Source of the DNA: Robertkochia flava
Lineage (GTDB): Bacteria; Bacteroidota; Bacteroidia; Flavobacteriales; Flavobacteriaceae
Reading direction: 5' to 3'
Length of the DNA stretch: 64,000 nt
Assembly: GCF_020166515.1 (NCBI RefSeq)
Contig: NZ_JAINZT010000004.1
Coordinates: forward strand, 1 to 64,000
The first letter of the stretch is position 1. Every line of letters begins with the position of its first letter. The notes beneath the pieces are model-generated. The model made no database searches. It worked only from the letters and a program-made list of their open reading frames with translations, and was not told where the DNA came from. Shown piece after piece: positions 1 to 64,000 of the stretch. Made by a program: the position numbers and the translations under genes.

Positions 1-1
1 T

Positions 2-1393
2 GCAGCTGATGGTACAGAAACACTAGTGCAGTCCGGCAATGCCAATGTTACTGTAAGCGGTGATGGTTCATCTGCCACCCCATATTTAATTAGTTCTGTA
101 GACACAGATGATCAGGTTGCCTCCGAGGTGGGTATTACAGCGATAACAGGTATAACTGCAGCAGACGTACAGGGGGCCCTGGAAGAACTGAATACTAACA
201 GTACCGACGACCAGACTGCTGCGGAAGTAACTTATGACAACACGGCTTCGGGTCTTACAGCAACTGAGGTACAAGATGCGATTGATGAAGTAGCTGCCGG
301 AAGTACCGATGACCAAACTGCTGCCGAGGTTAGTTTTGATGATACCACAGCCGTTTTAGGAGTAGCTGATACCCAGGCTGCGATCGAGGCTCTGGCTGCA
401 AGTAATGCAGCGGATGGGGATACCAATTCCTCAAATGAATTGAATACTGGCTTTGCAGTAAATGGAACAAACCTAGAGATCACCGATGCTGGAGGTACCC
501 TTCAGGTAGCACTGAATGATATTGGAACCGACGACCAGACTGCTGCCGAAGTAACTTATGATAATACTGCTTCAGGTCTTACAGCAACTGAGGTACAGGC
601 TGCGATTGACGAAGTAGCTGCCGGAAGTACCGACGATCAGACTGCTGCCGAAGTAACTTATGACAACACGGCTTCAGGTCTTACAGCAACAGAGGTACAG
701 GCTGCGATTGATGAAGTAGCCGCAGGAAGTACAGACGACCAGACTGCTGCTGAAGTGACTTATGACAATACTGCTTCAGGTCTTACAGCGACAGAGGTAC
801 AGGCTGCGATTGATGAAGTAGCTGCCGGAAGTACGGATGATCAAACGGCTGCTGAAGTGACTTATGACAATACTGTTTCAGGTCTTACAGCAACAGATGT
901 AAAGGCCGCAATTGATGAAGTAGCTGCCAACAGTACCGACAACCAGGCCACCAATGAGGTGTTTATCTCTGATGGGACCGACGCCGATACCGACGGGGAG
1001 CCGGATTCCACCGGACTTGATGTGGATGGGGATAACGTTCTTGAGAATACCGTACAGGAGGCTCTGGTGGATATGACCAAGGTTACATCAATGGCAGGGA
1101 GGATTTTCTATCCGCCTTCCATTGCTATCAATGCTGCGTCTATTGGGCCAGGCCCGCAGATCGACTTGTACCAACTATACGTTGATGAGTTCTCCAATCC
1201 TGCAGTAAGAAGTGCAGGGGCGCCAGCTCTTCCGGTGTACGCAGCGAATGAACTTTATTATTACGTTACCAGGTATGATACCACTGTATTCAGTGGGGTG
1301 ACAATCTCCGATGACGGGAAGTTGAATTATAATGTTATTGACACTCCCCGCAATTACAATGCGATTATCAATGTAGTGTTCATGGTAAAGTAA
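2..1393 (+). CDS. Repeat-rich surface protein, 5' end cut by window edge
   Basis: The reading frame is open to the left edge, so the true start lies outside; an internal GTG at 26 is not a convincing start. The visible ~463 residues hold about seven ~34-residue units that begin TDDQ and end in a VQAAIDEVAAGS-like helix. Four are nearly identical in a row (527-934, 102-bp DNA period). The last ~105 residues are non-repetitive and resemble the C-terminal part of flavobacterial proteins coded just before type IX secretion substrates and PorP/SprF genes. The two next genes on the same strand are of exactly those types, so a secreted or surface role is inferred. The TxxDVQAAIDEL-like units also occur in phage tail fibres, but nothing else here is phage-like. 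No membrane segment is seen in the visible part. Confidence 0.75.
   Translation, partial: AADGTETLVQSGNANVTVSGDGSSATPYLISSVDTDDQVASEVGITAITGITAADVQGALEELNTNSTDDQTAAEVTYDNTASGLTATEVQDAIDEVAAGSTDDQTAAEVSFDDTTAVLGVADTQAAIEALAASNAADGDTNSSNELNTGFAVNGTNLEITDAGGTLQVALNDIGTDDQTAAEVTYDNTASGLTATEVQAAIDEVAAGSTDDQTAAEVTYDNTASGLTATEVQAAIDEVAAGSTDDQTAAEVTYDNTASGLTATEVQAAIDEVAAGSTDDQTAAEVTYDNTVSGLTATDVKAAIDEVAANSTDNQATNEVFISDGTDADTDGEPDSTGLDVDGDNVLENTVQEALVDMTKVTSMAGRIFYPPSIAINAASIGPGPQIDLYQLYVDEFSNPAVRSAGAPALPVYAANELYYYVTRYDTTVFSGVTISDDGKLNYNVIDTPRNYNAIINVVFMVK
527..934 (+). repeat. 102-bp tandem repeat inside the surface-protein gene
   Basis: Four consecutive copies of a 102-bp unit code for 34 residues each. 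They are close to identical at the DNA level, with a few synonymous changes and a slightly diverged last copy. More diverged copies lie upstream, near 104-205, 206-307 and 308-420. Such near-identity allows copy-number change by slippage or unequal recombination. Confidence 0.9.
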
Positions 1394-1471
1394 ATACTCT
1401 GATATGAAGTAACAGGGGGATACTGTGAAAAGCGCAATCATAAAATATTTAACAAGCAGGTCAACTAAGAA

Positions 1472-3451
1472 TTGAAATTATTACAAAAACATATCTGTAT
1501 CTGGTTCACCCTGGGTCTTCTGGCCCTGGGTGTTCCCGTTCATGCCCAGTTCATCCTGCAGGCGCCTAACGGTACCGATGAGACCAACTACCGGTGGTAT
1601 GAGGCTCAGGACCCGGCAACGGTTCTGGGAACCGACGCCACCTATGAGGTATTTACTCCGGGAGTGTATTTCGCTACCTACGACGGTACCCTCTGCGGGA
1701 AGAATGCCACCAGTTACTTTATTGTTACCTGGTGCGGTACCCCCGACGATCAGGTGACTCTGGACATCTCTCAGAGTGTGCCCTCTGCGGCCACTGTGAG
1801 CTGGAGCCCCGCTGTAGCCGGTGATCCGCTCAGGCCTACGGTTACGGCCCTGTACGGACAGAATAATATTGAGAAATATACCCCGACGGTAAGTATTCTG
1901 GGTAATGCAAAGGCATTGCCGTCCTTCACGGTGATCTGTCTTCAGAAGCCCTTTGTACTTGTTGATGATGTCGTAACCACCGATGAGGATGTTCCTGTAA
2001 ACATCAATATGCTGGCCAATGATATCGATATTCCAAACGTAGGGGTGATCAGTTTTACCAATCCTTCAAATGGTCAGGTGGTCCTCAATGATGGGGGTAC
2101 CCCTTCTGATCCGAGTGACGACACCTTTACCTACACGCCCAATCCCGATTATTTTGGTCCGGACAGCTTTACCTACAGCCTCACCATGATTAATTCAGAC
2201 GGGACAACGGTAACCGAAACTGCTACGGTAAATATTACTGTAAATAATGTTAATGATACTCCCGTGGCTGTGGATGACTTCGTTTCCACTGAGGCCGGGA
2301 TTCCGGTTACCATCAATATGCTGGCCAACGATTACGATCCTGATGGAGATGTGTTAACCGTTATCAATCTCACCCAGCCCGGCAACGGTACCCTGGTGAG
2401 TGACGGAAACGGAAACTTTATCTATACGCCAGCCCCCGGGTTCTCCGGAAGTGACGTGTTTACTTATACCATTTCCGACGGAAACGGTGGTACGGATTCT
2501 GCCTATGTAACCATCGTGGTAACGCCACCGGATGTGGTGATCAGGGATTACGCTGTAGACGATGAGGCCATAATAGAAGAAGATACCTCGGTTACTTTGG
2601 CGGTGCTGGATAACGATAATGTTCCTGCGAATGCTACAGTAGTCCTTATTTCTGATGTAGAGCAACCTCTTACGGCCACCGTAATAGTGAATGCAGATAA
2701 TACCATAACGGTGATCCCTGAGCCTGATTTTGTAGGGACACTGATCATCGGATACGAGATCATGGTTACGACTCCGGACGAGGTGTCGGTAAGCCAGGCA
2801 GTAATGATCATTGAGGTAACTCCTGTTCGGGATGTGGTTACCGATATGGTTACCATCAATTCGTTCGACCCCCAGCCAGTGGTCATCAATGTATTCGATA
2901 ACGATAGTTTTGATCCGAATTCCACCCTGGTAATTATAAGCACTTCGGAGCCCTTGAATGGTACCGTGACGGTGAATGCCGATGGTACTATCACCTATCT
3001 CATTAACCAGGGCTTTGAGGGTACGGATATATTTACCTATACGGTGAGTGTGATCCACTCTGACGGTACGTATAACAATGAACAGGGTACAGTACAGATC
3101 AATGCCTTCAGTGAAGGAGAGATCGTGGATCCTCCGGAGGAGGAAGAAGAAGATGTTTACGTGCATCAGTTGGTAACGCCCAACGGGGATGGCGAGAATG
3201 ATTTCCTTCGAATATACGGGCTTGAGACCTATCCGGATAATACGGTAAGGATCTTTAACCGCTGGGGGGTAATGGTTTTTGAAACCAACGGATACGATAA
3301 TAACGCCAATGTTTTCCGGGGCATGTCGGAAGGGCGTATGACCATTGGACAAAGTAATATGCTGCCTTCGGGCACCTATTATTATACCATTGATTATACG
3401 GGTAACGGAATCAAGAAACACATGGCAGGGTTTTTCTATATAAACAATTAA
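1472..3451 (+). CDS. Type IX secretion substrate with tandem cadherin-like repeats and type B (gliding motility-associated) C-terminal domain
   Basis: A 659-residue secreted protein. Residues 1-26 are a signal peptide ending VHA-QF. From about 160 to 550 there are four repeats of the VDD-x(n)-NMLANDxD type (tandem-95/cadherin-like Ig folds), starting near 162, 265, 360 and 457. A Glu-rich linker (about 553-563) precedes a C-terminal domain with TPNGDGENDFLRI, VRIFNRWGVMVFE and LPSGTYYYTIDY, the CHU_C/type B sorting signal recognised by the type IX machinery. The start is TTG at 1472, because it directly precedes the signal peptide and no ATG fits. The PorP/SprF gene follows after 11 bp, the usual pairing of a type B substrate with its outer-membrane partner. 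It is probably an adhesin-like surface protein; the ligand is unknown. Confidence 0.88.
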   Translation: MKLLQKHICIWFTLGLLALGVPVHAQFILQAPNGTDETNYRWYEAQDPATVLGTDATYEVFTPGVYFATYDGTLCGKNATSYFIVTWCGTPDDQVTLDISQSVPSAATVSWSPAVAGDPLRPTVTALYGQNNIEKYTPTVSILGNAKALPSFTVICLQKPFVLVDDVVTTDEDVPVNINMLANDIDIPNVGVISFTNPSNGQVVLNDGGTPSDPSDDTFTYTPNPDYFGPDSFTYSLTMINSDGTTVTETATVNITVNNVNDTPVAVDDFVSTEAGIPVTINMLANDYDPDGDVLTVINLTQPGNGTLVSDGNGNFIYTPAPGFSGSDVFTYTISDGNGGTDSAYVTIVVTPPDVVIRDYAVDDEAIIEEDTSVTLAVLDNDNVPANATVVLISDVEQPLTATVIVNADNTITVIPEPDFVGTLIIGYEIMVTTPDEVSVSQAVMIIEVTPVRDVVTDMVTINSFDPQPVVINVFDNDSFDPNSTLVIISTSEPLNGTVTVNADGTITYLINQGFEGTDIFTYTVSVIHSDGTYNNEQGTVQINAFSEGEIVDPPEEEEEDVYVHQLVTPNGDGENDFLRIYGLETYPDNTVRIFNRWGVMVFETNGYDNNANVFRGMSEGRMTIGQSNMLPSGTYYYTIDYTGNGIKKHMAGFFYINN

Positions 3452-3462
3452 AGACCGGAGGA

Positions 3463-4425
3463 ATGAGAATGCGATATCTGAGTTGTTTTATCCTGGTGCT
3501 TTTAGGCCTCACCTTCTCCATGGAGATGAGGGCGCAACAGGATGCGCAGTATACCCAGTATATGTTCAATACCATGAGTGTGAATCCGGCCTATGCCGGA
3601 AGTCGCGGACTGATGAGTATGACCGGTTTGTACAGAAATCAATGGCTTGGCCTGGACGGAGCTCCGGAGAGTCAGACCCTGAACGTTCATACTCCCCTGA
3701 AGCGGAGCAAGGTAGGATTGGGACTGTCGGTGATCAATGATAAGATCGGAAATGGGGTAAACCAGCAAACGTATTTCGACGGGGCGGTTTCCTATACCAT
3801 ACAAACTTCTTATGAAGGCAAATTATCTTTCGGACTGAAGCTGGGGGCTAGTTTGCTTAATATCGATTTTACCCGGCTGAACCAGTATGAGGATGTGGAA
3901 TTTACGGCTGCCGAGAATATAGAGAATAAGTTTTCGCCTAATATTGGTGCCGGATTGTACTATCGCACCAACCAGTATTATGTGGGCTTTTCGGTGCCGA
4001 ACCTTCTGGAAACAGAACATTTCACAGATTCTGATAACAGTAATACCGAGGTCTCGTCTTATGTGTCCAAGGAGCGCATTTCCTATTATCTGATCGGGGG
4101 CTATGTTTGGGATATTGATTACCGCTGGAAATTTAAACCGGCCTTCTTGACCAAGGTGGTTGCCGGAGCACCTCTTCAACTGGATCTCTCAGCTAATTTT
4201 ATGTATGATGAAACGGTGACTATGGGACTGGGCTATCGTCTTGATGCGGCCTTTACGGCTATGGTAGGATTCCAGCTCAACAGGGCGCTAAATATCGGAC
4301 TGGCTTATGACCGGGAAATTACCAGGCTTGGCGGTACGGCCTTTAACAGCGGAACCTTTGAGTTTTTCCTCAGGTATGAGCTTAGCCGGAATTACAGCCG
4401 GGTACAGACACCGCGATTTTTTTAA
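3463..4425 (+). CDS. PorP/SprF family type IX secretion outer-membrane protein
   Basis: 320 residues with a signal peptide (to about residue 24), then the family hallmark QDAQYTQYMFN and SVNPAYAGSRG, followed by alternating beta-strands to a C-terminal aromatic residue, as expected of an outer-membrane barrel. Members are thought to help secrete or attach the type B substrate coded beside them; in Flavobacterium SprF does so for the adhesin SprB. The 11-bp gap to the upstream gene suggests one transcript. Only the specific partner is inferred, from adjacency. The downstream 140 bp hold octamer repeats and no clear terminator. Confidence 0.9.
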   Translation: MRMRYLSCFILVLLGLTFSMEMRAQQDAQYTQYMFNTMSVNPAYAGSRGLMSMTGLYRNQWLGLDGAPESQTLNVHTPLKRSKVGLGLSVINDKIGNGVNQQTYFDGAVSYTIQTSYEGKLSFGLKLGASLLNIDFTRLNQYEDVEFTAAENIENKFSPNIGAGLYYRTNQYYVGFSVPNLLETEHFTDSDNSNTEVSSYVSKERISYYLIGGYVWDIDYRWKFKPAFLTKVVAGAPLQLDLSANFMYDETVTMGLGYRLDAAFTAMVGFQLNRALNIGLAYDREITRLGGTAFNSGTFEFFLRYELSRNYSRVQTPRFF

Positions 4426-4439
4426 AAAAGCACTAGCCT

Positions 4440-4512
4440 CCCTGCCGTACCCTCGTACCTCTGTACCTCTGTACCTCCGTACCCACGTCCCCCCGTACCT
4501 CCGTACCTCATA
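4440..4512. repeat. GTACCTCC-type octamer repeat
   Basis: A run of imperfect GTACCTCC/GTACCTCT units lies between the PorP/SprF gene and idi. The same octamer recurs in the intergenic repeats near 32.9, 35.1, 47.1, 47.2, 48.8 and 57.2 kb in both orientations. No coding potential is evident. Confidence 0.8.
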
Positions 4513-4569
4513 ACCAATTTATGATTTCCTTAATTCATTATTCATCCTGAACTCGTATTTTTACTTTCT

Positions 4570-5100
4570 ATGAAAGAAGAAAAAGTTATACTGGTAAACG
4601 AACGCGATGAGCCCGTTGGTACCATGGAAAAGATCGAGGCTCATGAAAAGGCATTGCTGCACAGGGCCTTCTCTGTATTCGTCTTCAACGAAAAGGGAGA
4701 AACCATGATTCAGCAAAGAGCACTTCACAAGTATCACTCTCCCGGACTGTGGACCAATACCTGCTGCAGTCACCAAAGGGAAGGGGAGTCTAATATTGAA
4801 GCCGGGAAACGGAGGCTCATGGAAGAGATGGGCTTCACCACTGAATTAAAGGAGGTGTTCTCTTTTATTTACAAAGCTCCTTTTGATAACGGCTTAACCG
4901 AACATGAGTTCGACCATGTTATGGTGGGTAAATATGAGGGTGAGCCGGAGATCAACCCGGATGAAGTTGCGGCATGGCAATGGATGTCACTGGAGGATAT
5001 CAAAGCGGATATGGAGGAACATCCCGAAAAGTATACGGCATGGTTTCGTATTATCTTCGAAAAGTTCTATTCGCACATCAGTAAATCAGAAGTGCTATGA
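4570..5100 (+). CDS. idi: Isopentenyl-diphosphate delta-isomerase, type I
   Basis: A 176-residue Nudix-fold enzyme interconverting isopentenyl and dimethylallyl diphosphate, the entry step to isoprenoids such as quinones and carotenoids. WTNTCCSHQREGE (residues 61-73) carries the catalytic Cys (C65) and a metal-ligand His (H68); the Nudix-like segment AGKRRLMEEMGF follows, and HEFDHVMVG and a Glu-rich metal site lie downstream. The length is normal for bacterial type I enzymes. Its stop overlaps the start of the next gene (ATGA), pointing to translational coupling with the QueD-like gene. Confidence 0.95.
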   Translation: MKEEKVILVNERDEPVGTMEKIEAHEKALLHRAFSVFVFNEKGETMIQQRALHKYHSPGLWTNTCCSHQREGESNIEAGKRRLMEEMGFTTELKEVFSFIYKAPFDNGLTEHEFDHVMVGKYEGEPEINPDEVAAWQWMSLEDIKADMEEHPEKYTAWFRIIFEKFYSHISKSEVL

Positions 5101-5507
5101 GGGTTAAGGTAAGCAGAAAAGCTCATTTTAATGCGGCCCACCGTTTGTTCCGTAAAGACTGGTCCTTTGAAAAGAACCAGGAGGTCTTTGGGAAGTGTAA
5201 TAACCCGAAGTATCACGGTCATAATTACGAGCTTGAAGTTAGCGTAACCGGAGCGATAGATCCTGAAACAGGTTTTGTTATTGACATGAAAGTGCTGAAG
5301 GACCTGATCCGGGAAAATGTGGAAGAGTATATGGACCACAAGAATCTCAACGAGGAAGTGGCTGAGTTCAGGGATCTTAATCCGACAGCCGAAAATATCG
5401 CAGTGGTGATCTATAACCGACTGCGGCCTGCCCTCAAAAATGATCTGGAACTGGAGGTAGTGCTCTATGAAACCCCCAGGAATTTTGTCACTTATTCCGG
5501 GGAGTAG
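5097..5507 (+). CDS. 6-carboxytetrahydropterin synthase / 6-pyruvoyl-tetrahydropterin synthase family (QueD-like)
   Basis: 136 residues with the full PTPS pattern. RKAHFNAAHRL and YHGHNYELEV give the three zinc-binding histidines, FGKCNNPKYHGH the catalytic Cys, and the C-terminal ELEVVLYET the pterin-anchoring Glu. The family converts dihydroneopterin triphosphate to 6-carboxytetrahydropterin (queuosine pathway) or to pyruvoyl-tetrahydropterin. The Cys form fits QueD, but no other queuosine gene is in the window, so the exact product is left open. The start codon overlaps the idi stop by 4 bp. Confidence 0.9.
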   Translation: MRVKVSRKAHFNAAHRLFRKDWSFEKNQEVFGKCNNPKYHGHNYELEVSVTGAIDPETGFVIDMKVLKDLIRENVEEYMDHKNLNEEVAEFRDLNPTAENIAVVIYNRLRPALKNDLELEVVLYETPRNFVTYSGE

Positions 5508-5549
5508 TATCTTGCAACAGATTTAATTGATTTCTCAAACACTATTTTC

Positions 5550-6530
5550 TTGAAAGAGAACGATGCGCTTTATCCCTTGAGGTTCAGCCCCGTGCTAAAG
5601 GACTATCTCTGGGGAGGAACCAGGCTGAAGGAAATTCTGAACAAAAAGGTTTCTACGGAAACGGCTGCCGAGAGTTGGGAACTTTCCGGGGTGGAGGATA
5701 GTATTTCCGTAGTTCAGGAGGGGCCGTTAAAAGGGCGCAGTCTTCAGGAGCTCATCGATATCTACAAGGAAGAAATCCTCGGAGTACATGTACTGAAACA
5801 ATTCGGAGAAGAGTTTCCGGTACTCATCAAATTCATCGATGCCGAAAAGGATCTTTCCGTCCAGCTGCATCCGGATGAGCAGTTGGCCAGGCAGCGTCAT
5901 AATGCTCATGGGAAAACCGAGATGTGGTATGTGATGCAGGCCAGAAACCAAGCTGAGCTTATTATTGGATTCCGGGAGGATACAAATAAGGAAGCCTTTC
6001 GTCGCAGCCTGGATGGGGGAAGGGTGTTGGACCTCCTGCATAAAGAGAAGGTGCAGCCCGGAGATGCCTTTTTTATTCCTCCTGGTAAAGTACATGCTAT
6101 CGGGGCGGGTATTCTCCTGTGCGAGATCCAGCAAACCTCTAATATCACCTACCGGGTTTATGACTACGACCGCAGGGATAAGGAAGGAAAAACCCGGGAG
6201 CTGCATATCGACCTGGCCGAGGATGCTATTGATTATTCCTGTAAACACGATTTTAAGATCGCCTATTCCCGCGAAAGCAATACGACAAATGCTCTGGTGA
6301 AGAGTCCGTATTTCAAGGTTAATTTCCTGAACCTTGACCAAACAATGGAAATAGACGTGAGCCGGAGAGATTCATTTCATGTATATGTGTGTACGGAGGG
6401 CGAGGCCCGTCTTATCTGGCAGGAAGAGTCTTATGAGCTTAAGATGGGACAAACGCTTCTGATACCTGCCTGCATACATCGGTACAGGATTGAAACCACC
6501 GGGGCAAAAATATTAGAGGTGCATCTTTAA
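5550..6530 (+). CDS. manA: Mannose-6-phosphate isomerase, class I (short form)
   Basis: 326 residues. Zinc-binding motifs of type I phosphomannose isomerases are visible: QLHPDEQLARQ (about 109), KTEMWYVM (about 123) and a distal GKVHAIGAG (about 180). A second cupin half ends with LLIPACIHRY. It interconverts fructose-6-P and mannose-6-P for mannose use and for GDP-mannose/glycan precursors. The start is taken as TTG 5550: homology to the family begins at once (YPLRFSPVLKDYLWGG) and no upstream ATG is in frame. It lies 42 bp after the QueD-like gene, probably in the same transcript. Confidence 0.92.
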   Translation: MKENDALYPLRFSPVLKDYLWGGTRLKEILNKKVSTETAAESWELSGVEDSISVVQEGPLKGRSLQELIDIYKEEILGVHVLKQFGEEFPVLIKFIDAEKDLSVQLHPDEQLARQRHNAHGKTEMWYVMQARNQAELIIGFREDTNKEAFRRSLDGGRVLDLLHKEKVQPGDAFFIPPGKVHAIGAGILLCEIQQTSNITYRVYDYDRRDKEGKTRELHIDLAEDAIDYSCKHDFKIAYSRESNTTNALVKSPYFKVNFLNLDQTMEIDVSRRDSFHVYVCTEGEARLIWQEESYELKMGQTLLIPACIHRYRIETTGAKILEVHL

Positions 6531-6536
6531 TTTAAT

Positions 6537-6544
6537 TAACTTTG
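6537..6544 (+). promoter_or_regulatory. Bacteroidota -7 element (TAACTTTG)
   Basis: TAACTTTG fits the TAnnTTTG consensus and lies 17 bp before the ATG at 6562, leaving a very short 5' leader. Confidence 0.5.
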
Positions 6545-6561
6545 CTGCTAAAATCACTACC

Positions 6562-6831
6562 ATGGCAAGTATAAGAGACCTGAAAAAAGATATTAATTAT
6601 GTTCTTGGAGATATTATCGAAGCGGTGTATATCTGGGAAATGACAGCTGATAAGAAAGAAACCGGAAAGGGAGATGAGATCATCGATGAAACCATTGAGC
6701 ATTTTGACCGGCTTATAGCCAAAGTCAATGACCATAGTGTTGAGCATCGTGCAGCCCACCTTAAAGAGGTGAACAAGGAGCTGGAGGAAGTGGCCAATAC
6801 CTTGGTGGACAAGATCAATAAACTTTCCTGA
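6562..6831 (+). CDS. Small conserved helical protein of unknown function
   Basis: 89 residues, highly charged and almost wholly helical by pattern, with heptad-like spacing from residue 35 on, suggesting a coiled coil or helical bundle. No signal peptide or membrane segment. I recognise the type as a short hypothetical protein common in Flavobacteriia but know no function. It has its own TAnnTTTG box at 6537 and is followed by a strong palindrome (6844-6881) and tRNA-Thr. Confidence 0.8.
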   Translation: MASIRDLKKDINYVLGDIIEAVYIWEMTADKKETGKGDEIIDETIEHFDRLIAKVNDHSVEHRAAHLKEVNKELEEVANTLVDKINKLS

Positions 6832-6839
6832 AAAATTAT

Positions 6840-6869
6840 TTGCAAATTTCGGATGCAATAGTATTTTTG
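6840..6869 (+). promoter_or_regulatory. Promoter of tRNA-Thr (TTG-N19-TATTTTTG)
   Basis: TTG at 6840-6842, a 19-bp spacer and TATTTTTG at 6862-6869 match the Bacteroidota -33/-7 consensus exactly. The predicted transcription start is near 6876. The element is embedded in a perfect inverted repeat. Confidence 0.75.
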
Positions 6870-6881
6870 CATCCGAAATTT
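6844..6881. repeat. 15-bp perfect inverted repeat over the tRNA promoter
   Basis: Arms 6844-6858 (AAATTTCGGATGCAA) and 6867-6881 are exact reverse complements around an 8-nt loop. It lacks a clean T-run after the stem, so it is a weak intrinsic terminator for the upstream gene, or an operator-like site, since it contains the -7 box and the expected start of the tRNA transcript. Confidence 0.8.
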
Positions 6882-6887
6882 AAAGTT

Positions 6888-6961
6888 GCCGATGTAGCTC
6901 AGCTGGCTAGAGCAGCTGATTTGTAATCAGCAGGTCGTGGGTTCGAGTCCCTCTATCGGCT
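6888..6961 (+). tRNA. tRNA-Thr (anticodon TGT)
   Basis: A 74-nt cloverleaf. The acceptor stem GCCGATG pairs with the 3' TATCGGC, with T as discriminator. The D arm is GCTC-AGCTGGCTAGA-GCA, the anticodon stem GCTGA/TCAGC with loop TTTGTAA gives anticodon TGT (reads ACA), and the T loop is GGTTCGAGTCC. CCA is not encoded. An intrinsic terminator follows at once. Confidence 0.97.
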
Positions 6962-6966
6962 CTTGG

Positions 6967-6994
6967 AACCTCCCTTTTTTGGGGAGGTTTTTTT
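6967..6994 (+). terminator. Intrinsic terminator after tRNA-Thr
   Basis: Stem AACCTCCC / GGGGAGGTT around a T6 loop, followed by a T-run. Confidence 0.9.
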
Positions 6995-7130
6995 ATGCAC
7001 TTCAGTTACAACCTTGGTTATACGCAGCCATAGGATACATCCTGGTTGAGAACCACAGATCCCCTCCATTTGCCTATGGGGTAGGGCAAGAGACCGGCAT
7101 AGCAGTCCTGGATTAGAAATGATTGGATAC

Positions 7131-7156
7131 AAAAAAGCACCCCGAAGGAGTGCTTT
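7131..7156 (-). terminator. Intrinsic terminator of the DUF4369 lipoprotein gene
   Basis: Stem AAAGCAC / GTGCTTT with T-run on the minus strand, 20 bp past the stop at 7177. Confidence 0.85.
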
Positions 7157-7176
7157 AATAATGTATAAATGGTTCT

Positions 7177-7941
7177 TTAAGATGCTGAATCTGCTTCAGA
7201 AATGTTTTCTGACTCCACAGACTTGGCCTCTTCAGTATTCCCGGTCTTTTTGATTTCTTCTACGAACTCGGCGAGTTGTTTCCCGTATTTCGACTGTGCT
7301 ACCTCCGGGGCGATGCTGTTATTGATCGAGTCGAGGTATTTTTCGTTTAAGGCGCTGAGTTCTGAAAGCACCAGGTAAGGGGTCACGAAAGATTCCCTGT
7401 TGTTAAATACGAAGTTTACCGTATACAGATATCCTCTTTGGTTGTTCTTTTCAATGGCCGAATTTAAAGAATCCAGCAACGCCTGGTTTCCTTCTTTTTG
7501 GGCTTCCAGGCTCTCTTTTATAAGATTGAGATTCTTGCCTGAAAACTGCCCCATCATCGTGCGGTACTCCTTCAGTTTCTTATGCGAATCAGATCCTTCA
7601 ACCCGGGCCTCATGTGCAAAGAAGTCGTGGGTGGTATGAATGGTGATTTCCCCGGGCTCTCCAAAGAACTCCAGTTGATCGTTCATATCATTCCCATCTG
7701 CCTTATCCAGGTAGAGGTAAAACATTTCCGGGGATTCAATGTCGGTTGAAAAGCTGAAGTCAGGATTCCCGTTAATTTCAATAGAATCCAGGGTAACCAG
7801 GGCAGTGTCTTCCACTTTTTGAAAATAAAGCGTCCCTTTTTTCAATCCTTCAATGGTTCCCTTCACGACCATGTTGTCGTTCGTATCGGCACAGGAAACC
7901 AGTAACAATCCGCATAAAAGCGAGGCAAAAAGTCTAGGCAT
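7177..7941 (-). CDS. DUF4369-type lipoprotein without a thioredoxin domain
   Basis: The start is the ATG at 7941 (MPRLFASLLCGLLLVSC), not an upstream Met at 7965, because it places a lipoprotein signal with LLVSC directly at the N-terminus. About 254 residues. The N-terminal half (VVKGTIEGLKKGTLYFQKV, SIEINGNPDFSFSTDI) is the DUF4369 beta-domain that normally precedes a TlpA-like thioredoxin domain. Here that second domain is absent: the rest is helical and ends in a Glu/Ser-rich tail. Likely anchored in the outer membrane facing the periplasm; function unknown. Confidence 0.8.
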   Translation of the reverse strand: MPRLFASLLCGLLLVSCADTNDNMVVKGTIEGLKKGTLYFQKVEDTALVTLDSIEINGNPDFSFSTDIESPEMFYLYLDKADGNDMNDQLEFFGEPGEITIHTTHDFFAHEARVEGSDSHKKLKEYRTMMGQFSGKNLNLIKESLEAQKEGNQALLDSLNSAIEKNNQRGYLYTVNFVFNNRESFVTPYLVLSELSALNEKYLDSINNSIAPEVAQSKYGKQLAEFVEEIKKTGNTEEAKSVESENISEADSAS

Positions 7942-7990
7942 AATTTGAGTTTTTAAATCGGGCAAATATCAAAAAATCTTTCATTAATAA

Positions 7991-9259
7991 CTACACATGG
8001 GATGCGATTTCCATGAGATAGGCACAAAACAGGGCGGCATAGGTACCCACCACATAGCCAAATACAGCCAGCAGAACTCCTACCGTGGCCAATGACGGGT
8101 GAAAGGCAGCTGCTACCACAGGAGCAGAGGCGGCTCCTCCCACATTGGCCTGGCTGCCAACTGCAAGGAAAAAGAATGGTGCTTTAATTAGTTTGGCTAC
8201 CCCAATGAGCAACAGGGCGTGGATGGTGATCCAAACCAATCCGATAACGATTAGTCCCGGATTTTCCAAAACCTTGGAGAGGTCCATTTTCATACCGATG
8301 GTAGCCACAAGGATATAGATAAATACAGATCCGATCTTGCTTGCGCCGGCTCCTTCGAATTCCCTCGCTTTGGTAAAGCTCAGCAAGATGCCCAGAAAGG
8401 TGGCGATAGAGATCATCCAGAAGAACTGAGATCCGAAAGAGGCCAGGGCACTGGTCTTATCCTGTACCGCTGCCACATTGGTGGTGAGGTAATCGGAGAT
8501 GTTGTTGGCACCCCAGTGCGCAATTCCTACAGTAACAAAGGCTATAGAGAGCATGATCATCAGGTCTGAAAGGCTGGGGTTTCGTGTTACGCCTTCTGTA
8601 AATTTGATCACTTTATTTTTCAGGGATTCAATGGCCGAATCGTCTGCCCGGAACCATTTATCGATCGATTTATTCTTTCCTATTCCCAGTAAGATAACCG
8701 CCATCCATATATTGGCCACTACAATATCTACCAGGACCATGCCTCCGTATTTATCCGGATTGTATTTAAAGATCTCCAGCATGGCAGCCTGGTTGGCACC
8801 TCCGCCGATCCAACTCCCTGCTATGGTGGCAAGACCTCTCCAGATAGCATCAAAACCAACGCCTCCCACGGTTTCCGGAGAAACCGCTGATACGATCAGG
8901 ATCGCAACGGGCCCGCCAATTACGATACCAAGGGTACCCGTGAGAAACATAATAAGGGCTTTGGGACCCAGGTTAAAAACGGCTTTCAGGTCCAGGCTAA
9001 GGGTCATGAGCACCAGGGATGCAGGTAACAGGTACCGGCTGGCCATAAAATAAAGACTGGAGGTTTCATCCGCGATCACCCCTGCGGAAGTAAAGATGGC
9101 CGGCAGCATATAGCACATAAGCAGCGCAGGAACGAATTTATAAAAGGACTTCCAGAAGCCGGAGGTTTTGGAAGAGGTGTAAAAAACGAATCCCAGGCAC
9201 AGTGCCAGAATACCAAATGCAATAGTGTCGTCGGTAATTAGGGGTGTTTGCTCCATCAT
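7991..9259 (-). CDS. DUF819 family integral membrane protein
   Basis: 422 residues with about 11-12 hydrophobic segments. Recognisable stretches are GNxxxW-like IAGSWIGGGANQAAM (about 150), where members of this YjcL/DUF819 family have a conserved glycine-rich re-entrant-like region, and the C-terminal SQANVGGAASAPVVAAAFHP (about 370). The family is thought to be a transporter with a repeated fold, but no substrate is established. It has 50 bp of upstream A/T-rich sequence and sits alone between two terminators. Confidence 0.85.
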   Translation of the reverse strand: MMEQTPLITDDTIAFGILALCLGFVFYTSSKTSGFWKSFYKFVPALLMCYMLPAIFTSAGVIADETSSLYFMASRYLLPASLVLMTLSLDLKAVFNLGPKALIMFLTGTLGIVIGGPVAILIVSAVSPETVGGVGFDAIWRGLATIAGSWIGGGANQAAMLEIFKYNPDKYGGMVLVDIVVANIWMAVILLGIGKNKSIDKWFRADDSAIESLKNKVIKFTEGVTRNPSLSDLMIMLSIAFVTVGIAHWGANNISDYLTTNVAAVQDKTSALASFGSQFFWMISIATFLGILLSFTKAREFEGAGASKIGSVFIYILVATIGMKMDLSKVLENPGLIVIGLVWITIHALLLIGVAKLIKAPFFFLAVGSQANVGGAASAPVVAAAFHPSLATVGVLLAVFGYVVGTYAALFCAYLMEIASHV

Positions 9260-9294
9260 GTATTTTTTAGGTCGGGGGAAAATACAAAAACCAT

Positions 9295-9327
9295 AAAAAA
9301 AAACAGGAGGGGAGCCTCCTGTTTTTT
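9295..9327 (-). terminator. Intrinsic terminator after the M61 peptidase gene
   Basis: Stem AACAGGAGG / CCTCCTGTT, with a long T-run on the minus strand (A-run at 9293-9303 as read). Confidence 0.9.
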
Positions 9328-9342
9328 AGAAAAAGATAGATT

Positions 9343-11205
9343 CTAGCCTTTGAGCCAGGCTTCTCTGAACTCGTCCTTTTTTGGGTCCGGTTCCCCGGTG
9401 GGAATTATCATCTGCGTTTGCATCAGCGGAGCCACAACCTCTCCACGAAGGCGTATGTTTTTATCTTCACGCATCACTTCCATGTTCAGGGTTTCTCCCT
9501 CCTGCCACTGAAAAGAGGTCATGATCAGGTCCTGGGCATTATCGAGGTTATAGGAGACTCCATTGATCTTTTTGATGATATCTCCCGGTTCGAGTCCCAT
9601 GGAGGTGAAAAAGCTGTTCAGGGTCATCTCCCGAACAAAGATGTCTCCATCTAAGCTGGCATCTATAAACGGGTCTTCCTCGGTTCTGAAAAAGTAGGAT
9701 GGTGTGCTGATCTCAACCGAGGTAAGGGTGAGTCCGACTTTATTCAGAAAAACTTCATAAGGAATGGGAGTGGTACCCTTAACATAGGTGTCAATAAATT
9801 GCCCTATCTCAGGATATGTTTTTTCAACGATAATGTCAAATAACTCCTGGTCTTCAAAGGGCTTTTCGGTCCCGTATGCTGCGGCCAGATCCTTCATCAG
9901 GGACAGGATGCCCCGTTCGCCCTGGCTCTGCTCCCTGATAATGATATCCATGCACATAGCTATAAGCGCCCCTTTCTCGTAGACATTGGCGTAATTATTC
10001 TTGTAAGGGTCTTCGAGAATATTGGTGCTCATTTCCGTAAACGACATGGTGTCGTCAAAACGCTTTGAATTCTCTATTTTTTCCAGCAGCCGTGCATAAA
10101 ATTCTTCCTCCTGTATTAATCCCTGGTTAATCTGGAACAATTGAGCAAAATATTCGGTCACCCCTTCGTACATCCAGAGATGTTGAGACATTTCCGGTTC
10201 ATTATAATTGAAATAGTGCACCTCTTTTGAATGAATGGACAAGGGGGTTACAATATGAAAGAATTCATGGGAAACCACATCAACCATGGTCTCTACCAGC
10301 ATGGGTTTAGGCATGGATTCCGGAAGTACCACGGTGGTGGAGGTGTGGTGCTCCAGGGCACCGAATCCCGTTGGGGCGTCCTGCTCCAGGTCGCTTAAAA
10401 AAAGCAAAATGTTATATTTTTTGGTAGCATCCAGGTCTCCAAGGAATTGTTTCTGTGCCTGCATCATGGCCTCCATATCTCCGCGAAGACTAAAGGCAGA
10501 GTATACCTTGCTGGGAGAATATACAGAAAGGGTTACCTCAATATCGTTTACCATAAACCGCTCTGTATCGGGTCTGGCATACATGACCGGGTTGTCGGTT
10601 ACCTCGAAATATCGGGAGGCATAAAACGTATCTGTACCTGGAGTGTTTGAATTACCCGCCATCCTTGTCAGGGAGGTAGCGGCGGTAAAACCTTCCGGTT
10701 TCAGGAATTCTATTTCATAAGGCCGGCGGTCATACCCTTTAAAATAACCGATAATCATGTGAAGATTCAGAAAGTAATTCTGGTCTTGTTCGATATTCGT
10801 TCCTGCAGGAGAAAAAACCGGATCGTCCTTTTCCTGTTCGGTATCAAAGGTGTCGTTGGCATAGTATACCAGTTTGTCTAAGTCTTTGCCCGAGGAGATC
10901 ATCCAGCGGTTTTCCCCCTCATGGATCACCTCGAGTTCGCGTCCGCTATAATCCAGGGCGCGCAGGTCTTCGATATACTGGCCGTAGTTGTCTATGGAGT
11001 AGGTGCCGGGTACGGTTTTAGGGATCAAAAACACAACGGTATCCATGGCGAATCTCCCGGGATCAATTTCAACCTTTACCCGGTCTTCGTTCGTATGTAC
11101 AAGATCTACATGTGCTTTAACAGGCAGGTCGTCTGCCATGTCGTTAAATTTCGGGGTGCAGGATAATACCAGCAGTCCTGACACCAACCCCAGGAATTTG
11201 TTCAT
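9343..11205 (-). CDS. M61 family (glycyl aminopeptidase-like) metallopeptidase with PDZ domain, lipoprotein
   Basis: 620 residues. Lipoprotein signal MNKFLGLVSGLLVLSC (C16). The N-terminal M61 beta-domain is followed by the zinc site VVSHEFFHIVTP (H313, E314, H317) and the third ligand in WMYEGVTEYFAQL (E348), preceded by a gluzincin-like helical domain. Near residues 490-590 lies a PDZ domain (FTSMGLEPGDIIKKINGV). The family cleaves N-terminal Gly/Ala residues; here it would act in the periplasm or at the outer membrane. All three zinc ligands are intact, so activity is expected. It is transcribed from its own region 5' of the HAD gene stop (39 bp away). Confidence 0.93.
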   Translation of the reverse strand: MNKFLGLVSGLLVLSCTPKFNDMADDLPVKAHVDLVHTNEDRVKVEIDPGRFAMDTVVFLIPKTVPGTYSIDNYGQYIEDLRALDYSGRELEVIHEGENRWMISSGKDLDKLVYYANDTFDTEQEKDDPVFSPAGTNIEQDQNYFLNLHMIIGYFKGYDRRPYEIEFLKPEGFTAATSLTRMAGNSNTPGTDTFYASRYFEVTDNPVMYARPDTERFMVNDIEVTLSVYSPSKVYSAFSLRGDMEAMMQAQKQFLGDLDATKKYNILLFLSDLEQDAPTGFGALEHHTSTTVVLPESMPKPMLVETMVDVVSHEFFHIVTPLSIHSKEVHYFNYNEPEMSQHLWMYEGVTEYFAQLFQINQGLIQEEEFYARLLEKIENSKRFDDTMSFTEMSTNILEDPYKNNYANVYEKGALIAMCMDIIIREQSQGERGILSLMKDLAAAYGTEKPFEDQELFDIIVEKTYPEIGQFIDTYVKGTTPIPYEVFLNKVGLTLTSVEISTPSYFFRTEEDPFIDASLDGDIFVREMTLNSFFTSMGLEPGDIIKKINGVSYNLDNAQDLIMTSFQWQEGETLNMEVMREDKNIRLRGEVVAPLMQTQMIIPTGEPDPKKDEFREAWLKG

Positions 11206-11244
11206 AGTATTGTTGAATTTAGGTTTTAAGCGGTTTTGGGCTAA

Positions 11245-12069
11245 TTAACGTAACTGTGGGTAAATTTCCCGTAGAAATCGTCCTACCCCGTCTTCTTTAT
11301 GATGAGCGGTAATGTGTTTTGCCACCGCTTTTAATTCTTCACGGGCGTTTTCCACGGCAACGCCCATCCCCACTGCTTTGATCATTTCGATATCGTTATA
11401 ATTATCGCCAAAGGCGATGGCCTCACTCAGGCTAATATCGCCTCCCATGGCATTTAGGAGGGAGTTGATACCGGTGAGTTTGGAAACTTTCCTGTCGGCA
11501 ATTTCAATATAGGTGTCCTTGGAACGGTAAAGGTGAAGGTGGTCCCCGAAATGCTGTTGCATGAAATCAAAGATCCTGTCGATCAGTGGAGCTTCCCCCA
11601 TACACATCACCTTATGAGCCCCTTTCTTTTCGGTACTCCAACGGTCAAGGGTTTCCCGGTTAGAGCGTACCTCAGGGGTAACCCGGGTGTTGTGCTGTTC
11701 GCGCTGGGCCCAAAAATCCATTTCTTCCACGGTCCATTCATCCCCGTGGTAGAGACTCAGGTGAACTGAATTTTCCTGAGCTTCATTGAAGTCGACCAGG
11801 GATTTCAGGTGTTCCAGTGAAATCTCCGTCGAATCGATCACCTTATTTTCATGTAAAACCAGGGCCCCGTTATAGGCTATCATAGATTGGCCGATGTCAT
11901 CAAGCTGTTCCTGGAAGTAAGTCATTTGCCGTGGCATGCGTGAAGAAACAAGGATAAAAGGGGTGTCTCCCTTGATGTTTTTTATTTGTTCCTCTGTGAA
12001 TGCCGAAATCCCCCTGTTAGCGTCCAGCAGGGTTCCGTCTATATCAGTAAAGATGATCCTGTACTTCAT
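11245..12069 (-). CDS. Cof-type HAD-IIB phosphatase
   Basis: 274 residues. HAD motif I is DIDGTLLDANRGI (residues 9-11 DxD), motif II ILVSSRMPRQ, motif III Lys in the C-terminal half and motif IV AIAFGDNYNDIEMI (GDNxND). The cap insertion is of the Cof (type IIB) class. Members dephosphorylate sugar phosphates, pyridoxal phosphate or flavin nucleotides in the cytoplasm; the substrate cannot be told from sequence. It is separated by only 1 bp from the upstream serine-hydrolase-like gene, so the two are probably co-transcribed. Confidence 0.92.
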   Translation of the reverse strand: MKYRIIFTDIDGTLLDANRGISAFTEEQIKNIKGDTPFILVSSRMPRQMTYFQEQLDDIGQSMIAYNGALVLHENKVIDSTEISLEHLKSLVDFNEAQENSVHLSLYHGDEWTVEEMDFWAQREQHNTRVTPEVRSNRETLDRWSTEKKGAHKVMCMGEAPLIDRIFDFMQQHFGDHLHLYRSKDTYIEIADRKVSKLTGINSLLNAMGGDISLSEAIAFGDNYNDIEMIKAVGMGVAVENAREELKAVAKHITAHHKEDGVGRFLREIYPQLR

Positions 12070-12070
12070 A

Positions 12071-13393
12071 TCAATCCATTTTTATAAACATCACTTTTTT
12101 ACCATTCTTATCCAGGAGCACACCCACTACCTGATCGTTCTCATCCGTTTCAAAGCTTAGGTGCGCTTTTTGCCCCTGGTAGTAAAACCGGTCTTGTCCC
12201 ATGTAATGCAAAGATAAGGTATCCGCTTCGCTAATGCTCTGCAGCGCAGCTCCCTCCGCGCTTAGCTCCAGTTCAAGCCCCATGGCATCGTTAATGTAAT
12301 GCCCGGTGTACTTAAGAAGATCATCCTGCTTGACAGGGATTTCTATATAGGGGTAAATTGGGTTCATTTTCTCATTCAGCAGGTACAACCCGATATCAGT
12401 AATATCGGCAGTTCCGGTATTGGTTGCAAGGGCTATCACCCTGCCATTTTTCCGATCGATGGCCATAAATACGTTATACCCCCGGTAATGCCCGGCATGA
12501 TAGAGATTGTCTTCCTGATCTTTAAACCACCCCATGGCGCAAAGCACTCCATTCCCATCCCGCAGGTAGGTTCGGGTGGTAGTTTCTATAGTTGACTCCC
12601 ATTGCGGTTGTGGATCGAGAAAGATCTTTCCATAGCTTACTAATGCTTCCATACTTCCGGCCCAAAGTTGAGACGAACCCTCCTGATGAGTACCTGCGTC
12701 TTTATCTGGCTGCACATCCCCGGTAGTCGCCAAAGCAGCATTGGGCGTATTCTTTTTTATGTAATGAAATGCCAGCTCCAGAGGGGTAAAGAGTTCCTGT
12801 CGGATGAGATCGGGATAAGGTACCCCCGAATTTTCAGACAGGCCTTCTCCCAGCAGGGCCATAGCCCAGTCGGAGTACATAAAGGTTTTCCCGGTCTTAT
12901 ACGGGCGGATACGTTTCAGGTTGTTCTCTTCATAGAGCGAATCCCATGTAGCCCGGGGTGAAATGTTGTAAGCTTCCCCGTCTTTGATGCCGCTCTGATA
13001 GGTAACTACATCCAGGATGGTGATCTCCCTTCCCTGCTTGTCTTTTAATGAAAGCGGTGGATAAACCAGGGTGCCTAATGGCGTTTCTTCTTTGATATGG
13101 CCTTCGTGAATCAACTTCCCGGTTAACAGCCCGGTAAAGGTGTTCCCAAGGGAACCTAAGGGATACAGGGTTTTGGAAGTAGCTTTCCCGATTTTTCCCG
13201 GGTGTTTCGTGCCTGTGGAAAAATAATGTTCCCCATGGTCGTCATAGATCCCTAATACAATAGAAGGGTTCAATCCCATATCGGTTCTTCTCTGAATTTC
13301 TTCTTTTACGAAATCCGGGATCTGAGCCGATGCCTGTACCGAAAATAAAATAACCATGACCCGGGTCAGGATGGTTCTTGTATGCGTTTTCAA
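12071..13393 (-). CDS. Beta-lactamase-fold (class C/serine hydrolase) family protein with altered active site
   Basis: 440 residues, signal peptide to about 24 (VQASAQI). The fold follows class C beta-lactamase/DD-peptidase homologues: LYPLGSLGNTFTGLL (77-91), FMYSDWAMALLG (171-182) and GHYRGYNVF in the third-motif region. In active members the first motif is S-x-x-K and the second Y-x-N; here they read S81-L-G-N84 and Y173-S-D175, so the general-base lysine is absent. The C-terminal ~100 residues form a separate beta-rich (lipocalin-like, DUF3471-like) domain. Either it is a non-catalytic periplasmic binder or it uses other residues. It directly precedes the HAD gene. Confidence 0.82.
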   Translation of the reverse strand: MKTHTRTILTRVMVILFSVQASAQIPDFVKEEIQRRTDMGLNPSIVLGIYDDHGEHYFSTGTKHPGKIGKATSKTLYPLGSLGNTFTGLLTGKLIHEGHIKEETPLGTLVYPPLSLKDKQGREITILDVVTYQSGIKDGEAYNISPRATWDSLYEENNLKRIRPYKTGKTFMYSDWAMALLGEGLSENSGVPYPDLIRQELFTPLELAFHYIKKNTPNAALATTGDVQPDKDAGTHQEGSSQLWAGSMEALVSYGKIFLDPQPQWESTIETTTRTYLRDGNGVLCAMGWFKDQEDNLYHAGHYRGYNVFMAIDRKNGRVIALATNTGTADITDIGLYLLNEKMNPIYPYIEIPVKQDDLLKYTGHYINDAMGLELELSAEGAALQSISEADTLSLHYMGQDRFYYQGQKAHLSFETDENDQVVGVLLDKNGKKVMFIKMD

Positions 13394-13527
13394 TGGGGTA
13401 TGTATCCTTTTTTTATTCAGCCCTTAAAGGTAACAAACTTGAAGGAAATCATCCCGGGATTCTATTTGATTAAAAACGCCGGTATTTTGGTAAAAGGATT
13501 GATTATTTTTATAAAAAATATTGATCT

Positions 13528-14313
13528 ATGCGATTCATTTGTTTTCTAATCTGCTTCTTCCCTCTATGGGTCACAGCGGGAAACTTTCCCGACGACTGGG
13601 GAAAAACCGGACACCGCACTACGGCCGAGGTCGCTTCCTACTACCTTACGCCGGTAGCCCGGGAGCGTATAAATAGTTTGCTGCAAGGCAAATCCCTGGC
13701 TTTGGTATCCAATTTTGCAGACGATATAAAGTCTGATGAACGCTACCGGGCACTTGATCCGTGGCATTATGTGAACTTCCCTTTAGATAAAGGCTATAAG
13801 GATCAGTCCCCTTCTGCTTCCGGAGATATTGCACAGGCCATAGGGAAGTGTATCCGGGTACTGAAGGATCCCGCATCAGACAGAGAGGAAAAGGAGTTTC
13901 ATCTTAAATTGCTGATTCATTTTATCGGGGATTTGCATCAGCCACTTCACATTGGCCGGGCAGAGGATAAAGGAGGGAACGATATTCAGGTGAGATGGTT
14001 CTCCCGCGGAACGAACCTCCATCGCGTGTGGGACACCGAAATGATCGAGTCGTTTGATATGAGTTTTACGGAACTCAGCCAGAACCTGCCGGTGGTGACT
14101 CCGGAAGAGGTGATTGAGATCGCTAAAGGCGATTACATGGACTGGATGCAGGATACCAGGAAAATCACCAGTGAAGTATACAATTCTGCCAGGGTGGGAG
14201 AAAAGTTGGGGTATCGCTATATGTATGATCATTTTGATACCGTGAGATGGCAATTGCTCAAAGGAGGCATACGCCTGGCTGCCTTGCTCAATGAAATTTT
14301 TAATGAACCTTAA
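13528..14313 (+). CDS. S1/P1 family nuclease
   Basis: 261 residues with signal peptide (cleaved near WVTAGNF). The trinuclear-zinc residues of the phospholipase C/P1 fold are present: WGKTGHRTTAEVA (Trp and His near the mature N-terminus), WHYVNFP, HFIGDLHQPLHIG, GGNDIQVRW and NLHRVWDTEMI. The family degrades single-stranded DNA/RNA and 3'-nucleotides outside the cytoplasm, here probably for phosphate or nucleoside scavenging. Monocistronic: the neighbour on one side diverges and on the other converges. Confidence 0.93.
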   Translation: MRFICFLICFFPLWVTAGNFPDDWGKTGHRTTAEVASYYLTPVARERINSLLQGKSLALVSNFADDIKSDERYRALDPWHYVNFPLDKGYKDQSPSASGDIAQAIGKCIRVLKDPASDREEKEFHLKLLIHFIGDLHQPLHIGRAEDKGGNDIQVRWFSRGTNLHRVWDTEMIESFDMSFTELSQNLPVVTPEEVIEIAKGDYMDWMQDTRKITSEVYNSARVGEKLGYRYMYDHFDTVRWQLLKGGIRLAALLNEIFNEP

Positions 14314-14325
14314 TGGGATTCGTTG

Positions 14326-14352
14326 GAAAAAATAGCTTTTCTCCGCTATTTA
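14326..14352. terminator. Weak bidirectional terminator between convergent genes
   Basis: Stem AAATAGC / GCTATTT around TTTTCTCC, preceded by an A-run. It overlaps the stop of the AraC gene on the minus strand. Confidence 0.55.
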
Positions 14353-15215
14353 TGGAGTAAATGTCCGTGGGTATCCCGGTACTCTTTTGGGGTTACCTGA
14401 TGTTTCTTCTTAAACGTCTTTGTGAAATGACTTTCGTCGTTAAACCCTAATTGATGAGCGATTTCGGAAATGGGTGCCGAGGTGTTTCTGAGCCTGAATT
14501 CTGAGATCAGTAATTTGTAGTTAAGAATGTACTGCCGGATACTTTCCCCGGTTTCCTTCTTAAAGAAATTGTTGATGTAATTGGGAGACATATGAAAGGT
14601 CTTCGCCAGGTTTTCTATTTTCATCTTATCAGAATCGTAAACATTGAGCCTGATGTAATGGAGGATCTCATCAGATCGGTTGATGTAAACAGTTGGGGTA
14701 GGGCTGCCAGCGATCTTGTATTTCTGGATGATGTTCCGTGCAAGAATGCTCAAAATGGTGGAAACCCCATTGGTTAAGATACTGAGGTAAAATTCCCGTT
14801 CCGCTTCATATTCCAGAACGATCATTTCTTTAGCCAGCCAGACGATCTTTCGGTCCAGATCATTGGCAATGGCGTCACCGGGTATAATATTCGGGTGGTG
14901 TAAAATGGGTTCAATGCGCTGAAGCCAGTCGGTCCGGTCAGGCAAACGGGTTTTGGAAGAAAAGAAGAGTTCGGTAAACCGGATATTGGTAAACCTCGTC
15001 TTGGTTTCTATCTCAAAACTGTGTTCATCATTGGGCGCTAATAGAAAAACAGCACCTTTTTGATAGGGCACTTCTATTTCGTTAATGGTGTGAATCCCCT
15101 TTCCCTCTTCAATAAAAACGAGTTCGAAATAGTTCTGCTTATGAGGGCTAACATCCCAGGTATCCGTTTCCCATTGATTTACGATAAATGCGTTATGTAA
15201 ATTAATTCTCGCCAT
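14346..15215 (-). CDS. AraC family transcriptional regulator (cupin + HTH)
   Basis: 289 residues. N-terminal cupin half (FELVFIEEGKGIHTINE, GAVFLLAPNDEHSFEI), a linker, and a C-terminal double HTH: MKIENLAKTFHMSPNYINNFFKKETGES and SEIAHQLGFNDESHFTKTFKKKHQVTPKEYR. Such proteins bind a small ligand through the cupin and regulate nearby genes. The divergently transcribed small membrane protein at 15385 is the obvious candidate target, with about 170 bp between the two starts. Confidence 0.92.
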   Translation of the reverse strand: MARINLHNAFIVNQWETDTWDVSPHKQNYFELVFIEEGKGIHTINEIEVPYQKGAVFLLAPNDEHSFEIETKTRFTNIRFTELFFSSKTRLPDRTDWLQRIEPILHHPNIIPGDAIANDLDRKIVWLAKEMIVLEYEAEREFYLSILTNGVSTILSILARNIIQKYKIAGSPTPTVYINRSDEILHYIRLNVYDSDKMKIENLAKTFHMSPNYINNFFKKETGESIRQYILNYKLLISEFRLRNTSAPISEIAHQLGFNDESHFTKTFKKKHQVTPKEYRDTHGHLLHK

Positions 15216-15352
15216 AAAGCTGTTTATGATCTTTTGAGTTAAGAGTTGTGTTATTTAGATAGCCGGGTTAAGCTGCTGAAATTCAACAGGTTTAGAAGGG
15301 TAAATGCAAAAATATCGTGTTTTTTTACAAGTTAATGATTACAGATAGGATT

Positions 15353-15360
15353 TATTTTTG
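15353..15360 (+). promoter_or_regulatory. -7 element TATTTTTG upstream of the 140-aa membrane protein
   Basis: An exact TAnnTTTG match 25 bp before the ATG at 15385; TTA at 15332 is a partial -33 match with an 18-bp spacer. Confidence 0.5.
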
Positions 15361-15384
15361 CAATCCTGAAAATCAGACAGATAG

Positions 15385-15807
15385 ATGTTTAAAGAAGTTT
15401 GGTGTATTACCCCATATTGGAAAAGGATTTTTATTTCAATTTTACTGCTGCATGGGGTCTATAATATCCTGTTCTTTGATGATTATCTGGACTTGTACAA
15501 TATGGGAGCATCGGGTGTTCGGTTTTTCGATGATGTCTGGTTTTATTATTTCATAAGTTATTTGCCACTGCTGGAATTGGGAATAGGTTTATTACTTGTT
15601 TTTGGGTTCAGGAAAAAACTGATGCTTGGTACGATCTTTTATCTTCTATTGCTGGCGGGCTATTATGCCCTTGATAGCAATTACCTGACGGGATTTCTGG
15701 TATTTTTCGCTTTGGCATTTTTTAGTTTGTTTATCCTTTTCGGGCAATATCATATGCATTGCCGTGAAGAAAATAAGAATACTAAGGTACCTACGGGAGG
15801 TATGTAA
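15385..15807 (+). CDS. Small integral membrane protein, DoxX-like
   Basis: 140 residues with four hydrophobic segments, a mixed Trp/Phe/Tyr-rich character and a C-terminal tail ending HCREENKNTKVPTGGM. By layout (four helices, FGFRKKLMLGTIFYLLLLAGYY) it resembles DoxX-like proteins, but I see no decisive motif. It is divergent from an AraC gene. Its 3' UTR runs into the first terminator and U-rich box of the small-RNA array. Confidence 0.75.
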   Translation: MFKEVWCITPYWKRIFISILLLHGVYNILFFDDYLDLYNMGASGVRFFDDVWFYYFISYLPLLELGIGLLLVFGFRKKLMLGTIFYLLLLAGYYALDSNYLTGFLVFFALAFFSLFILFGQYHMHCREENKNTKVPTGGM

Positions 15808-15849
15808 TGCAGCCTGGCCCTAAACGGCTGTTTACAAAATCCTGCTATG

Positions 15850-15908
15850 TTCATTTGATTTTTTAAGTTGATGGAACGGGGGTGAGCATCTTGCCCCCGT
15901 TTTTTTTA
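15850..15908 (+). ncRNA. Array unit 0: U-rich box plus terminator (3' UTR-type small RNA candidate)
   Basis: A box containing TTGATTTTTTAAGTTGATGG (15855-15874) is followed by a strong hairpin ACGGGGG / CCCCCGT (15876-15900) and T8. The box matches those of units B, C and D. There is no clear promoter of its own, so it is either the end of the upstream mRNA or a product processed from it. Confidence 0.55.
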
Positions 15909-16036
15909 AAACAGCACGTTATGATAATTCTTACAGGAAAAAACGAAATCACTGTAATAACAGGAGAGATTAATATAACCTTCTCATTAACAAACGGTTA
16001 CATTTGTTAAAATATAGCGCATTTAATCGAAAAAAC

Positions 16037-16066
16037 TTGTCGCTTCGTCTATCCAGCCTATATTTG
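16037..16066 (+). promoter_or_regulatory. Consensus promoter of unit A (TTG-N19-TATATTTG)
   Basis: TTG 16037-16039, 19-bp spacer, TATATTTG 16059-16066: a full match to the Bacteroidota housekeeping promoter. No coding sequence follows for over 1.1 kb on this strand, so it must drive an RNA. Confidence 0.8.
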
Positions 16067-16072
16067 CATGCA

Positions 16073-16268
16073 GTTCTAAAGATCAACGCCTAATGATCTG
16101 ATTTTGATCTTTTTATGACGAAGCGTTCCGTAAAATAATGATAATATATGGCCTTAACCTAATGGAACAGGAAACAGATCGTTGCCCCCAAATACGATCC
16201 TTTCCTGTTCAACCATGCTATAGAAGGAGTAAGATCAAGGCCGTTAATAAGATAACGGCCTTTTTCTT
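16073..16268 (+). ncRNA. Array unit A: structured ~195-nt RNA candidate
   Basis: Starts about 7 nt after a perfect promoter and ends at a terminator (stem AAGGCCGTTA / TAACGGCC at 16237-16262, then T5CT4). Inside are two further hairpins. The first is AAAGATCAA / TTGATCTTT (16078-16112), directly followed by T-rich sequence and so terminator-like. The second is long, with outer stem GAACAGGAAA / TTTCCTGTTC and inner GATCGT / ACGATC, and a C-rich loop. No start codon with a plausible ORF is present. It does not carry the U-rich box of the other units. A 6S-like RNA was considered but the fold is not a single long hairpin. Confidence 0.7.
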
Positions 16269-16319
16269 TTCCAAACCATCGGATGGTTTGCGGGAATGTC
16301 TCCCCCTCAGGATGTAAAA

Positions 16320-16460
16320 TGGCTTTGAAGATAAAGACTTTGTTTGCCGAATGTCGGTTTGAAAGTGAGGTTTCGAAGGAAGTTTCACAAACATGGTTTT
16401 GATTGTTTATATTTTAAGTTAGTTATTCCTGAAAAGGCCATAGATTCTATGGCCTTTTTT
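16320..16460 (+). ncRNA. Array unit B: small RNA candidate with U-rich box
   Basis: The end is clear: hairpin with stem AAAGGCCATAGA and TATGGCCTTT (16433-16455) and T6. Before it lies ACATGGTTTTGATTGTTTAT and then ATTTTAAGTTAGTT (16391-16424), which aligns with the box of units C and D from the shared ACAT onward. The start is uncertain; no good TAnnTTTG element is seen between 16270 and 16390. A 27-codon ORF (16319-16402) overlaps it but has no supporting feature. Confidence 0.5.
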
Positions 16461-16559
16461 ATTTACTGTAAGGTTAAATACCTGTTGATCAGGGTTTAAT
16501 GGGTTGGAAAACGACATTATATGCTCGCTTTTTACCTGAATGGAAACGTGGCTTCCTCT

Positions 16560-16567
16560 TATATTTG
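16560..16567 (+). promoter_or_regulatory. -7 element TATATTTG of unit C
   Basis: Exact TAnnTTTG match; the -33 region (16530-16538, TTTTACCTG) is weak. Confidence 0.6.
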
Positions 16568-16573
16568 CAGTGT

Positions 16574-16715
16574 TGATAATGAGACAGATGGTCCGGTAAA
16601 GGACCAGGGATCTTATCTCCTGATTTACAGGGATAGATTTAAAGTTTTCATAATTGATTTTTAAGTTGGTTGGTTGATGATTAAGGGGCTGCATTTGCGG
16701 CCCCTTTCCTTTTTT
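16574..16715 (+). ncRNA. Array unit C: small RNA candidate, box copy 1
   Basis: About 140 nt from a TATATTTG promoter to an intrinsic terminator. Order of elements: 5' hairpin GGTCC-GGTAAA-GGACC, linker, a 40-nt U-rich box (16643-16682, containing GATTTTTAAGTTGGTTGGTT), then terminator hairpin 16684-16705 (AGGGGCTGC / GCGGCCCCT, loop ATTT) and a T-rich tail. The box is identical in unit D. No ORF of note. Confidence 0.75.
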
Positions 16716-16831
16716 ATCCAGGGTTGCAGTTGTGTCATTATTAGGTTAACAAGTTGAAAAGCAATGCATTAGGCTGTGCGTTTTGAAAATAAAAGCCCGG
16801 ATTTTACAATTTAAAAGCGGCAGTGATGCCG

Positions 16832-16839
16832 TACTTTTG
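16832..16839 (+). promoter_or_regulatory. -7 element TACTTTTG of unit D
   Basis: Exact TAnnTTTG match, with TTA at 16811 as partial -33 element. Confidence 0.6.
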
Positions 16840-16845
16840 TACCGT

Positions 16846-16970
16846 TCAATACTCAGGAAACAAAATCCTGAAAAATACGGGTTAAAGCGTAAAAGAACAT
16901 AGTTTTCATAATTGATTTTTAAGTTGGTTGGTTGATGATTTTAGGGACTGCATTCGCGGTCCCTTTTTTT
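16846..16970 (+). ncRNA. Array unit D: small RNA candidate, box copy 2
   Basis: About 125 nt. 5' hairpin TCAGGA-AACAAAA-TCCTGA, then the same 40-nt box as unit C (16901-16940, identical at all 40 positions), then terminator hairpin 16943-16964 (AGGGACTGC / GCGGTCCCT, loop ATTC) with T7. Compared with unit C the stem shows a G-C to A-T pair exchange and one loop change, while the 5' part is unrelated. This is the pattern of a paralogous RNA with a variable head and constant tail. Confidence 0.78.
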
Positions 16971-17083
16971 ATGAGATAACCCGGGTTGTCTGATATCCGC
17001 GATATGAAGTTAAAATATAGTATTTGGTCTTTTGAGGGTATTATTTGCTTGTTTTCTACAAGAAGCGAGGCAAGGGTCAATTT

Positions 17084-17091
17084 TATATTTG
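17084..17091 (+). promoter_or_regulatory. -7 element TATATTTG of unit E
   Basis: Exact TAnnTTTG match; no clear -33 TTG. Confidence 0.55.
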
Positions 17092-17097
17092 TGATGT

Positions 17098-17220
17098 AAG
17101 ATGAAAGGAAGATCGAGAGGATCCTTCTGAATGGTGGACGACAGATTTTTTCACAGCAGTGATTTTTCACAGGTTATTAGTGTTTAAAAAGGGGGCCGGG
17201 AAACTGGTCCCTTTATTTTT
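17098..17220 (+). ncRNA. Array unit E: small RNA candidate
   Basis: About 120 nt. 5' stem AAGGA...TCCTT, a U-rich stretch (17146-17185, TTTTTTCACAGCAGTGATTT and on) in the place of the box, and a terminator hairpin 17190-17212 (AGGGGGCC / GGTCCCT with a bulge) plus a T-rich tail. The tail overlaps the end of the convergent alkB-like gene (stop at 17213). Only its layout, not its box sequence, links it to units B-D. Confidence 0.55.
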
Positions 17221-17836
17221 GGAGTTCTGTCTGCCCTGTGGGGAGAATATTCCGGAAGGTGAGGTTAATCCTGGGCTTCAGTACCTTTTTACTTTTTGGA
17301 AGCTGATGCTGCCAGGAGTGCTGTGTTTCTCCTTTCATCAGTAACATACTGCCATTCTCGAGAACGATCTTTTTTTTCAATGACTTGTCTTTTTTATGTC
17401 TGAAATGAAAACTCCGGTCCTGCCCAAAGCTCACCGAGGCGATAAGCGGATTTCTCCCGAGTTCCTTTTCATCATCGGCATGCCAGCCATTGGAGTCGCT
17501 ACCGTTTCTGTAAAGGTTGAGGAGGCAACTGCTGAAGCTGCAGTGGGTATGGTTTTCTACCCGTTGTCGAATTTCCTGAAGGAGGGGGGTGTAGCGTTGG
17601 GGGTGAAGGGTGAGACCGGAATAGGTATACGCATGATCGTTGGAAGCGTACAGGGCAGTTAACCTGGGCTGATCATACCATTTGCCAAAGACTCTGACCC
17701 GGTCTGACCTCCATTGGATCTCCTCCAGTAAGCGTTTAAAAAATATGTTGCTTTCGGCTGCGCTGAAAAATCCAGGAGCATACCAAACCTCGGCCTCCGG
17801 CATCTCGAGACGATATGGACTGCTGGTGCTTTTCAT
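17213..17836 (-). CDS. AlkB-like 2-oxoglutarate/Fe(II)-dependent dioxygenase
   Basis: 207 residues, the usual length. NSNGWHADDEKELG-type motif (seen as GWHADDEKELG, about 117-127) supplies the HxD iron ligands, ETQHSWQHQLP the distal His, and RINLTFRNI the 2-oxoglutarate-binding R-x-N-x-T-x-R signature. The family removes alkyl lesions from DNA/RNA by oxidation. The gene overlaps the upstream AraC gene by 4 bp (ATGA), so the two are translationally coupled. Confidence 0.92.
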   Translation of the reverse strand: MKSTSSPYRLEMPEAEVWYAPGFFSAAESNIFFKRLLEEIQWRSDRVRVFGKWYDQPRLTALYASNDHAYTYSGLTLHPQRYTPLLQEIRQRVENHTHCSFSSCLLNLYRNGSDSNGWHADDEKELGRNPLIASVSFGQDRSFHFRHKKDKSLKKKIVLENGSMLLMKGETQHSWQHQLPKSKKVLKPRINLTFRNILPTGQTELQK

Positions 17837-18714
17837 GATGAGGATATCACCTGTTTAAGTGCGTTTCTGTATGCTGAAGGCGATTTACCGGTGAACTTTC
17901 TGAAGGACTTATTGAAATAGGAGAAATTATTAAAGCCACTCTCATAACAGATCTCGGTAATACTCATGGCATTCTCGGAAAGTAACTTCGAAGCGTGAAC
18001 CAACCGGTATTCGTTAACAAATTGCGTAAAGGTCTTTCCGGACACTTTTTTAAAATATCGGCAAAATGAAGGTGTGGTCATTCCTGCCATCTCCGCCATG
18101 CTGTCCAGGGCTATGGATTCCTGGAAGTGCGTTTTGACATAGTTGAATATGCGGTTGATGCGCTCGTTGTCTTCAACGTTGGCCTGCATGGAATATCCCG
18201 AGGCATTGAGCAGTTGATATTCTTCGGAAAGCTGCAGGTCATGTAAAACAGAGAGGAGCCCCAGGAACCTTTCGAACCCCTGTTCCTGTACCAGGTTTTG
18301 TATTCTCGTACCAATTGCCTTTTTGGTCTTACCTGTAAATGCGATTCCGGTCTTACTGCGCTCAATGAGTAGCCGGATATGCTGCATTTCAGGTTTGTCT
18401 GTGGTAAGACTATCGATAAACTCCGGCTGAAACTGAATGACGATCTCACTTTTGTTTCCGGTGAATTTATCGGTAAATCCGCAATGCGGAAGATTAGAAC
18501 CTATCAGGATCAGATCTCCCTGGGTATAGTAAGAGATATGACTCCCGATCTGTCTTTTCCCGGAACCTCCGTTCACGTAAACCAGTTCAATCTCCGGGTG
18601 ATAATGCCAGTAGTTGGTATTGTTGTTCTTGTTCTTGTCATACCTGACAAGAGTAAAGGAACTCCCGAAAGAGGGGTTGATACGTTCTAATGCAGGTTTT
18701 ATGATGCTCATCAC
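17833..18714 (-). CDS. AraC family transcriptional regulator (cupin + HTH)
   Basis: 293 residues. N-terminal cupin (YWHYHPEIELVYVNGGSGKR, GDLILIGSNLPH) and C-terminal double HTH (LDSMAEMAGMTTPSFCRYFKKVSGK; ITEICYESGFNNFSYFNKSFRKFTGKSP). It is not an Ada-type sensor: no Cys alkyl-acceptor motif is seen. It is coupled to the AlkB-like gene by a 4-bp overlap and divergent from a secreted-protein gene (18922), with two small palindromes between them. Confidence 0.92.
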   Translation of the reverse strand: MMSIIKPALERINPSFGSSFTLVRYDKNKNNNTNYWHYHPEIELVYVNGGSGKRQIGSHISYYTQGDLILIGSNLPHCGFTDKFTGNKSEIVIQFQPEFIDSLTTDKPEMQHIRLLIERSKTGIAFTGKTKKAIGTRIQNLVQEQGFERFLGLLSVLHDLQLSEEYQLLNASGYSMQANVEDNERINRIFNYVKTHFQESIALDSMAEMAGMTTPSFCRYFKKVSGKTFTQFVNEYRLVHASKLLSENAMSITEICYESGFNNFSYFNKSFRKFTGKSPSAYRNALKQVISSS

Positions 18715-18771
18715 AGATCTTTTTATCTAAAATACAACCGCAAAAAGGGATTAAGATAGAGAATATTAACC

Positions 18772-18812
18772 AAAACATGTTTTATTTTAACTCTGTTAAC
18801 GGATTTTAACAG
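18772..18812. promoter_or_regulatory. Two palindromes in the AraC / secreted-protein divergent region
   Basis: AAAACATGTTTT (18772-18783) is a perfect 12-bp palindrome; CTGTTAA / TTAACAG (18793-18812) is a 7-bp inverted repeat with a 6-bp loop. Their place between divergent starts suggests operators; which protein binds is not known. Confidence 0.4.
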
Positions 18813-18876
18813 GGTGAATGGTAAAATAGTGTAGATATCAGAAAAGATGGCAGTAGTGCCCCCCGTATTATCGCAC

Positions 18877-18884
18877 TAGTTTTG
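18877..18884 (+). promoter_or_regulatory. -7 element TAGTTTTG
   Basis: Exact TAnnTTTG match, 38 bp before the ATG at 18922. Confidence 0.45.
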
Positions 18885-18921
18885 GAATATCACTGAAGTT
18901 CAACCTTTTAAAATCAGAAAG

Positions 18922-19329
18922 ATGAAAAAAGCATTTAAAATCAGTATGATCCTCCTGTTGTTTGGAATAACAGGATCGGCACAGGTGGCCGCCGTTGATT
19001 ACGAATATCATAAACCCAATAGAGATATAGTAGTATTCGCAAAAGACGGGGATAAGAAAAAGACAATTAAGGAAACCCGGCCTGAGGCTGGCGAACCTTT
19101 TTTCAGAACAGATCAGACTACGGTTAGTATGAACCTTTTAAATCTGGATGCAGGCCCGGTAGAGGTGAAGATCTATGACGAAGAGGATCGTGTATTGTAT
19201 AAGGAGATCATTACCGGAGAATCTTCTGTAGGGAAACGCTTTGATTTCTCTGAGGTTTCTGATGGAATTTATACCATTGCGGTAAAAGACCAGAAGGGAC
19301 AGTTTTTTAAGAAGATCGATAAGTATTGA
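18922..19329 (+). CDS. Small secreted protein, DUF3244-like beta-sandwich
   Basis: 135 residues. Signal peptide MKKAFKISMILLLFGITGSAQ, a short variable stretch, then from about residue 70 a beta-sandwich pattern (TTVSMNLLNLDAGPVEVKIY, YKEIITGESSVGKRFDF, DGIYTIAVKDQKGQFFKKI) like the secretion/sorting-domain-like Ig folds found alone in Bacteroidota. Function unknown. It is followed by a strong terminator, so it is a single-gene unit. Confidence 0.8.
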   Translation: MKKAFKISMILLLFGITGSAQVAAVDYEYHKPNRDIVVFAKDGDKKKTIKETRPEAGEPFFRTDQTTVSMNLLNLDAGPVEVKIYDEEDRVLYKEIITGESSVGKRFDFSEVSDGIYTIAVKDQKGQFFKKIDKY

Positions 19330-19370
19330 TCTGTCCGGGGAGTTATAACCAGGATATTAATAGTAATCAC

Positions 19371-19399
19371 AGGGGGGCAGATATGCCCTCCTTTTTTTT
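19371..19399 (+). terminator. Intrinsic terminator after the small secreted protein
   Basis: 9-bp stem AGGGGGGCA / TGCCCTCCT with one G-T pair, loop GATA, T8. It abuts the stop of the convergent gene at 19398. Confidence 0.85.
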
Positions 19400-19748
19400 A
19401 CATATAACTGTAAGCCCAGTACATCAGCAGGAATTGCAGGGAAATTCGGCTCAGAAGAGCCCATGCGGGGAATTTCTTCCGGAATCCCGGATGTTTCAGC
19501 ATATAAATATGGACGGGTAAAAATGCAAGCAGCATTAAAATGATTCCTGAAAGGGCCAGTAGCTTCCAGGAGGGTAGAAAAAGCATGATACCCAGGTAAA
19601 TCTCAGCAATACCACTTAGATAGACTAACAGCAGTTTAGCGGGAAATTTCTCAGGGATCACCGCGATATACCATTTACTTTTAATAAAATGCAGTATTCC
19701 GGCCAGGATATATAGTATGGCCATCAGATAATAATGCCAGGCTTCCAT
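19398..19748 (-). CDS. DoxX family membrane protein
   Basis: 116 residues, four transmembrane helices, with the DoxX features LYILAGILHFIKSKWYIAVIP (AGxxHF motif) and GIAEIYLGIMLFLPSW (conserved Glu within helix 2). Small inner-membrane protein of unclear role; some relatives act with oxidoreductases. 29 bp separate it from the next minus-strand gene, so the two may be co-transcribed. Confidence 0.85.
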   Translation of the reverse strand: MEAWHYYLMAILYILAGILHFIKSKWYIAVIPEKFPAKLLLVYLSGIAEIYLGIMLFLPSWKLLALSGIILMLLAFLPVHIYMLKHPGFRKKFPAWALLSRISLQFLLMYWAYSYM

Positions 19749-19777
19749 AGGGTGGTATTTAAGGATTGGACTCCGGG

Positions 19778-20218
19778 TTAGTGCTCTGAACCCGTATTTT
19801 TTTTGGAGGATGTGGTTTTTAACCTTTTTACATATTCGAGTTTTCTGAACCGCACGGCTTCCCAGTCATCATTAACCTTCAGGTTTTTAACCGCTTCAAA
19901 GCAATTGCGGTTTAATGGCGTCCAGGTATAGGCATCGGTAATGTCTGTCTCAAATCGTTCCGATCTTTTTCTGGGGTGTGCGATCCATAGTATGGCATCT
20001 TCCTTTAGTTTGTGCAGTACCGTAGGCAGCTGATTTTCCAGCTCGGCTATGGTAGTTACAAAGATAAGTGCGAATTCTATCTTACTGATCTGCACCACCG
20101 ACTGGTAGATCTCAATATCGACCAGAGAAGCCAGTTCCTCGCTAAACCCTTCCGGCTCATTAATAACCAGAATAGCATCCTGTTTTTCAAGTTTCAGTTT
20201 TTGGAACAAGGTTTTCAT
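19778..20218 (-). CDS. Conserved hypothetical cytoplasmic protein (DUF3052-like)
   Basis: 146 residues: LFQKLKLEKQDAILVINEPEGF at the N-terminus, a parallel alternation of strands and helices, LKEDAILWIAHPRKRSERFETDI in the middle and DAYTWTPLNRNCFEAVKNLKVNDDWEAVRFRK near the C-terminus. No membrane segment or catalytic signature. It resembles a family of short Rossmann-like proteins I know only as hypothetical. Lys/Ser-rich tail. Confidence 0.75.
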   Translation of the reverse strand: MKTLFQKLKLEKQDAILVINEPEGFSEELASLVDIEIYQSVVQISKIEFALIFVTTIAELENQLPTVLHKLKEDAILWIAHPRKRSERFETDITDAYTWTPLNRNCFEAVKNLKVNDDWEAVRFRKLEYVKRLKTTSSKKNTGSEH

Positions 20219-20263
20219 GCCTTAAAGTTACGAAAAAAGCAGGTCAGTCTCCGGGCAAATATG

Positions 20264-21076
20264 CTACATATCAATGGTTTTGCTGTTTTCTTCGGGAACG
20301 AAAACGGGTGGAGATGGATCGCTAAATTGAATAGCTTCCAGGAATGCTTCGCCGATCTGTTCGCCCAGGCCTGTCTCCAGGCTCCAGTTGTGAAAGGTCC
20401 ATCGGGTAGCAATGGGAATGCCACTAACCTCCTGGTAATCGTGATATTGAATGGCGTGCGCATTGGCTTCAGCCTCTTCGGGGTTTTTACCTCCGTAGGT
20501 TACAATATAACCTGCGGCGGCAATATGTCCTGTTGCAGGTTCGTAATACACCACATACCAATCGTCGGGAGCGTCTCCGGTGCCTGGGTCAAAACTGAGT
20601 TTAGCAGCCGGTAATTTCAGGGAATCCTTTAGGTTCCTGGAGCCCAGGTCTTGCCATTGGGTGCCGGGGTCATTCAGTTTATAGGGCAAGGCAAAAAAAT
20701 AGGGCCAGGTAAAGATATCGAACCTCGCCCTGGGGTCTTCGGCTTCGCCGGGCTGCATATAAGCCTTTTTGCCATCAAAGATCAGGGTGGTTCCGGTATT
20801 CTTTTCTATACGTATCCCAGAGGAATTGGTTTTTAACCATACCCTGGCATCCATTCGATCCTTACCGCCAAAATTGAGGTCGAGATCGAACTGAACAATT
20901 TCCTTGCTGAGAAAATCTTCGGTACGGTGGCCTTTTATGATGGGCAGGGTAAAAGGGGCTGCGGCATTTTGGGTGGTCGCGGTTTTATCGGGATGCTGAT
21001 CCGGGGATGTAGGGGGCTCTTTACAGGAAGTCAAAAGCAAAGTCAGGCAAAGACAGCGGAGTACAAAATTTTTCAT
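20264..21076 (-). CDS. Lipoprotein, DUF6503-like (LolA/LppX-like fold suspected)
   Basis: The start is the ATG at 21076 (MKNFVLRCLCLTLLLTSCKEPP), since this gives a proper lipoprotein signal with LLTSC; an upstream Met at 21106 would spoil it. About 270 residues: a Thr/Pro-rich linker, then alternating strands (VQFDLDLNFGGKDRMDARVWL, GTTLIFDGKKAYMQPG, WYVVYYEPATGHIAAAGYIV, ATRWTFHNW) as in outer-membrane lipoprotein carriers that clasp lipids. Family recognition is from memory; lipid binding is inference. Confidence 0.75.
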   Translation of the reverse strand: MKNFVLRCLCLTLLLTSCKEPPTSPDQHPDKTATTQNAAAPFTLPIIKGHRTEDFLSKEIVQFDLDLNFGGKDRMDARVWLKTNSSGIRIEKNTGTTLIFDGKKAYMQPGEAEDPRARFDIFTWPYFFALPYKLNDPGTQWQDLGSRNLKDSLKLPAAKLSFDPGTGDAPDDWYVVYYEPATGHIAAAGYIVTYGGKNPEEAEANAHAIQYHDYQEVSGIPIATRWTFHNWSLETGLGEQIGEAFLEAIQFSDPSPPVFVPEENSKTIDM

Positions 21077-21118
21077 CAAACGAGTTTTTTGTTTAAACGG
21101 CAGCACTTCTAAAATTTA

Positions 21119-21157
21119 CGAAAAAAAAGCCGCTTCAGAGCGAAGCGGCTTTTTTTG
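21119..21157 (-). terminator. Intrinsic terminator of htpG
   Basis: 11-bp stem AAAGCCGCTTC / GAAGCGGCTTT with T-run on the minus strand, 15 bp past the stop. Confidence 0.92.
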
Positions 21158-21171
21158 AAGTACGTCCTGAT

Positions 21172-23052
21172 CTATTTGATCAGATCGTAGCTGCGTTTCA
21201 CAAAATTCGTCAGTTCTTCCCCTTTGAGTAATCCCTGGGAAAGGCGGGCCAGGTCAAGCGACTGTTTGATAAGTCGCTCTTTCTTTGCCTTCGTTTTTGT
21301 AGAGAGGATCTTTCCAACCAACTCATGGTTGGTGTTTACCACCAGGTTATACATTTCCGGCATATTTCCCATGCCGAACATTCCGCCTCCGGTAGCGCTC
21401 ATTTCTTTCATACGCCGCATGAACTCCGGTTGGGTGATCACAAATGGAGAGGCGTTGCTGTCCAGGGCTTCCAGTTGCACAGTGAACTTTTCTGTTGGAA
21501 TCACTTCTTCCAGCTCTTTCTTAAGCTCTTCTTTTTCATCGTCGTTCAACTTGGAAACCTGTTCCTCATCCTTTTTGATCAGGTTGTCCAGAGAATCTGC
21601 ATCTACACGAGCAAAACTGATGTTATCCTTTGAGGTCTCCAGTTTTTGCATCAGGTGAGAAACGATAGGTGAGTCCAGAAGTAATACGTCATAGCCTCGC
21701 TCCTTAGCTTCGGTGATGTAGGGGTGTTGTGCCTCCTTGTCTGAAGCATATAGAATAACCAGCTTATTGTCTTTGTCGGTTTGTTTTTCCTTTAGTCGTT
21801 CCTGTAATTCATCAAAGGTGAAATATTCGCCATCCACGGTCGGGTAAAGCGCAAATTTTTCAGCCTTTTCGAAGAATTTATCTTCAGATAACATCCCGTA
21901 TTCGATCACTACTTTGATATCGTCCCATTTCTTTTCGAACTCTTCACGGTTCTCGTTGAAAAGGGATTTTAACTTGTCTGCAACCTTTCGGGTAATGTAG
22001 TTGGAGATCTTTTTAACGTTACTGTCTGCCTGCAGGTAGGAACGCGATACGTTCAGGGGAATATCCGGGGAATCGATAACCCCTCGGAGCATGGTGAGGA
22101 ATTCAGGAACGATGCCCTCCACATTATCAGTAACAAAAACCTGGTTCTGGTACAGCTGTATCTTATCTTTCTGCAGATTCAGGTCATTCGAAAGCTTTGG
22201 AAAATACAGAATTCCGGTAAGATGGAATGGATAATCCACGTTGAGGTGAATGTGGAACAGGGGTTCTTCGAACTGCATGGGGTAAAGCTCCCTGTAGAAG
22301 CTTTTGTAATCTTCATCCTTAAGATCAGCCGGTTGTCTGGTCCAGGCCGGCTCTGGATTGTTGATAATATTATCCACAGTGACCTTTTCCTCTTTGGCCT
22401 CTTCTCCCTCTCCGGAGGTTTTGGTTTCTTCCCTGGTTCCGAACTTGATCGGTACCGGCATGAATTTATTGTATTTTACCAATAATTCACGGATCCTGGA
22501 CTCTTCCAAAAATTCTTCCGATTCCCCGTTAATATGGAGAATGATCTCGGTACCCCTTTCTTTTCGGTCTGCTTCTTCAAGCGTATACTGAGGAGACCCG
22601 TCACAAGTCCAGTGCGCCGCCGGAGCATCCAGGTAGGATTTCGTGATGATCTCAACCTTGTCTGCAACCATGAAAGCCGAATAAAATCCTAATCCGAAGT
22701 GACCGATGATACCACTGTCTTTGGCAGAATCCTTGTATTTTTCCAAAAACTCTTCTGCCCCGGAAAAGGCAACCTCATTGATGTATTTTTGCACTTCCTC
22801 GGCGGTCATTCCCACCCCCTGATCGAGGATATGGAGTTTTTTTCCTTCCTTATCAATTTTTACCTCGATCAGCGGATTCCCGTATTCTACTCCCTTGGCC
22901 TCCCCGATGTTGGTAAGGTGTTTAAGTTTGAGCGTAGCATCTGTGGCATTCGAGATCAGTTCCCTGAGGAATATCTCATGATCGCTGTAAAGGAACTTCT
23001 TGATCAGTGGAAAAATATTTTCAACCGACACATTAATATTTCCGGTAGTCAT
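21172..23052 (-). CDS. htpG: Molecular chaperone HtpG (Hsp90)
   Basis: 626 residues, normal for bacterial Hsp90. GHKL ATPase domain with ELISNATDATLKL (Asn/Asp for Mg-ATP), HILDQGVGM, SGIIGHFGLGFYSAFMV; middle domain with LYQNQVFVTDNVEGIVPEFL and SRSYLQADSNVKKIS; and C-terminal dimerisation domain. It is an ATP-driven folding chaperone of the cytoplasm. Monocistronic, with its own terminator and a ~350-bp upstream region. Confidence 0.97.
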   Translation of the reverse strand: MTTGNINVSVENIFPLIKKFLYSDHEIFLRELISNATDATLKLKHLTNIGEAKGVEYGNPLIEVKIDKEGKKLHILDQGVGMTAEEVQKYINEVAFSGAEEFLEKYKDSAKDSGIIGHFGLGFYSAFMVADKVEIITKSYLDAPAAHWTCDGSPQYTLEEADRKERGTEIILHINGESEEFLEESRIRELLVKYNKFMPVPIKFGTREETKTSGEGEEAKEEKVTVDNIINNPEPAWTRQPADLKDEDYKSFYRELYPMQFEEPLFHIHLNVDYPFHLTGILYFPKLSNDLNLQKDKIQLYQNQVFVTDNVEGIVPEFLTMLRGVIDSPDIPLNVSRSYLQADSNVKKISNYITRKVADKLKSLFNENREEFEKKWDDIKVVIEYGMLSEDKFFEKAEKFALYPTVDGEYFTFDELQERLKEKQTDKDNKLVILYASDKEAQHPYITEAKERGYDVLLLDSPIVSHLMQKLETSKDNISFARVDADSLDNLIKKDEEQVSKLNDDEKEELKKELEEVIPTEKFTVQLEALDSNASPFVITQPEFMRRMKEMSATGGGMFGMGNMPEMYNLVVNTNHELVGKILSTKTKAKKERLIKQSLDLARLSQGLLKGEELTNFVKRSYDLIK

Positions 23053-23210
23053 AACAACTTAATTTTAAAATTAGTTCTGCACTGGGGGAACAAAAAAAAT
23101 ACCAGAGGAGTTCCTGGTGACAACATGGCAGAAGGTATGCCGATTTGCAGTTAATAAATAATTAACATTAAATAATGTTTAATTAATTTGCATATATGTT
23201 AAACATGGTG

Positions 23211-23340
23211 TACTTTAGCATCAACATTATGGGAAACATTGCTATGAAAACATAATTTGAAAATATTCCTGTAATTGGTTTGTTTATTTATTGGTTAGGT
23301 TGTTTGGGAAACGCACTTGTCACTCAGGTGCGTTTTCTGC
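23211..23340 (+). ncRNA. Small RNA candidate related in layout to the 16-kb array (unit F)
   Basis: TACTTTAG (23211-23218) with TTG at 23188 and a 20-bp spacer resembles the Bacteroidota promoter. There follow a 5' stem ATTATG / CATAAT, a U/G-rich stretch (23275-23307, with TTTATTTATTGGTTAGGTTG) and a terminator AAACGCAC / GTGCGTTT (23309-23335). The order (promoter, variable head, GGTT-rich U-tract, terminator) copies units C and D, though the box is diverged. No ORF fits. Confidence 0.55.
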
Positions 23341-23398
23341 TTTATAGTGAGCACTGTTAATATTGTTTAAAGTTTTAGGAATAATAGTAAACAAAGAT

Positions 23399-23406
23399 TA
23401 TATTTG
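23399..23406 (+). promoter_or_regulatory. -7 element TATATTTG of the TetR-like gene
   Basis: An exact TAnnTTTG match only 16 bp before the ATG at 23422, so the leader is about 9 nt. It also overlaps a possible TTG start at 23404, which is therefore rejected. Confidence 0.6.
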
Positions 23407-23421
23407 ATTAAAACATCCTCC

Positions 23422-24090
23422 ATGACAGCGAAGAAGACAGAAAAGAAAGAACAATTGAGTGCCGGTGATATTCTGAATCACTATATGACCTGGATTCTTG
23501 AAAACAATCGTAAACCTGAATCTGTTTACCATTTTTGCAAGGAGCTGGGAATAACAGAACCGGAATTTTATAAGCATTATGCCTCCATCTCGGCCCTCGA
23601 CCGTGGGGTGTGGAATGGCTTTTACGACCACGCCATGTCCATGCTGGAAAAGGACCATTCGTTCCAGGAGTATGGAAACAGGGAAAAATTACTGAGCTTT
23701 TACTATACCTTCATGGAACTCCTCAATCTGAACAGAAGCTATGTACTCTACGTTACTCGCGAGGGAGGCGCAAGCCTTAAGGAGCTCGAGCAGTTGCAGG
23801 GGTTAAGGAAACGTGTAAAGGATTTTGCCAAAGAACTTATAGAGCAGGCTAACGAGGACAAGAAATTGCGTTTAAACAAACGTTCCCCCGAACTTTTTTC
23901 AGAAGGCGCATGGGTTCAATTGTTGGTTATCATCAGATTCTGGATTGCCGATGAATCGCCGGGATTTGAAAAAACAGATGTCTTTATTGAAAAATCGGTT
24001 AATACGGTTTTCGATCTTTTCGAGTCGACACCTATAGAGAAGGTTCTTGACCTCGGGAAATTTCTGTGGCAGGAACGTATGAGCCGATAA
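23422..24090 (+). CDS. TetR-like regulator paired with an AarF-type kinase
   Basis: The start is the ATG at 23422, since the TTG at 23404 lies inside the promoter. About 222 residues. An N-terminal HTH region (LNHYMTWILENNRKPESVYHFCKELGITEPEFYKHYASISAL) has TetR spacing, with a recognition helix EPEFYKHYAS in place of the usual ttLYxHF form; the C-terminal part is all helical. 17 bp separate it from the aarF-like gene, a pairing I associate with Flavobacteriia, so it may control or partner that gene. Confidence 0.8.
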   Translation: MTAKKTEKKEQLSAGDILNHYMTWILENNRKPESVYHFCKELGITEPEFYKHYASISALDRGVWNGFYDHAMSMLEKDHSFQEYGNREKLLSFYYTFMELLNLNRSYVLYVTREGGASLKELEQLQGLRKRVKDFAKELIEQANEDKKLRLNKRSPELFSEGAWVQLLVIIRFWIADESPGFEKTDVFIEKSVNTVFDLFESTPIEKVLDLGKFLWQERMSR

Positions 24091-24107
24091 TCCAAAAAGA
24101 CAAAACG

Positions 24108-25418
24108 ATGAAGACATTAGATCATATTCCCACCGGGAAAATAGAACGTGCCGGAAAATTGGTAACTACCGGTGCCAGGGTGGGAGGAAATTACCTGAAA
24201 TATTACGCCGGAAAACTGGTGAATCCAGATTTAAGTAAGGACAGGTTGAATGAAGAGAATGCAGAAGATATCTATAACGGATTGAAATCCCTTAAAGGAA
24301 GTGCCCTCTAAGTAGCCCAAATGCTCAGTATGGAGAAGAACCTGCTCCCCCGGGCTTATGTAGAGAAATTTTCTCTGGCTCAATTCTCGGTTCCCCCGCT
24401 CTCTGCGCCTCTCGTGCGCAAGACCTTTAAAAGATACCAGGGGAAATATCCAGAAGAGATCTTCGATTCCTTTGGCAGGGAATCTGTGAATGCGGCGAGT
24501 ATCGGACAGGTGCACAAAGCGACCCTGAATGGGAAGACCCTGGCGGTGAAAATTCAATATCCGGGGGTGGCAGACAGTGTACGCAGCGACCTGGCCCTGG
24601 TAAAACCATTTGCCATTAAAATGTTTAACCTGCAGGGAAAGGATTCTGAGAAGTACTTCAAAGAGGTGGAGCATAAATTATTGGAAGAGACCAATTACAT
24701 TCTGGAAGTCGAACAAAGCGAGGAGATCACCAAAGCCTGTGCCCATATTGATGGAATGCGTTTCCCCGGTTACTATAAAGAGCTGTCCAGTGAGCGTATC
24801 ATTACCATGGATTGGATGCACGGCACCCATCTCAGCGAATTTACTGCCAAGCCTTTTAGCCGGGAACTGGGGGATCGTCTCGGACAGGCCCTTTGGGACT
24901 TCTATATGTTCCAGATGCACGGTCTTAGAAAAGTACATGCCGATCCGCATCCGGGGAATTTTCTGGTGAGCAGTGATCAGGAACTTATCGCCATCGATTT
25001 TGGTTGTATCAAAGAAGTGCCTGAAGATTTCTATGTTCCTTATTTTGAGTTGGCTAAGAAGGAGGTTTTCGAAAATGAAGAGGTTTTTAATGCGAAGTTG
25101 TATGAGCTCGAAATTCTCACTCCAACCGATTCAAAGGAAGAATTGGAGTTCTTTAAGGCACTTTTTAAAGAAATGCTCTCCATTTTTACATCGCCGTTTA
25201 ATGCTGAGGTGTTTGACTTTTCAGATGACGCGTTCTGGAACAGCATTGCCGATCTTAGTGACCGGTATTCCAATGACCCCCAGATTCGTAAAATGAACGG
25301 AAACAGGGGCTCTAAACACTTTCTGTATATTAACAGAACATTTTTCGGGTTGTACAACCTGCTGCACGACCTTAAAGCCCGGGTGAAGGTGAATAATTAC
25401 ACCCGCTTTCTGTCATAA
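24108..25418 (+). pseudogene. ABC1/AarF/UbiB-like atypical kinase, interrupted by an in-frame TAA
   Basis: Two open stretches in one frame, 24108-24311 (67 codons) and 24312-25418, are split by a TAA at 24309-24311. Together they make a normal ~436-residue UbiB-family protein. The junction reads LKGSAL-stop-VAQMLSM; in relatives this position is the Lys of the K-x-G-Q-like motif, so AAA to TAA by one substitution is the simplest explanation. The rest is intact: ASIGQVHKATL, AVKIQYPG (ATP-binding Lys), LEETNYILE, HADPHPGNFLV (catalytic Asp) and IDFGCIK (DFG). An ATG at 24321, three codons past the stop, could restart translation of a 365-residue protein. Pseudogene, strain-specific mutation, sequencing error or restart cannot be told apart here. 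The family supports quinone biosynthesis or lipid homeostasis. Confidence 0.85.
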
Positions 25419-25435
25419 TTTTTTCGCTAATTCAA

Positions 25436-25476
25436 TAAAAAAGGGAGTCACCGGTTAGAGTGCTCCCTTTTTTTAT
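25436..25476. terminator. Bidirectional terminator between aarF-like and S9 peptidase genes
   Basis: Stem AAAGGGAG / CTCCCTTT with A-run on one side and T7 on the other, between convergent genes. Confidence 0.88.
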
Positions 25477-25493
25477 CAGGTGTAATTCAGTTC

Positions 25494-27935
25494 TTATTTA
25501 CTGTCTTCTTCAACGGCAGAGGCTGTTTTGTTCATCACATGGGTTTCCAGCCATTGATCCTGTTCCCAGAGCATATGGAGAATACTTTCTTTCGCTCTGT
25601 ATCCATGACTTTCTTTAGGCAGCATTACCAGTCTTACGGTTGCTCCGAGTCCCTTCAGGGCATTGAAATACCTTTCGCTTTGCATAGGGTAGGTGCCACT
25701 ATTGTTATCGGCTTCCCCATGAATGAGTAGCAATGGTGTTTTCATTTTATCGGCATGCATAAAGGGAGACATGGTGTAATATACCTCAGGGGCTTCCCAG
25801 TAGGAACGCTGTTCACTTTGAAATCCGAATGGGGTCAGGGTTCTGTTGTAGGCCCCGCTGCGCGCAATACCTGCAGCAAACAGATCAGAGTGAGACAACA
25901 GGTTGGCCACCATGAATGCGCCATAGCTGTGGCCTCCAACGGCTACGCGATCCCTGTCGATATACCCCATCTTATCTACGGCATCGATGGCCGCTTTCGC
26001 ATTAGCCACGAGCTGACTTCGGAAGCTGTCGTTGGGTTCTTCGTTACCCTCCCCGATGATAGGGAATGCGGCATCATCAAGAACGGCATATCCTTTGGTT
26101 ACCCAGAATACAGGCGATGCCCAGCTCGGATAGGTGAATTCATTCGGGTTCTGTGTGTTCTGTGAAGCCGAATTCTTGTCTTTATATTCCCTGGGGTAGG
26201 CCCAGAGGATCATCGGTAATTTATCGTCACTTTCCTTGTCATACCCGGAAGGCAGGTAGAGGGTTCCGCTCAGTTCCAGTCCGTCTTCCCGGGTATAGGT
26301 GATCACTTCCTTATGGACATCGGCCAGGCTTTGGAACGGATTGTCAAATTGGGTTAGGGCCCTCGGGGCCATTCTTTTCTTCAGGGTTCTGAAATAATAG
26401 TTGGGGTATTCGTTTTTCGATTCGATGCGAACCAGAAGCTGATCTTTCCCCGGTTTATAGTCGAGCAGGTTCTCTTTTTTGTACTGTAGTTTCGAGGTAT
26501 AAACCCTTTCCTTTTTCATGTTCTCCAGGTTGACACGGTCTACAAACGGAAATTGGCCTTCAGGGGTATAACCCTCCCCGATCATATAGACGTATTTGCC
26601 TTTTTCCAGGTACAGGGTTTGACGGGAAAATGCATTTCTTTCGGTAACGGGACTTCCCGGGTCACTGTAGTTATCCTGGTAATTTCTGTCAATAATGATC
26701 CTGGCGTCACCGGGAGTGGAAGGGTCAAAGAGGTATACCTTCGAATTCCTGGTGTCAAACCACCGGTCAAAGGCCATGGCAGTATGGTCGTCTCCCCATA
26801 TCACCCCGGCAAACCGGTTTTTAACCTGGAGTAGGGGTTCTGGCTGACCGTTAAACGGTGCCTTGAGCTGGTACAATGCATCGCGGTATTCGGCTTCTTT
26901 TGCCGGATCGCCACCGTCAAGGGCTTCCACAAAGTACAGGGTGGCCTCGCGATCGGCCCGCCAATTGATGTTTCGTTTCCCGGTGTGGGTGGCCATAAAA
27001 CCTTTTGGAAGCTCCTCGGTAAGGGGCATCTCAGAAACGGTTGCCACCATTTCCCCTTCGCTGCTCACTATGAAGGTTGTACTAGGGAATCGGTAATAGG
27101 GTACGATGTAGGAGAAAGGTTTTTTAATTTCAGATACCATTACATACTCCCCGTTGGGAGAAACGGAAATATCATCGTACATAGCTGCTGCTCTCCACGG
27201 TGCGATATCACCATTTAGGCCAACGCGGTAGATAGCCGAGCGGGCCAGCTGTTCAAAGTTAAACTCGTCTGTCGGATTTTTAAGCAGATCCTGGTAAGTG
27301 CGGTTCTGGGCTTTCTTTCCGTTGTTCGAGGATATGGTTGGACCTGTAGGGATACTTTCCTTTGTGTCGATCAGGGCTTTTCTGTCTTCGGGGAGTATTT
27401 TAACCAGCATGGATTTGCCATCGGCCATCCAGTTGATCACATCCCCCATATTGGCATTAAGGCGGGCTTCGGTAAGTTTAGAAGCCTTTCTCTCCTCCAG
27501 GTTCAGTACCCATAGTTCTACTCCATTCGCAGTAGTGTTGGTAAATGCTACATGGGATTGATCGGGAGAGAAGGAGAAGTTCGCCAGTCGGGCATTTTCA
27601 GGATGTCCCTCAATCTCAAAGATCTCATTTCCCATCGGGGTTTTCATTTTCACCTGGTTGGTGTACCTGGTGCGACTTCCAATATTGGTGGCCGGATTGA
27701 TCCGTAATCCTGCCAGTCGCATCTCTTCTTCAGAAAGCGTTGCGATATCGCTGTAAGCATCTCTAAAGAGCAATAACATGTGCTTGTTATCGTCGGTAAG
27801 GATGACCTGGGGTGCAGGTTTGGCGTCGGCCAGTTCCAGGATCTCTTCCGAAGGTTGCTGGTATTGCAGGTTCTCCTGCGCCCTGGTGCTGGTAATGAAA
27901 CCAATCAGCAGCAGGCTGAGGAATAATGTTCTCAT
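25494..27935 (-). CDS. S9 family (prolyl oligopeptidase-type) serine peptidase
   Basis: 813 residues. Signal peptide MRTLFLSLLLIGFITSTRAQ; N-terminal ~530 residues form a beta-propeller (repeated WxxDGK/SPNGEY-like blades); C-terminal alpha/beta hydrolase with GGHSYGAFMVANLL (nucleophile Ser), LIHGEADNNSGTYP (Asp) and MLPKESHGYR (His). Expected to be a periplasmic exo/dipeptidyl peptidase on short peptides. The catalytic triad is complete. Single-gene unit. Confidence 0.93.
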   Translation of the reverse strand: MRTLFLSLLLIGFITSTRAQENLQYQQPSEEILELADAKPAPQVILTDDNKHMLLLFRDAYSDIATLSEEEMRLAGLRINPATNIGSRTRYTNQVKMKTPMGNEIFEIEGHPENARLANFSFSPDQSHVAFTNTTANGVELWVLNLEERKASKLTEARLNANMGDVINWMADGKSMLVKILPEDRKALIDTKESIPTGPTISSNNGKKAQNRTYQDLLKNPTDEFNFEQLARSAIYRVGLNGDIAPWRAAAMYDDISVSPNGEYVMVSEIKKPFSYIVPYYRFPSTTFIVSSEGEMVATVSEMPLTEELPKGFMATHTGKRNINWRADREATLYFVEALDGGDPAKEAEYRDALYQLKAPFNGQPEPLLQVKNRFAGVIWGDDHTAMAFDRWFDTRNSKVYLFDPSTPGDARIIIDRNYQDNYSDPGSPVTERNAFSRQTLYLEKGKYVYMIGEGYTPEGQFPFVDRVNLENMKKERVYTSKLQYKKENLLDYKPGKDQLLVRIESKNEYPNYYFRTLKKRMAPRALTQFDNPFQSLADVHKEVITYTREDGLELSGTLYLPSGYDKESDDKLPMILWAYPREYKDKNSASQNTQNPNEFTYPSWASPVFWVTKGYAVLDDAAFPIIGEGNEEPNDSFRSQLVANAKAAIDAVDKMGYIDRDRVAVGGHSYGAFMVANLLSHSDLFAAGIARSGAYNRTLTPFGFQSEQRSYWEAPEVYYTMSPFMHADKMKTPLLLIHGEADNNSGTYPMQSERYFNALKGLGATVRLVMLPKESHGYRAKESILHMLWEQDQWLETHVMNKTASAVEEDSK

Positions 27936-28086
27936 GAGCGATTTTTTTTATTCGTTTTAATTAAAATGATTATTAGCGGGAAGATATGAAAATTTTTACC
28001 CTGAATATTGCTTTTTCTCAGGAACGGGGGTGTTCTTTTTGTGTATCCGCAAGGAAATAGATACTTTTTTATGTAATTTTAATTTT

Positions 28087-28094
28087 TAGATTTG
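28087..28094 (+). promoter_or_regulatory. -7 element TAGATTTG upstream of fabH-like gene
   Basis: Exact TAnnTTTG match 37 bp before the ATG at 28131. Confidence 0.5.
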
Positions 28095-28130
28095 CCCCTC
28101 CAAAACAGATATCAACAAAACTAAATACAT

Positions 28131-29144
28131 ATGTACAATTCACGTATTTCCGGTTTGGGTTATTACGTACCTGAAAATGTGGTTACCAATGATGATCTTT
28201 CGAAGGTGATGGATACGAATGATGAGTGGATTCAGGAACGCACCGGGATCAGGGAGCGACGCCATGTCGTAAAAGGGGATGGAGACACCACTATGAGCAT
28301 GGGAGTCAAAGCGGCAAAAAGTGCTATTGAGCGCGCAGGTATTGATAAGGATGAAATTGACTTTATCGTGTTTGCCACCCTGAGTCCGGATTATTATTTC
28401 CCCGGTCCCGGGGTTCTGGTGCAGAAGGAGCTCGGATTAAAACGTACCGTGGGTGCACTGGATGTGAGGAACCAGTGTTCCGGATTTGTCTATGCGATCT
28501 CTGTGGCCGACCAGTATATCAAAACCGGGATGTACAAAAATGTGCTGGTAATTGGGGCTGAAACCCATTCTCCCGGTCTGGATATGACCACTCGTGGACG
28601 TGGCGTGTCAGTAATCTTCGGAGATGGGGCAGGTGCCGCTGTGGTAACCAGGGAAGAAGATAATGAAAAAGGGATCCTCTCCACCCATTTGCACTCAGAG
28701 GGGGAGCACGCCGAGCAACTGGCACTTATTGCGCCGGGCATGGGGAAACGCTGGGTTTCCGATATCCTTGAAGACAATGATCCCGATGATATGTCCTATT
28801 GGCCCTATATGAACGGACAGTATGTCTTTAAACATGCAGTAGTGCGTTTTAGCGAAGTGATCATGGAAGGGCTTCAGGCGAATCAACTCACTCCGGCAGA
28901 TATTGATATGCTGATCCCGCACCAGGCCAACCTCCGGATTTCTCAGTTCATACAGGGGAAATTCAAATTGTCTGATGACCAGGTCTATAATAACATCATG
29001 AAATACGGCAATACCACCGCCGCCTCGATTCCGATCGCACTTACCGAAGCATGGGAACTCGGAAAGATCAAAGAGGGCGACCTCGTGGTCCTGGCTGCCT
29101 TTGGCAGCGGATTCACCTGGGGAAGCGTGATCATGAGATGGTAA
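28131..29144 (+). CDS. 3-oxoacyl-ACP synthase III family (FabH-like)
   Basis: 337 residues, thiolase fold. The catalytic triad is intact: C116 in DVRNQCSGFVYA, His in LIPHQANLRI (about 264) and Asn in KYGNTTAASIPIAL (about 294). The N-terminal SGLGYYVPENVVTNDDL and DEWIQERTGIRERR are FabH hallmarks. FabH condenses acetyl- or branched acyl-CoA with malonyl-ACP to start fatty acids. Since no other fab genes are adjacent, a second KAS III with a specialised role is equally possible. It has a 30-bp leader after its TAGATTTG box and its own terminator. Confidence 0.9.
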   Translation: MYNSRISGLGYYVPENVVTNDDLSKVMDTNDEWIQERTGIRERRHVVKGDGDTTMSMGVKAAKSAIERAGIDKDEIDFIVFATLSPDYYFPGPGVLVQKELGLKRTVGALDVRNQCSGFVYAISVADQYIKTGMYKNVLVIGAETHSPGLDMTTRGRGVSVIFGDGAGAAVVTREEDNEKGILSTHLHSEGEHAEQLALIAPGMGKRWVSDILEDNDPDDMSYWPYMNGQYVFKHAVVRFSEVIMEGLQANQLTPADIDMLIPHQANLRISQFIQGKFKLSDDQVYNNIMKYGNTTAASIPIALTEAWELGKIKEGDLVVLAAFGSGFTWGSVIMRW

Positions 29145-29148
29145 TAAC

Positions 29149-29176
29149 AAAAAACCGGCGGAAGCCGGTTTTTTGT
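29149..29176 (+). terminator. Intrinsic terminator of the fabH-like gene
   Basis: Stem AAAACCGGC / GCCGGTTTT, loop GGAA, T-run. Confidence 0.9.
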
Positions 29177-29225
29177 TTAATGATGGATTATGAATTATGG
29201 ATGATGAATGTTGGATGGTGCTGAA

Positions 29226-29573
29226 CTATAACCTGGTTTTAGAAGTAAGAATAATACTTGAAATTAATTTGCGAAGAGATATATTCTCGCTTTTAAGGTT
29301 CTCATACTGATCTTGGTCTAGAAAACCTGAGGTATTTAAAAGATCTATCCAATAAAGAGTTTCATTCGCCTCTTTTTGAGCGATTGCCATTTTATGAATG
29401 AAGTCAGCCTTGGATTCAGCATGTTCAGCTTCTCTGTATAAAGCTCCAATGGCTGTTCCCGACTTCAGCATTTGTTTACTCATTACATATTCCTTTTTTT
29501 CTTGGGTCAGTATTGTGTAACAGTTAATTATTTCGAGGGCGAAGGCATAACTTTTTTCTTTTATTGGATTCAT
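29226..29573 (-). CDS. Four-helix-bundle (S23/IVP-type) protein
   Basis: 115 residues, all helical: YAFALEIINCYTIL, QMLKSGTAIGALYREAEHAESKADFIHKMAIAQKEANETLYWIDLL and a final SISLRKLISSIILTSK-like helix. This is the pattern of the S23 family first seen in 23S rRNA intervening sequences and now common as single genes in Bacteroidota. It is flanked on both sides by short ATGGATTATG-like repeats in opposite orientation, and its A/T-rich codon use differs from the neighbours, hinting at transfer. Function unknown. Confidence 0.88.
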   Translation of the reverse strand: MNPIKEKSYAFALEIINCYTILTQEKKEYVMSKQMLKSGTAIGALYREAEHAESKADFIHKMAIAQKEANETLYWIDLLNTSGFLDQDQYENLKSENISLRKLISSIILTSKTRL

Positions 29574-29615
29574 TTTGAATTATTTAGGGAATACAATATA
29601 GATTATTTTCTATAA

Positions 29616-30726
<1,111 letters not shown>

Positions 30727-30752
30727 CTCAATAATATTGGATTTTTAATAAA

Positions 30753-30786
30753 AGCGGCAGGTATTTTAGGTTACCTGCCACTTTAT
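30753..30786 (-). terminator. Terminator-like hairpin between sulfatase and HAD genes
   Basis: Stem GGCAGGTA / TACCTGCC, followed on the minus strand by CTTTTATTAAAAAT; imperfect T-run, so it may act as an attenuator between the two genes. Confidence 0.6.
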
Positions 30787-30807
30787 CATTTGGTTTTAGA
30801 AGGAAAA

Positions 30808-32376
30808 CTAATTGCTTCCCAGGTTTTTCATTTTCTCTTCAATTGTGCTTAGATTAAATGATCCGGGACTTTGGCTTGGGGGATAGTCCTTCATCGTCAT
30901 GAGAAATTGTGCAGCCAGTTGCTGTATGGGCACGATTACGAAAACCCTGTCCAGCAGCCAGTCGTAATAGGTGTTCGAATTGTGTTGTGCTTTTTCAAAG
31001 GGGTCTCTTCTTAAGTTAAAGATCGAAGGCACCCGAAGTTCTACAAAGGGTTCTCGCCACACCCCAAACTGTTGCCCTCGGTTTTCCAGGAATACAATTT
31101 TCCAGTCGTCGTAACGGGCGGCGACCACCTGTCCGTCATCATTCACATACCAGAATTCACTACGTGGACTTTCCTCGGTTTCTCCTTTGAGATAGGGATT
31201 GAGGTCATACCCATCTACATAATTCCGGTATTTTCGGCCATTCAGGGTAACCCCGTTCTTTAACTTGTCTTTTATGTCTGGTGCTCCGGCAATGGTAGCA
31301 AATGTAGGGAGCCAGTCTTCGTGAGCTACGATCCCGTTCAGGGTTACTCCGGCAGGATATACCCCGGGCCATCTTACAAAGGCAGGTACCCTGTAGGCGC
31401 CTTCCCAGTTAGAATTTTTCTCACCTCTGAAGGGGGTAGTACCGGCATCGGGCCAGGTGTTGTAATGCGGACCGTTGTCGGTGGAGTACATCACTACCGT
31501 ATTTTCGGCAATGCCCAGTTCGTCCAGCAGGTCGAGCAATTCACCTACATGCATATCGTGTTCCACCATCCCGTCGGAGTATTCATCCTGGCCGCTGATA
31601 CCCCGGTGTTCTTCCTTGACATGGGTACGGAAGTGCATCCGGGTACCGTTCCACCATACAAACCAAGGCGTTCCGGCCTCATGCTGTTTTTTGATAAATT
31701 CCTTGGCCGCGGCAACAGTTTCATCGTCGATGGTTTCCATTCGTTTTTTGTTAAGTGGCCCGGTATCTTCAATACGCTGGTTCCCGTTACCTGTAGCCCA
31801 GGAATGGATAACGCCTCTGGGGCCGTAGGTCTCCAGAAAGGTTTTCCCGTTCCTTAACTTCATATCTGCGGGGTAATCCTCATTCTCCGGTTCCTCCTGA
31901 GCATTGAGGTGGTAGAGGTTGCCAAGGAATTCGTCAAAACCGTGATTGGTAGGCAGGTGGGTGTCGAGGTCCCCCTGGTGGTTCTTGCCGAACTGCCCGG
32001 TGGCATACCCCTGGCTTTTCATCACAGTAGCCATGGTGACATCGCTTTCCTGCCAGCCCTGCTCAGCGCCGGGTAAACCTACTTTGGTCATTCCCGAACG
32101 AACGGGTACGGAACCGCTTATAAAGGCCGCCCTTCCGGCAGTACAACTCTGCTGGGCGTAGTAATCGGTAAAGGCTACCCCTTCTTTTGCGATCCGGTCG
32201 ATATTCGGAGTCTTGTACCCCATCATACCTCTGTTGTTGTGGCTGATGTTCCAGGTGCCGATGTCATCACCCCAGATCACCAGGACATTGGGTTTTTTAG
32301 TTTGTGCGTGCCCTTCTGAGGGAGAAAAAAAGAGTATCCCTACTGAAAGGAATAGAGCCATTGCCAAATGTTTCAT
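30808..32376 (-). CDS. Arylsulfatase-type sulfatase (formylglycine-dependent)
   Basis: 522 residues, signal peptide to about 24 (EGHAQT). [11 protein letters not shown] carries the paired metal Asp; SCTAGRAAF is the C-x-A-x-R site (C78) that an anaerobic-type maturase or FGE would turn into formylglycine; NGPHYNTWPDAG is the Asp-Asn-His metal site and GEKNSNWEGAYRVP the substrate-side Lys/Arg motif. It would hydrolyse a sulfate ester in the periplasm. A close relative lies upstream on the same strand (33096-34673), with 700 bp of repeats between them. Both end with a similar YPP-rich stretch. Substrate unknown. Confidence 0.93.
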   Translation of the reverse strand: MKHLAMALFLSVGILFFSPSEGHAQTKKPNVLVIWGDDIGTWNISHNNRGMMGYKTPNIDRIAKEGVAFTDYYAQQSCTAGRAAFISGSVPVRSGMTKVGLPGAEQGWQESDVTMATVMKSQGYATGQFGKNHQGDLDTHLPTNHGFDEFLGNLYHLNAQEEPENEDYPADMKLRNGKTFLETYGPRGVIHSWATGNGNQRIEDTGPLNKKRMETIDDETVAAAKEFIKKQHEAGTPWFVWWNGTRMHFRTHVKEEHRGISGQDEYSDGMVEHDMHVGELLDLLDELGIAENTVVMYSTDNGPHYNTWPDAGTTPFRGEKNSNWEGAYRVPAFVRWPGVYPAGVTLNGIVAHEDWLPTFATIAGAPDIKDKLKNGVTLNGRKYRNYVDGYDLNPYLKGETEESPRSEFWYVNDDGQVVAARYDDWKIVFLENRGQQFGVWREPFVELRVPSIFNLRRDPFEKAQHNSNTYYDWLLDRVFVIVPIQQLAAQFLMTMKDYPPSQSPGSFNLSTIEEKMKNLGSN

Positions 32377-33041
32377 AATGTGTTAAATAAAATTAGTAAT
32401 CAGAATATCAGCAAAGGAAGTTATGTTGGCTCTTCAAGGTTGGGGGGGTACATGTTGGGTCTTGCGGAGGCAGAGCAGTGGGGTGTGCTAAAATCCAAAC
32501 ATACTTAAAATATTGTAAATCAGCAATATGGCTGTGTTATTTTTAGGTTAGTGGTTAGTTGTTAGTGGTTAGTTGTTAGTGGTTAGTGGTTAGTCGGGAG
32601 TCGGGAGAAGGAGTCGGAGTGGGAGTCGGGATGATCAGGTTTAGATTTTAATTTTTGATTGTCAGGAATGGAAATCTTTATCTGAAATTCACAATTCACA
32701 ATTCACCATTTACTACCCTCGTAACCCGTCACTTAAACTGGGAGATTGCCACGTCGCTTCGCTCCCTGCCTTTGGCAGGTAAACTCGCAAAGACGAGCTG
32801 TTTTGTAATATGTATGGCAGCGGGTACCTTCGTACCTCCATACCCCTGCCTTTGGCAGGTAAACTCGCAAAGACGAGATGTTTTGTAATACGTACCGCAG
32901 GCGGTACCTTCGTACCTCCGTACCTCCGTACCTTCGTACCTCCATACCTCCGTACCATCATCAATGAGATTGCCACGCCCCGCAAGGCGGGACTCGTAAA
33001 GTCGAATAGTTTCAACATTTGTGCTCCGTACCCTCATCACC
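32377..33041. repeat. Intergenic repeat block between the sulfatase genes
   Basis: No gene. 32545-32640 holds heptamer-like TTAGTGG/TTAGTCG/GGGAGTCG runs. 32735-32990 holds copies of the dispersed element that contains GAGATTGCCACG and CTCGCAAAGACGA, with inner palindromes such as TGCCTTTGGCAGG, mixed with GTACCTCC octamers. Short ORFs across it have repeat-driven composition and are not credible. Confidence 0.85.
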
Positions 33042-33072
33042 AAAAAAAATCCCGGAGATTTCTCCGGGATTT
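33042..33072 (-). terminator. Intrinsic terminator of the second sulfatase gene
   Basis: Stem AAATCCCGGAGA / TCTCCGGGATTT with T8 on the minus strand, 24 bp past the stop. Confidence 0.92.
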
Positions 33073-33095
33073 TGAATCTGGTTGTTTAGATACAA

Positions 33096-34673
33096 TTATT
33101 GCCTTGCTTTATTGATGAATTCTTCCACCACGTTGGACATGTCAAACGATTTTCCTCCCTGTACCGGGGGGTATTCTGCTAAAGTTTTCAGGTGGGCGGC
33201 CATAAGTTCTCCCATGGGCTGGATGAGCCAGGAGACCTTTTGCATCAGGTGGCCGTATGAGTCGGTACTGTCATAACTCTCGTAAGGGTCCATTCGGATA
33301 TTGAATACCAAAGGAACGGTTCGCGGAACCATATTCGCATAATAATCCTCCTTGGTGGAGAAATGGAATTTCCATGGGCCCATTCGCACTGCTGTAAGCT
33401 TGCTCTCATAATAGTGGAAAATATGATTCCTGTTAGAGTGATCCTGTTGCCCCATCCAGTAATCGAGGTTATTCACCCCGTCGATATACTGATTTTTCTC
33501 CTTCATTATTCGGTCGGCAACATCATCGATCCCGGCAGCTGCGGCAAGGGTGGTAAACAGGTCCTGATGAGCCTGAATGCCATTCAATGCAGTTCCCGGA
33601 GGAATTTTACCGGGCCACCGCACCATGCAGGGTACCCGTACGCCTCCCTCATAGGTGGTCATCTTTTCTCCGCGGAAGGGGGTAGTACCTCCATGTGGCC
33701 AGGACGCGTGTTCCGGACCATTATCGGTAGAGTATAATACGATGGTATTTTCTGCCAATCCCATTTCGTCCAGCCAATCCAAAACGAATCCAATATCGTC
33801 ATCATGCTGTAGCATTCCCGCTCCGTAATAATCGGCTTCACTGGTATACTTTTCTACTTTTTTCAGCCATTCCTCGTGCACACGGGTATACAAGTGCATT
33901 CTGGAAGTGTTAAGCCAAACGAAAAAGGGTTCGTCAGAATCTTTAGCGTTCTTCATGAAATCGATCGCTTTAGGGATCACTTCCTCCCGGTCGAATTCTT
34001 TCATGCGCTCCTGGGTCAGCGGGCCGGTGTCGGTAATGCGTTGTTTGCCAACCACCCCAAAGCGTGGGTCTTCCGTATTGTCCATTTCGTTGGTAGCGAA
34101 GGAATGGATCACTCCCCTGGTGCCGAACTTCTTTTCATAGGCTTCCAGGTCTCCGGAATAGGCTTTTCCGAAATTCTGGTAATCACGTTGCTCTGCCTCC
34201 TCCTGGGTATTCAGGTGATAAAGGTTGCCGAAGAACTCGTCAAAACCATGAGCGGTAGGAAGGTGTTCGTTCCGGTCGCCCAGGTGATTTTTCCCGAAGT
34301 GTCCTGTGGCATACCCTTCGGATTTAAATACCTCTGCCAGGCTGGGAGAGGCGGCTTGCAGTCCCAGAGCATCGCCGGGCTGCCCCACCGTGGTCATTCC
34401 CGAACGTATCGGGTATTGCCCGGTAATAAAGGCTGCTCTACCGGCTGTACAGGAAGGCTGGGCATAATGGTCGGTGAATAATACCCCCTCATTGGCGATG
34501 CGGTCAATATTAGGAGTGGTATAGGCCATAACGCCATGCTCATAGCAGCTCAGATTAGTCCACCCAATATCATCCCCCCATATTACCAGGATATTGGGTT
34601 TGTCCTGTGCAAATACCCCGACCCCAAAGGCCATAAGGGTGAGCATCATTAAAAATGATCTGAAATTTCTCAT
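33096..34673 (-). CDS. Arylsulfatase-type sulfatase (paralogue)
   Basis: 525 residues, signal peptide to about 23 (VFAQD). [25 protein letters not shown] (C75, C-x-A-x-R), [12 protein letters not shown] and [14 protein letters not shown] are the catalytic and metal motifs, in the same order as in the gene at 30808. It is probably a diverged duplicate, possibly acting on another position of the same sulfated substrate. A strong terminator follows, so the two sulfatases are separate transcripts. Confidence 0.93.
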
Positions 34674-35349
34674 AAAATACTTAAGATGTTGATTAACAAT
34701 TTTTTCTTACCAGCATAAAAAAGGGAGTGAATGGAAATAAGGTAAGGGGCAATGAACTGAAATACAGAGTTTTAAATGTATAAAAAAAACAGGGTATAGT
34801 AAAAAAAATCTTGCCTGTGCGAAGCGCGGGAGGTCGTTAGTCGTTAGTCGGGAGTCGTTAGTTGTTAGTGGTTGGTCGGGAGTAGGGAGAAGGGATGATC
34901 AGGTTGGTTTTAAATTTTTGATTGTCAGGAATGGAAATCTTTATCTGAAATTCACAATTCACAATTCAGAATTCACCATTTACTACCCTCGTAACCCGTA
35001 CCTTAATTAGGGAGATTGCCACGGCCACTGCATGGCCTCGCAAAGACGAGATGTTTTGTAATACGTACCGCAGGCGGTACCTTCGTGCCTCCGTACCTTC
35101 GTACCTTCGTACCTCCATACCTCCATACCTCCGTACCCCTGCCTGCGGCAGGCAGGTCCGTACCATCATCAATGAGATTGCCACATCGCTTCGCTCCCTG
35201 CCTTTGGCAGGTAAACTCGCAAAGACGAACTGCATCATATTACACATCCCGTAACGCGTACCTCGTAACCCGTACCTTTATCAGGGAGATTGCCGCGGCC
35301 ACTGCATGGCCTCGCAAAGACGAATTGTTTCACAACATCCATCCCGTCT
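34674..35349. repeat. Intergenic repeat block upstream of the second sulfatase
   Basis: No gene. 34835-34900 holds GTTAGTCG/GGGAGTCG heptamers. 34900-35000 nearly repeats 32640-32740 (TTTTTGATTGTCAGGAATGG and following). 35005-35335 holds three or more dispersed elements with GAGATTGCCACG and CTCGCAAAGACGA plus GTACCTCC octamers. The sulfatase promoter should lie near 34674-34740, but I see no convincing TAnnTTTG there. Confidence 0.85.
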
Positions 35350-35354
35350 AAAAA

Positions 35355-35391
35355 TGCGAAATCCCGGGTGGTACTGCATGAACCCGGGATC
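35355..35391 (-). terminator. Terminator-like hairpin after the TonB-type barrel gene
   Basis: Stem ATCCCGGGT / ACCCGGGAT, with a loose T-rich tail on the minus strand. Confidence 0.65.
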
Positions 35392-35451
35392 TCTGTTAAT
35401 AACTATCAATTAACACTAACCATCAACTATAAAACTAATAGTTATTAAGTA

Positions 35452-37935
35452 TTATAAAATACCGCCACCACCGCCTTTGGTACGGTCATCACGTTGCTTG
35501 CGTTGCAGAGCGCGGTTCTTACCGCTGCCAAACTGGTAGGACAGCCCGACAAATACAGTATTGCTTTCCCAGTTAAACTGGCCTCTTTGGGCAAACGGCC
35601 TGTCGGTCTCAAAGCCCCATTGGGCAGTATTGAAGATGTCGTTGTAATTCAGGCTTACACTTCCTTTCCCCTGGGCAAAGGTGTAACGTGCCCCCGCATT
35701 AATAAAATACATGGGGTTTTGATCTACCTGGAGGGTTTCCACCCCGCCTCTGTATAGCCCGAAAAGGTTAAAGGAAAGCTTTTCAGTTACCTTAAAACTA
35801 TTGTTCATTCTCAGGTTGAGAATATTGTTCTCTACCTCTATCGCATCGATGGTGATATCATCGGGAGTCGGGTCCGGGATCGACGGATCCAGGCGTTCTG
35901 TTAGTCCCCGCTGGGTCTGAGCAAAAAATTCGGCACTCATGTTCACACTCCACCATTTCGCCAGGTTCAGGTTGGTATTGAGCTCCACCCCATAGGCTTC
36001 CGTGTCGTTAAAATTATCCCAGGTCAGGATCTGCTTGGTCAGGTCCCTGCGGTCTATGTAAACAGCCCTGTTGATCTCATCCTGTATCTGCCTGAAAAAT
36101 CCACCGAAGGTGATACTACCCAGTTTTTCCATACGGTGGGTGTAGTTCAGCTCAAGGGAATTGGTGAATTGCGGTAACAGGTTCTGATTCCCGAAGGAGG
36201 AGAGTTGCGGAGTACTCCATTCCCGTATAGGATTTACCTGCTGCAGCCCCGGACGGTCTACCCTGCGGCTGTAACTGATCTGGTACTGATTCTTTTCGCT
36301 GGGTGCATACCTTAAAAACGCAGAGGGATACAGCTGGAAATAGTCGTCTGTAAAGGAGCGCTCTCCGTTGGTGACTGCGGTAACCGATACATCTTCGACC
36401 CTGGCGCCGACCTGGTAGCTCCACTTTTCAAAATTTTGCCCGAAGGTGGCATAGGCCGAATAGATGTCCATTCCGTAGATAAAATTAGTGTTCGGGGTAG
36501 GAACCAGGTTCCCGTTCTCATCAAAGTTTAATCCGGTGGAAGCATAGTCTACATCGGTTTCGAACAGCCGGGATTCCAATCCGAGTTCCAGTTTGGATTT
36601 TTCGCTCAGCGGATTCACATAATCCAGGTTTACGATGCTTTGGTCTCTATGGGTATTCACAAAGTCCATATAATCGGGGATCTGGGAGAATCCTGAAAAG
36701 TCGAAAAGGGCATCCTGGTTGTTGTCAAAGGTACTGTAATCGGCCTCCAGGCCAATGTTATGCCCTTCTTTGGCAAAATCCAGTTTGTATACAAAATTAT
36801 ATTGTTCGGTATGGTTGTAGTCGTCGAATACCGTGCTCTGGGTACCGTTAAGGGATGGGTCTCCAAGGTAAATGATATCGGTATCTCCCGTTCCCAGGCC
36901 ATCAAAGAAGTTCTGGTTGGTAAAAAAGGACACCGTATTTTTTTCATTCAAATAGAAGTCGAGCCCCAGTTTGTACAGGTTCGATTTATTATTGTTGAAG
37001 AAATAAAATTTCTGGAATTGTTTTTCATTGAAGTCCGAGGCAGGGTCATCCAGTCGTTCTATAAAACCGTCGTTTACATTCTTACTGGTGTTATTCCCGT
37101 AACTGCCGTAAAAGTTGAATTTTCCCTGCCGGTAGTTCAAGTCGAGGGATCCGTTGAATTTCGCTTCGATTTCATATCCGAGTCCCATATTCAGGTTCCC
37201 GTTAAACCCGATATTGGCATTTTTATGCAAAACAATATTGATAAGTCCGCTCATTCCTTCCGGATTGTATTTTGCTGAAGGATTGGTAATGAGTTCGATC
37301 TTTTTAATGGAGGTTGAAGGGATCTGGCGCAACAGCTGGGCTACGGGTACGTTCGAGAGTTTACCGTCAACCATTACCCGCACATTGCTGTTTCCTCTCA
37401 GGGAAATATCCCCCGATTGCTGGTCGACATTCACAGACGGGATGTTGTTCATGATCTCTGCGGCAGTAGCTCCCTGGGTGGTCAGGTCTTTCCCTACATT
37501 GATCACTTTCCTGTCGATCTTCTGTTCTATGGTAGAACGTTCAGCCACCACATCGACACCCTCGAGTTCGGTCACGTTCTCTTCCAGGGCGATGGTGCCC
37601 ATATCTACACGCCGGTTGCTTCGGGAAATGGTTATGGTTTTGGTGAAATTCTTGTATCCTATAAACTGGATTTCGAGGATATGTTCGCCTTCTTCTACTT
37701 TTTCGATCTCAAAACTCCCGTCTTCTGCGGTAATACCTCCGGTTACGGCACTTCCATCTGCGGTAGATTTAATTACCACAGAGGCATAAGGCACGGGTTG
37801 TTTCAGGTTTTGGTCTATAACCTTTCCGGTAACGGTGCCTATCTTTGCAGGGAGGTCTGAAGGTTCTTCCGGGGCAGGTTGCGCAGTACTCAGTACGCCA
37901 ACTAGAAGGGCGCACATCAGAAAAAATGATTTCAT
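35452..37935 (-). CDS. TonB-dependent receptor / OMP_b-brl family outer-membrane protein
   Basis: The start is the ATG at 37935 (MKSFFLMCALLVGVLSTAQ), which begins a signal peptide; an upstream in-frame Met at 38046 is not credible. About 827 residues. Carboxypeptidase-regulatory-like domain near 28-110 (GTVTGKVIDQNLKQPVPYASV), plug near 140-240 (VIVGKD-like VINVGKDLTTQGATAAEIMNNIPSVNVD), then a 22-strand-type barrel ending in aromatic-rich strands and a Gly/Lys tail (QRDDRTKGGGGGIL). No SusD partner is adjacent, so this is the PF14905-like class rather than a SusC glycan importer. Ligand unknown. Confidence 0.9.
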   Translation of the reverse strand: MKSFFLMCALLVGVLSTAQPAPEEPSDLPAKIGTVTGKVIDQNLKQPVPYASVVIKSTADGSAVTGGITAEDGSFEIEKVEEGEHILEIQFIGYKNFTKTITISRSNRRVDMGTIALEENVTELEGVDVVAERSTIEQKIDRKVINVGKDLTTQGATAAEIMNNIPSVNVDQQSGDISLRGNSNVRVMVDGKLSNVPVAQLLRQIPSTSIKKIELITNPSAKYNPEGMSGLINIVLHKNANIGFNGNLNMGLGYEIEAKFNGSLDLNYRQGKFNFYGSYGNNTSKNVNDGFIERLDDPASDFNEKQFQKFYFFNNNKSNLYKLGLDFYLNEKNTVSFFTNQNFFDGLGTGDTDIIYLGDPSLNGTQSTVFDDYNHTEQYNFVYKLDFAKEGHNIGLEADYSTFDNNQDALFDFSGFSQIPDYMDFVNTHRDQSIVNLDYVNPLSEKSKLELGLESRLFETDVDYASTGLNFDENGNLVPTPNTNFIYGMDIYSAYATFGQNFEKWSYQVGARVEDVSVTAVTNGERSFTDDYFQLYPSAFLRYAPSEKNQYQISYSRRVDRPGLQQVNPIREWSTPQLSSFGNQNLLPQFTNSLELNYTHRMEKLGSITFGGFFRQIQDEINRAVYIDRRDLTKQILTWDNFNDTEAYGVELNTNLNLAKWWSVNMSAEFFAQTQRGLTERLDPSIPDPTPDDITIDAIEVENNILNLRMNNSFKVTEKLSFNLFGLYRGGVETLQVDQNPMYFINAGARYTFAQGKGSVSLNYNDIFNTAQWGFETDRPFAQRGQFNWESNTVFVGLSYQFGSGKNRALQRKQRDDRTKGGGGGIL

Positions 37936-38003
37936 TGGTTCGTCTTTTTGATTGATGATTGATGATTCCGGAAGATCCGGATACATAAATGACGAACTTG
38001 CAT

Positions 38004-38011
38004 TATGTTTG
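38004..38011 (+). promoter_or_regulatory. -7 element TATGTTTG of the CoA-binding protein gene
   Basis: Exact TAnnTTTG match 36 bp before the ATG at 38047, in the divergent region. Confidence 0.45.
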
Positions 38012-38046
38012 TTACAGGAAAAGAAAGCTTTAACACTAATTAACAC

Positions 38047-38406
38047 ATGAAAAAGACCCTGGTTTTAGGAGCCTCTGCAAAGGCCGACAGGTACAGTTAT
38101 ATCGCCATTAAAAGACTTACTGCCGCCCATATTGATACGGTGGCCGTGGGCAGGCGTAAGGGTACTGCCTGCGGAATTGAGATTCACGACGAACCTGTAC
38201 CCTTTACCGGGGTGCACACGGTTACCCTCTACCTTAATCCAGAAAATCAAAAACCGTTTTACGAGTATATTCTTTCACTGGCGCCTCAAAGGGTGATCTT
38301 TAATCCCGGTACTGAGAATCCGGAACTCTATGCGATCCTTAAGAAAAACGGCATCACCATTGAGGTGGCTTGTACCCTTGTCATGCTTTCGGTAAAAACC
38401 TACTGA
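38047..38406 (+). CDS. CoA-binding (YccU-like) Rossmann-fold protein
   Basis: 119 residues. N-terminal TLVLGASAKADRYSYIAIKRL (nucleotide loop), EIHDEPVPFTGVHTVTLYLNPENQ, and RVIFNPGTENPELYAILKKNGI. The CoA_binding_2 family binds CoA-like cofactors in the cytoplasm; the role is not settled. Its 3' end overlaps the convergent symporter gene by 7 bp. Confidence 0.88.
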   Translation: MKKTLVLGASAKADRYSYIAIKRLTAAHIDTVAVGRRKGTACGIEIHDEPVPFTGVHTVTLYLNPENQKPFYEYILSLAPQRVIFNPGTENPELYAILKKNGITIEVACTLVMLSVKTY

Positions 38407-39857
38407 GCCATTACGGGGCCTTCTTTTCTGCTAATCAGCAATAATCCGATAAAGGTCAGGGCTCCGTTGAGGATAAGAATAAAGAATCCGAAGTCAAAGC
38501 CGTACACTCTGAAACAATAATCGCTTATAAAGTAAGACAGCACCGGAGACAGTACCGCCAGGAACGGTACCAGTTTGTCTTTGACCTTCAGGGAGGTGAA
38601 AAGTCCGAAACTGTAAAGTCCCAGAAGGGGGCCATAGGTATATCCGGCAAAGGTGAACAGCTTCGCGATCACGCTCTCGTTCTTAATAATGTATTTAAAA
38701 GTGATGATCACCAGGATAAGCAGGATGGAAAAGAGGATGTGGATCCTTTTTCGAATCCGTATCCGGTCTTCTTCCGGGTATCTTTTTTCCAGGTCCACAA
38801 TATCCACGCTAAAAGATGTGGTCATAGAGGTCAGGGCGCTGTCGGCACTGCTGTAAGCTGCCGCAATCAGGCCAATAAGGAAAAATACAAAAACCGCTGT
38901 ACCCAGGTATTCTGAGGATAGCACCGCAAAGAGGTCATCCCTGTGGGCATCAATTCCAAACTGTCGGGCATATTCGGTAAGGAGTAAGCCGAGAACAAGA
39001 AAAACGAGGTTTACGATGGTAAGTACTATGGTGAACCAGAACATGTTTTTCTGGGCATCCTTCAGGCTGCGACAGGTTAGGTTCTTTTGCATCATATCCT
39101 GGTCGAGCCCTGTCATAACCACTGCAATAAAGGCTCCTGATAAAAATTGTTTCCAGAAGTATTCCCCGCTTTTCACGTCGTCGAAGAAAAATATACGGGA
39201 GAGGTCACTGCCCGAGATATAACTGATGAGTCCGGTCTCGGCCAGGTCAAGTTCGTTATATACACTAACCGTGGCTACCCCAACGGCTATAAGCATGAAC
39301 AGGGTCTGAAGGGTGTCTGTGTAAACAATGGTTTTGATACCGCTCTTAAAGGTATACAGCCAGATCAGGACAATGGTAAGGGTTACCGTTACCCAGAAGG
39401 GGATTCCGAGGGCATTGAAAAGGATCACCTGCAAGACATTCGCCACCAAAAACAGCCTGAAGCTGGCCCCCACGATTCGGGAAACCAAAAAAAGTGAGGC
39501 TCCGGTTTTGTAACTCGCGTTGCCGAAGCGGTGCTCGAGGTAGGTGTATATGGAGGTTAGGTTTAACCTGTAGTAAAGGGGGAGCAATACGGTACCGATA
39601 ATGAGGTATCCCAGGATATAACCCAAAACCATCTGCATATAACTGAAGCTGGAGGCTTCCACCCATCCGGGGACTGAAATAAAGGTTACTCCACTCAGAG
39701 TGGCCCCGATCATCCCAAAGGCGACAACATACCACGGAGACTGCCGGTTTGCTTTAAAAAAACTTTCATTACTTTCTTCCTTTCCGGTGAGAAAAGAGAT
39801 CAGGATAAGAAGCAGGAAGTAGGCCGCAATAAGGGAAATGATAAAGATGGGTTGCAT
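38400..39857 (-). CDS. Sodium:solute symporter (SSS family)
   Basis: The start is the ATG at 39857 (MQPIFIISLIAAYFLLLILIS), which begins the first helix; the Met at 39890 would add a charged leader. About 485 residues and 13 hydrophobic segments. Family features are GATLSGVTFISVPGWV in helix 2, FLIGLIAAAYSSADSALTSMTTSF (Na2-site Ser-Ser region) in helix 8 and SVDIVDLEKRYPEE after it. It couples Na+ entry to uptake of an unknown organic solute. No helper gene adjoins it. Confidence 0.92.
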   Translation of the reverse strand: MQPIFIISLIAAYFLLLILISFLTGKEESNESFFKANRQSPWYVVAFGMIGATLSGVTFISVPGWVEASSFSYMQMVLGYILGYLIIGTVLLPLYYRLNLTSIYTYLEHRFGNASYKTGASLFLVSRIVGASFRLFLVANVLQVILFNALGIPFWVTVTLTIVLIWLYTFKSGIKTIVYTDTLQTLFMLIAVGVATVSVYNELDLAETGLISYISGSDLSRIFFFDDVKSGEYFWKQFLSGAFIAVVMTGLDQDMMQKNLTCRSLKDAQKNMFWFTIVLTIVNLVFLVLGLLLTEYARQFGIDAHRDDLFAVLSSEYLGTAVFVFFLIGLIAAAYSSADSALTSMTTSFSVDIVDLEKRYPEEDRIRIRKRIHILFSILLILVIITFKYIIKNESVIAKLFTFAGYTYGPLLGLYSFGLFTSLKVKDKLVPFLAVLSPVLSYFISDYCFRVYGFDFGFFILILNGALTFIGLLLISRKEGPVMAQ

Positions 39858-39941
39858 GTAGGTTTTGGTTTTTGAAGAGCCAAAATACAAAACTTCATAT
39901 AATCCTGTTTTGTGGTTTTAGAAAATCGTAAATTCGCCACG

Positions 39942-40559
39942 ATGGATTTTTCTTCTAAACTACTGGAAAATGCTGTTTACGAGGTGTCTCAGCTTCCCGG
40001 GATCGGGAAGCGAACGGCCTTGCGGCTGGTGCTGCACCTGTTGAGGCAACCTAAGGAGCAAACCGAAGATCTTTCCAGGGCCCTGCTGGCCCTGCGCATG
40101 GACATCAGGTACTGCAGCAATTGCCATAATATTTCAGATACAGAGCTTTGTCAGATCTGTGCCAATCCTAAAAGAGAGCGAAAGCTGGTTTGTGTGGTGG
40201 AGGATATCCGTGATGTTATGGCCATTGAAAACACAGGCCAGTATAACGGATTGTACCATGTGCTGGGAGGAAAGATCTCTCCCATGGATGGGGTTGGCCC
40301 CCAGGAGCTTACCATCGAATCTCTGGTGGAGAAAGCCAGGCAGGGAGAGGTGGAAGAAGTGATCTTTGCTCTGAGCTCTACCATGGAAGGAGATACCACG
40401 AACTTTTATATTTTTAAGCAGCTCGAACCTTTAGGGATCAGGACTTCGGCTATTGCCCGTGGAATTTCGGTGGGAGATGAGCTGGAATATGCCGATGAGG
40501 TTACTCTGGGGCGCAGTATCATGAACAGGGTGCCTTTTGAAAATTCGTTAAAAAGCTAA
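39942..40559 (+). CDS. recR: Recombination mediator RecR
   Basis: The start is the ATG at 39942 ([29 protein letters not shown]), in line with family length (~205 residues). HhH at LPGIGKRTA; four-Cys zinc finger [18 protein letters not shown]; Toprim domain with [14 protein letters not shown] and [16 protein letters not shown]; and the C-terminal Walker-B-like region. It works with RecF/RecO to load RecA at gaps. Confidence 0.96.
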
Positions 40560-40664
40560 CAAACAAGAGGTTGCTGTTCATTCATTAAAAATAGTATAAC
40601 GAAATATTGTTTTTTTAATTATTTTCGCAAAACAAACACATAAAAACAGCTATAAATTATAAAT

Positions 40665-42011
40665 ATGGCAAAATTTGAACTAAAACTTCCTCAGATGGGT
40701 GAGAGTGTTGCAGAGGCAACGCTTACTGCTTGGTTGAAAGATGTAGGAGACACCATAGAAGCTGATGAGGCCGTGGTAGAGGTGGCTACCGATAAAGTAG
40801 ACTCTGAAGTGCCCAGCGAAGTAGAAGGGGTGCTCGTAGAAAAGTTCTTTGATGTGGATGATGTGGTTAAGGTGGGCGAGGTCATCGCTGTTATCGAAAC
40901 CGAAGGAGAGGGTGAAGCTTCCGAAACACAGGAGCGCACGACAACAGAAGTGCAGGAGCCGGTAACGGAAGAAAAGGCTGCTGCCAACCTGGAAACCCAG
41001 ATGAAAGAGGTGAAGTCTTCCGTTTCTGCAGAAGAGCAAACGGATTTCTCCGCTTCGGAACGTTTTTATTCTCCACTGGTGAAGAATATCGCAAGGGAAG
41101 AAAATGTAAGCCTTGAGGAATTAGAAAAGATACAGGGTAGTGGCAAGGATGGCCGCGTTACCAAGGATGATATTTTATCCTATATTGAAGGGCGTGGTGA
41201 ACAGCCGGTACAGGCAACCCAGGTTGCCCCTGCTGCAAGTGCGCCAAAGCCGCAGGCTGCTCCTGCACCCAAACCAGCTCCAACGCCGGTTTCCGTGAGC
41301 GGAGAAGATGAGATCATCGAAATGAGCCGTATGGGGAAACTTATTGCCCACCATATGGTAGAGAGTGTGCAGACTTCGGCTCACGTACAGAGCTTTATAG
41401 AAGTGGATGTTACCGCCATCGTAAAATGGAGGAATAAGGTAAAGAACACCTTCCAGGATCGCGAAGGTGAAAAGCTTACTTTTACCCCTATTTTCATGGA
41501 GGCCGTTGCCAAGGCTATCAAGGATTTCCCGATGATCAACATATCAGTAGATGGCGATAAGATCATTAAGCGTAAAAATATTAACCTGGGAATGGCAGCT
41601 GCCCTTCCTGACGGTAACCTGATCGTTCCGGTCATTAAAAATGCCGACCAGCTTAACCTGGTAGGAATGGCTAAGAAAGTCAATGATCTCGCCAACAGGG
41701 CGCGTCATAATAAGTTAAAGCCGGATGAGATCCAGGGTGGTACCTATACAGTTACCAATGTGGGAACCTTTGGCAGTGTTATGGGTACGCCCATTATTAA
41801 TCAGCCCCAGGTAGCAATACTGGCTTTGGGTGCCATTCGCAAGGTGCCGGCTGTTATCGAAACTCCTGAAGGTGATCTTATCGGAATACGCCATAAGATG
41901 TTCCTTTCTCACAGTTACGATCACAGGGTAGTCAACGGTGCTCTGGGAGGCCAGTTCGTAAAGCGGGTGGCCGATTACCTGGAGTCATGGGATATTAACA
42001 GGGAAATTTAA
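40665..42011 (+). CDS. 2-oxo acid dehydrogenase E2 component (lipoyl acyltransferase)
   Basis: 448 residues. One lipoyl domain (1-80) with the lipoylated Lys in VEVATDKVDSEVPSE; a Glu/Thr/Ala linker; an E1/E3-binding domain (FYSPLVKNIAREENVSLEELEKIQG to GRVTKDDILSYI); a Pro/Ala linker; and the catalytic domain ending HSYDHRVVNGALGGQFV (catalytic His and Asp-rich DHR). The single lipoyl domain and sequence style favour the branched-chain 2-oxoacid complex over pyruvate or succinyl types, but the substrate is not proven. E1 and E3 are not in the window. A terminator follows. Confidence 0.92.
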   Translation: MAKFELKLPQMGESVAEATLTAWLKDVGDTIEADEAVVEVATDKVDSEVPSEVEGVLVEKFFDVDDVVKVGEVIAVIETEGEGEASETQERTTTEVQEPVTEEKAAANLETQMKEVKSSVSAEEQTDFSASERFYSPLVKNIAREENVSLEELEKIQGSGKDGRVTKDDILSYIEGRGEQPVQATQVAPAASAPKPQAAPAPKPAPTPVSVSGEDEIIEMSRMGKLIAHHMVESVQTSAHVQSFIEVDVTAIVKWRNKVKNTFQDREGEKLTFTPIFMEAVAKAIKDFPMINISVDGDKIIKRKNINLGMAAALPDGNLIVPVIKNADQLNLVGMAKKVNDLANRARHNKLKPDEIQGGTYTVTNVGTFGSVMGTPIINQPQVAILALGAIRKVPAVIETPEGDLIGIRHKMFLSHSYDHRVVNGALGGQFVKRVADYLESWDINREI

Positions 42012-42031
42012 AACCTTGTTTTCAAGTTATT

Positions 42032-42060
42032 AAAACCCCGGCAGAGACCGGGGTTTTTTA
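42032..42060 (+). terminator. Intrinsic terminator of the E2 gene
   Basis: Stem AACCCCGG / CCGGGGTT, loop CAGAGA, T7. Confidence 0.92.
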
Positions 42061-42072
42061 TTGCCCATTGGT

Positions 42073-42080
42073 TATCTTTG
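42073..42080 (+). promoter_or_regulatory. -7 element TATCTTTG of the exonuclease operon
   Basis: Exact TAnnTTTG match 30 bp before the ATG at 42110, right after the terminator. Confidence 0.55.
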
Positions 42081-42109
42081 TGCGAAACGATAACGAAAAA
42101 GACCCTGCA

Positions 42110-42886
42110 ATGGAGCTGAATTTAACGAAACCTATCTGCTTTTTCGACCTGGAAACCACAGGGGTGGAAGTGGCTAAAGACCGGATCGTAGAGATCTCAA
42201 TATTGAAAGTATTTCCCAATGGCAACCGGGAGAGTCGTACCTGGCTGGTGAACCCGGAAATGCCCATACCCCCGGAATCTTCCGCTATTCACGGGATCAC
42301 CGATGAGAAAGTAGCCGCTGAGCCTACATTTAAGGAGCTCTCCAAAACCATTTATACCATGATCAAGGACAGTGATCTGGCCGGCTATAATTCAGATCGT
42401 TTTGATATTCCTTTACTGGCCGAAGAATTACTTCGGGCAGGGATCGATTTTGACCTTGGGAATAAGGTCACCGTTGATGTGCAGACCATTTTTCACAAAA
42501 TGGAAAAACGAACCCTGGAGGCGGCTTATAAGTTTTACTGCGATAAGACCCTGGTTGATGCGCATAGTGCCGAAGCCGATACCCTGGCTACCTATGAGAT
42601 CCTGAAAGCCCAGCTGGAGCGTTATGAAGAGCTGGAGAACGACATGAAGTTTCTCGGAGAATTCACCCAGCGCAAACGCAATGCCGACTTCGCCGGGTTT
42701 ATAGCCTATGACGAGGAAGGGATTGAGGTTTTTTCTTTCGGGAAACACAAAGGCAAGCCTGTGGAACAGGTGTTGGATGAAGAACCCGGATATTTTGGGT
42801 GGATGCTCAATGCCGACTTCCCGCTCTACACCAAAAAAGTGCTTACCGCAGTGAAGCTGCGCAAACTAAATACCAAACTAAATTAG
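42110..42886 (+). CDS. DnaQ-type 3'-5' exonuclease (epsilon-like)
   Basis: The start is the ATG at 42110 (MELNLTKPICFFDLETTG); the Met at 42068 would put the promoter inside the gene. 258 residues. DEDDh motifs: FFDLETTGVEVAKDRIVEI (Exo I), LAGYNSDRFDIPLLAEEL (Exo II), DAHSAEADTLATYEIL (Exo III, with His and Asp). The C-terminal ~50 residues (VFSFGKHKGKPVEQVL, EPGYFGWMLNADFPLYTKK) form the small extra domain common in Bacteroidota homologues. Likely a DNA repair or proofreading nuclease. It heads a run of closely spaced genes to cinA. Confidence 0.92.
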   Translation: MELNLTKPICFFDLETTGVEVAKDRIVEISILKVFPNGNRESRTWLVNPEMPIPPESSAIHGITDEKVAAEPTFKELSKTIYTMIKDSDLAGYNSDRFDIPLLAEELLRAGIDFDLGNKVTVDVQTIFHKMEKRTLEAAYKFYCDKTLVDAHSAEADTLATYEILKAQLERYEELENDMKFLGEFTQRKRNADFAGFIAYDEEGIEVFSFGKHKGKPVEQVLDEEPGYFGWMLNADFPLYTKKVLTAVKLRKLNTKLN

Positions 42887-42898
42887 GTTTTTCCACAT

Positions 42899-43510
42899 AT
42901 GAAGATCATTTGTATAGGAAGAAATTACACGGAACATATCGAGGAGCTGGAGAACGAAAAACCTTCCTCCCCGGTAATTTTCATGAAGCCGGATTCGGCT
43001 GTGCTACCCAAACAACAGGACTTTTATATCCCTGAATTTTCCAAAGATGTGCACCACGAGGTGGAAGTGCTGGTCAAGATCAAAAAAGTAGGGAAACACA
43101 TTAATGAACGGTTCGCTCATAAATATTATGACGAGGTTAGCCTTGGTATTGATTTCACAGCCCGTGACCTGCAGTCGCAGTTAAAGGCCAAGGGCCTGCC
43201 CTGGGAGAAAGCCAAGGGGTTTGACGGAGCCGCTGTTATCGGGAAATGGCATCCCAAGGAGGAGTTTGGAGACCTTGATAACCTGGACTTCAGGTTACTC
43301 CGGAACGGCGACCCCGTTCAACATGGGAATACCAGTCTTATGCTCTGGAAGATCGACGAATTAATTGCATACGTGTCTACTTTTTTTACCTTAAAAAAGG
43401 GAGATGTCATCTTTACAGGGACCCCTGCAGGAGTAGGCCGCGTGCAGGCCGAAGACCGGTTAACCGGGTATATACAGGAGAAACAGATTTTTGATATAAA
43501 CATAAAATAA
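42899..43510 (+). CDS. Fumarylacetoacetate hydrolase (FAH) fold enzyme
   Basis: 203 residues. MKIICIGRNYTEHIEELEN at the N-terminus, IFMKPDSAVL, the metal motif HHEVEVLVKIKKVGKHI (E-x-E), GIDFTARDLQSQLKAKGLPW, and GDVIFTGTPAGVGRV. Bacterial relatives are acylpyruvases or oxaloacetate tautomerases/decarboxylases acting on 2,4-diketo or enol acids. 12 bp after the exonuclease and 2 bp before the Hpt gene, so co-transcription is likely. Confidence 0.92.
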   Translation: MKIICIGRNYTEHIEELENEKPSSPVIFMKPDSAVLPKQQDFYIPEFSKDVHHEVEVLVKIKKVGKHINERFAHKYYDEVSLGIDFTARDLQSQLKAKGLPWEKAKGFDGAAVIGKWHPKEEFGDLDNLDFRLLRNGDPVQHGNTSLMLWKIDELIAYVSTFFTLKKGDVIFTGTPAGVGRVQAEDRLTGYIQEKQIFDINIK

Positions 43511-43512
43511 CC

Positions 43513-43848
43513 ATGAGTTATAATCTTGATAAGTTAAACGAATTGTCTGGCGGGGATAAGGATTTCAATGTGTCTATCATTGAAGTGTTCCTGTCAGAAA
43601 CCCCGGCTGATATGGAAAGCCTCGAAGGTGCAGTAAATGCCGGAGATCACGAGAAGATCTACCAGCACGCCCATAAGATCAAGCCCAACGCAGATCTTTT
43701 AGGGATGAATGATGCCCTTGAGGCCGTGCTGGCTATCGAAGGACATGCCAGGGGCGATAAGGATATGGATGCCATCCGTTCGCTGACCCAAACCGTAAAA
43801 GCTGAACTGGATAAGGCCTATCCCTTTTTTAAAGACTATATCGGGTAG
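43513..43848 (+). CDS. Orphan histidine phosphotransfer (Hpt) domain protein
   Basis: 111 residues, four-helix Hpt fold. IYQHAHKIKPNADLLG (about 50-65) carries the phospho-accepting His; the usual HxxKGxS motif is H-K-I-K-P-N here. No kinase or receiver domain is attached or adjacent. It could relay phosphate from a distant hybrid kinase. The start is 2 bp after the FAH gene stop, and 3 bp separate it from cinA. Confidence 0.9.
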   Translation: MSYNLDKLNELSGGDKDFNVSIIEVFLSETPADMESLEGAVNAGDHEKIYQHAHKIKPNADLLGMNDALEAVLAIEGHARGDKDMDAIRSLTQTVKAELDKAYPFFKDYIG

Positions 43849-43851
43849 TTT

Positions 43852-45090
43852 ATGCAGGCGGAGATCATAACCATTGGAGATGAGATCCTGATCGGACAGA
43901 TCATCGATTCCAATTCTGCTTTTATTGCAAAGGCACTGAACAGGATCGGGATCAGTGTGTATCAGATCACCTCGGTACAGGACGACCGGCAGCATATCCT
44001 GCAAGCCTTTTCTGATGCCGAAAGCCGGGTGGATGTGGTGATCGTTACCGGCGGACTTGGTCCTACCAAAGACGATATTACCAAGCATACCCTTTGTGAA
44101 TATTTTGAAGACGAGCTGGTGCAGGACCGCGAAGTCCTGGAGCATGTGGAATGGCTTTTTAAGCAGTATATCTCCTCTCCCATCTCAGAGATCAACCGAA
44201 GACAGGCCCTGGTACCATCTAGGTGCCGGGTTTTAAAGAATCACTTCGGTACGGCTCCGGGGATGTGGATGGAGCGCAATGGGAAAGTGTTTGTTTCCTT
44301 GCCGGGAGTGCCTTATGAAATGAAAGCCCTCATCGAAAATGCGGTGCTTCCTTTGTTGCAGGATACCTACCACCGTCCGTTTATTCTTCACAAGACCATG
44401 ATTACCTATGGACTGGGAGAAAGTGCCATTGCCAATAAAATAGAAGCCTGGGAGGATGCCTTACCCCATCACATAAAACTGGCTTACCTGCCTAACCTGG
44501 GCAAGGTCAGGCTGAGGTTAACGGCCCGGGGCGAGGATAATGAGGCGCTTACTGAGGAAGTAGACAGGCTCTTTAAAGCCCTGTACCCCATGATAGGGGA
44601 TTATATTGTTGGTTTCGAGGAGGAAGGACTTGTGGAGGCTGCCATAGGAGCGCTTCTGGCAGAAAAGAAAGAAACCCTGGCGGTGGCCGAAAGTTGTACC
44701 GGAGGTGCGCTGGCTGCCAGGATCACCTCTGTTCCGGGAGCCTCCCGGTATTTTAACGGGGGCATTGTGAGTTATGCCACCAAAGTAAAGGAGGAGGTCC
44801 TGGGGGTGTCTGCAGACCTCATTAAAACCCATTCGGTAGTCAGTGCAGTGGTGGCAGAGGCCATGGCTCTCGGAGTACGCCAACACCTTGGTGCAACCTA
44901 TGGGGTGGCTACTACCGGAAATGCCGGCCCGGAGAAAGGGGAGTCGGATGCTGAGGTGGGAACGGTTTTTATTGCCATTGCCACGGAAGATGGAGTTTTC
45001 AGTGAAAAATTCAACTTCGGAAACCACCGGGAAAAGGTTGTAAACAGGGCTGTAAACAAGGCTCTGGAAATGTTGCGGAAGGAAATTTAA
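43852..45090 (+). CDS. cinA: CinA family nicotinamide-nucleotide amidohydrolase
   Basis: 412 residues, the full two-domain form. The N-terminal MoCF-like domain (AEIITIGDEILIGQIIDSNSAFIA, VIVTGGLGPTKDDITKHTL) is followed by the C-terminal PncC domain (VAESCTGGALAARITSVPGASRYF, GGIVSYATKVKEEVLGV, TGNAGPEKG). It salvages pyridine nucleotides by deamidating NMN and, in the N-terminal domain, hydrolysing ADP-ribose. Last gene of the 42110-45090 run. Confidence 0.95.
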   Translation: MQAEIITIGDEILIGQIIDSNSAFIAKALNRIGISVYQITSVQDDRQHILQAFSDAESRVDVVIVTGGLGPTKDDITKHTLCEYFEDELVQDREVLEHVEWLFKQYISSPISEINRRQALVPSRCRVLKNHFGTAPGMWMERNGKVFVSLPGVPYEMKALIENAVLPLLQDTYHRPFILHKTMITYGLGESAIANKIEAWEDALPHHIKLAYLPNLGKVRLRLTARGEDNEALTEEVDRLFKALYPMIGDYIVGFEEEGLVEAAIGALLAEKKETLAVAESCTGGALAARITSVPGASRYFNGGIVSYATKVKEEVLGVSADLIKTHSVVSAVVAEAMALGVRQHLGATYGVATTGNAGPEKGESDAEVGTVFIAIATEDGVFSEKFNFGNHREKVVNRAVNKALEMLRKEI

Positions 45091-45174
45091 AAAAAATAGC
45101 AAAGCAGCTTGGCTAAAAGGCAAATAATTCGTTAATTTGCACCCTGTTTTGAAATAATACTAAAGTATATAAGA

Positions 45175-45411
45175 ATGTCAAGAGTTTGTGAACTTACAGG
45201 AAAGAAGGCGATGGTGGGAAATAACGTTTCTCACGCGATGAACAAAACCAAGCGTAAATTCAACGCTAACCTTGTAAAGAAGCGTTTTTATCTTCCGGAA
45301 GAAGACCGTTGGATAACTCTTAAAGTATCTACATCAGCGCTGAAAGATATCAATAAGAAGGGTATTACCGCTGTATTGAAAGAGGCAAAAGCAAAAGGAT
45401 TTATCAAATAA
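45175..45411 (+). CDS. rpmB: 50S ribosomal protein L28
   Basis: 78 residues: [29 protein letters not shown] and the family tail [21 protein letters not shown]. It binds 23S rRNA near the E site. It heads an rpmB-rpmG-DUF4295 cluster with 28- and 30-bp gaps. A TTG at 45109 and TAATTTG at 45133 suggest a promoter. Confidence 0.97.
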
Positions 45412-45439
45412 TCAGGATCAATCCAGAAAATAAAGAACG

Positions 45440-45622
45440 ATGGCAAAGAAAGGAAATAGAATTCAGGTTATTTTAGAGTGTACCGAGCATAAGGCTTCCG
45501 GAAAACCAGGAACTTCTCGTTACATCACGACAAAGAATAAGAAGAATACTCCGGATAGGATGGAAATCAAAAAATTCAATCCTATTCTGAACAGAATGAC
45601 TGTTCACAAAGAGATCAAGTAA
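45440..45622 (+). CDS. rpmG: 50S ribosomal protein L33
   Basis: 60 residues: [42 protein letters not shown] and the tail TVHKEIK. It lacks the zinc-binding CxxC pairs, so it is the zinc-free form. Second gene of the ribosomal cluster. Confidence 0.97.
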
Positions 45623-45652
45623 GAAATTAGCCATAATTAAATACGAAGCGTC

Positions 45653-45805
45653 ATGGCAAAGAAGACAGTAGCAACATTACAATCAAATTCGAAGAGATTA
45701 ACCAAAGCGGTTAAAATGGTAAAGTCTCCTAAATCCGGAGCTTATACTTTTGTGGAAGCTGTTATGGCTCCAGAAGCGGTTAACGATTGGTTAAGCAAAA
45801 AGTAA
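45653..45805 (+). CDS. DUF4295 family small basic protein
   Basis: 50 residues: starts MAKKTVATLQSNSKRLTKAV, then MVKSPKSGAYTFVEAVMAPE and ends VNDWLSKK. This short Lys-rich protein regularly follows rpmG in Bacteroidota and is suspected to be ribosome-associated; function is not established. The start is 30 bp after rpmG, and a terminator follows 24 bp after the stop. Confidence 0.92.
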   Translation: MAKKTVATLQSNSKRLTKAVKMVKSPKSGAYTFVEAVMAPEAVNDWLSKK

Positions 45806-45828
45806 GCATTCACAACTTTTAGTATATC

Positions 45829-45866
45829 AAGCTACTTTCTTCCCGAAAGTAGCTTTTTGTTTTTTT
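45829..45866 (+). terminator. Intrinsic terminator of the rpmB-rpmG-DUF4295 cluster
   Basis: Stem AAGCTACTTTC / GAAAGTAGCTT, then TTTGTTTTTTT. Confidence 0.92.
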
Positions 45867-45966
45867 ATATTTACAAAGGCGATCACACCACCTCCCCCGG
45901 GAAAGATCTGCAGCACCGGGTTGATTCCCCCGGTAAAATTGGGAATCGTTAATATTCTTTCGGAAT

Positions 45967-46920
45967 ATGAGCTTTTTTAAAAAGATATTTTCATCAGAGA
46001 AAAAGGAGACCCTCGATAAGGGACTCGAAAAATCCAAGACCAGTTTTTTTAATAAACTCGGAAAAGCCGTTGCCGGTAAGTCTAAGGTAGACGATGAGGT
46101 ACTGGACAACCTGGAAGAGGTGTTGGTAAGCAGTGATGTCGGGGTGAATACCACCCTTAAGATCATAGAGCGTATCGAAGAACGCGTTGCCAAAGACAAA
46201 TACCTCGGTACAGACGAACTCAATCAGATCCTCAGGGAAGAGATCGCCTCCCTGCTCTCTGAGACCAATATTGGTGAAGAGACAGAATTTACCATTCCTT
46301 CAGATAAAAAGCCGTATGTGATCATGGTGGTAGGGGTTAACGGGGTTGGTAAAACCACCACCATCGGAAAACTTGCCTATCAGTTCAAAAAGAAGGGAAA
46401 AAAGGTAGTACTGGGTGCTGCCGATACCTTCCGTGCTGCAGCCATAGACCAGTTACAGGTGTGGGCAGACCGGGTAGATGTGCCTATCGTAAAACAAAGC
46501 ATGGGGAGCGACCCTGCTTCTGTAGCTTTCGACACCCTGAAATCGGCCATGGCCCAGGAAGCCGATGTGGTGATCATAGATACCGCAGGACGTCTGCACA
46601 ATAAGGTAAACCTGATGAACGAACTTACCAAGGTAAAGCGCGTGATGCAAAAAGTAGTGGGCGATGCTCCTCACGATGTGCTGTTAGTACTCGATGGTTC
46701 CACCGGACAAAATGCCTTTGAACAGGCAAAGCAATTCACAAAAGCCACGGAAGTGACCTCCCTGGCAGTTACCAAACTCGACGGTACCGCCAAAGGAGGC
46801 GTGGTGATCGGTATTTCAGACCAGTTTAAGATCCCGGTAAAATATATCGGGGTAGGTGAGGGTATCGAAGATCTTCAGGTTTTTAATAAGTTCGAATTCG
46901 TGGATTCGTTTTTTAAGTGA
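45967..46920 (+). CDS. ftsY: Signal recognition particle receptor FtsY
   Basis: 317 residues, NG domains with only a short charged N-terminus. G1 VGVNGVGKTTTIGKLA, DTFRAAAIDQLQVWADR, G3 VIIDTAGRLHNK, G4 VTKLDGTAKGG and the tail GEGIEDLQVFNKFEFVDSFF. It docks SRP-ribosome complexes at the membrane by GTP-dependent pairing with Ffh. Single-gene unit; 720 bp of repeats follow. Confidence 0.97.
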   Translation: MSFFKKIFSSEKKETLDKGLEKSKTSFFNKLGKAVAGKSKVDDEVLDNLEEVLVSSDVGVNTTLKIIERIEERVAKDKYLGTDELNQILREEIASLLSETNIGEETEFTIPSDKKPYVIMVVGVNGVGKTTTIGKLAYQFKKKGKKVVLGAADTFRAAAIDQLQVWADRVDVPIVKQSMGSDPASVAFDTLKSAMAQEADVVIIDTAGRLHNKVNLMNELTKVKRVMQKVVGDAPHDVLLVLDGSTGQNAFEQAKQFTKATEVTSLAVTKLDGTAKGGVVIGISDQFKIPVKYIGVGEGIEDLQVFNKFEFVDSFFK

Positions 46921-47637
46921 TGAGTGATGAGTGACGGGTGACGCGTGACCTGTTACATCTTCTAAAACATCTCGTCTTTGCGAGGAGCGAAGCGACGTGG
47001 CAATCTCCCAGTTTAAGTGACGGGTTACGGGTGACAAGTTACAGGTTACAAGGGGATGTAAATTGTAGCATCCGTCTTTGCGAGGCCATGTTAATGGCCG
47101 TGGCAATCTCCCTAATTAAGGTACAGAGGTACGGAGGTATGGAGGTACGAAGGTACCGGCTGCCATACATATTACAAAACATCTAGTCTTTGCGAGGAGC
47201 GAAGCGACGTGGCAATCTCCTTAATGAGGGTACGAGGGTACGGAGGTATGGAGGTACGAAGGTACCGGCTGCCATACATATTACAAAACATCTCGTCTTT
47301 GCGAGGAGCGAAGCGACGTGGCAATCTCCTTAATGAGGGTAAAGAGGTACAGGGGTACGAAGGTACGATGGTAGTTATGGATGAATTGTGAATTTTGAAT
47401 TCTGAATTTTAGATGAAGACTTACAATATTAATAATTAAAAACCAACCTGACCATCTCAATTTCCCACTAACCACTAACAACTCCCGACTAACCACTAAC
47501 AACTCACAACTCCCGACTCCCTACTAACGACCTACCGTGCTTCGTACAGGCAGGATTTCCTACCGGAAGGGATGGCAAGCTCCCGACTCCCGACTAACGA
47601 CTCCCTACTAACGACTCCCGACTAACCATTACCTCCC
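46921..47637. repeat. Intergenic repeat block after ftsY
   Basis: No gene. Three full copies of a dispersed element with GTCTTTGCGAGGAGCGAAGC and GTGGCAATCTCC (46973-47010, 47187-47222, 47294-47329) and one variant (47071-47114) are embedded in longer ~110-bp tandem units with GGTACGGAGGTATGGAGG-type octamers. 47460-47630 is built of CGACTCCC and AACTAACCACT-type heptamers/octamers. Spacing is irregular and no cas genes exist. Confidence 0.88.
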
Positions 47638-48456
47638 TTACTTAGGAAACAGCAATGCAATACCGAAACGTACCCCAAAGTCGGCACGGTTGGCATTCCC
47701 GTAAGGAATCCGGGGTCCTATAAAAACTGAGGCCATCTGAGAGCCAAGGGAAACAACTTTTGAACCCGTTAAATTGATGGTTCCAAGGGTCAGGTCATTT
47801 TCCCAATCCTGGGCTAATTCTGTATTAAAGGACAGGGCATATCCGCCTGGAAAATTTTTTGCTATAAAAGGCTGGACAAAGGTGGCGTTCACATCGCTGC
47901 GGTTATCATCGCCGGCTATCGACCAGGTGTGATTTACCAAGGCTCCTATAGTCAGGCTTCCGGCCTGTTGCAGGGCTACAACCGTTGGGCCAATCCCAAA
48001 TTTTTCTCCTCCAAGTAAGGCCTTGGTGGCTGTTGGTACGAGAAGTACGGGCCCCACTCCCCAGGTGAGTCCGCCTGCAGTGGGTTTTTTAGGCGAAAAG
48101 AAGGTGCTTAACACGGCATCCCCTAACCCGAATTGACTATTGGTATTGACTACATCGTTTTGCCAGATCACCGGCAGGATCACCCTGGCAATTAGGTTCC
48201 AGTCTTCCGAAATGCTCAGAGGCACTACCGGCTGTATATTTAAGAGCATCCGGCTGCCGTTATAAGGATCAAACCCCCAATCGTAATTAAACTGGAAAGG
48301 CACACTGATCAGGCTGGCTACCGGGTTCTGTAATTCCTTGGCCAGGAGATCGGCTTCTGAGATCTGCTGTTCTTCCTGTGCCAACAGGGAAATAGAGGTC
48401 AGGAAAAGACAAAATAACAGAAGGCCATATCTGTACAAGGTAGAAGTTGATTTCAT
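47638..48456 (-). CDS. Outer-membrane beta-barrel protein of the phenol-degradation MetA-like/'transporter' type
   Basis: 272 residues, signal peptide to about 26 (SLLAQEE). Conserved start of the mature part NPVASLISVPFQFNYDWGF, then LLNIQPVVPLSISEDWNLIARVILPV, GLGDAVLSTFFSP and WGVGPVLLVPTAT, and a C-terminal strand ending FGIALLFPK. This matches the PF13557-type group often named transporter. Likely a 12-strand outer-membrane pore; cargo unknown. The stop lies at the edge of the repeat block. Confidence 0.82.
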   Translation of the reverse strand: MKSTSTLYRYGLLLFCLFLTSISLLAQEEQQISEADLLAKELQNPVASLISVPFQFNYDWGFDPYNGSRMLLNIQPVVPLSISEDWNLIARVILPVIWQNDVVNTNSQFGLGDAVLSTFFSPKKPTAGGLTWGVGPVLLVPTATKALLGGEKFGIGPTVVALQQAGSLTIGALVNHTWSIAGDDNRSDVNATFVQPFIAKNFPGGYALSFNTELAQDWENDLTLGTINLTGSKVVSLGSQMASVFIGPRIPYGNANRADFGVRFGIALLFPK

Positions 48457-48539
48457 TTGTAGTGGTTTTATTGTAAAGTTATGAAAATTAACCAGTTATA
48501 TGGTTAAGGAGTTAAAACGTTATATAGGGAAGCAGGGAA

Positions 48540-48720
48540 ACAGGGAGGCAGGGAGGAAGCCCCCCCATCCGCTTTGGCTTTGCCAAAGCACCTTCCCCCC
48601 TCGGGGGAAGGATAGTGTTGTTCTTTAAAAGTTGCCGAAAATAAAAAGGAACATGATCCCCTCCTTTCCAAGGAGGGGTGCCCGAAGGGCGGGGTGGTTA
48701 TTCCAAGGAAGGGGTGTGCT
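48540..48720. repeat. GC-rich hairpin repeat elements
   Basis: Consecutive hairpins: GCTTTGGC/GCCAAAGC, CCTTCCCCC/GGGGGAAGG, CCCCTCCTTTCC/GGAAGGAGGGG-like (48659-48677) and GCCCGAAGGGC. They are flanked by a GGAGGCAGGGAGG-type run. The family recurs at 51.4 and 53.95 kb. No gene lies in 48457-49130. Confidence 0.8.
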
Positions 48721-48838
48721 GAAATAATAAATCTTACCATAATTTAACAGATCGCCGCGCTCTCTGTGTTCGCTTGCGAAGACATCCATCTCACAGGCTA
48801 CGTACCTCCGTACCTTTGTACTTCCGTACCCTGATAAA

Positions 48839-49130
48839 GCAGATCGCCGCGCTTTCTGGGTTCGCTCGCGAAGACAAAGGTTGGGTTATAGTGAATCGTT
48901 AGTCGGGAATAGGGAGATTTTCGCTATCCCTCGTACCTGGGTAGACTGATTAGGGTGATTGACATTCCTCGCTTTAGTGGGACTCGCGAAGCCACCTATC
49001 AATAATTCATAATCTATCATCAATAATCAAGCGTATGCCTCTCGATACACCACGCATTTGGCGTGGCACTCGAGGTGACTCAATCTCAAACCTCTTTCTC
49101 TTTCTGTTTCTGTTTCTGTTTCTCTTTCTT
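48839..49130. repeat. ~290-bp duplicated segment, copy 1
   Basis: Sequence from GCAGATCGCCGCGCT to the end of the first DUF3604 gene is nearly identical to 51497-51788; I count fewer than ten differences outside the final microsatellite. Each copy ends in a TTTCTG/TTTCTC hexamer run that abuts the stop codon of a DUF3604 gene. Confidence 0.9.
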
Positions 49131-51011
49131 TTACTCCGGAGTGTACCATATCGGACTCGTATAAGCGCGGTCCTGAACGGTCATTTTTGTTTCACTTGGC
49201 ATTTTTACTCCGTAGAACTTGGTGTCGTATGCGGTCCATCGCGGACGGGGTATTTCAATAACTCTTATGTAGTAGAAAGCACGCTGACCGGGATCAAAAT
49301 CCGGATCCTTCCAGAAAGCGGTTAACAGGGGTTCTCCAATCGAGTTGGTCCAGGTGGCATTTTTTACATCTACGGTGTTCCCTACTGGGTCGGCTTTTCC
49401 GTTTGATTTTACTTTTCTTCCATCACTGAGGGCTACGTTGTAGATCTTTTCTTTGGCTTCGCCATTTTCCACAAAACCTTTTACTACCTGGATACGATCC
49501 AAGTTGGCCCCGTCAGGATCTCTGAGTGCCCTGATCAGGAAGGTGGGTGCCTTTCCTGAGGAAGCAGCTTTTAGATCACCTCCCATAGGGACCCCTCTTT
49601 TATAGCCTTCTTCGGCAAAATTGGGCAGGTGTTCTTCCCCTTCTTTAAAGTCCCATCCTGCAAATACCCTTACCTTGATCCTTGAACCGGTTGTACCATA
49701 TACCTCCCGACGCCTGAACGCATCCCAAATGGCCTCCCGGGTATTCTCCCGGGCCCAGGCTGCTGCCAGTCCGGAAGCACCGAGGTCAATAGCCTTTATA
49801 TCGAGGTCTTCACTAACAGGAGATTTGATTAAAACATCTTCAAAACGTTCCGGGCTGGGTTCTACAATGTTGGCCTTACCCCACCAGTTCTCCTCGGAGG
49901 TAGAGGCCAGTCCCCCGTGGGCATCAGTAGATCCTACCATTCCAAATTTGAAAGGATTGGCACCGAGTTTATTCTCAAGAACCAAACCGTCCATTAAAGC
50001 TCTTCGTGCATATTCAGTTCGAATCATTTCAGGAGTTTTCGGTTCTCTTCCGGAGAGATTTCCTTTATCAATAATCTCGAAGTCGGCAAATTCATCGTCG
50101 GGAGACAACAGGGGGTGGGCTTCTCCGGTACCTTTAGGCTGGGTAACCTCAAGTACGGGCTCGTAACGGGCTCGCATTTTGGCGTAATTGGCATCAAAGG
50201 GCTGCCCATCCATGGTTTCCAGCATAAACATCATCCCGTTAGACAGGTTCCCGTTATGGGGAATCGCCAGGGCCCTGCCCCCGGTCTTTTCCTCGTAATT
50301 TTTCATGTATTCCCAAAGGTCTTCAGGGTCTTCAGAGTCGTATAGAGACATGGGTACAACCTGTTTTACCCGGTCGGCCCCGTCGCGGAAGAGTACATTA
50401 CGGTGAAGGTTATTCCCGTTAGGGGCCGAAGTCCACTCAAATCCGTGGATGGTGGTGAATACACCGGGATTATTGTATTGCTCTGCAAAACCGATGATCT
50501 GTTCCCAGGCGGTACGTTGCATATCCGGGTTGTCTATCAGGTCTTCTCCATCGTTCATCATGGCTACCCATTCGATGAAGGCATCATATCCGTTACCAGC
50601 CTGCATCATATCATACCATTTTTTTCCCTGTTCCGTAGCCAGTACTGTGGGGTCTCCTTCATTGAGAAAAGGAGCAAGCCCAAGGTTTTCAGCATGATCT
50701 GCAACAACCAGGAAATCCAAGGGACGTTTTAACCGGGCTTTTTGTCCGGTACTTGTTGTAATCGTATGGCCCATAGCAAATCTGTATGCATCTTCGGGCC
50801 CAACCGTATTACCGGCCATTCCGGCATCGGTAGAATAGGAGGTGTGCAGGTGGGTATCGCCCCAAAAAATTTCTGTTGGAAAATGCTGATCGACATAAGG
50901 AGAGTAATTCTTATCCTTTTCAGGCATTTCCTCCTTGGTAGGACGAATCTCCTGTCCAGTAAGCATTAAAGGACATAGTGCGATTACTAATGCAACATAA
51001 AAAATTTTCAT
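49131..51011 (-). CDS. DUF3604 protein, PHP-like putative metal hydrolase, secreted
   Basis: 626 residues, signal peptide to about 19. WGDTHLHTSYSTDAG (H-x-H) and VVADHAENLG near the N-terminus, plus later His/Asp sites (IHGFEWTSAPNGNN, ALAIPHNGNLSNG, GSTDAHGGL), form a PHP-like metal centre; the C-terminus is YTSPIWYTPE. DUF3604 proteins have no settled substrate that I know of. A paralogue sits 780 bp upstream on the same strand, but here the N-terminus is a plain signal peptide rather than a lipobox. The sulfatases and HAD phosphatase 17 kb away hint at shared sulfo/phospho metabolism, which is speculation. Confidence 0.88.
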   Translation of the reverse strand: MKIFYVALVIALCPLMLTGQEIRPTKEEMPEKDKNYSPYVDQHFPTEIFWGDTHLHTSYSTDAGMAGNTVGPEDAYRFAMGHTITTSTGQKARLKRPLDFLVVADHAENLGLAPFLNEGDPTVLATEQGKKWYDMMQAGNGYDAFIEWVAMMNDGEDLIDNPDMQRTAWEQIIGFAEQYNNPGVFTTIHGFEWTSAPNGNNLHRNVLFRDGADRVKQVVPMSLYDSEDPEDLWEYMKNYEEKTGGRALAIPHNGNLSNGMMFMLETMDGQPFDANYAKMRARYEPVLEVTQPKGTGEAHPLLSPDDEFADFEIIDKGNLSGREPKTPEMIRTEYARRALMDGLVLENKLGANPFKFGMVGSTDAHGGLASTSEENWWGKANIVEPSPERFEDVLIKSPVSEDLDIKAIDLGASGLAAAWARENTREAIWDAFRRREVYGTTGSRIKVRVFAGWDFKEGEEHLPNFAEEGYKRGVPMGGDLKAASSGKAPTFLIRALRDPDGANLDRIQVVKGFVENGEAKEKIYNVALSDGRKVKSNGKADPVGNTVDVKNATWTNSIGEPLLTAFWKDPDFDPGQRAFYYIRVIEIPRPRWTAYDTKFYGVKMPSETKMTVQDRAYTSPIWYTPE

Positions 51012-51496
51012 ACTGATCTATTTAATAAAATTGTTCATTAAAAATGTTCTGCCAAATGCATAGAATAAGGGAGTTCCAATCCTGATCTTTAATGGGGAAG
51101 TATCTCTTAGCTCGGGATAAATTCTCTGGCAAGCAGGGAGTTTCGTAAAATTATAAATTTTTTTAAAATACTGATATACAGAGTGTTGAAATTTAATTAG
51201 GTGTGAGTTTTTACAGTTATGCGCTAATGGTATAATAGAGAGAGAAGGGGAGGCAGGTAGACGGGGAAACGGGTAGGTAGGTAGATAGGCAGGTCTCCTT
51301 CAGGCTTCCAAATTAGTTGCTTATTGTCTTCTATTTATGATCTTATAAGATTGGACATACCCCTTCCGTCTTCAGGCTGTGGCCTGAATCCACCTTCCTA
51401 ATTTAAAGAGGGCTAACTTTAGCACACCCCTTCCGGTCACGCTGAAAGCGTGACCGGAAGGGGTGTGCTCAATTATACAAAACTTACTTTAATCCG
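51012..51496. other. Intergenic region with palindromic repeats, no gene
   Basis: 51012-51240 is A/T-rich upstream sequence of the first DUF3604 gene. 51240-51300 is a GGTAGGTAGATAGGCAGG-type run. 51330-51415 shares CTTCTATTTATGATCT and CCCCTTCCGTC/CCACCTTCC with 53915-53990. A long perfect palindrome lies at 51421-51469. Confidence 0.8.
51421..51469. repeat. Perfect 23-bp-arm palindrome
   Basis: Arm 51421-51443 (begins AGCACACCCCTTCCGGTCAC) is the exact reverse complement of 51447-51469, around the 3-nt loop GAA. No T-run follows. A REP-like hairpin rather than a terminator. Confidence 0.92.
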
Positions 51497-51788
51497 GCAG
51501 ATCGCAGCGCTCTCTGGGTTCGCTCGCGAAGACAAAGGTTGGGTTATAGTGAATCGTTAGTCTGGAATAGGGAGATTTTGGCTATCCCTCGTACCTGGGT
51601 AGACTGATTAGGGTGATTGACATTCCTCGCTTTAGTGGGACTCGCGAAGCCACCTATCAATAATTCATAATCTATCATCAATAATCAAGCGTATGCCTCT
51701 CGATACACCACACATTTGGCGTTGCACTCGAGGTTACTCAATCTCAAACCTCTTTCTCTTTCTGTTTCTCTTTCTGTTTCTCTTTCTA
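51497..51788. repeat. ~290-bp duplicated segment, copy 2
   Basis: Near-identical to 48839-49130, including the hexamer run at its end; see copy 1. Confidence 0.9.
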
Positions 51789-53675
51789 TTACTCCGGAGT
51801 ATACCAGATCGGACTGCTCACCCCTCGTTCCTGGTGCACCAGTGGAACCTCATCCGGGAGGTCGAGATCATGCCTGATCTTATCAAAGAGTGTCCATCTC
51901 GGGGTGGGAATTTCCAGTACCCTCACATAATAGAAGGCCTGCAGGGAGGGGTCAAAATCGGGATCGCTCCAAAATGTGGTGAGTTCGGCCGCTCCGATAT
52001 CATTTGTATATGCTGCAGTTTCCATGTTTACTGTATTTCCCACAGCGGGTAATTTGCCGTTCCCATCGAGCTCCCGGTCTCCGGCCCAGGCTGCCTCGTA
52101 TATTTTTTCCTGAGTCTTGCCGTTGGCATCCACCCATCCTTTAATCACCTGTACGCGGTCCAGATTAGCTCCGTCGGGATCCTTTACCACATGGATCAGA
52201 AATCCCGGCGACTGGTCGCCCTGTCCTCCGTTCAGCACACTGCCCATGGGTACACCTTTGTCGTACCCTGCTTTCGCCATTTCGGGGCCCATATCACCTT
52301 CGGTAATTCCGAAACCACCGAAGAACCGCATTTTTAGTCTTGGCCCGGTAGTAGAAAAGGTCTCCCGGTTATACATGGCTTCCCAAAGGGCTTCCCGGGT
52401 ATTGGATTCGGCCCAAACCCCCATAGTACCGGAGGCGGCCATTTCCCATCCCTGGTAGGCATCATTGTTGCCCTCTACCAGGGGGAACTTCCAGCGTTCG
52501 GCATTGGAAGGTTCTACCGTCTTGAATTTTCCGTAGAATTCAGATTCATCCAATGAGGAGAGTGCCGTATGGGTGTCGCTGGCACTGTTGGAACCGTACA
52601 TAAATGGATTGGCTCCCAGTTCCTGTTCGATACGCATCCCGGATTTTAATCCTTCCCGGTAATATTCGGTTTTCCAGGCTTCTTTAGAAGTTTTAGGCTT
52701 TAAAACCAGGTTCCCCCGGTCCCAGAGCTCGTAATCGGCAAACTCGTCTTCAGGCGATAGCCACGGATGGGCTTCGCTTTGTCCTTTATACTGGAAGAGC
52801 TCCATCAGCCTTTCATATTTCTGTCGGGTTTCTGCCCATTCCTTGGTCATGGGGGTGCCATCGAATTGTTGTTCTTCATACATACGTCCGTTCGACATAT
52901 TTCCATTGTGAGGAATGGCAAATACCCGGTCCCCGGTTTGTTGTTCGTAGTTGGCCATCCAGGCCCAGAGTTTTTTAGGCTCTTCGGTTTCAAAGGTGGT
53001 CAGTGGAAGTACTCCCCGGGCTTTATCGCCTCCATCCCTGTATATGATATTGCGATGCAGGTTGTCTCCGCCTCCGGCATTTACCGTCCATTCATAGGCT
53101 GTAAAGGTGGTGAATTTGCCCGGCTGATTGAATTTCTCTGCCGCATCTATGGTCTTATTCCAGGCGGTTTTCATCCATTTGGGATCCATGACTTGCTCAG
53201 GGAGTTGGCCATTGGACTGCAGGTTGATCACCTCGCTTTTTGCGGCCGCCGCCGCCGACTCCTCTCCGGAAGCAAAAGCCTCGTTCCAGCCTTTGAGAAT
53301 ATCGCTTTCCATCATTTCAGGGTTTCCGTCGATCACCTCATTTATGGTGCCCATGCCATCGGAGTGGTCAGAGATCAGGAACCAGTCATAAGGTTTTTTG
53401 ATCCGGGTTTTGATCCCCGAATTAGAGGTGACTTCTTCCCCCATGGCGTAGCGATAGGCATCTTCCGGGGTTAAAGTGGCTCCGTCCAGTCCGGCATCAA
53501 AAGACCAGCCGGTATGTACGTGGGTATCGCCAAAATAGGCCTCTTTCAGAGGATTTACAGCAATATCCACCGCAGTGGAATCTGCTGCGGTATCTGTAGT
53601 ATCTTCATTTTTTGTTTCGGTTTTGCAGGAAATTATAAGGATCAGGGCAAGAAGGAAGGTTGTGATCCGTAACAT
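51789..53675 (-). CDS. DUF3604 protein, PHP-like putative metal hydrolase, lipoprotein
   Basis: 628 residues. Lipoprotein signal ending LILIISC, a Thr/Asp/Ala linker, then YFGDTHVHTGWSFDAG, LISDHSDGMG, VFAIPHNGNMSNG, YGSNSASDTHTALSS and the C-terminus GVSSPIWYTPE. All metal-site motifs match the gene at 49131, but the sequences between are well diverged, so the pair is an old duplication with separate specificities (one soluble, one anchored). Confidence 0.88.
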   Translation of the reverse strand: MLRITTFLLALILIISCKTETKNEDTTDTAADSTAVDIAVNPLKEAYFGDTHVHTGWSFDAGLDGATLTPEDAYRYAMGEEVTSNSGIKTRIKKPYDWFLISDHSDGMGTINEVIDGNPEMMESDILKGWNEAFASGEESAAAAAKSEVINLQSNGQLPEQVMDPKWMKTAWNKTIDAAEKFNQPGKFTTFTAYEWTVNAGGGDNLHRNIIYRDGGDKARGVLPLTTFETEEPKKLWAWMANYEQQTGDRVFAIPHNGNMSNGRMYEEQQFDGTPMTKEWAETRQKYERLMELFQYKGQSEAHPWLSPEDEFADYELWDRGNLVLKPKTSKEAWKTEYYREGLKSGMRIEQELGANPFMYGSNSASDTHTALSSLDESEFYGKFKTVEPSNAERWKFPLVEGNNDAYQGWEMAASGTMGVWAESNTREALWEAMYNRETFSTTGPRLKMRFFGGFGITEGDMGPEMAKAGYDKGVPMGSVLNGGQGDQSPGFLIHVVKDPDGANLDRVQVIKGWVDANGKTQEKIYEAAWAGDRELDGNGKLPAVGNTVNMETAAYTNDIGAAELTTFWSDPDFDPSLQAFYYVRVLEIPTPRWTLFDKIRHDLDLPDEVPLVHQERGVSSPIWYTPE

Positions 53676-54250
53676 CTTATCAGATTTTAAGATTTATGCA
53701 GTAAATATACTGAAAATCAATTCGTTATGTAAAAAACAGTTATTGTTTACGTGATAAGGGAAGATAGTGCTAAAGTGATGAGGAGATGAAGTTATTGGAA
53801 AGATTAGTGGGGAGGGGGAGGCAGGGAAACGGGGAGGCAGCAAGGGTCATTAGGAGGCCTGTGCAGATGGCCGTGGCAAACTGTTATAGGTTTATAATTG
53901 GCTTTATTGGGCCTTCTATTTATGATCTAATAAGGTTTGAAAAACCCCTACCGTCAATGCCTGTGGCATTGACACCTTCCCCTTACTAAGGGGAAGGAGA
54001 ATTTTAAATTATATGTAATCAGATTATTCGATTTCTGAACTATTATTTAGCAGTCTTCCAATGGAAAACCTTCCCTTTCCCTTCAATAGTGGAAGATTTC
54101 TTCAGCTGAGCTGATAACGGAAGGGGAATGAAGAACTGTGTACAGCCTTCTTATTCGATCTCGAACTCCAACTCAAACTCCAACTCCAACTCCAACTCCA
54201 ACTCCAACTCAAACTCAAACTCAAACTCCAACTCCAACTCAAACTCCAAC
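53676..54250. other. Intergenic region with REP-like repeat and microsatellite
   Basis: No gene. 53800-53845 is a GGGGAGGCAGGGAAACGG-type run. 53905-53998 carries the CTTCTATTTATGATCT / CCCCTACCGTC ... CACCTTCC element with hairpins TCAATGCC/GGCATTGA and CCTTCCCC/GGGGAAGG. 54155-54250 is a hexamer microsatellite. Confidence 0.8.
54155..54250. repeat. AACTCC/AACTCA hexamer microsatellite
   Basis: About 15 units of AACTCC or AACTCA that end right at the stop codon (54251) of the minus-strand gene. On the plus strand it makes a spurious SNSNSN reading frame. Confidence 0.92.
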
Positions 54251-54970
54251 TCACTTCTCTCCTCCCGATTCACTATCTCTTTTCATCTTCCCCCTTCCAA
54301 TGGGGATCTGTGCAAAAATGGCCCATTGCATATTGGTCTGGTTCCCGGTTTCATTTTTGAGCACGTCTGAAAATCCTCCGTGATAGCGGAACCCAATGGC
54401 TGTTAATTTTTCCTTCCCCAGGTAATACCCGATGCCGGCCAGCCAACCAAAATCCCATCGGGCTACCTCGTCATCGATGCGGTTAATGTATACCAGGGTA
54501 TTTTCTTCATAATTGGTCTTAAAGATATCCCGGGCACGGGTACGGAAGGAGACCTGTGGGCCTAATTCCATAAAACCTCCGAAATTCAGCACGTATTGCA
54601 TGGTTATCGGAATACTCAGATAGTTGATCTCCCTCGCTACCTGAGCTTCGGCAAAGGAGATGTCTAGGGCAGCATCGTTCAGGGAGTAGGGGGCTAATTC
54701 GGAAGTCCCTCTTTTATATTTGGCCAGCATGGCCAGGTTGCCCCGCCAGTGGCCCCCAAATTTTCGGGTAAAAAACAACCCCAGGTTAAAGGAGCGCAGG
54801 GGTTTCCCTTCGTCAATATGGGAGTAATCGTTCCAGGACTGGTCGAGGTGGATCCCAAAGGCCATTTTGTCGGAGTTCAGGTCATCCCCGAAGATCAGGC
54901 TCATTAAAACCTGCCCGTGTAAAGGCGAAAAGAGCAGGAGCAGGAGTACGGTGGTAATGACAGTTTTCAT
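54251..54970 (-). CDS. Outer-membrane beta-barrel protein (PorT-like family)
   Basis: 239 residues, signal peptide to about 19 (LHGQV). Barrel strands FNLGLFFTRKFGGHWRGNLAM, NYLSIPITMQYVLNFGGFMELGPQVSF, WDFGWLAGIGYYLG and TAIGFRYHGGFSDVL; the SIPIxxxY ... xGPxxSF pattern is typical of PF13568-like barrels. The C-terminus runs on into a Lys/Ser/Glu tail. 24 bp after the membrane-protein gene at 54995, so part of a three-gene unit. Function unknown. Confidence 0.82.
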   Translation of the reverse strand: MKTVITTVLLLLLFSPLHGQVLMSLIFGDDLNSDKMAFGIHLDQSWNDYSHIDEGKPLRSFNLGLFFTRKFGGHWRGNLAMLAKYKRGTSELAPYSLNDAALDISFAEAQVAREINYLSIPITMQYVLNFGGFMELGPQVSFRTRARDIFKTNYEENTLVYINRIDDEVARWDFGWLAGIGYYLGKEKLTAIGFRYHGGFSDVLKNETGNQTNMQWAIFAQIPIGRGKMKRDSESGGEK

Positions 54971-54994
54971 AGGTGGTTTTTTATTTGGCGTCAG

Positions 54995-55666
54995 TTATTT
55001 TCTCCCGGCCAGATTTATGATATAAGCAAGGATAAAAATAACGAAACATAACAGGGTTATTGGCGGAAGTCCTCCATGCCAATCCTGAGGTCGTCCCCAG
55101 CCCTGATACCCCATCATGAACAGGTGCAAGGCAGTAAAAAGAAAAGAGGTAAGGAGGGTTCTCCGGGAATTCATAAATCTCATAAAGGCCTGGTCTTCCT
55201 TTAAAAAGGTGTGGAATGAAGCATTGTAAAGCCATAAGAACAGAAATGCGGCGATCCCTGCTACCATGCTTATCCCTGCCTGGGTGGTATAGCCTCCATC
55301 CGCATCAAAGAATTTTCCAAAGATCTCCGGTTTAAGCAGGATCAGGCTAAGGAAGAGATGGAACAGGATAAGGAAAAATCCACTGATACCCAGGGTTTGC
55401 CTGGCATTAAGCCATCCCTGACCTACCCGGATGCCGATATTGCCCATAGGTCCCAGCGTATAATTCAGGGCAAGACAAAGAAACCCGGCAAAGCAAACAA
55501 CCTTATTGAATACATAGGTGGGGAACATATGCCAGGGAACGGGACCAAAGATATGATACCTTAAAATGGCATATCCGCCAGTGAGCACGAGAACTCCTGC
55601 AAGAATGCGAAATCCCGGATGCCGGAACCCGGAAGCTTCTTCTCTGGATAACGGATCTACATCCAT
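54995..55666 (-). CDS. Ferric-reductase-like transmembrane protein
   Basis: 223 residues, six hydrophobic helices. RQTLGISGFFLILFHLFLSL and NASFHTFLKEDQAFM... TALHLFMMGYQGWG place histidines in three helices where FRD/MsrQ-type proteins bind haem (H in ILFHLFL, in ASFHTF and in TALHLF). No flavin or NAD domain is attached. It probably moves electrons across the inner membrane for an unknown partner. Middle gene of a close minus-strand trio with two outer-membrane proteins. Confidence 0.75.
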   Translation of the reverse strand: MDVDPLSREEASGFRHPGFRILAGVLVLTGGYAILRYHIFGPVPWHMFPTYVFNKVVCFAGFLCLALNYTLGPMGNIGIRVGQGWLNARQTLGISGFFLILFHLFLSLILLKPEIFGKFFDADGGYTTQAGISMVAGIAAFLFLWLYNASFHTFLKEDQAFMRFMNSRRTLLTSFLFTALHLFMMGYQGWGRPQDWHGGLPPITLLCFVIFILAYIINLAGRK

Positions 55667-55690
55667 GGAGATAGTTTTATTATTTGTTCT

Positions 55691-56734
55691 TTAATATTTC
55701 TTTTTCAACCCCTGGAAGCGGTAATTCAGGTTGAGCAGGAACTGGCTTCGTTTTCCGAACACCCCCAGTTCTGTTCGCAGCATCCAGTGTTTGTTGAATT
55801 GGTACTGGGCCCCCAGGATCATGTTAAAAGGGGCTGCGACCTTTTTATCCAGATAGTAATCGATGGTGGTATTATCGAAATCAATACCGCTTACTCCCTC
55901 CTCCAGGCGGTTAATGATCTGGTTGGCCACCAGCCGCTGTGGGGGAGCAAGGCCTTCTGCCCAGTTTCGCAGATTCGCTATCGTTTGACCGGACCCTGCA
56001 CTGGGGAAAATGTTTTTAAACGGAATGCTCCCTTCCGTATCACTCTGAATGCTCTGGTAGAATACTCCCGCCCAGACCGACAAACTGCGCTCCGGGTTAA
56101 CCGGGGATGCAATGGTATGCCCTAAACGCAAGCTGGAATTAAAAGCGGGAACCGGTTCCACCACCGCCTCTACATCGACCCAATTATAATTGTTATCCCA
56201 GGCGATCCATACAGGGCCAACAGCACCGGTGAGAGTAGCACCCACACCGAAAGACCCGGCACTCAGCTCCTGGGTGGTTTGCAGGCCGATGGGTTCCAGG
56301 AGATTTACATCCGTTTCTGTGGTTCCACCACCAAATATGGCATAGATATTTAAAAAGGGCAGTACCCATAAGTCCGGGCGAAAGGTATAGGCATAGGTGG
56401 TGGCTATGGTGGGCCCAAAGACGATATAATCGCTGAAATCTACCAGCTCACCGCCATTGATCCCAAGTAAAATTCGGTCGATGCTGATCTCCTGCCGCTG
56501 GGTGAAGAACACAAAACTGGCACCCCAGGGATAGGGGATGTCGTAGCCCCTTTCATATGCCTTATCGCCCCAGATAGGGAAGGTGTAATTGTACTGCATC
56601 CGGGTGATGCTGTCGCGGTATTCCTGATAGGCTTCGTTATCAAATTTCAGGACACCCTGAGCCGATAGGGAAATGGTGTATAAGAAAAGGAAACACCACA
56701 AGGTGTTACGGAGAGTGCTATATCTGTGCCCCAT
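55691..56734 (-). CDS. Predicted outer-membrane protein of unknown function
   Basis: 347 residues, signal peptide to about 25 (SLSAQG). Beta-strand pattern throughout, e.g. YIVFGPTIATTYAYTFRP, NIYAIFGGGTTETDV, FGVGATLTGAVGPVWIAWDN, LSVWAGVFYQSI and the closing strand SQFLLNLNYRFQG followed by LKKKY. I recognise it only as a Bacteroidota barrel found with similar membrane genes. First gene of the trio 55691-54251, with 24-bp gaps. Confidence 0.8.
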   Translation of the reverse strand: MGHRYSTLRNTLWCFLFLYTISLSAQGVLKFDNEAYQEYRDSITRMQYNYTFPIWGDKAYERGYDIPYPWGASFVFFTQRQEISIDRILLGINGGELVDFSDYIVFGPTIATTYAYTFRPDLWVLPFLNIYAIFGGGTTETDVNLLEPIGLQTTQELSAGSFGVGATLTGAVGPVWIAWDNNYNWVDVEAVVEPVPAFNSSLRLGHTIASPVNPERSLSVWAGVFYQSIQSDTEGSIPFKNIFPSAGSGQTIANLRNWAEGLAPPQRLVANQIINRLEEGVSGIDFDNTTIDYYLDKKVAAPFNMILGAQYQFNKHWMLRTELGVFGKRSQFLLNLNYRFQGLKKKY

Positions 56735-57337
56735 AGTAGTGAATTTCTTACCCCGGGGCGAAGGGATTTAGTTTAGATGATGTAAATATATGAAAATCAA
56801 CGAAATAAGTTGTAAGGGATTTCGGGATGTGGGGATACAGGGAGATGGGGAGATGGGGATGCAGGGAGGCAGGGATGCAGATCGCCACGGGATGCTACGC
56901 GCCCTGCCTTTGACAGGAAAACTCGCAAAGACGTGAGTATTAAAATTCATCTTCATGTCCAAACTCAAACTCGAACTCGTACCTGCGTTGGGGAGATTGC
57001 CACGTCCCGCCTTGCGGGACTCGCAAAGACGAGATGTACCATATTAAATATTCCGTACCACGTACCTCGTAACCTGTACCTTAATTAGGGAGATTGCCAC
57101 GTCCCGTCTTGCGGGACTCGCAAAGACGAGATCTGACAAGTACTACCTAACCTTCTCAAATTACTACCCTCGTACCTCCGTACCTCCGTACCCCTGCCTG
57201 CGGCAGGCAGGTCCGTACCTTAATTAGGGAGATTGCCACGTCCCGCCTTGCGGGACTCGCAAAGACGAGCTGATTTGTAATACGTACCCCTGCCTTTAGC
57301 AGGTAAACTCGCCAAGACGAATTCTGACATTCACAAC
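56735..57337. repeat. Intergenic repeat block with four dispersed elements
   Basis: No gene. Elements with GGGAGATTGCCACGTCCCG and CTCGCAAAGACGAG lie at 56990-57034, 57088-57131 and 57226-57270; a variant lies at 56880-56935 and another at 57290-57320. The inner hairpins GTCCCGCC/GGCGGGAC-like differ between copies but stay self-complementary. GTACCTCC octamers and GGGGAGATGGGG runs fill the rest. Confidence 0.88.
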
Positions 57338-58267
57338 TCACAACTTATCACGGGTGCCATAGATCTTCTTGATCGCCTCCAGGTTCTTCTCCATCCCTTT
57401 CAAAAAGTCGGTATCCCCGGGTTGCCCTCCCATGGGAGTGATTACCACACTTTTGATACCCATCCTGGAGAGTTTTTCCACATTCTCAGGTAATGGCTCG
57501 CCTTCCCAGATGATCCAGGTTACGCCTTCATCCTTCATTAAATGTTCGATCTCATGTTCCATGTCGTGGTTGATGGGAGTTTCCGGTTCCCAATGCAGGC
57601 TTTTCCCTTCGATGCCATAAGCCTCAGTCAGGTATTGGTATACCGGATGGGAAAAGGCAACGGTGGTAGTGTTTCCTTCCGGAACGCTGTGCTGGAAGGC
57701 TTCGTGCAGGGTGTTCAGGTCGCTGGTAAGTTCTGTGTAATTTTTTTCGAATACTTCTTTTTGCTCCGGTTGCAGTTGCACCAGGGCACTTTTAACCTGT
57801 TCTGCCTGTTTGGCTGCCAGTTCCAGGTTGAGCCAGGTGGTAAAGGCGGTGCCTTCATGGGCGTGCTCGCCTTCGTCTCCGTGACTATGGGTAAAAGTGG
57901 CGCCACTGGACAGGAGTTGGTTTTTAAACGATTCACTTGTACTCACTACTTTTTCTTCAGGCAGGCTTACGTTCATCATCCAGTTCTCAAAGGAGGCGCC
58001 GTTCACCAGGATGAGGTCGGCCGATTGCATGGCTGCAATAGTATCGGCTACCGGCGTCCACCCGGAAGGATCGGAAAGTGACCCGGCAGGGAACCGGAGG
58101 TCGATGGCGTTTCCTCCGATACGATCGGCAAAATAGTAGACCGGGTAATTACTCACATAGACCACGGGTTTGAGCGCTGTCACAGCGGCGGTATTTTGAG
58201 GGGTTTCTTTTTGTTTGCAGCCTGAAAAGGTTGCGACTGTAATCATAATTAAAATTGCCTTTTTCAT
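57338..58267 (-). CDS. ZnuA-like metal-type ABC substrate-binding lipoprotein, atypical ligands
   Basis: 309 residues. Lipoprotein signal MKKAILIMITVATFSGC (C17). The cluster A-I (ZnuA/PsaA) fold is clear: VVYVSNYPVYYFADRIGG, DTIAAMQSADLILVNGASFENW, and the C-terminal VTWIIWEGEPLPENVEKLSRMG. But the first His of the metal site (PHxYEP in relatives) is replaced by DPSGWTP (66-72) and the second (DPHxWLDP) by AFTTWLN (141-147); the third, FSHPVYQYL (H207), and E255 remain. A His-rich loop, THSHGDEGEHAHEG (126-139), is present. Last gene of the operon; it starts 4 bp after the permease stop. Zinc is a guess. Confidence 0.85.
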   Translation of the reverse strand: MKKAILIMITVATFSGCKQKETPQNTAAVTALKPVVYVSNYPVYYFADRIGGNAIDLRFPAGSLSDPSGWTPVADTIAAMQSADLILVNGASFENWMMNVSLPEEKVVSTSESFKNQLLSSGATFTHSHGDEGEHAHEGTAFTTWLNLELAAKQAEQVKSALVQLQPEQKEVFEKNYTELTSDLNTLHEAFQHSVPEGNTTTVAFSHPVYQYLTEAYGIEGKSLHWEPETPINHDMEHEIEHLMKDEGVTWIIWEGEPLPENVEKLSRMGIKSVVITPMGGQPGDTDFLKGMEKNLEAIKKIYGTRDKL

Positions 58268-58271
58268 TGTT

Positions 58272-59450
58272 TTAGTGTATTAATTTTTCCAATAAGGGGA
58301 TTCCTAAAATAGCGATCACAAGCAGGTAGGTCAGGGTGAGGAGCAGGCTCAGGGCAAATACCAGTAGGATCTCCAGGGAAAGGACAGCCGTAATTCTACC
58401 CCTTGCGGCCCCGATATAACGGAGGGTCTGTATTTCTTTTTTTCTGAGTCTTATGGAAAGGGAGAAGACCAGCAGGGTAATTACCAGGGTTGCCAATCCA
58501 ATGGAAACGGCAGCCAGGGTAAGGATCTCTTTAATGGAAACCACCGTTTCCAGGAGTTCTTCCACCACCAGTTCCGGTACAACGATCTGGACGTTGTCTC
58601 CCTGGGTCTCGTATCTTCCACGCAGGATAAGCTCCGATTTCTTATCCTTGGGCACGGCAATAACCGCATTAACCGGGTAGCTGTCCGGGTTGCCGTGAAA
58701 GTGAAAGGAATTGATGTTCTCCGGGGTGATCTCAGTATAGGAAAGTACAGCTTTACTGGCAACAGCAATGCTGTCGGTACGCGACAATAGCAAACTGTCG
58801 GAGGTTACGGTGGTCAGGTCGTCATGACCATGAGCTTTCCCCGATATCACCCAGGTGGTTTTGATATCGGTGAATACAGCATCGTCATCAGGGGTATTCG
58901 TTTGTTCTAAAACACCCACAACGGTCATCTTCAAAGGAAAACTTCCTGCCACGTCAAAGGCTCCGGCAGGAGAGGAGATCACCGCATCGCCCACCTCGGC
59001 CCCAAGAACTTCGGCGGCAACAGCTCCCAGGACACATTCGCCTAAAACGGCCATAGGTCGGCCTTCCCGGAATTGCGTATTTCGAAATCCAAAATACTGG
59101 TTGGAGGTACCAATTATGGGTTGGGTCTTGACCCTGTAATTTATGTGGAGAGGGATTGCTGTGGCCAGCCCTTCCTGTTCGATGGCTTTAACCTCATGGT
59201 ATTCGAGAGGGGGTATTCCCGGGTCCCTGAAATAAAGGGAGCTCAGGGTCAGGTCGGTGGCACTGCCTTTGCTGCCTGCCAGCAGTGGGGTGGTTACCGC
59301 CCTGGCCATCATCCGTTCCGATCCCCGGTTGGCAAAAAGATTCAGGGCCGTGGGGATAAAGATCACCATGCTGATAGCAAAGACCAGCAGCAGGGTTTTT
59401 CCCCAATGGTATTTCAGGTAATTCCATGCCAGGTAGATACTATGATTCAT
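58272..59450 (-). CDS. FtsX/MacB-type ABC permease
   Basis: 392 residues. One N-terminal helix (TLLLVFAISMVIFIPTALNLF), a large periplasmic domain (about 45-270) and three C-terminal helices (about 285-390), the type VII/LolCE-like layout rather than the multi-helix importer fold used by ZnuB. Such permeases usually drive work in the periplasm (lipoprotein release, efflux, hydrolase activation), not import. It overlaps the ATPase gene by 11 bp. Pairing with a ZnuA-like protein is therefore unusual. Confidence 0.88.
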   Translation of the reverse strand: MNHSIYLAWNYLKYHWGKTLLLVFAISMVIFIPTALNLFANRGSERMMARAVTTPLLAGSKGSATDLTLSSLYFRDPGIPPLEYHEVKAIEQEGLATAIPLHINYRVKTQPIIGTSNQYFGFRNTQFREGRPMAVLGECVLGAVAAEVLGAEVGDAVISSPAGAFDVAGSFPLKMTVVGVLEQTNTPDDDAVFTDIKTTWVISGKAHGHDDLTTVTSDSLLLSRTDSIAVASKAVLSYTEITPENINSFHFHGNPDSYPVNAVIAVPKDKKSELILRGRYETQGDNVQIVVPELVVEELLETVVSIKEILTLAAVSIGLATLVITLLVFSLSIRLRKKEIQTLRYIGAARGRITAVLSLEILLVFALSLLLTLTYLLVIAILGIPLLEKLIH

Positions 59451-60120
59451 CTGTTTTGGAATTTCGGTTGAAACTATAGGTGCTCAGATCAATCTGCTGG
59501 TCAAATGCAGAAACGATTTCCCGGTCATGGGTAACCAGCACCAGGGTGGCCTTAAAGGTATCGCAATAGTCGAAGATGAGCCTGAGAATGGCATCGCGGT
59601 TTTTGGCATCCAGGTTGGCCGTAGGTTCATCGCAAAGCAGGATTTCCGGGGTGGCGATCATCGACCGGCAAACAGCAACCCGTTGCCTTTCTCCCTGGGA
59701 TAATTGTCCCGGGTACCGTTTGGATTTATCCCGGAGGCCTACAGCATCCAGTAATTCCAGGGCGCGCTGTCTATGCTCTTGTCCGAATTTTAAAACAGGA
59801 TTAATGCGCAGGGGAAGGGTCACATTGTCGATCACCCTCAGGTAATCGAGGAGCTCGAACTCCTGGAAGACCAGGCCTGTTTTTACAATTCGCAGATCCT
59901 GGAGTTCTGCCATGCTGTACGTGGTCATATCCAGGTCGTTCAGGAAGATCTTCCCGGAATCGGGACGAAGGATGCCGGCCAGCAGTTTTATAAAGGTGGT
60001 TTTTCCACAACCACTGGCCCCGGTAACAGCTACCCGGTTCCCTTTGCCAATTTCGAGGTGGTCGATCTCCAGCGAGAAATCCGCTGTATAGGAGAATCGG
60101 ACATCCCGGCAGCTGATCAC
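59440..60120 (-). CDS. LolD/MacB-type ABC ATPase
   Basis: The start is GTG at 60120, whose GTGA overlaps the stop of the upstream gene; an in-frame Met at 60183 would give a long overlap and an odd leader. 226 residues, normal for LolD. Walker A GASGCGKTT, Q-loop TGLVFQEFELLDYLRV, signature LSQGERQRVAVCRS, Walker B ILLCDEPTANLD, H-loop LVTHDREIV. All ATPase motifs are complete. It energises the FtsX-like permease coded next. Confidence 0.93.
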   Translation of the reverse strand: MISCRDVRFSYTADFSLEIDHLEIGKGNRVAVTGASGCGKTTFIKLLAGILRPDSGKIFLNDLDMTTYSMAELQDLRIVKTGLVFQEFELLDYLRVIDNVTLPLRINPVLKFGQEHRQRALELLDAVGLRDKSKRYPGQLSQGERQRVAVCRSMIATPEILLCDEPTANLDAKNRDAILRLIFDYCDTFKATLVLVTHDREIVSAFDQQIDLSTYSFNRNSKTDES

Positions 60121-62273
60121 AGGGTAGCCGACGGGATCACTTCCCGGTCTTCGGAGTCGAGTATGATCTTTGAGATCTTCCATGTATCGTTGTCAGTTTT
60201 CATTTCTATGGTACCGGTATACCGGTTACGTCGATAGTGAATATGTTTCAGGTGTTTTACCCGGGCGGTTACTGTCCATGAGGCCGGATAACTTAAGCTG
60301 CTTTGCCCGGAAGGGGTTTCCGCATCGCCTAAAAGGTCGACCTGAACATCTTCCACAGTTACCTCCGAGCCCTCTCTGAGTCCCATGGTGAGCCGTCTTC
60401 GGCTGTCGAGGTAGATGTTGTCCAGCAGCTGCTCATCTACATTGGAGGAAAGTGCCTCAAAAAGGGCCTCTTCATCCTCAATATTAAAGGCGGAATAGGT
60501 GTTCGATAACACCTGTTGCATTACGGCCTGAACCTGGCGTTGATCCATATCGGCTGAACTGAACCAAGGGTTGATTATACCTGTCTTTAGCGGTAAGCAG
60601 CAAAGTGCCAGTCCCATAAGCAGCAGGGATGCCACAGGCTTGCGTTTACCAATACCCATATCCCTGTGCACCTTTTTCTGTCTTGGCCAGAACAAGATGC
60701 CGGCCAAAAGCAGCCCAAGGCTCAGGAGGGGAGCCTGTAATTGGGGATGCAGGCGAAGCGTTCCCGGGGAGAATCCTGCCCTGGCGATGACAATCACCCC
60801 GATCATTATCACGGACAATGCAGCAAGTACCCCGAATATTGTGATTCTTGAATTGCCGGTTTTTTGTCTTAGGGATATCCACCTGATCAGAGGAAATATT
60901 ACAGAGGCTGTAAAAGTTACGATGAGTCCAAATTCCAGCGATCGGGCAACGGGATAAGACAGGTGCCGGTCTGTGTATTGGGCGAGAACGATGCCGCTCC
61001 CCAATCCAATGACAGTTGATAGCAGGGCTGAGATCCAACCCGGATTTGTTTTTCGGTAATACACTGCAAATAATAAAAGAACTCCCGATGCAAGGGTAAA
61101 CTCTGTAGTAAAAGGTGTTTGGAATCCGGAAAATCCGAGTACGATACCTATTAGAAAGGGTATTAAAAGAAAAAGCGTCCGGGATTGGCGTTGTGTTTCT
61201 TCCATCAGCATAAATCCCGTTACCACCACCAGGGCAACAGTCCAGAGGACTAATGGAATGGTGGGGAAAAGTGATGGAGTGTCCCAGAGCAAAGTGGCAT
61301 GATAAAAGAGCAATCCGAAGGAAACTGTTCCCAGGAGGATATGGGTCTCCCGGAAGTTGGCTAAATCCTTATTTGAGATCAGGGGAACGAGCGATAATCC
61401 CTGCCTGAACAACAGGTATAACAGCCCAACTCCCAGTATGATTCCCGTTAGCGTCCAGAACATAAGAAGCATGGTTTCGGAGGAGGTGTAACCGGAAATG
61501 GTATTTAATTCGGGATATTGAGCTCCGAGAAATATCATGGATACCATCAGCGGGAGGAGCAATGCCTTAGCATTAAAAAGTTCTTTTCGGGAGGTATAAT
61601 TTTCCAACACCAGGAGCAGGGATAACAAAAGAGCGGTGAGGCCGAAGATCCATCCGGGTGTCCTCAGCAATTCAAAATAAGAAAGCAGATGCCCTGCGAT
61701 GATCCCCAGGGAAAGCAGGAAAATTGTTTTTAATGCAGAAAGGTCGCTTTTGAGGATCAGGATGAACAACAGCAGTGCAAACAGGTAATTGCTAACGGGG
61801 ATACGCATGCCCTTATAGATGCCTTCAGTAAGGTTCTGCCAAGGCGAAGGTGGATACGGAACTTCGAACCATGCTGCTGCCGGGTTCAGGGTAGTGCTGT
61901 AAACTCTGCCCTCCAGGGTCCCGATCTTAAGGATGATGTTGATCTGACTCCCCAGCAATCCGCTGATCCCGATGTTTTGCCCGTAGAGTTCCTGTGGGTC
62001 GCATTTTATGGTCCATCGTATTTCCTTGACATAGGCATTCCCGGTTACCTTTGGGGTTTCCAGGTTCTTACAAAACTCCGGAAAAACCGGGGCGGCTTTA
62101 AGCACTTTTCCCTGGATCACGGGCAATACAAAATACACTTCGAATACCCCGGGTTCGACTTCCTGGAGTTCCAGGCGGGCGGGGTAAACGATATCAGCTT
62201 TTATGCTGAAGGGCAAAAGCAGCATGCACCATAAAAGGGATCGGAATATATTTTTTATTAAAAATCTATTCAT
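60117..62273 (-). CDS. HupE/UreJ-like polytopic membrane protein with extracytoplasmic domain and C-terminal extension
   Basis: 718 residues. Signal peptide to about 25; residues 26-150 are the beta-rich domain of HupE/UreJ_2-type proteins (YPARLELQEVEPGVFEVYFVLPV, PEFCKNLETP, QNIGISGLLG). Then about 14-16 hydrophobic helices (160-560). The first membrane block aligns in position with HupE (GMRIPVSNYLFALLLFILIL), but the metal motif H-x(3)-G-x-D-H is not present. The last ~135 residues form a soluble mixed domain (MQQVLSNTYSAFNIEDEEALFEAL to the end). It overlaps the PPIase gene by 8 bp and the ATPase gene by 4 bp, so translation of the whole operon is coupled. Confidence 0.75.
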   Translation of the reverse strand: MNRFLIKNIFRSLLWCMLLLPFSIKADIVYPARLELQEVEPGVFEVYFVLPVIQGKVLKAAPVFPEFCKNLETPKVTGNAYVKEIRWTIKCDPQELYGQNIGISGLLGSQINIILKIGTLEGRVYSTTLNPAAAWFEVPYPPSPWQNLTEGIYKGMRIPVSNYLFALLLFILILKSDLSALKTIFLLSLGIIAGHLLSYFELLRTPGWIFGLTALLLSLLLVLENYTSRKELFNAKALLLPLMVSMIFLGAQYPELNTISGYTSSETMLLMFWTLTGIILGVGLLYLLFRQGLSLVPLISNKDLANFRETHILLGTVSFGLLFYHATLLWDTPSLFPTIPLVLWTVALVVVTGFMLMEETQRQSRTLFLLIPFLIGIVLGFSGFQTPFTTEFTLASGVLLLFAVYYRKTNPGWISALLSTVIGLGSGIVLAQYTDRHLSYPVARSLEFGLIVTFTASVIFPLIRWISLRQKTGNSRITIFGVLAALSVIMIGVIVIARAGFSPGTLRLHPQLQAPLLSLGLLLAGILFWPRQKKVHRDMGIGKRKPVASLLLMGLALCCLPLKTGIINPWFSSADMDQRQVQAVMQQVLSNTYSAFNIEDEEALFEALSSNVDEQLLDNIYLDSRRRLTMGLREGSEVTVEDVQVDLLGDAETPSGQSSLSYPASWTVTARVKHLKHIHYRRNRYTGTIEMKTDNDTWKISKIILDSEDREVIPSATL

Positions 62274-63117
62274 CGATCAGATCTTTAGCCATGCCCTGGT
62301 AAATAACTTCATATTGCTGAAGGAGTTCTGTGTAGAATTGTTCTTTAGCAGCTTGTTTCTCTTCGTACTGCAGCATATTAGCAATTTCATTCTTTACCTT
62401 ATCCAGGGGTAAGGGTTCAGCAGGAACAAGTGAATCCAGGTAGATCAAATGTAATCCGAATCCGGATCGAACGGGACCTGACCATTGCCCGACAGGCAGC
62501 TCCATTAGCGAGGCTGCAAATCCGTTACCGAATTCCCGGTCGATGGCATCGGTGGTTTGCAGGTTCATCCTGGGGGGTAAAAGCGAAGGGGAAGCCATTT
62601 CCATCCCTTCTTGAGGAGACAGGTTTTCCCGGTTCCAGGCAGATGAAAGTTCAGTCAGCCTGGTACTGTCTTTTTCATCCTTAAGGTATACCTGGTGAAA
62701 TTTAAGCAGTGCCGGGGCGATGAATTGCTCTTTACGGAGATCGTAATACGCTTTGATGTCTTCTTCAGTAATGTCCCGTTCACTTCCCTGTCCTTCTGCC
62801 AGCATATCCATTTGAGAGATCAGGGCACGTTTTACTGTGGCATTGTTACGGTCCATCTCCTGGTTCAAGGCCTCCCGGTACACCACCTCGTCCTGTATGT
62901 ATGAACCCATAATTCCCTGTAACTCATCACGCGTAGGCATGCGTTTCCAGGTGCGCTGCCAACCGGCGATCATATGCGCCAGCTCGGCATCGCCAATAAC
63001 AACCTTACGGTCTTGCAGCTCCGGTTGCCGGGGCCCATAGATCAATAATAGGGTTATACCCAGCAATAGTCCGAATATGAAAATACGTGTCACCGGAAGG
63101 TTTAAAAAAGTACGCAT
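62266..63117 (-). CDS. Parvulin-like peptidyl-prolyl isomerase (PpiC/SurA type), membrane-anchored
   Basis: 283 residues. Uncleaved N-terminal helix (IFIFGLLLGITLLLIYG, about 13-29); chaperone-like helical segment with YIQDEVVYREAL and VKRALISQMDMLAEG; YYDLRKEQFIAPALLKFHQVYL; and a degenerate PPIase domain (MELPVGQWSGPVRSGFGLHLIYLDSL). PPIases of this kind are commonly coded beside HupE/UreJ-type genes, as here. First gene of the five-gene operon. Probably helps fold or insert the extracytoplasmic partners. Confidence 0.88.
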   Translation of the reverse strand: MRTFLNLPVTRIFIFGLLLGITLLLIYGPRQPELQDRKVVIGDAELAHMIAGWQRTWKRMPTRDELQGIMGSYIQDEVVYREALNQEMDRNNATVKRALISQMDMLAEGQGSERDITEEDIKAYYDLRKEQFIAPALLKFHQVYLKDEKDSTRLTELSSAWNRENLSPQEGMEMASPSLLPPRMNLQTTDAIDREFGNGFAASLMELPVGQWSGPVRSGFGLHLIYLDSLVPAEPLPLDKVKNEIANMLQYEEKQAAKEQFYTELLQQYEVIYQGMAKDLIDE

Positions 63118-63337
63118 TGATGTAAATTTTCTATTAATGTATTGAAAAATAGTGATTTAACATGTGCTTTTGGACCAAGTGTATGATATGAAATGATGAA
63201 AGGATTTTAAAAATAAACGAATTACAGAGAGAGCAGGTATCAGGGAGGAACAGTAATGGCATCCCGTCGCACTGCTACTACCCCCTTAAGGGCATGGCCT
63301 CTTTGGTAATTCGATTGAAAACCATTATACTATTACT

Positions 63338-63913
63338 ATGCAAAGAATAAATGATGAGGTCCTCACCAACAAAGTAATCCCTGATCCCATAGCCTCGGCA
63401 GCCCAATGCGCCCTGGAACACTTTCCGGAGTTAAAGAATACCCCGATCACGTTCAGATTCAATGAAAAAGCCGGGAAATCGGTGATGAAGGCACAGCCGG
63501 AATTCAGGAGTTTCTTTCGGAAACGAAGTCAGCGCAGGTATTATATCTTTATCAGTAGGACCTTTAACCTCGGGGGGCAGGTTTTTAATACCAAACAGAT
63601 TCCGGAGGAGGTAATGATCGGCTGGCTGGGACACGAACTTGGGCACATTATGGATTATGAGACCAGAAGTAAATGGAACCTGTTCTGGTTTGGGCTACGA
63701 TACCTGTTTCAGCCGTCGTATACACGTAAGGCAGAGCGTGTTGCGGATACCTTTGCTGTGGAAAACGGGATGGAAGCCTATATCCTTAAAACTAAAAACT
63801 TCATCCTCGAACACGCCGACCTTCCCGAACGCTATAAGGCCAGGATACGCAGGTACTACCTTTCGCCTGAGGCCATTGTGGAATTGGTTCAGGAGCGCGA
63901 CCGGATATCTTAA
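63338..63913 (+). CDS. Zincin-type metalloprotease-like protein, soluble
   Basis: 191 residues without signal peptide. WLGHELGHIMDYETRS (H99, E100, H103) is an HExxH zinc motif and RKAERVADTFAVENG (E133) supplies the third ligand, as in gluzincins; the layout recalls a stripped-down M48 core with one hydrophobic stretch (WNLFWFGLRYLF) between the two. Substrate unknown. It is divergent from the PPIase operon, and its stop overlaps that of a convergent gene. Confidence 0.82.
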   Translation: MQRINDEVLTNKVIPDPIASAAQCALEHFPELKNTPITFRFNEKAGKSVMKAQPEFRSFFRKRSQRRYYIFISRTFNLGGQVFNTKQIPEEVMIGWLGHELGHIMDYETRSKWNLFWFGLRYLFQPSYTRKAERVADTFAVENGMEAYILKTKNFILEHADLPERYKARIRRYYLSPEAIVELVQERDRIS

Positions 63914-64000
63914 TCCGTATCAGCTTCACCGTTCACGAAACGCTCCCACTCCTCGAATTTTTCTTCATTCATGACCCGTTCCATCTTTACCTGACCTCCT
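63910..64000 (-). CDS. C-terminal end of an unidentified protein, cut by window edge
   Basis: An open frame on the minus strand ends with TAA at 63910-63912; the visible 29 residues read GGQVKMERVMNEEKFEEWER, then FVNGEADTD. The charged, helical composition looks coding, and the stop overlaps the convergent zincin stop by 2-3 bp, the tail-to-tail packing seen elsewhere here. Family not recognised. Confidence 0.5.
   Translation of the reverse strand, partial: GGQVKMERVMNEEKFEEWERFVNGEADTD

Follow-up and report, generated by a model that had tools for sequence, protein, structure and literature searches.

A probable array of paralogous small RNA genes sharing a U-rich box and terminator beside an alkB-like gene in Robertkochia flava

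Post-transcriptional control in Hfq-less Bacteroidota is, to our knowledge, little understood, and we know of few Bacteroidota sRNAs outside Bacteroides that have been functionally studied. Qrr and LhrC are examples of multicopy sRNA sets, several of which are Hfq-linked. In Bacteroides, the FopS set comprises 14 members, which run at about 65 and 70 nt, share a 5′ region throughout, and have canonical sigma-ABfr promoters; their partner is RbpB, an RRM protein. The same account names Qrr and LhrC as multicopy sRNA sets (PMC11697453). In Flavobacterium psychrophilum, the putative regulatory RNA Rfp36 has a sigma-54 (SM4) promoter, and the sigma-54 promoters reported there include those of GroES/EL, DnaK, Lon, and HtpG (PMC9723704). 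A single table of that paper places Rfp36 in expression cluster B419 and the chaperones in B254 (PMC9723704).

We analyzed a 64,000-nt stretch of the genome of R. flava, a marine bacterium (the window), in which positions 15850–17220 probably hold a row of small regulatory RNA genes that are paralogs of one another (units A to E), preceded by the 3′UTR of an upstream mRNA (unit 0). Like FopS, these are multicopy short RNAs with terminators in Bacteroidota, and by eye they share a U-rich, UUUUCAU...UUUAAG-like stretch with FopS. Unlike FopS, the array units are longer, have differing heads, stand several in tandem, and in most autonomous cases carry a TTTTAC element; for FopS, the word tandem is absent from the text of PMC11697453. 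Qrr and LhrC resemble the array as paralogous sRNAs with shared functional parts and a possible dosage effect, and belong to other phyla. Rfp36 can be likened, by description rather than by sequence, to the sigma-54 units described below, as both are flavobacterial RNAs with a sigma-54 promoter.

The original prediction had likened the layout to that of protein-bound sRNA families. We found no Hfq (PF17209) and no RbpB-type RRM protein (PF00076) at E ≤ 0.001 in the R. flava genome; among 14 genomes, the same searches were positive in five for Hfq and in two, one of them a Bacteroides, for RRM. The FopS covariance model (RF04319) reaches 25.0 and 23.2 bits (E = 0.37 and 0.84) at two units against a gathering score of 56, and nine related loci, together 40.6 kb, contain no match to it with E ≤ 5. 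We therefore rejected FopS membership on the sub-threshold scores, the absence from nine related loci, the missing RRM match, and the differences in length and head. Neither the array nor any of six further related loci reaches the threshold of an Rfam family. Within open-licence PMC, the box letters occur in no paper that is on the subject by its title, and sRNA, flavobacteria, and rpoN are found together only in work on E. coli curli. The RNA family thus appears to be undescribed within open-licence PMC and Rfam 15, in keeping with the earlier view that no description of the set was known.

The gap that holds the array is bounded by a 140-aa ORF and by a convergent AlkB-like gene, which served as the anchor for finding the locus in related genera (Table 1). 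ORFs of 140–152 codons precede unit 0 in all four other Robertkochia species; a DoxX-like label for the R. flava ORF was dropped, since Pfam gives no family. Two AraC-type regulator genes, at 14346–15215 and 17833–18714, flank the array region, and another Robertkochia genome (G004) also has, by eye, a protein like the 14346–15215 product.

Table 1. Features of the array and its neighbors in the window
Feature	Coordinates	Strand	Basis and details
Promoter element of 140-aa ORF, TTTTAC-N24-TATTTTTG	15323–15360	+	exact pattern match
140-aa ORF	15385–15807	+	hydrophobic by eye, no Pfam family; mRNA ending in unit 0
Unit 0, 3′UTR of the 140-aa ORF mRNA	15804–15905	+	hairpin 15809–15831, box 15850–15869, terminator 15873–15903
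Unit A −7 element, TATATTTG	16059–16066	+	pattern match; aligned site in R. marina; without TTTTAC
Unit A	16073–16266	+	start inferred; terminator 16237–16262; without box
Unit B tail	16396–16464	+	box 16396–16422, terminator 16431–16459
Unit C promoter, TTTTAC-N24-TATATTTG	16530–16567	+	exact pattern match
Unit C, predicted small RNA	16573–16718	+	start inferred; head hairpins, box 16645–16676, terminator 16683–16706
Unit D promoter, TTTTAC-N24-TACTTTTG	16802–16839	+	exact pattern match
Unit D, predicted small RNA	16845–16972	+	start inferred; box 16903–16934, terminator 16943–16964
Unit E promoter, TTCTAC-N24-TATATTTG	17054–17091	+	one mismatch
Unit E, predicted small RNA	17097–17220	+	start inferred; decayed box 17159–17188, terminator 17189–17214
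AlkB-like 2OG-Fe(II) oxygenase gene	17213–17836	−	PF13532, 130.9 bits

The six same-direction terminators of the original prediction are all present as intrinsic terminator stems on the + strand. Our finder counted five on + and none on − in 15850–17220, the first of the six being too close to the edge for it; in 300 dinucleotide shuffles the count averaged 0.04 and never exceeded 1. Of the terminators in the whole window, 16 are on + and 6 on −, and no other span of 1371 nt holds them as densely as the one beginning at 15850. A looser scan of 14000–19000 on both strands was less striking, with 10 terminators compared with 4.7 (sd 1.8) in shuffles, the first array terminator being missing from its list. 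The view that the stretch holds no credible gene also stood: two − strand ORFs (91 and 83 aa) overlap array units, and the R. marina alignment (64% over 926 nt) is rich in indels. Folding energies of the units gave MFE z-scores of −4.0 (0), −4.95 (A), −4.2 (B), −4.7 (C), −2.4 (D), and −1.45 (E), the fold of unit E being weak. The predicted autonomous units are 123–259 nt long by their inferred 5′ ends, and their 5′ parts differ.

At the level of sequence, the units share a constant module, the U-rich box UUUUUAAGUUGGUUGGUU placed directly before the terminator, and have variable heads. The box (TTTTTAAGTTGGTTGGTT and variants) precedes four of the six array terminators, those of units 0, B, C, and D as had been proposed, and none of 33 non-array terminators sampled regardless of the box from 134 kb of the same genome; a general terminator feature was accordingly rejected for R. 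flava. Units C and D have 40 identical nucleotides ahead of their terminators (16643–16682 and 16901–16940), while the copies in units 0 and B are weaker. The box of unit E is reduced to a remnant, and its counterparts in R. marina (L070) and R. sediminum (L069) have a fuller one. The box pattern searched by itself with two mismatches is not enriched in the R. flava genome (157 matches vs. 181 for the control), and with three mismatches it matches in 84 of 100 family genomes, where the reversed control is also frequent. From the latter search 30 loci were kept, of which 25 were anchored and 13 had a terminator. In related loci, which were fetched around the array's neighbor, a looser box lies upstream of 33 of 217 terminators and downstream of 4 of 216.

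The four TAnnTTTG promoter sites of the original prediction (16059, 16560, 16832, and 17084) are present, as is a further copy at 15999, and the motif alone is mildly enriched (5 in the stretch vs. a shuffle mean of 1.5; P = 0.02). Three of the sites are marked by TTTTAC 24 nt upstream, exactly in C (16530) and D (16802) and with one mismatch in E (17054). The site of unit A stands without TTTTAC, no promoter pattern was recognized upstream of unit B in the window, and no sigma-54 −24/−12 promoter was found in the window array. The promoter of the 140-aa ORF has counterparts in R. sediminum (L277), R. solimangrovi (L274), and G004 (L275). A start about 7 nt after TTTG would place TTTTAC near −40, where activators commonly bind.

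The exact TTTTAC-N24-TAnnTTTG pattern occurs at 27 sites in five Robertkochia genomes (reversed control, 5); with one mismatch allowed it is not enriched (60 vs. 63 for the control). Sixteen of the 27 lead into a box and terminator within 124–543 nt. These include L275, which also lies within a 168-codon open stretch, and the site of R. sediminum unit C (L273), where the finder passed over the terminator of C and reached that of E at 416 nt. A 17th site, L274, belongs to the corresponding ORF mRNA of R. solimangrovi, where the finder missed the unit-0 terminator. Nine sites fall within open frames that span at least 150 codons; these reach no box and terminator. One site (L280) does neither. 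In R. flava itself, six of the seven exact sites belong to the RNA family. As far as these pattern matches go, most of the predicted autonomous units share this promoter, which outside long ORFs starts almost nothing else. A perfect palindrome, TATGCATGCATA, was also seen within the TTTTAC promoters of three family members (L186, L272, and L287) and just after the sigma-54 site of a tandem run in G004 (L179 near 2769). Four of its five occurrences in 1.39 Mb of fetched, non-random sequence are at family sites, and it may be a regulator site.

Members of the family also occur elsewhere in the R. flava genome, where we found seven further units with box and terminator. The exact promoter sites exposed a near-identical tandem pair on contig C13 (L187, about 73950–74750), with units 526 nt apart and the same promoter string, and a unit at C6:709953–710185. 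We built a model (R2) from 14 Robertkochia tails; since RNAalifold predicted no base pairing from the tail alignment, this model is sequence-only. R2 recovered units C, D, and B, the C13 pair, and C6:710121, all of them training rows; unit C, which has counterparts in R. marina and R. sediminum, was likewise a training row at its model E-value of 4e-13 in this genome. A new match lies at C6:541643 (E = 7e-6) behind an HPPD-like gene, and further matches fall on unit 0 (0.004) and on the 3′UTRs of an Hsp20 gene (0.012) and a ClpB gene (0.014). Two other model matches (L268, C6:292892; L226, C9:294560) are ORF ends with an A/U-rich stretch and a terminator and show no clear box.

The box and terminator thus also end some mRNAs, namely those of Hsp20 (L223, C8:168303) and ClpB (L003, C10:348352), and an 84-aa ORF of uncertain standing ends in the same way, so the tail alone is no proof of an sRNA. 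Judged by these matches, the box marks stand-alone units as well as a few mRNA 3′ ends, and the Hsp20 and ClpB ends are possible sources of 3′UTR-derived small RNAs. Such ends bear on a different reading of the array, which we consider quite unlikely: that it consists of terminators and 3′UTR debris, stops duplicated to shield the upstream ORF and the alkB-like gene, next to promoters that are there by chance. The tails behind the two chaperone genes would suit that account, as would unit 0, a true mRNA 3′ end, and the terminator of unit E, which extends to the stop codon of the convergent alkB-like gene. It is opposed by the fixed-spacing promoter, 16 of 17 exact sites of which outside open frames of at least 150 codons belong to the family, by the stand-alone members on C13 and C6, and by the recurrence of structured heads. 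We retain the reading as an sRNA gene array, with amendments to the original prediction of tandem paralogous units with variable head and constant tail: layout and conservation speak for it in units A to E, unit 0 is predicted to be an mRNA 3′UTR, unit A has no box, the box of unit E is decayed, and no promoter was recognized for unit B.

Some of the heads form one class: CUUAACCUA, as CTTAACCTA or CTTATCCTA, comes first, and after it stands a hairpin whose C-rich loop, GCCCC(C)NAAA, sits on stems that differ from member to member. Units of R. sediminum and G004 also belong to this class. In unit A, CTTAACCTA lies at 16153–16161 and is followed by a hairpin at 16177–16199 with a GCCCCCAAA loop, within a stem at 16165–16211, the head hairpin reading GATCGT-TGCCCCCAAAT-ACGATC. 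In R. marina unit A, loop and structure are kept and the letters of the outer stem are changed. The C6 unit has AGGTTCC-GGCCCCCAAAA-GGAACTT, and the C13 unit has CCGGTTCC-TGCCCCCCTTT-GGAACCGG, with an R. marina counterpart CGAATTCCG-CCCCAT-TGGAATTCG. The loop of the unit 0 hairpin contains CCCTAAA and is found in five species on differing stems, and CCCTAAAC and TATGTTCATTTGA of this unit are invariant across the five. With one rule applied to 17 heads and shuffled flanks as background, placement of the C-rich loop in a stem gave a Fisher p of 7.6e-10, the rows being related by descent and not independent. Taken singly, 7 of the 17 rows fall below 0.05 and 10 do not, among them units 0 (0.11) and A (0.06) of the window. 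This test replaced an earlier one with motif variants picked by eye, in which 13 of 14 heads scored. The class-I head pattern was found in 3 of 149 family genomes, R. flava included, so the head looks genus-limited. Units C, D, and E carry hairpins of other kinds.

The heads also help to weigh a sponge function, in which the units are protein-sequestering RNAs whose box copies titrate an RNA-binding protein or another sRNA and whose heads matter little. We regard this as unlikely. The box is indeed the most constant part and is multiplied in a species with about twelve units, and units C, D, and E of the window have strongly different heads; however, heads of the class with CUUAACCUA and C-rich loop turn up again in several species and in paralogs while their stems change, and unit A, which has no box, keeps a head common to its boxed relatives. 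That the units instead encode very short peptides is barely conceivable. A start context, TAATGAGA, is common to unit C of three species, but the frames behind it have 6, 43, and 15 codons in the window, R. marina, and R. sediminum, respectively, with unlike sequences.

By AlkB identity the nearest named relatives of R. flava are R. sediminum (72%) and R. marina (68%), with R. solimangrovi at 61%; our genomes G002, G003, and G001 are these three species at the locus (71/71 pieces identical in each). The place of the array is occupied in each of the four further Robertkochia genomes that we examined, with unit numbers from 3 to about 12. The alignment to R. marina covers units 0, A, B, and C, and its E unit has a full box; R. 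sediminum has units 0, C, and E, and R. solimangrovi has unit 0, an A-like unit, and two more. In R. marina (L070, complement 3300–3750), several extra inverted repeats were seen by eye between C and E.

In G004, about twelve units stand between the same two neighbors. They include a 169-nt tandem run (L179, complement 9199–10456) to which TRF assigns 5.4 copies with 91% matches and in which we counted six boxes. The run is preceded by a sigma-54 site, and the T tails of its hairpins are weak; it may therefore form one long transcript that ends at a strong terminator, possibly a polycistronic small RNA precursor. These 169-nt copies, together with the near-identical C13 pair, would fit small mobile repeats of MITE or REP type that carry a promoter and terminator. 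We consider that origin very improbable, because the position of the members is shared by five Robertkochia species, and other genera have them near alkB. The same occurrences bear on the conservation of box and terminator outside R. flava, a point on which the original prediction had staked itself: both are conserved there.

Beyond Robertkochia, some other Flavobacteriaceae have one unit beside alkB, and some MAGs have two in tandem, with the same box (TTGGTTGGTTAGTTAGT) and a GCATCC-type terminator. A sigma-54 element, TGGCA-N6/7-TTG, lies upstream of all 17 units picked by hand on box and terminator, two rows of which are identical; the 17 are 14 aligned units, minus L144 (which has no clear sigma-54 site in that alignment), plus four loci. 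We built a covariance model (R1) from 16 of these other-genus units with the promoter excluded; its E-values are rough. At E ≤ 0.01, R1 matches 21 of 80 alkB loci, namely 3 Robertkochia loci and 18 of 77 others (7 of them training loci), and 59 of the 77 have no match. Robertkochia units are recovered with E-values between 5e-6 and 3e-3. The 80 loci yield 30 matches at E ≤ 0.01, every one of them on the strand convergent with alkB. The sigma-54 element is present at all 18 matches outside training and Robertkochia, which amount to 17 distinct sites as two L144 units share one element, against a background of 0.014 per 200 nt.

In whole genomes, the permissive threshold of E ≤ 0.01 gives R1 matches in 58 of 60 family genomes, many of them surely AT-rich chance. 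Twelve of the 60 have a match at 2e-12 or better, and eight of these were in the alkB survey. In six of the eight (G021, G018, G017, G009, G019, and G013) the match lies within about 2 kb of alkB; in G023 alkB is elsewhere than the strong match, and for G010 no alkB was found in that survey. In an order-wide sample, R1 at 1e-4 matches 14 of 79 genomes, 10 of 70 outside the family (best match, 8e-7) and 4 of 9 within it, leaving 5 of the 9 without a match. The family is probably older than the array: at the same locus, some other Flavobacteriaceae carry one or two units with a sigma-54 promoter in front. Within Robertkochia the unit seems to have been multiplied and, in most cases, to have come under a promoter of a different type.

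On the favored reading as an sRNA gene array, each unit would give its own transcript of about 120–260 nt, and all would answer to a single signal. Pairing with target mRNAs could fall to the C-rich loop together with CUUAACCUA or, in units C to E, to their individual hairpins, and box and terminator would form a shared module for stability or protein binding. As a working guess, the units may serve in protein-quality or envelope stress; we draw this by analogy from the sigma-54 promoters of chaperone genes and of Rfp36 in F. psychrophilum and from the box on the Hsp20 and ClpB mRNAs. More tentatively still, and as a conjecture that we hold to be possible rather than probable, these would be members of an apparently undescribed Flavobacteriaceae sRNA family. 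Its ancestor would have been a single RNA next to alkB, transcribed from a sigma-54 promoter as part of a regulon for protein quality or envelope stress. Robertkochia would have made of it an expandable array under a dedicated activator (TTTTAC, in some cases with TATGCATGCATA) that works without Hfq or RRM proteins through some other, box-binding partner.

With a recognizable tail, head motif, and promoter, the units are concrete candidate genes for experiment, and the tail could serve as bait for an RNA-binding partner. The array would be a natural case of sRNA amplification with a switch of promoter type, and it makes a new set of likely regulators accessible to experiment.
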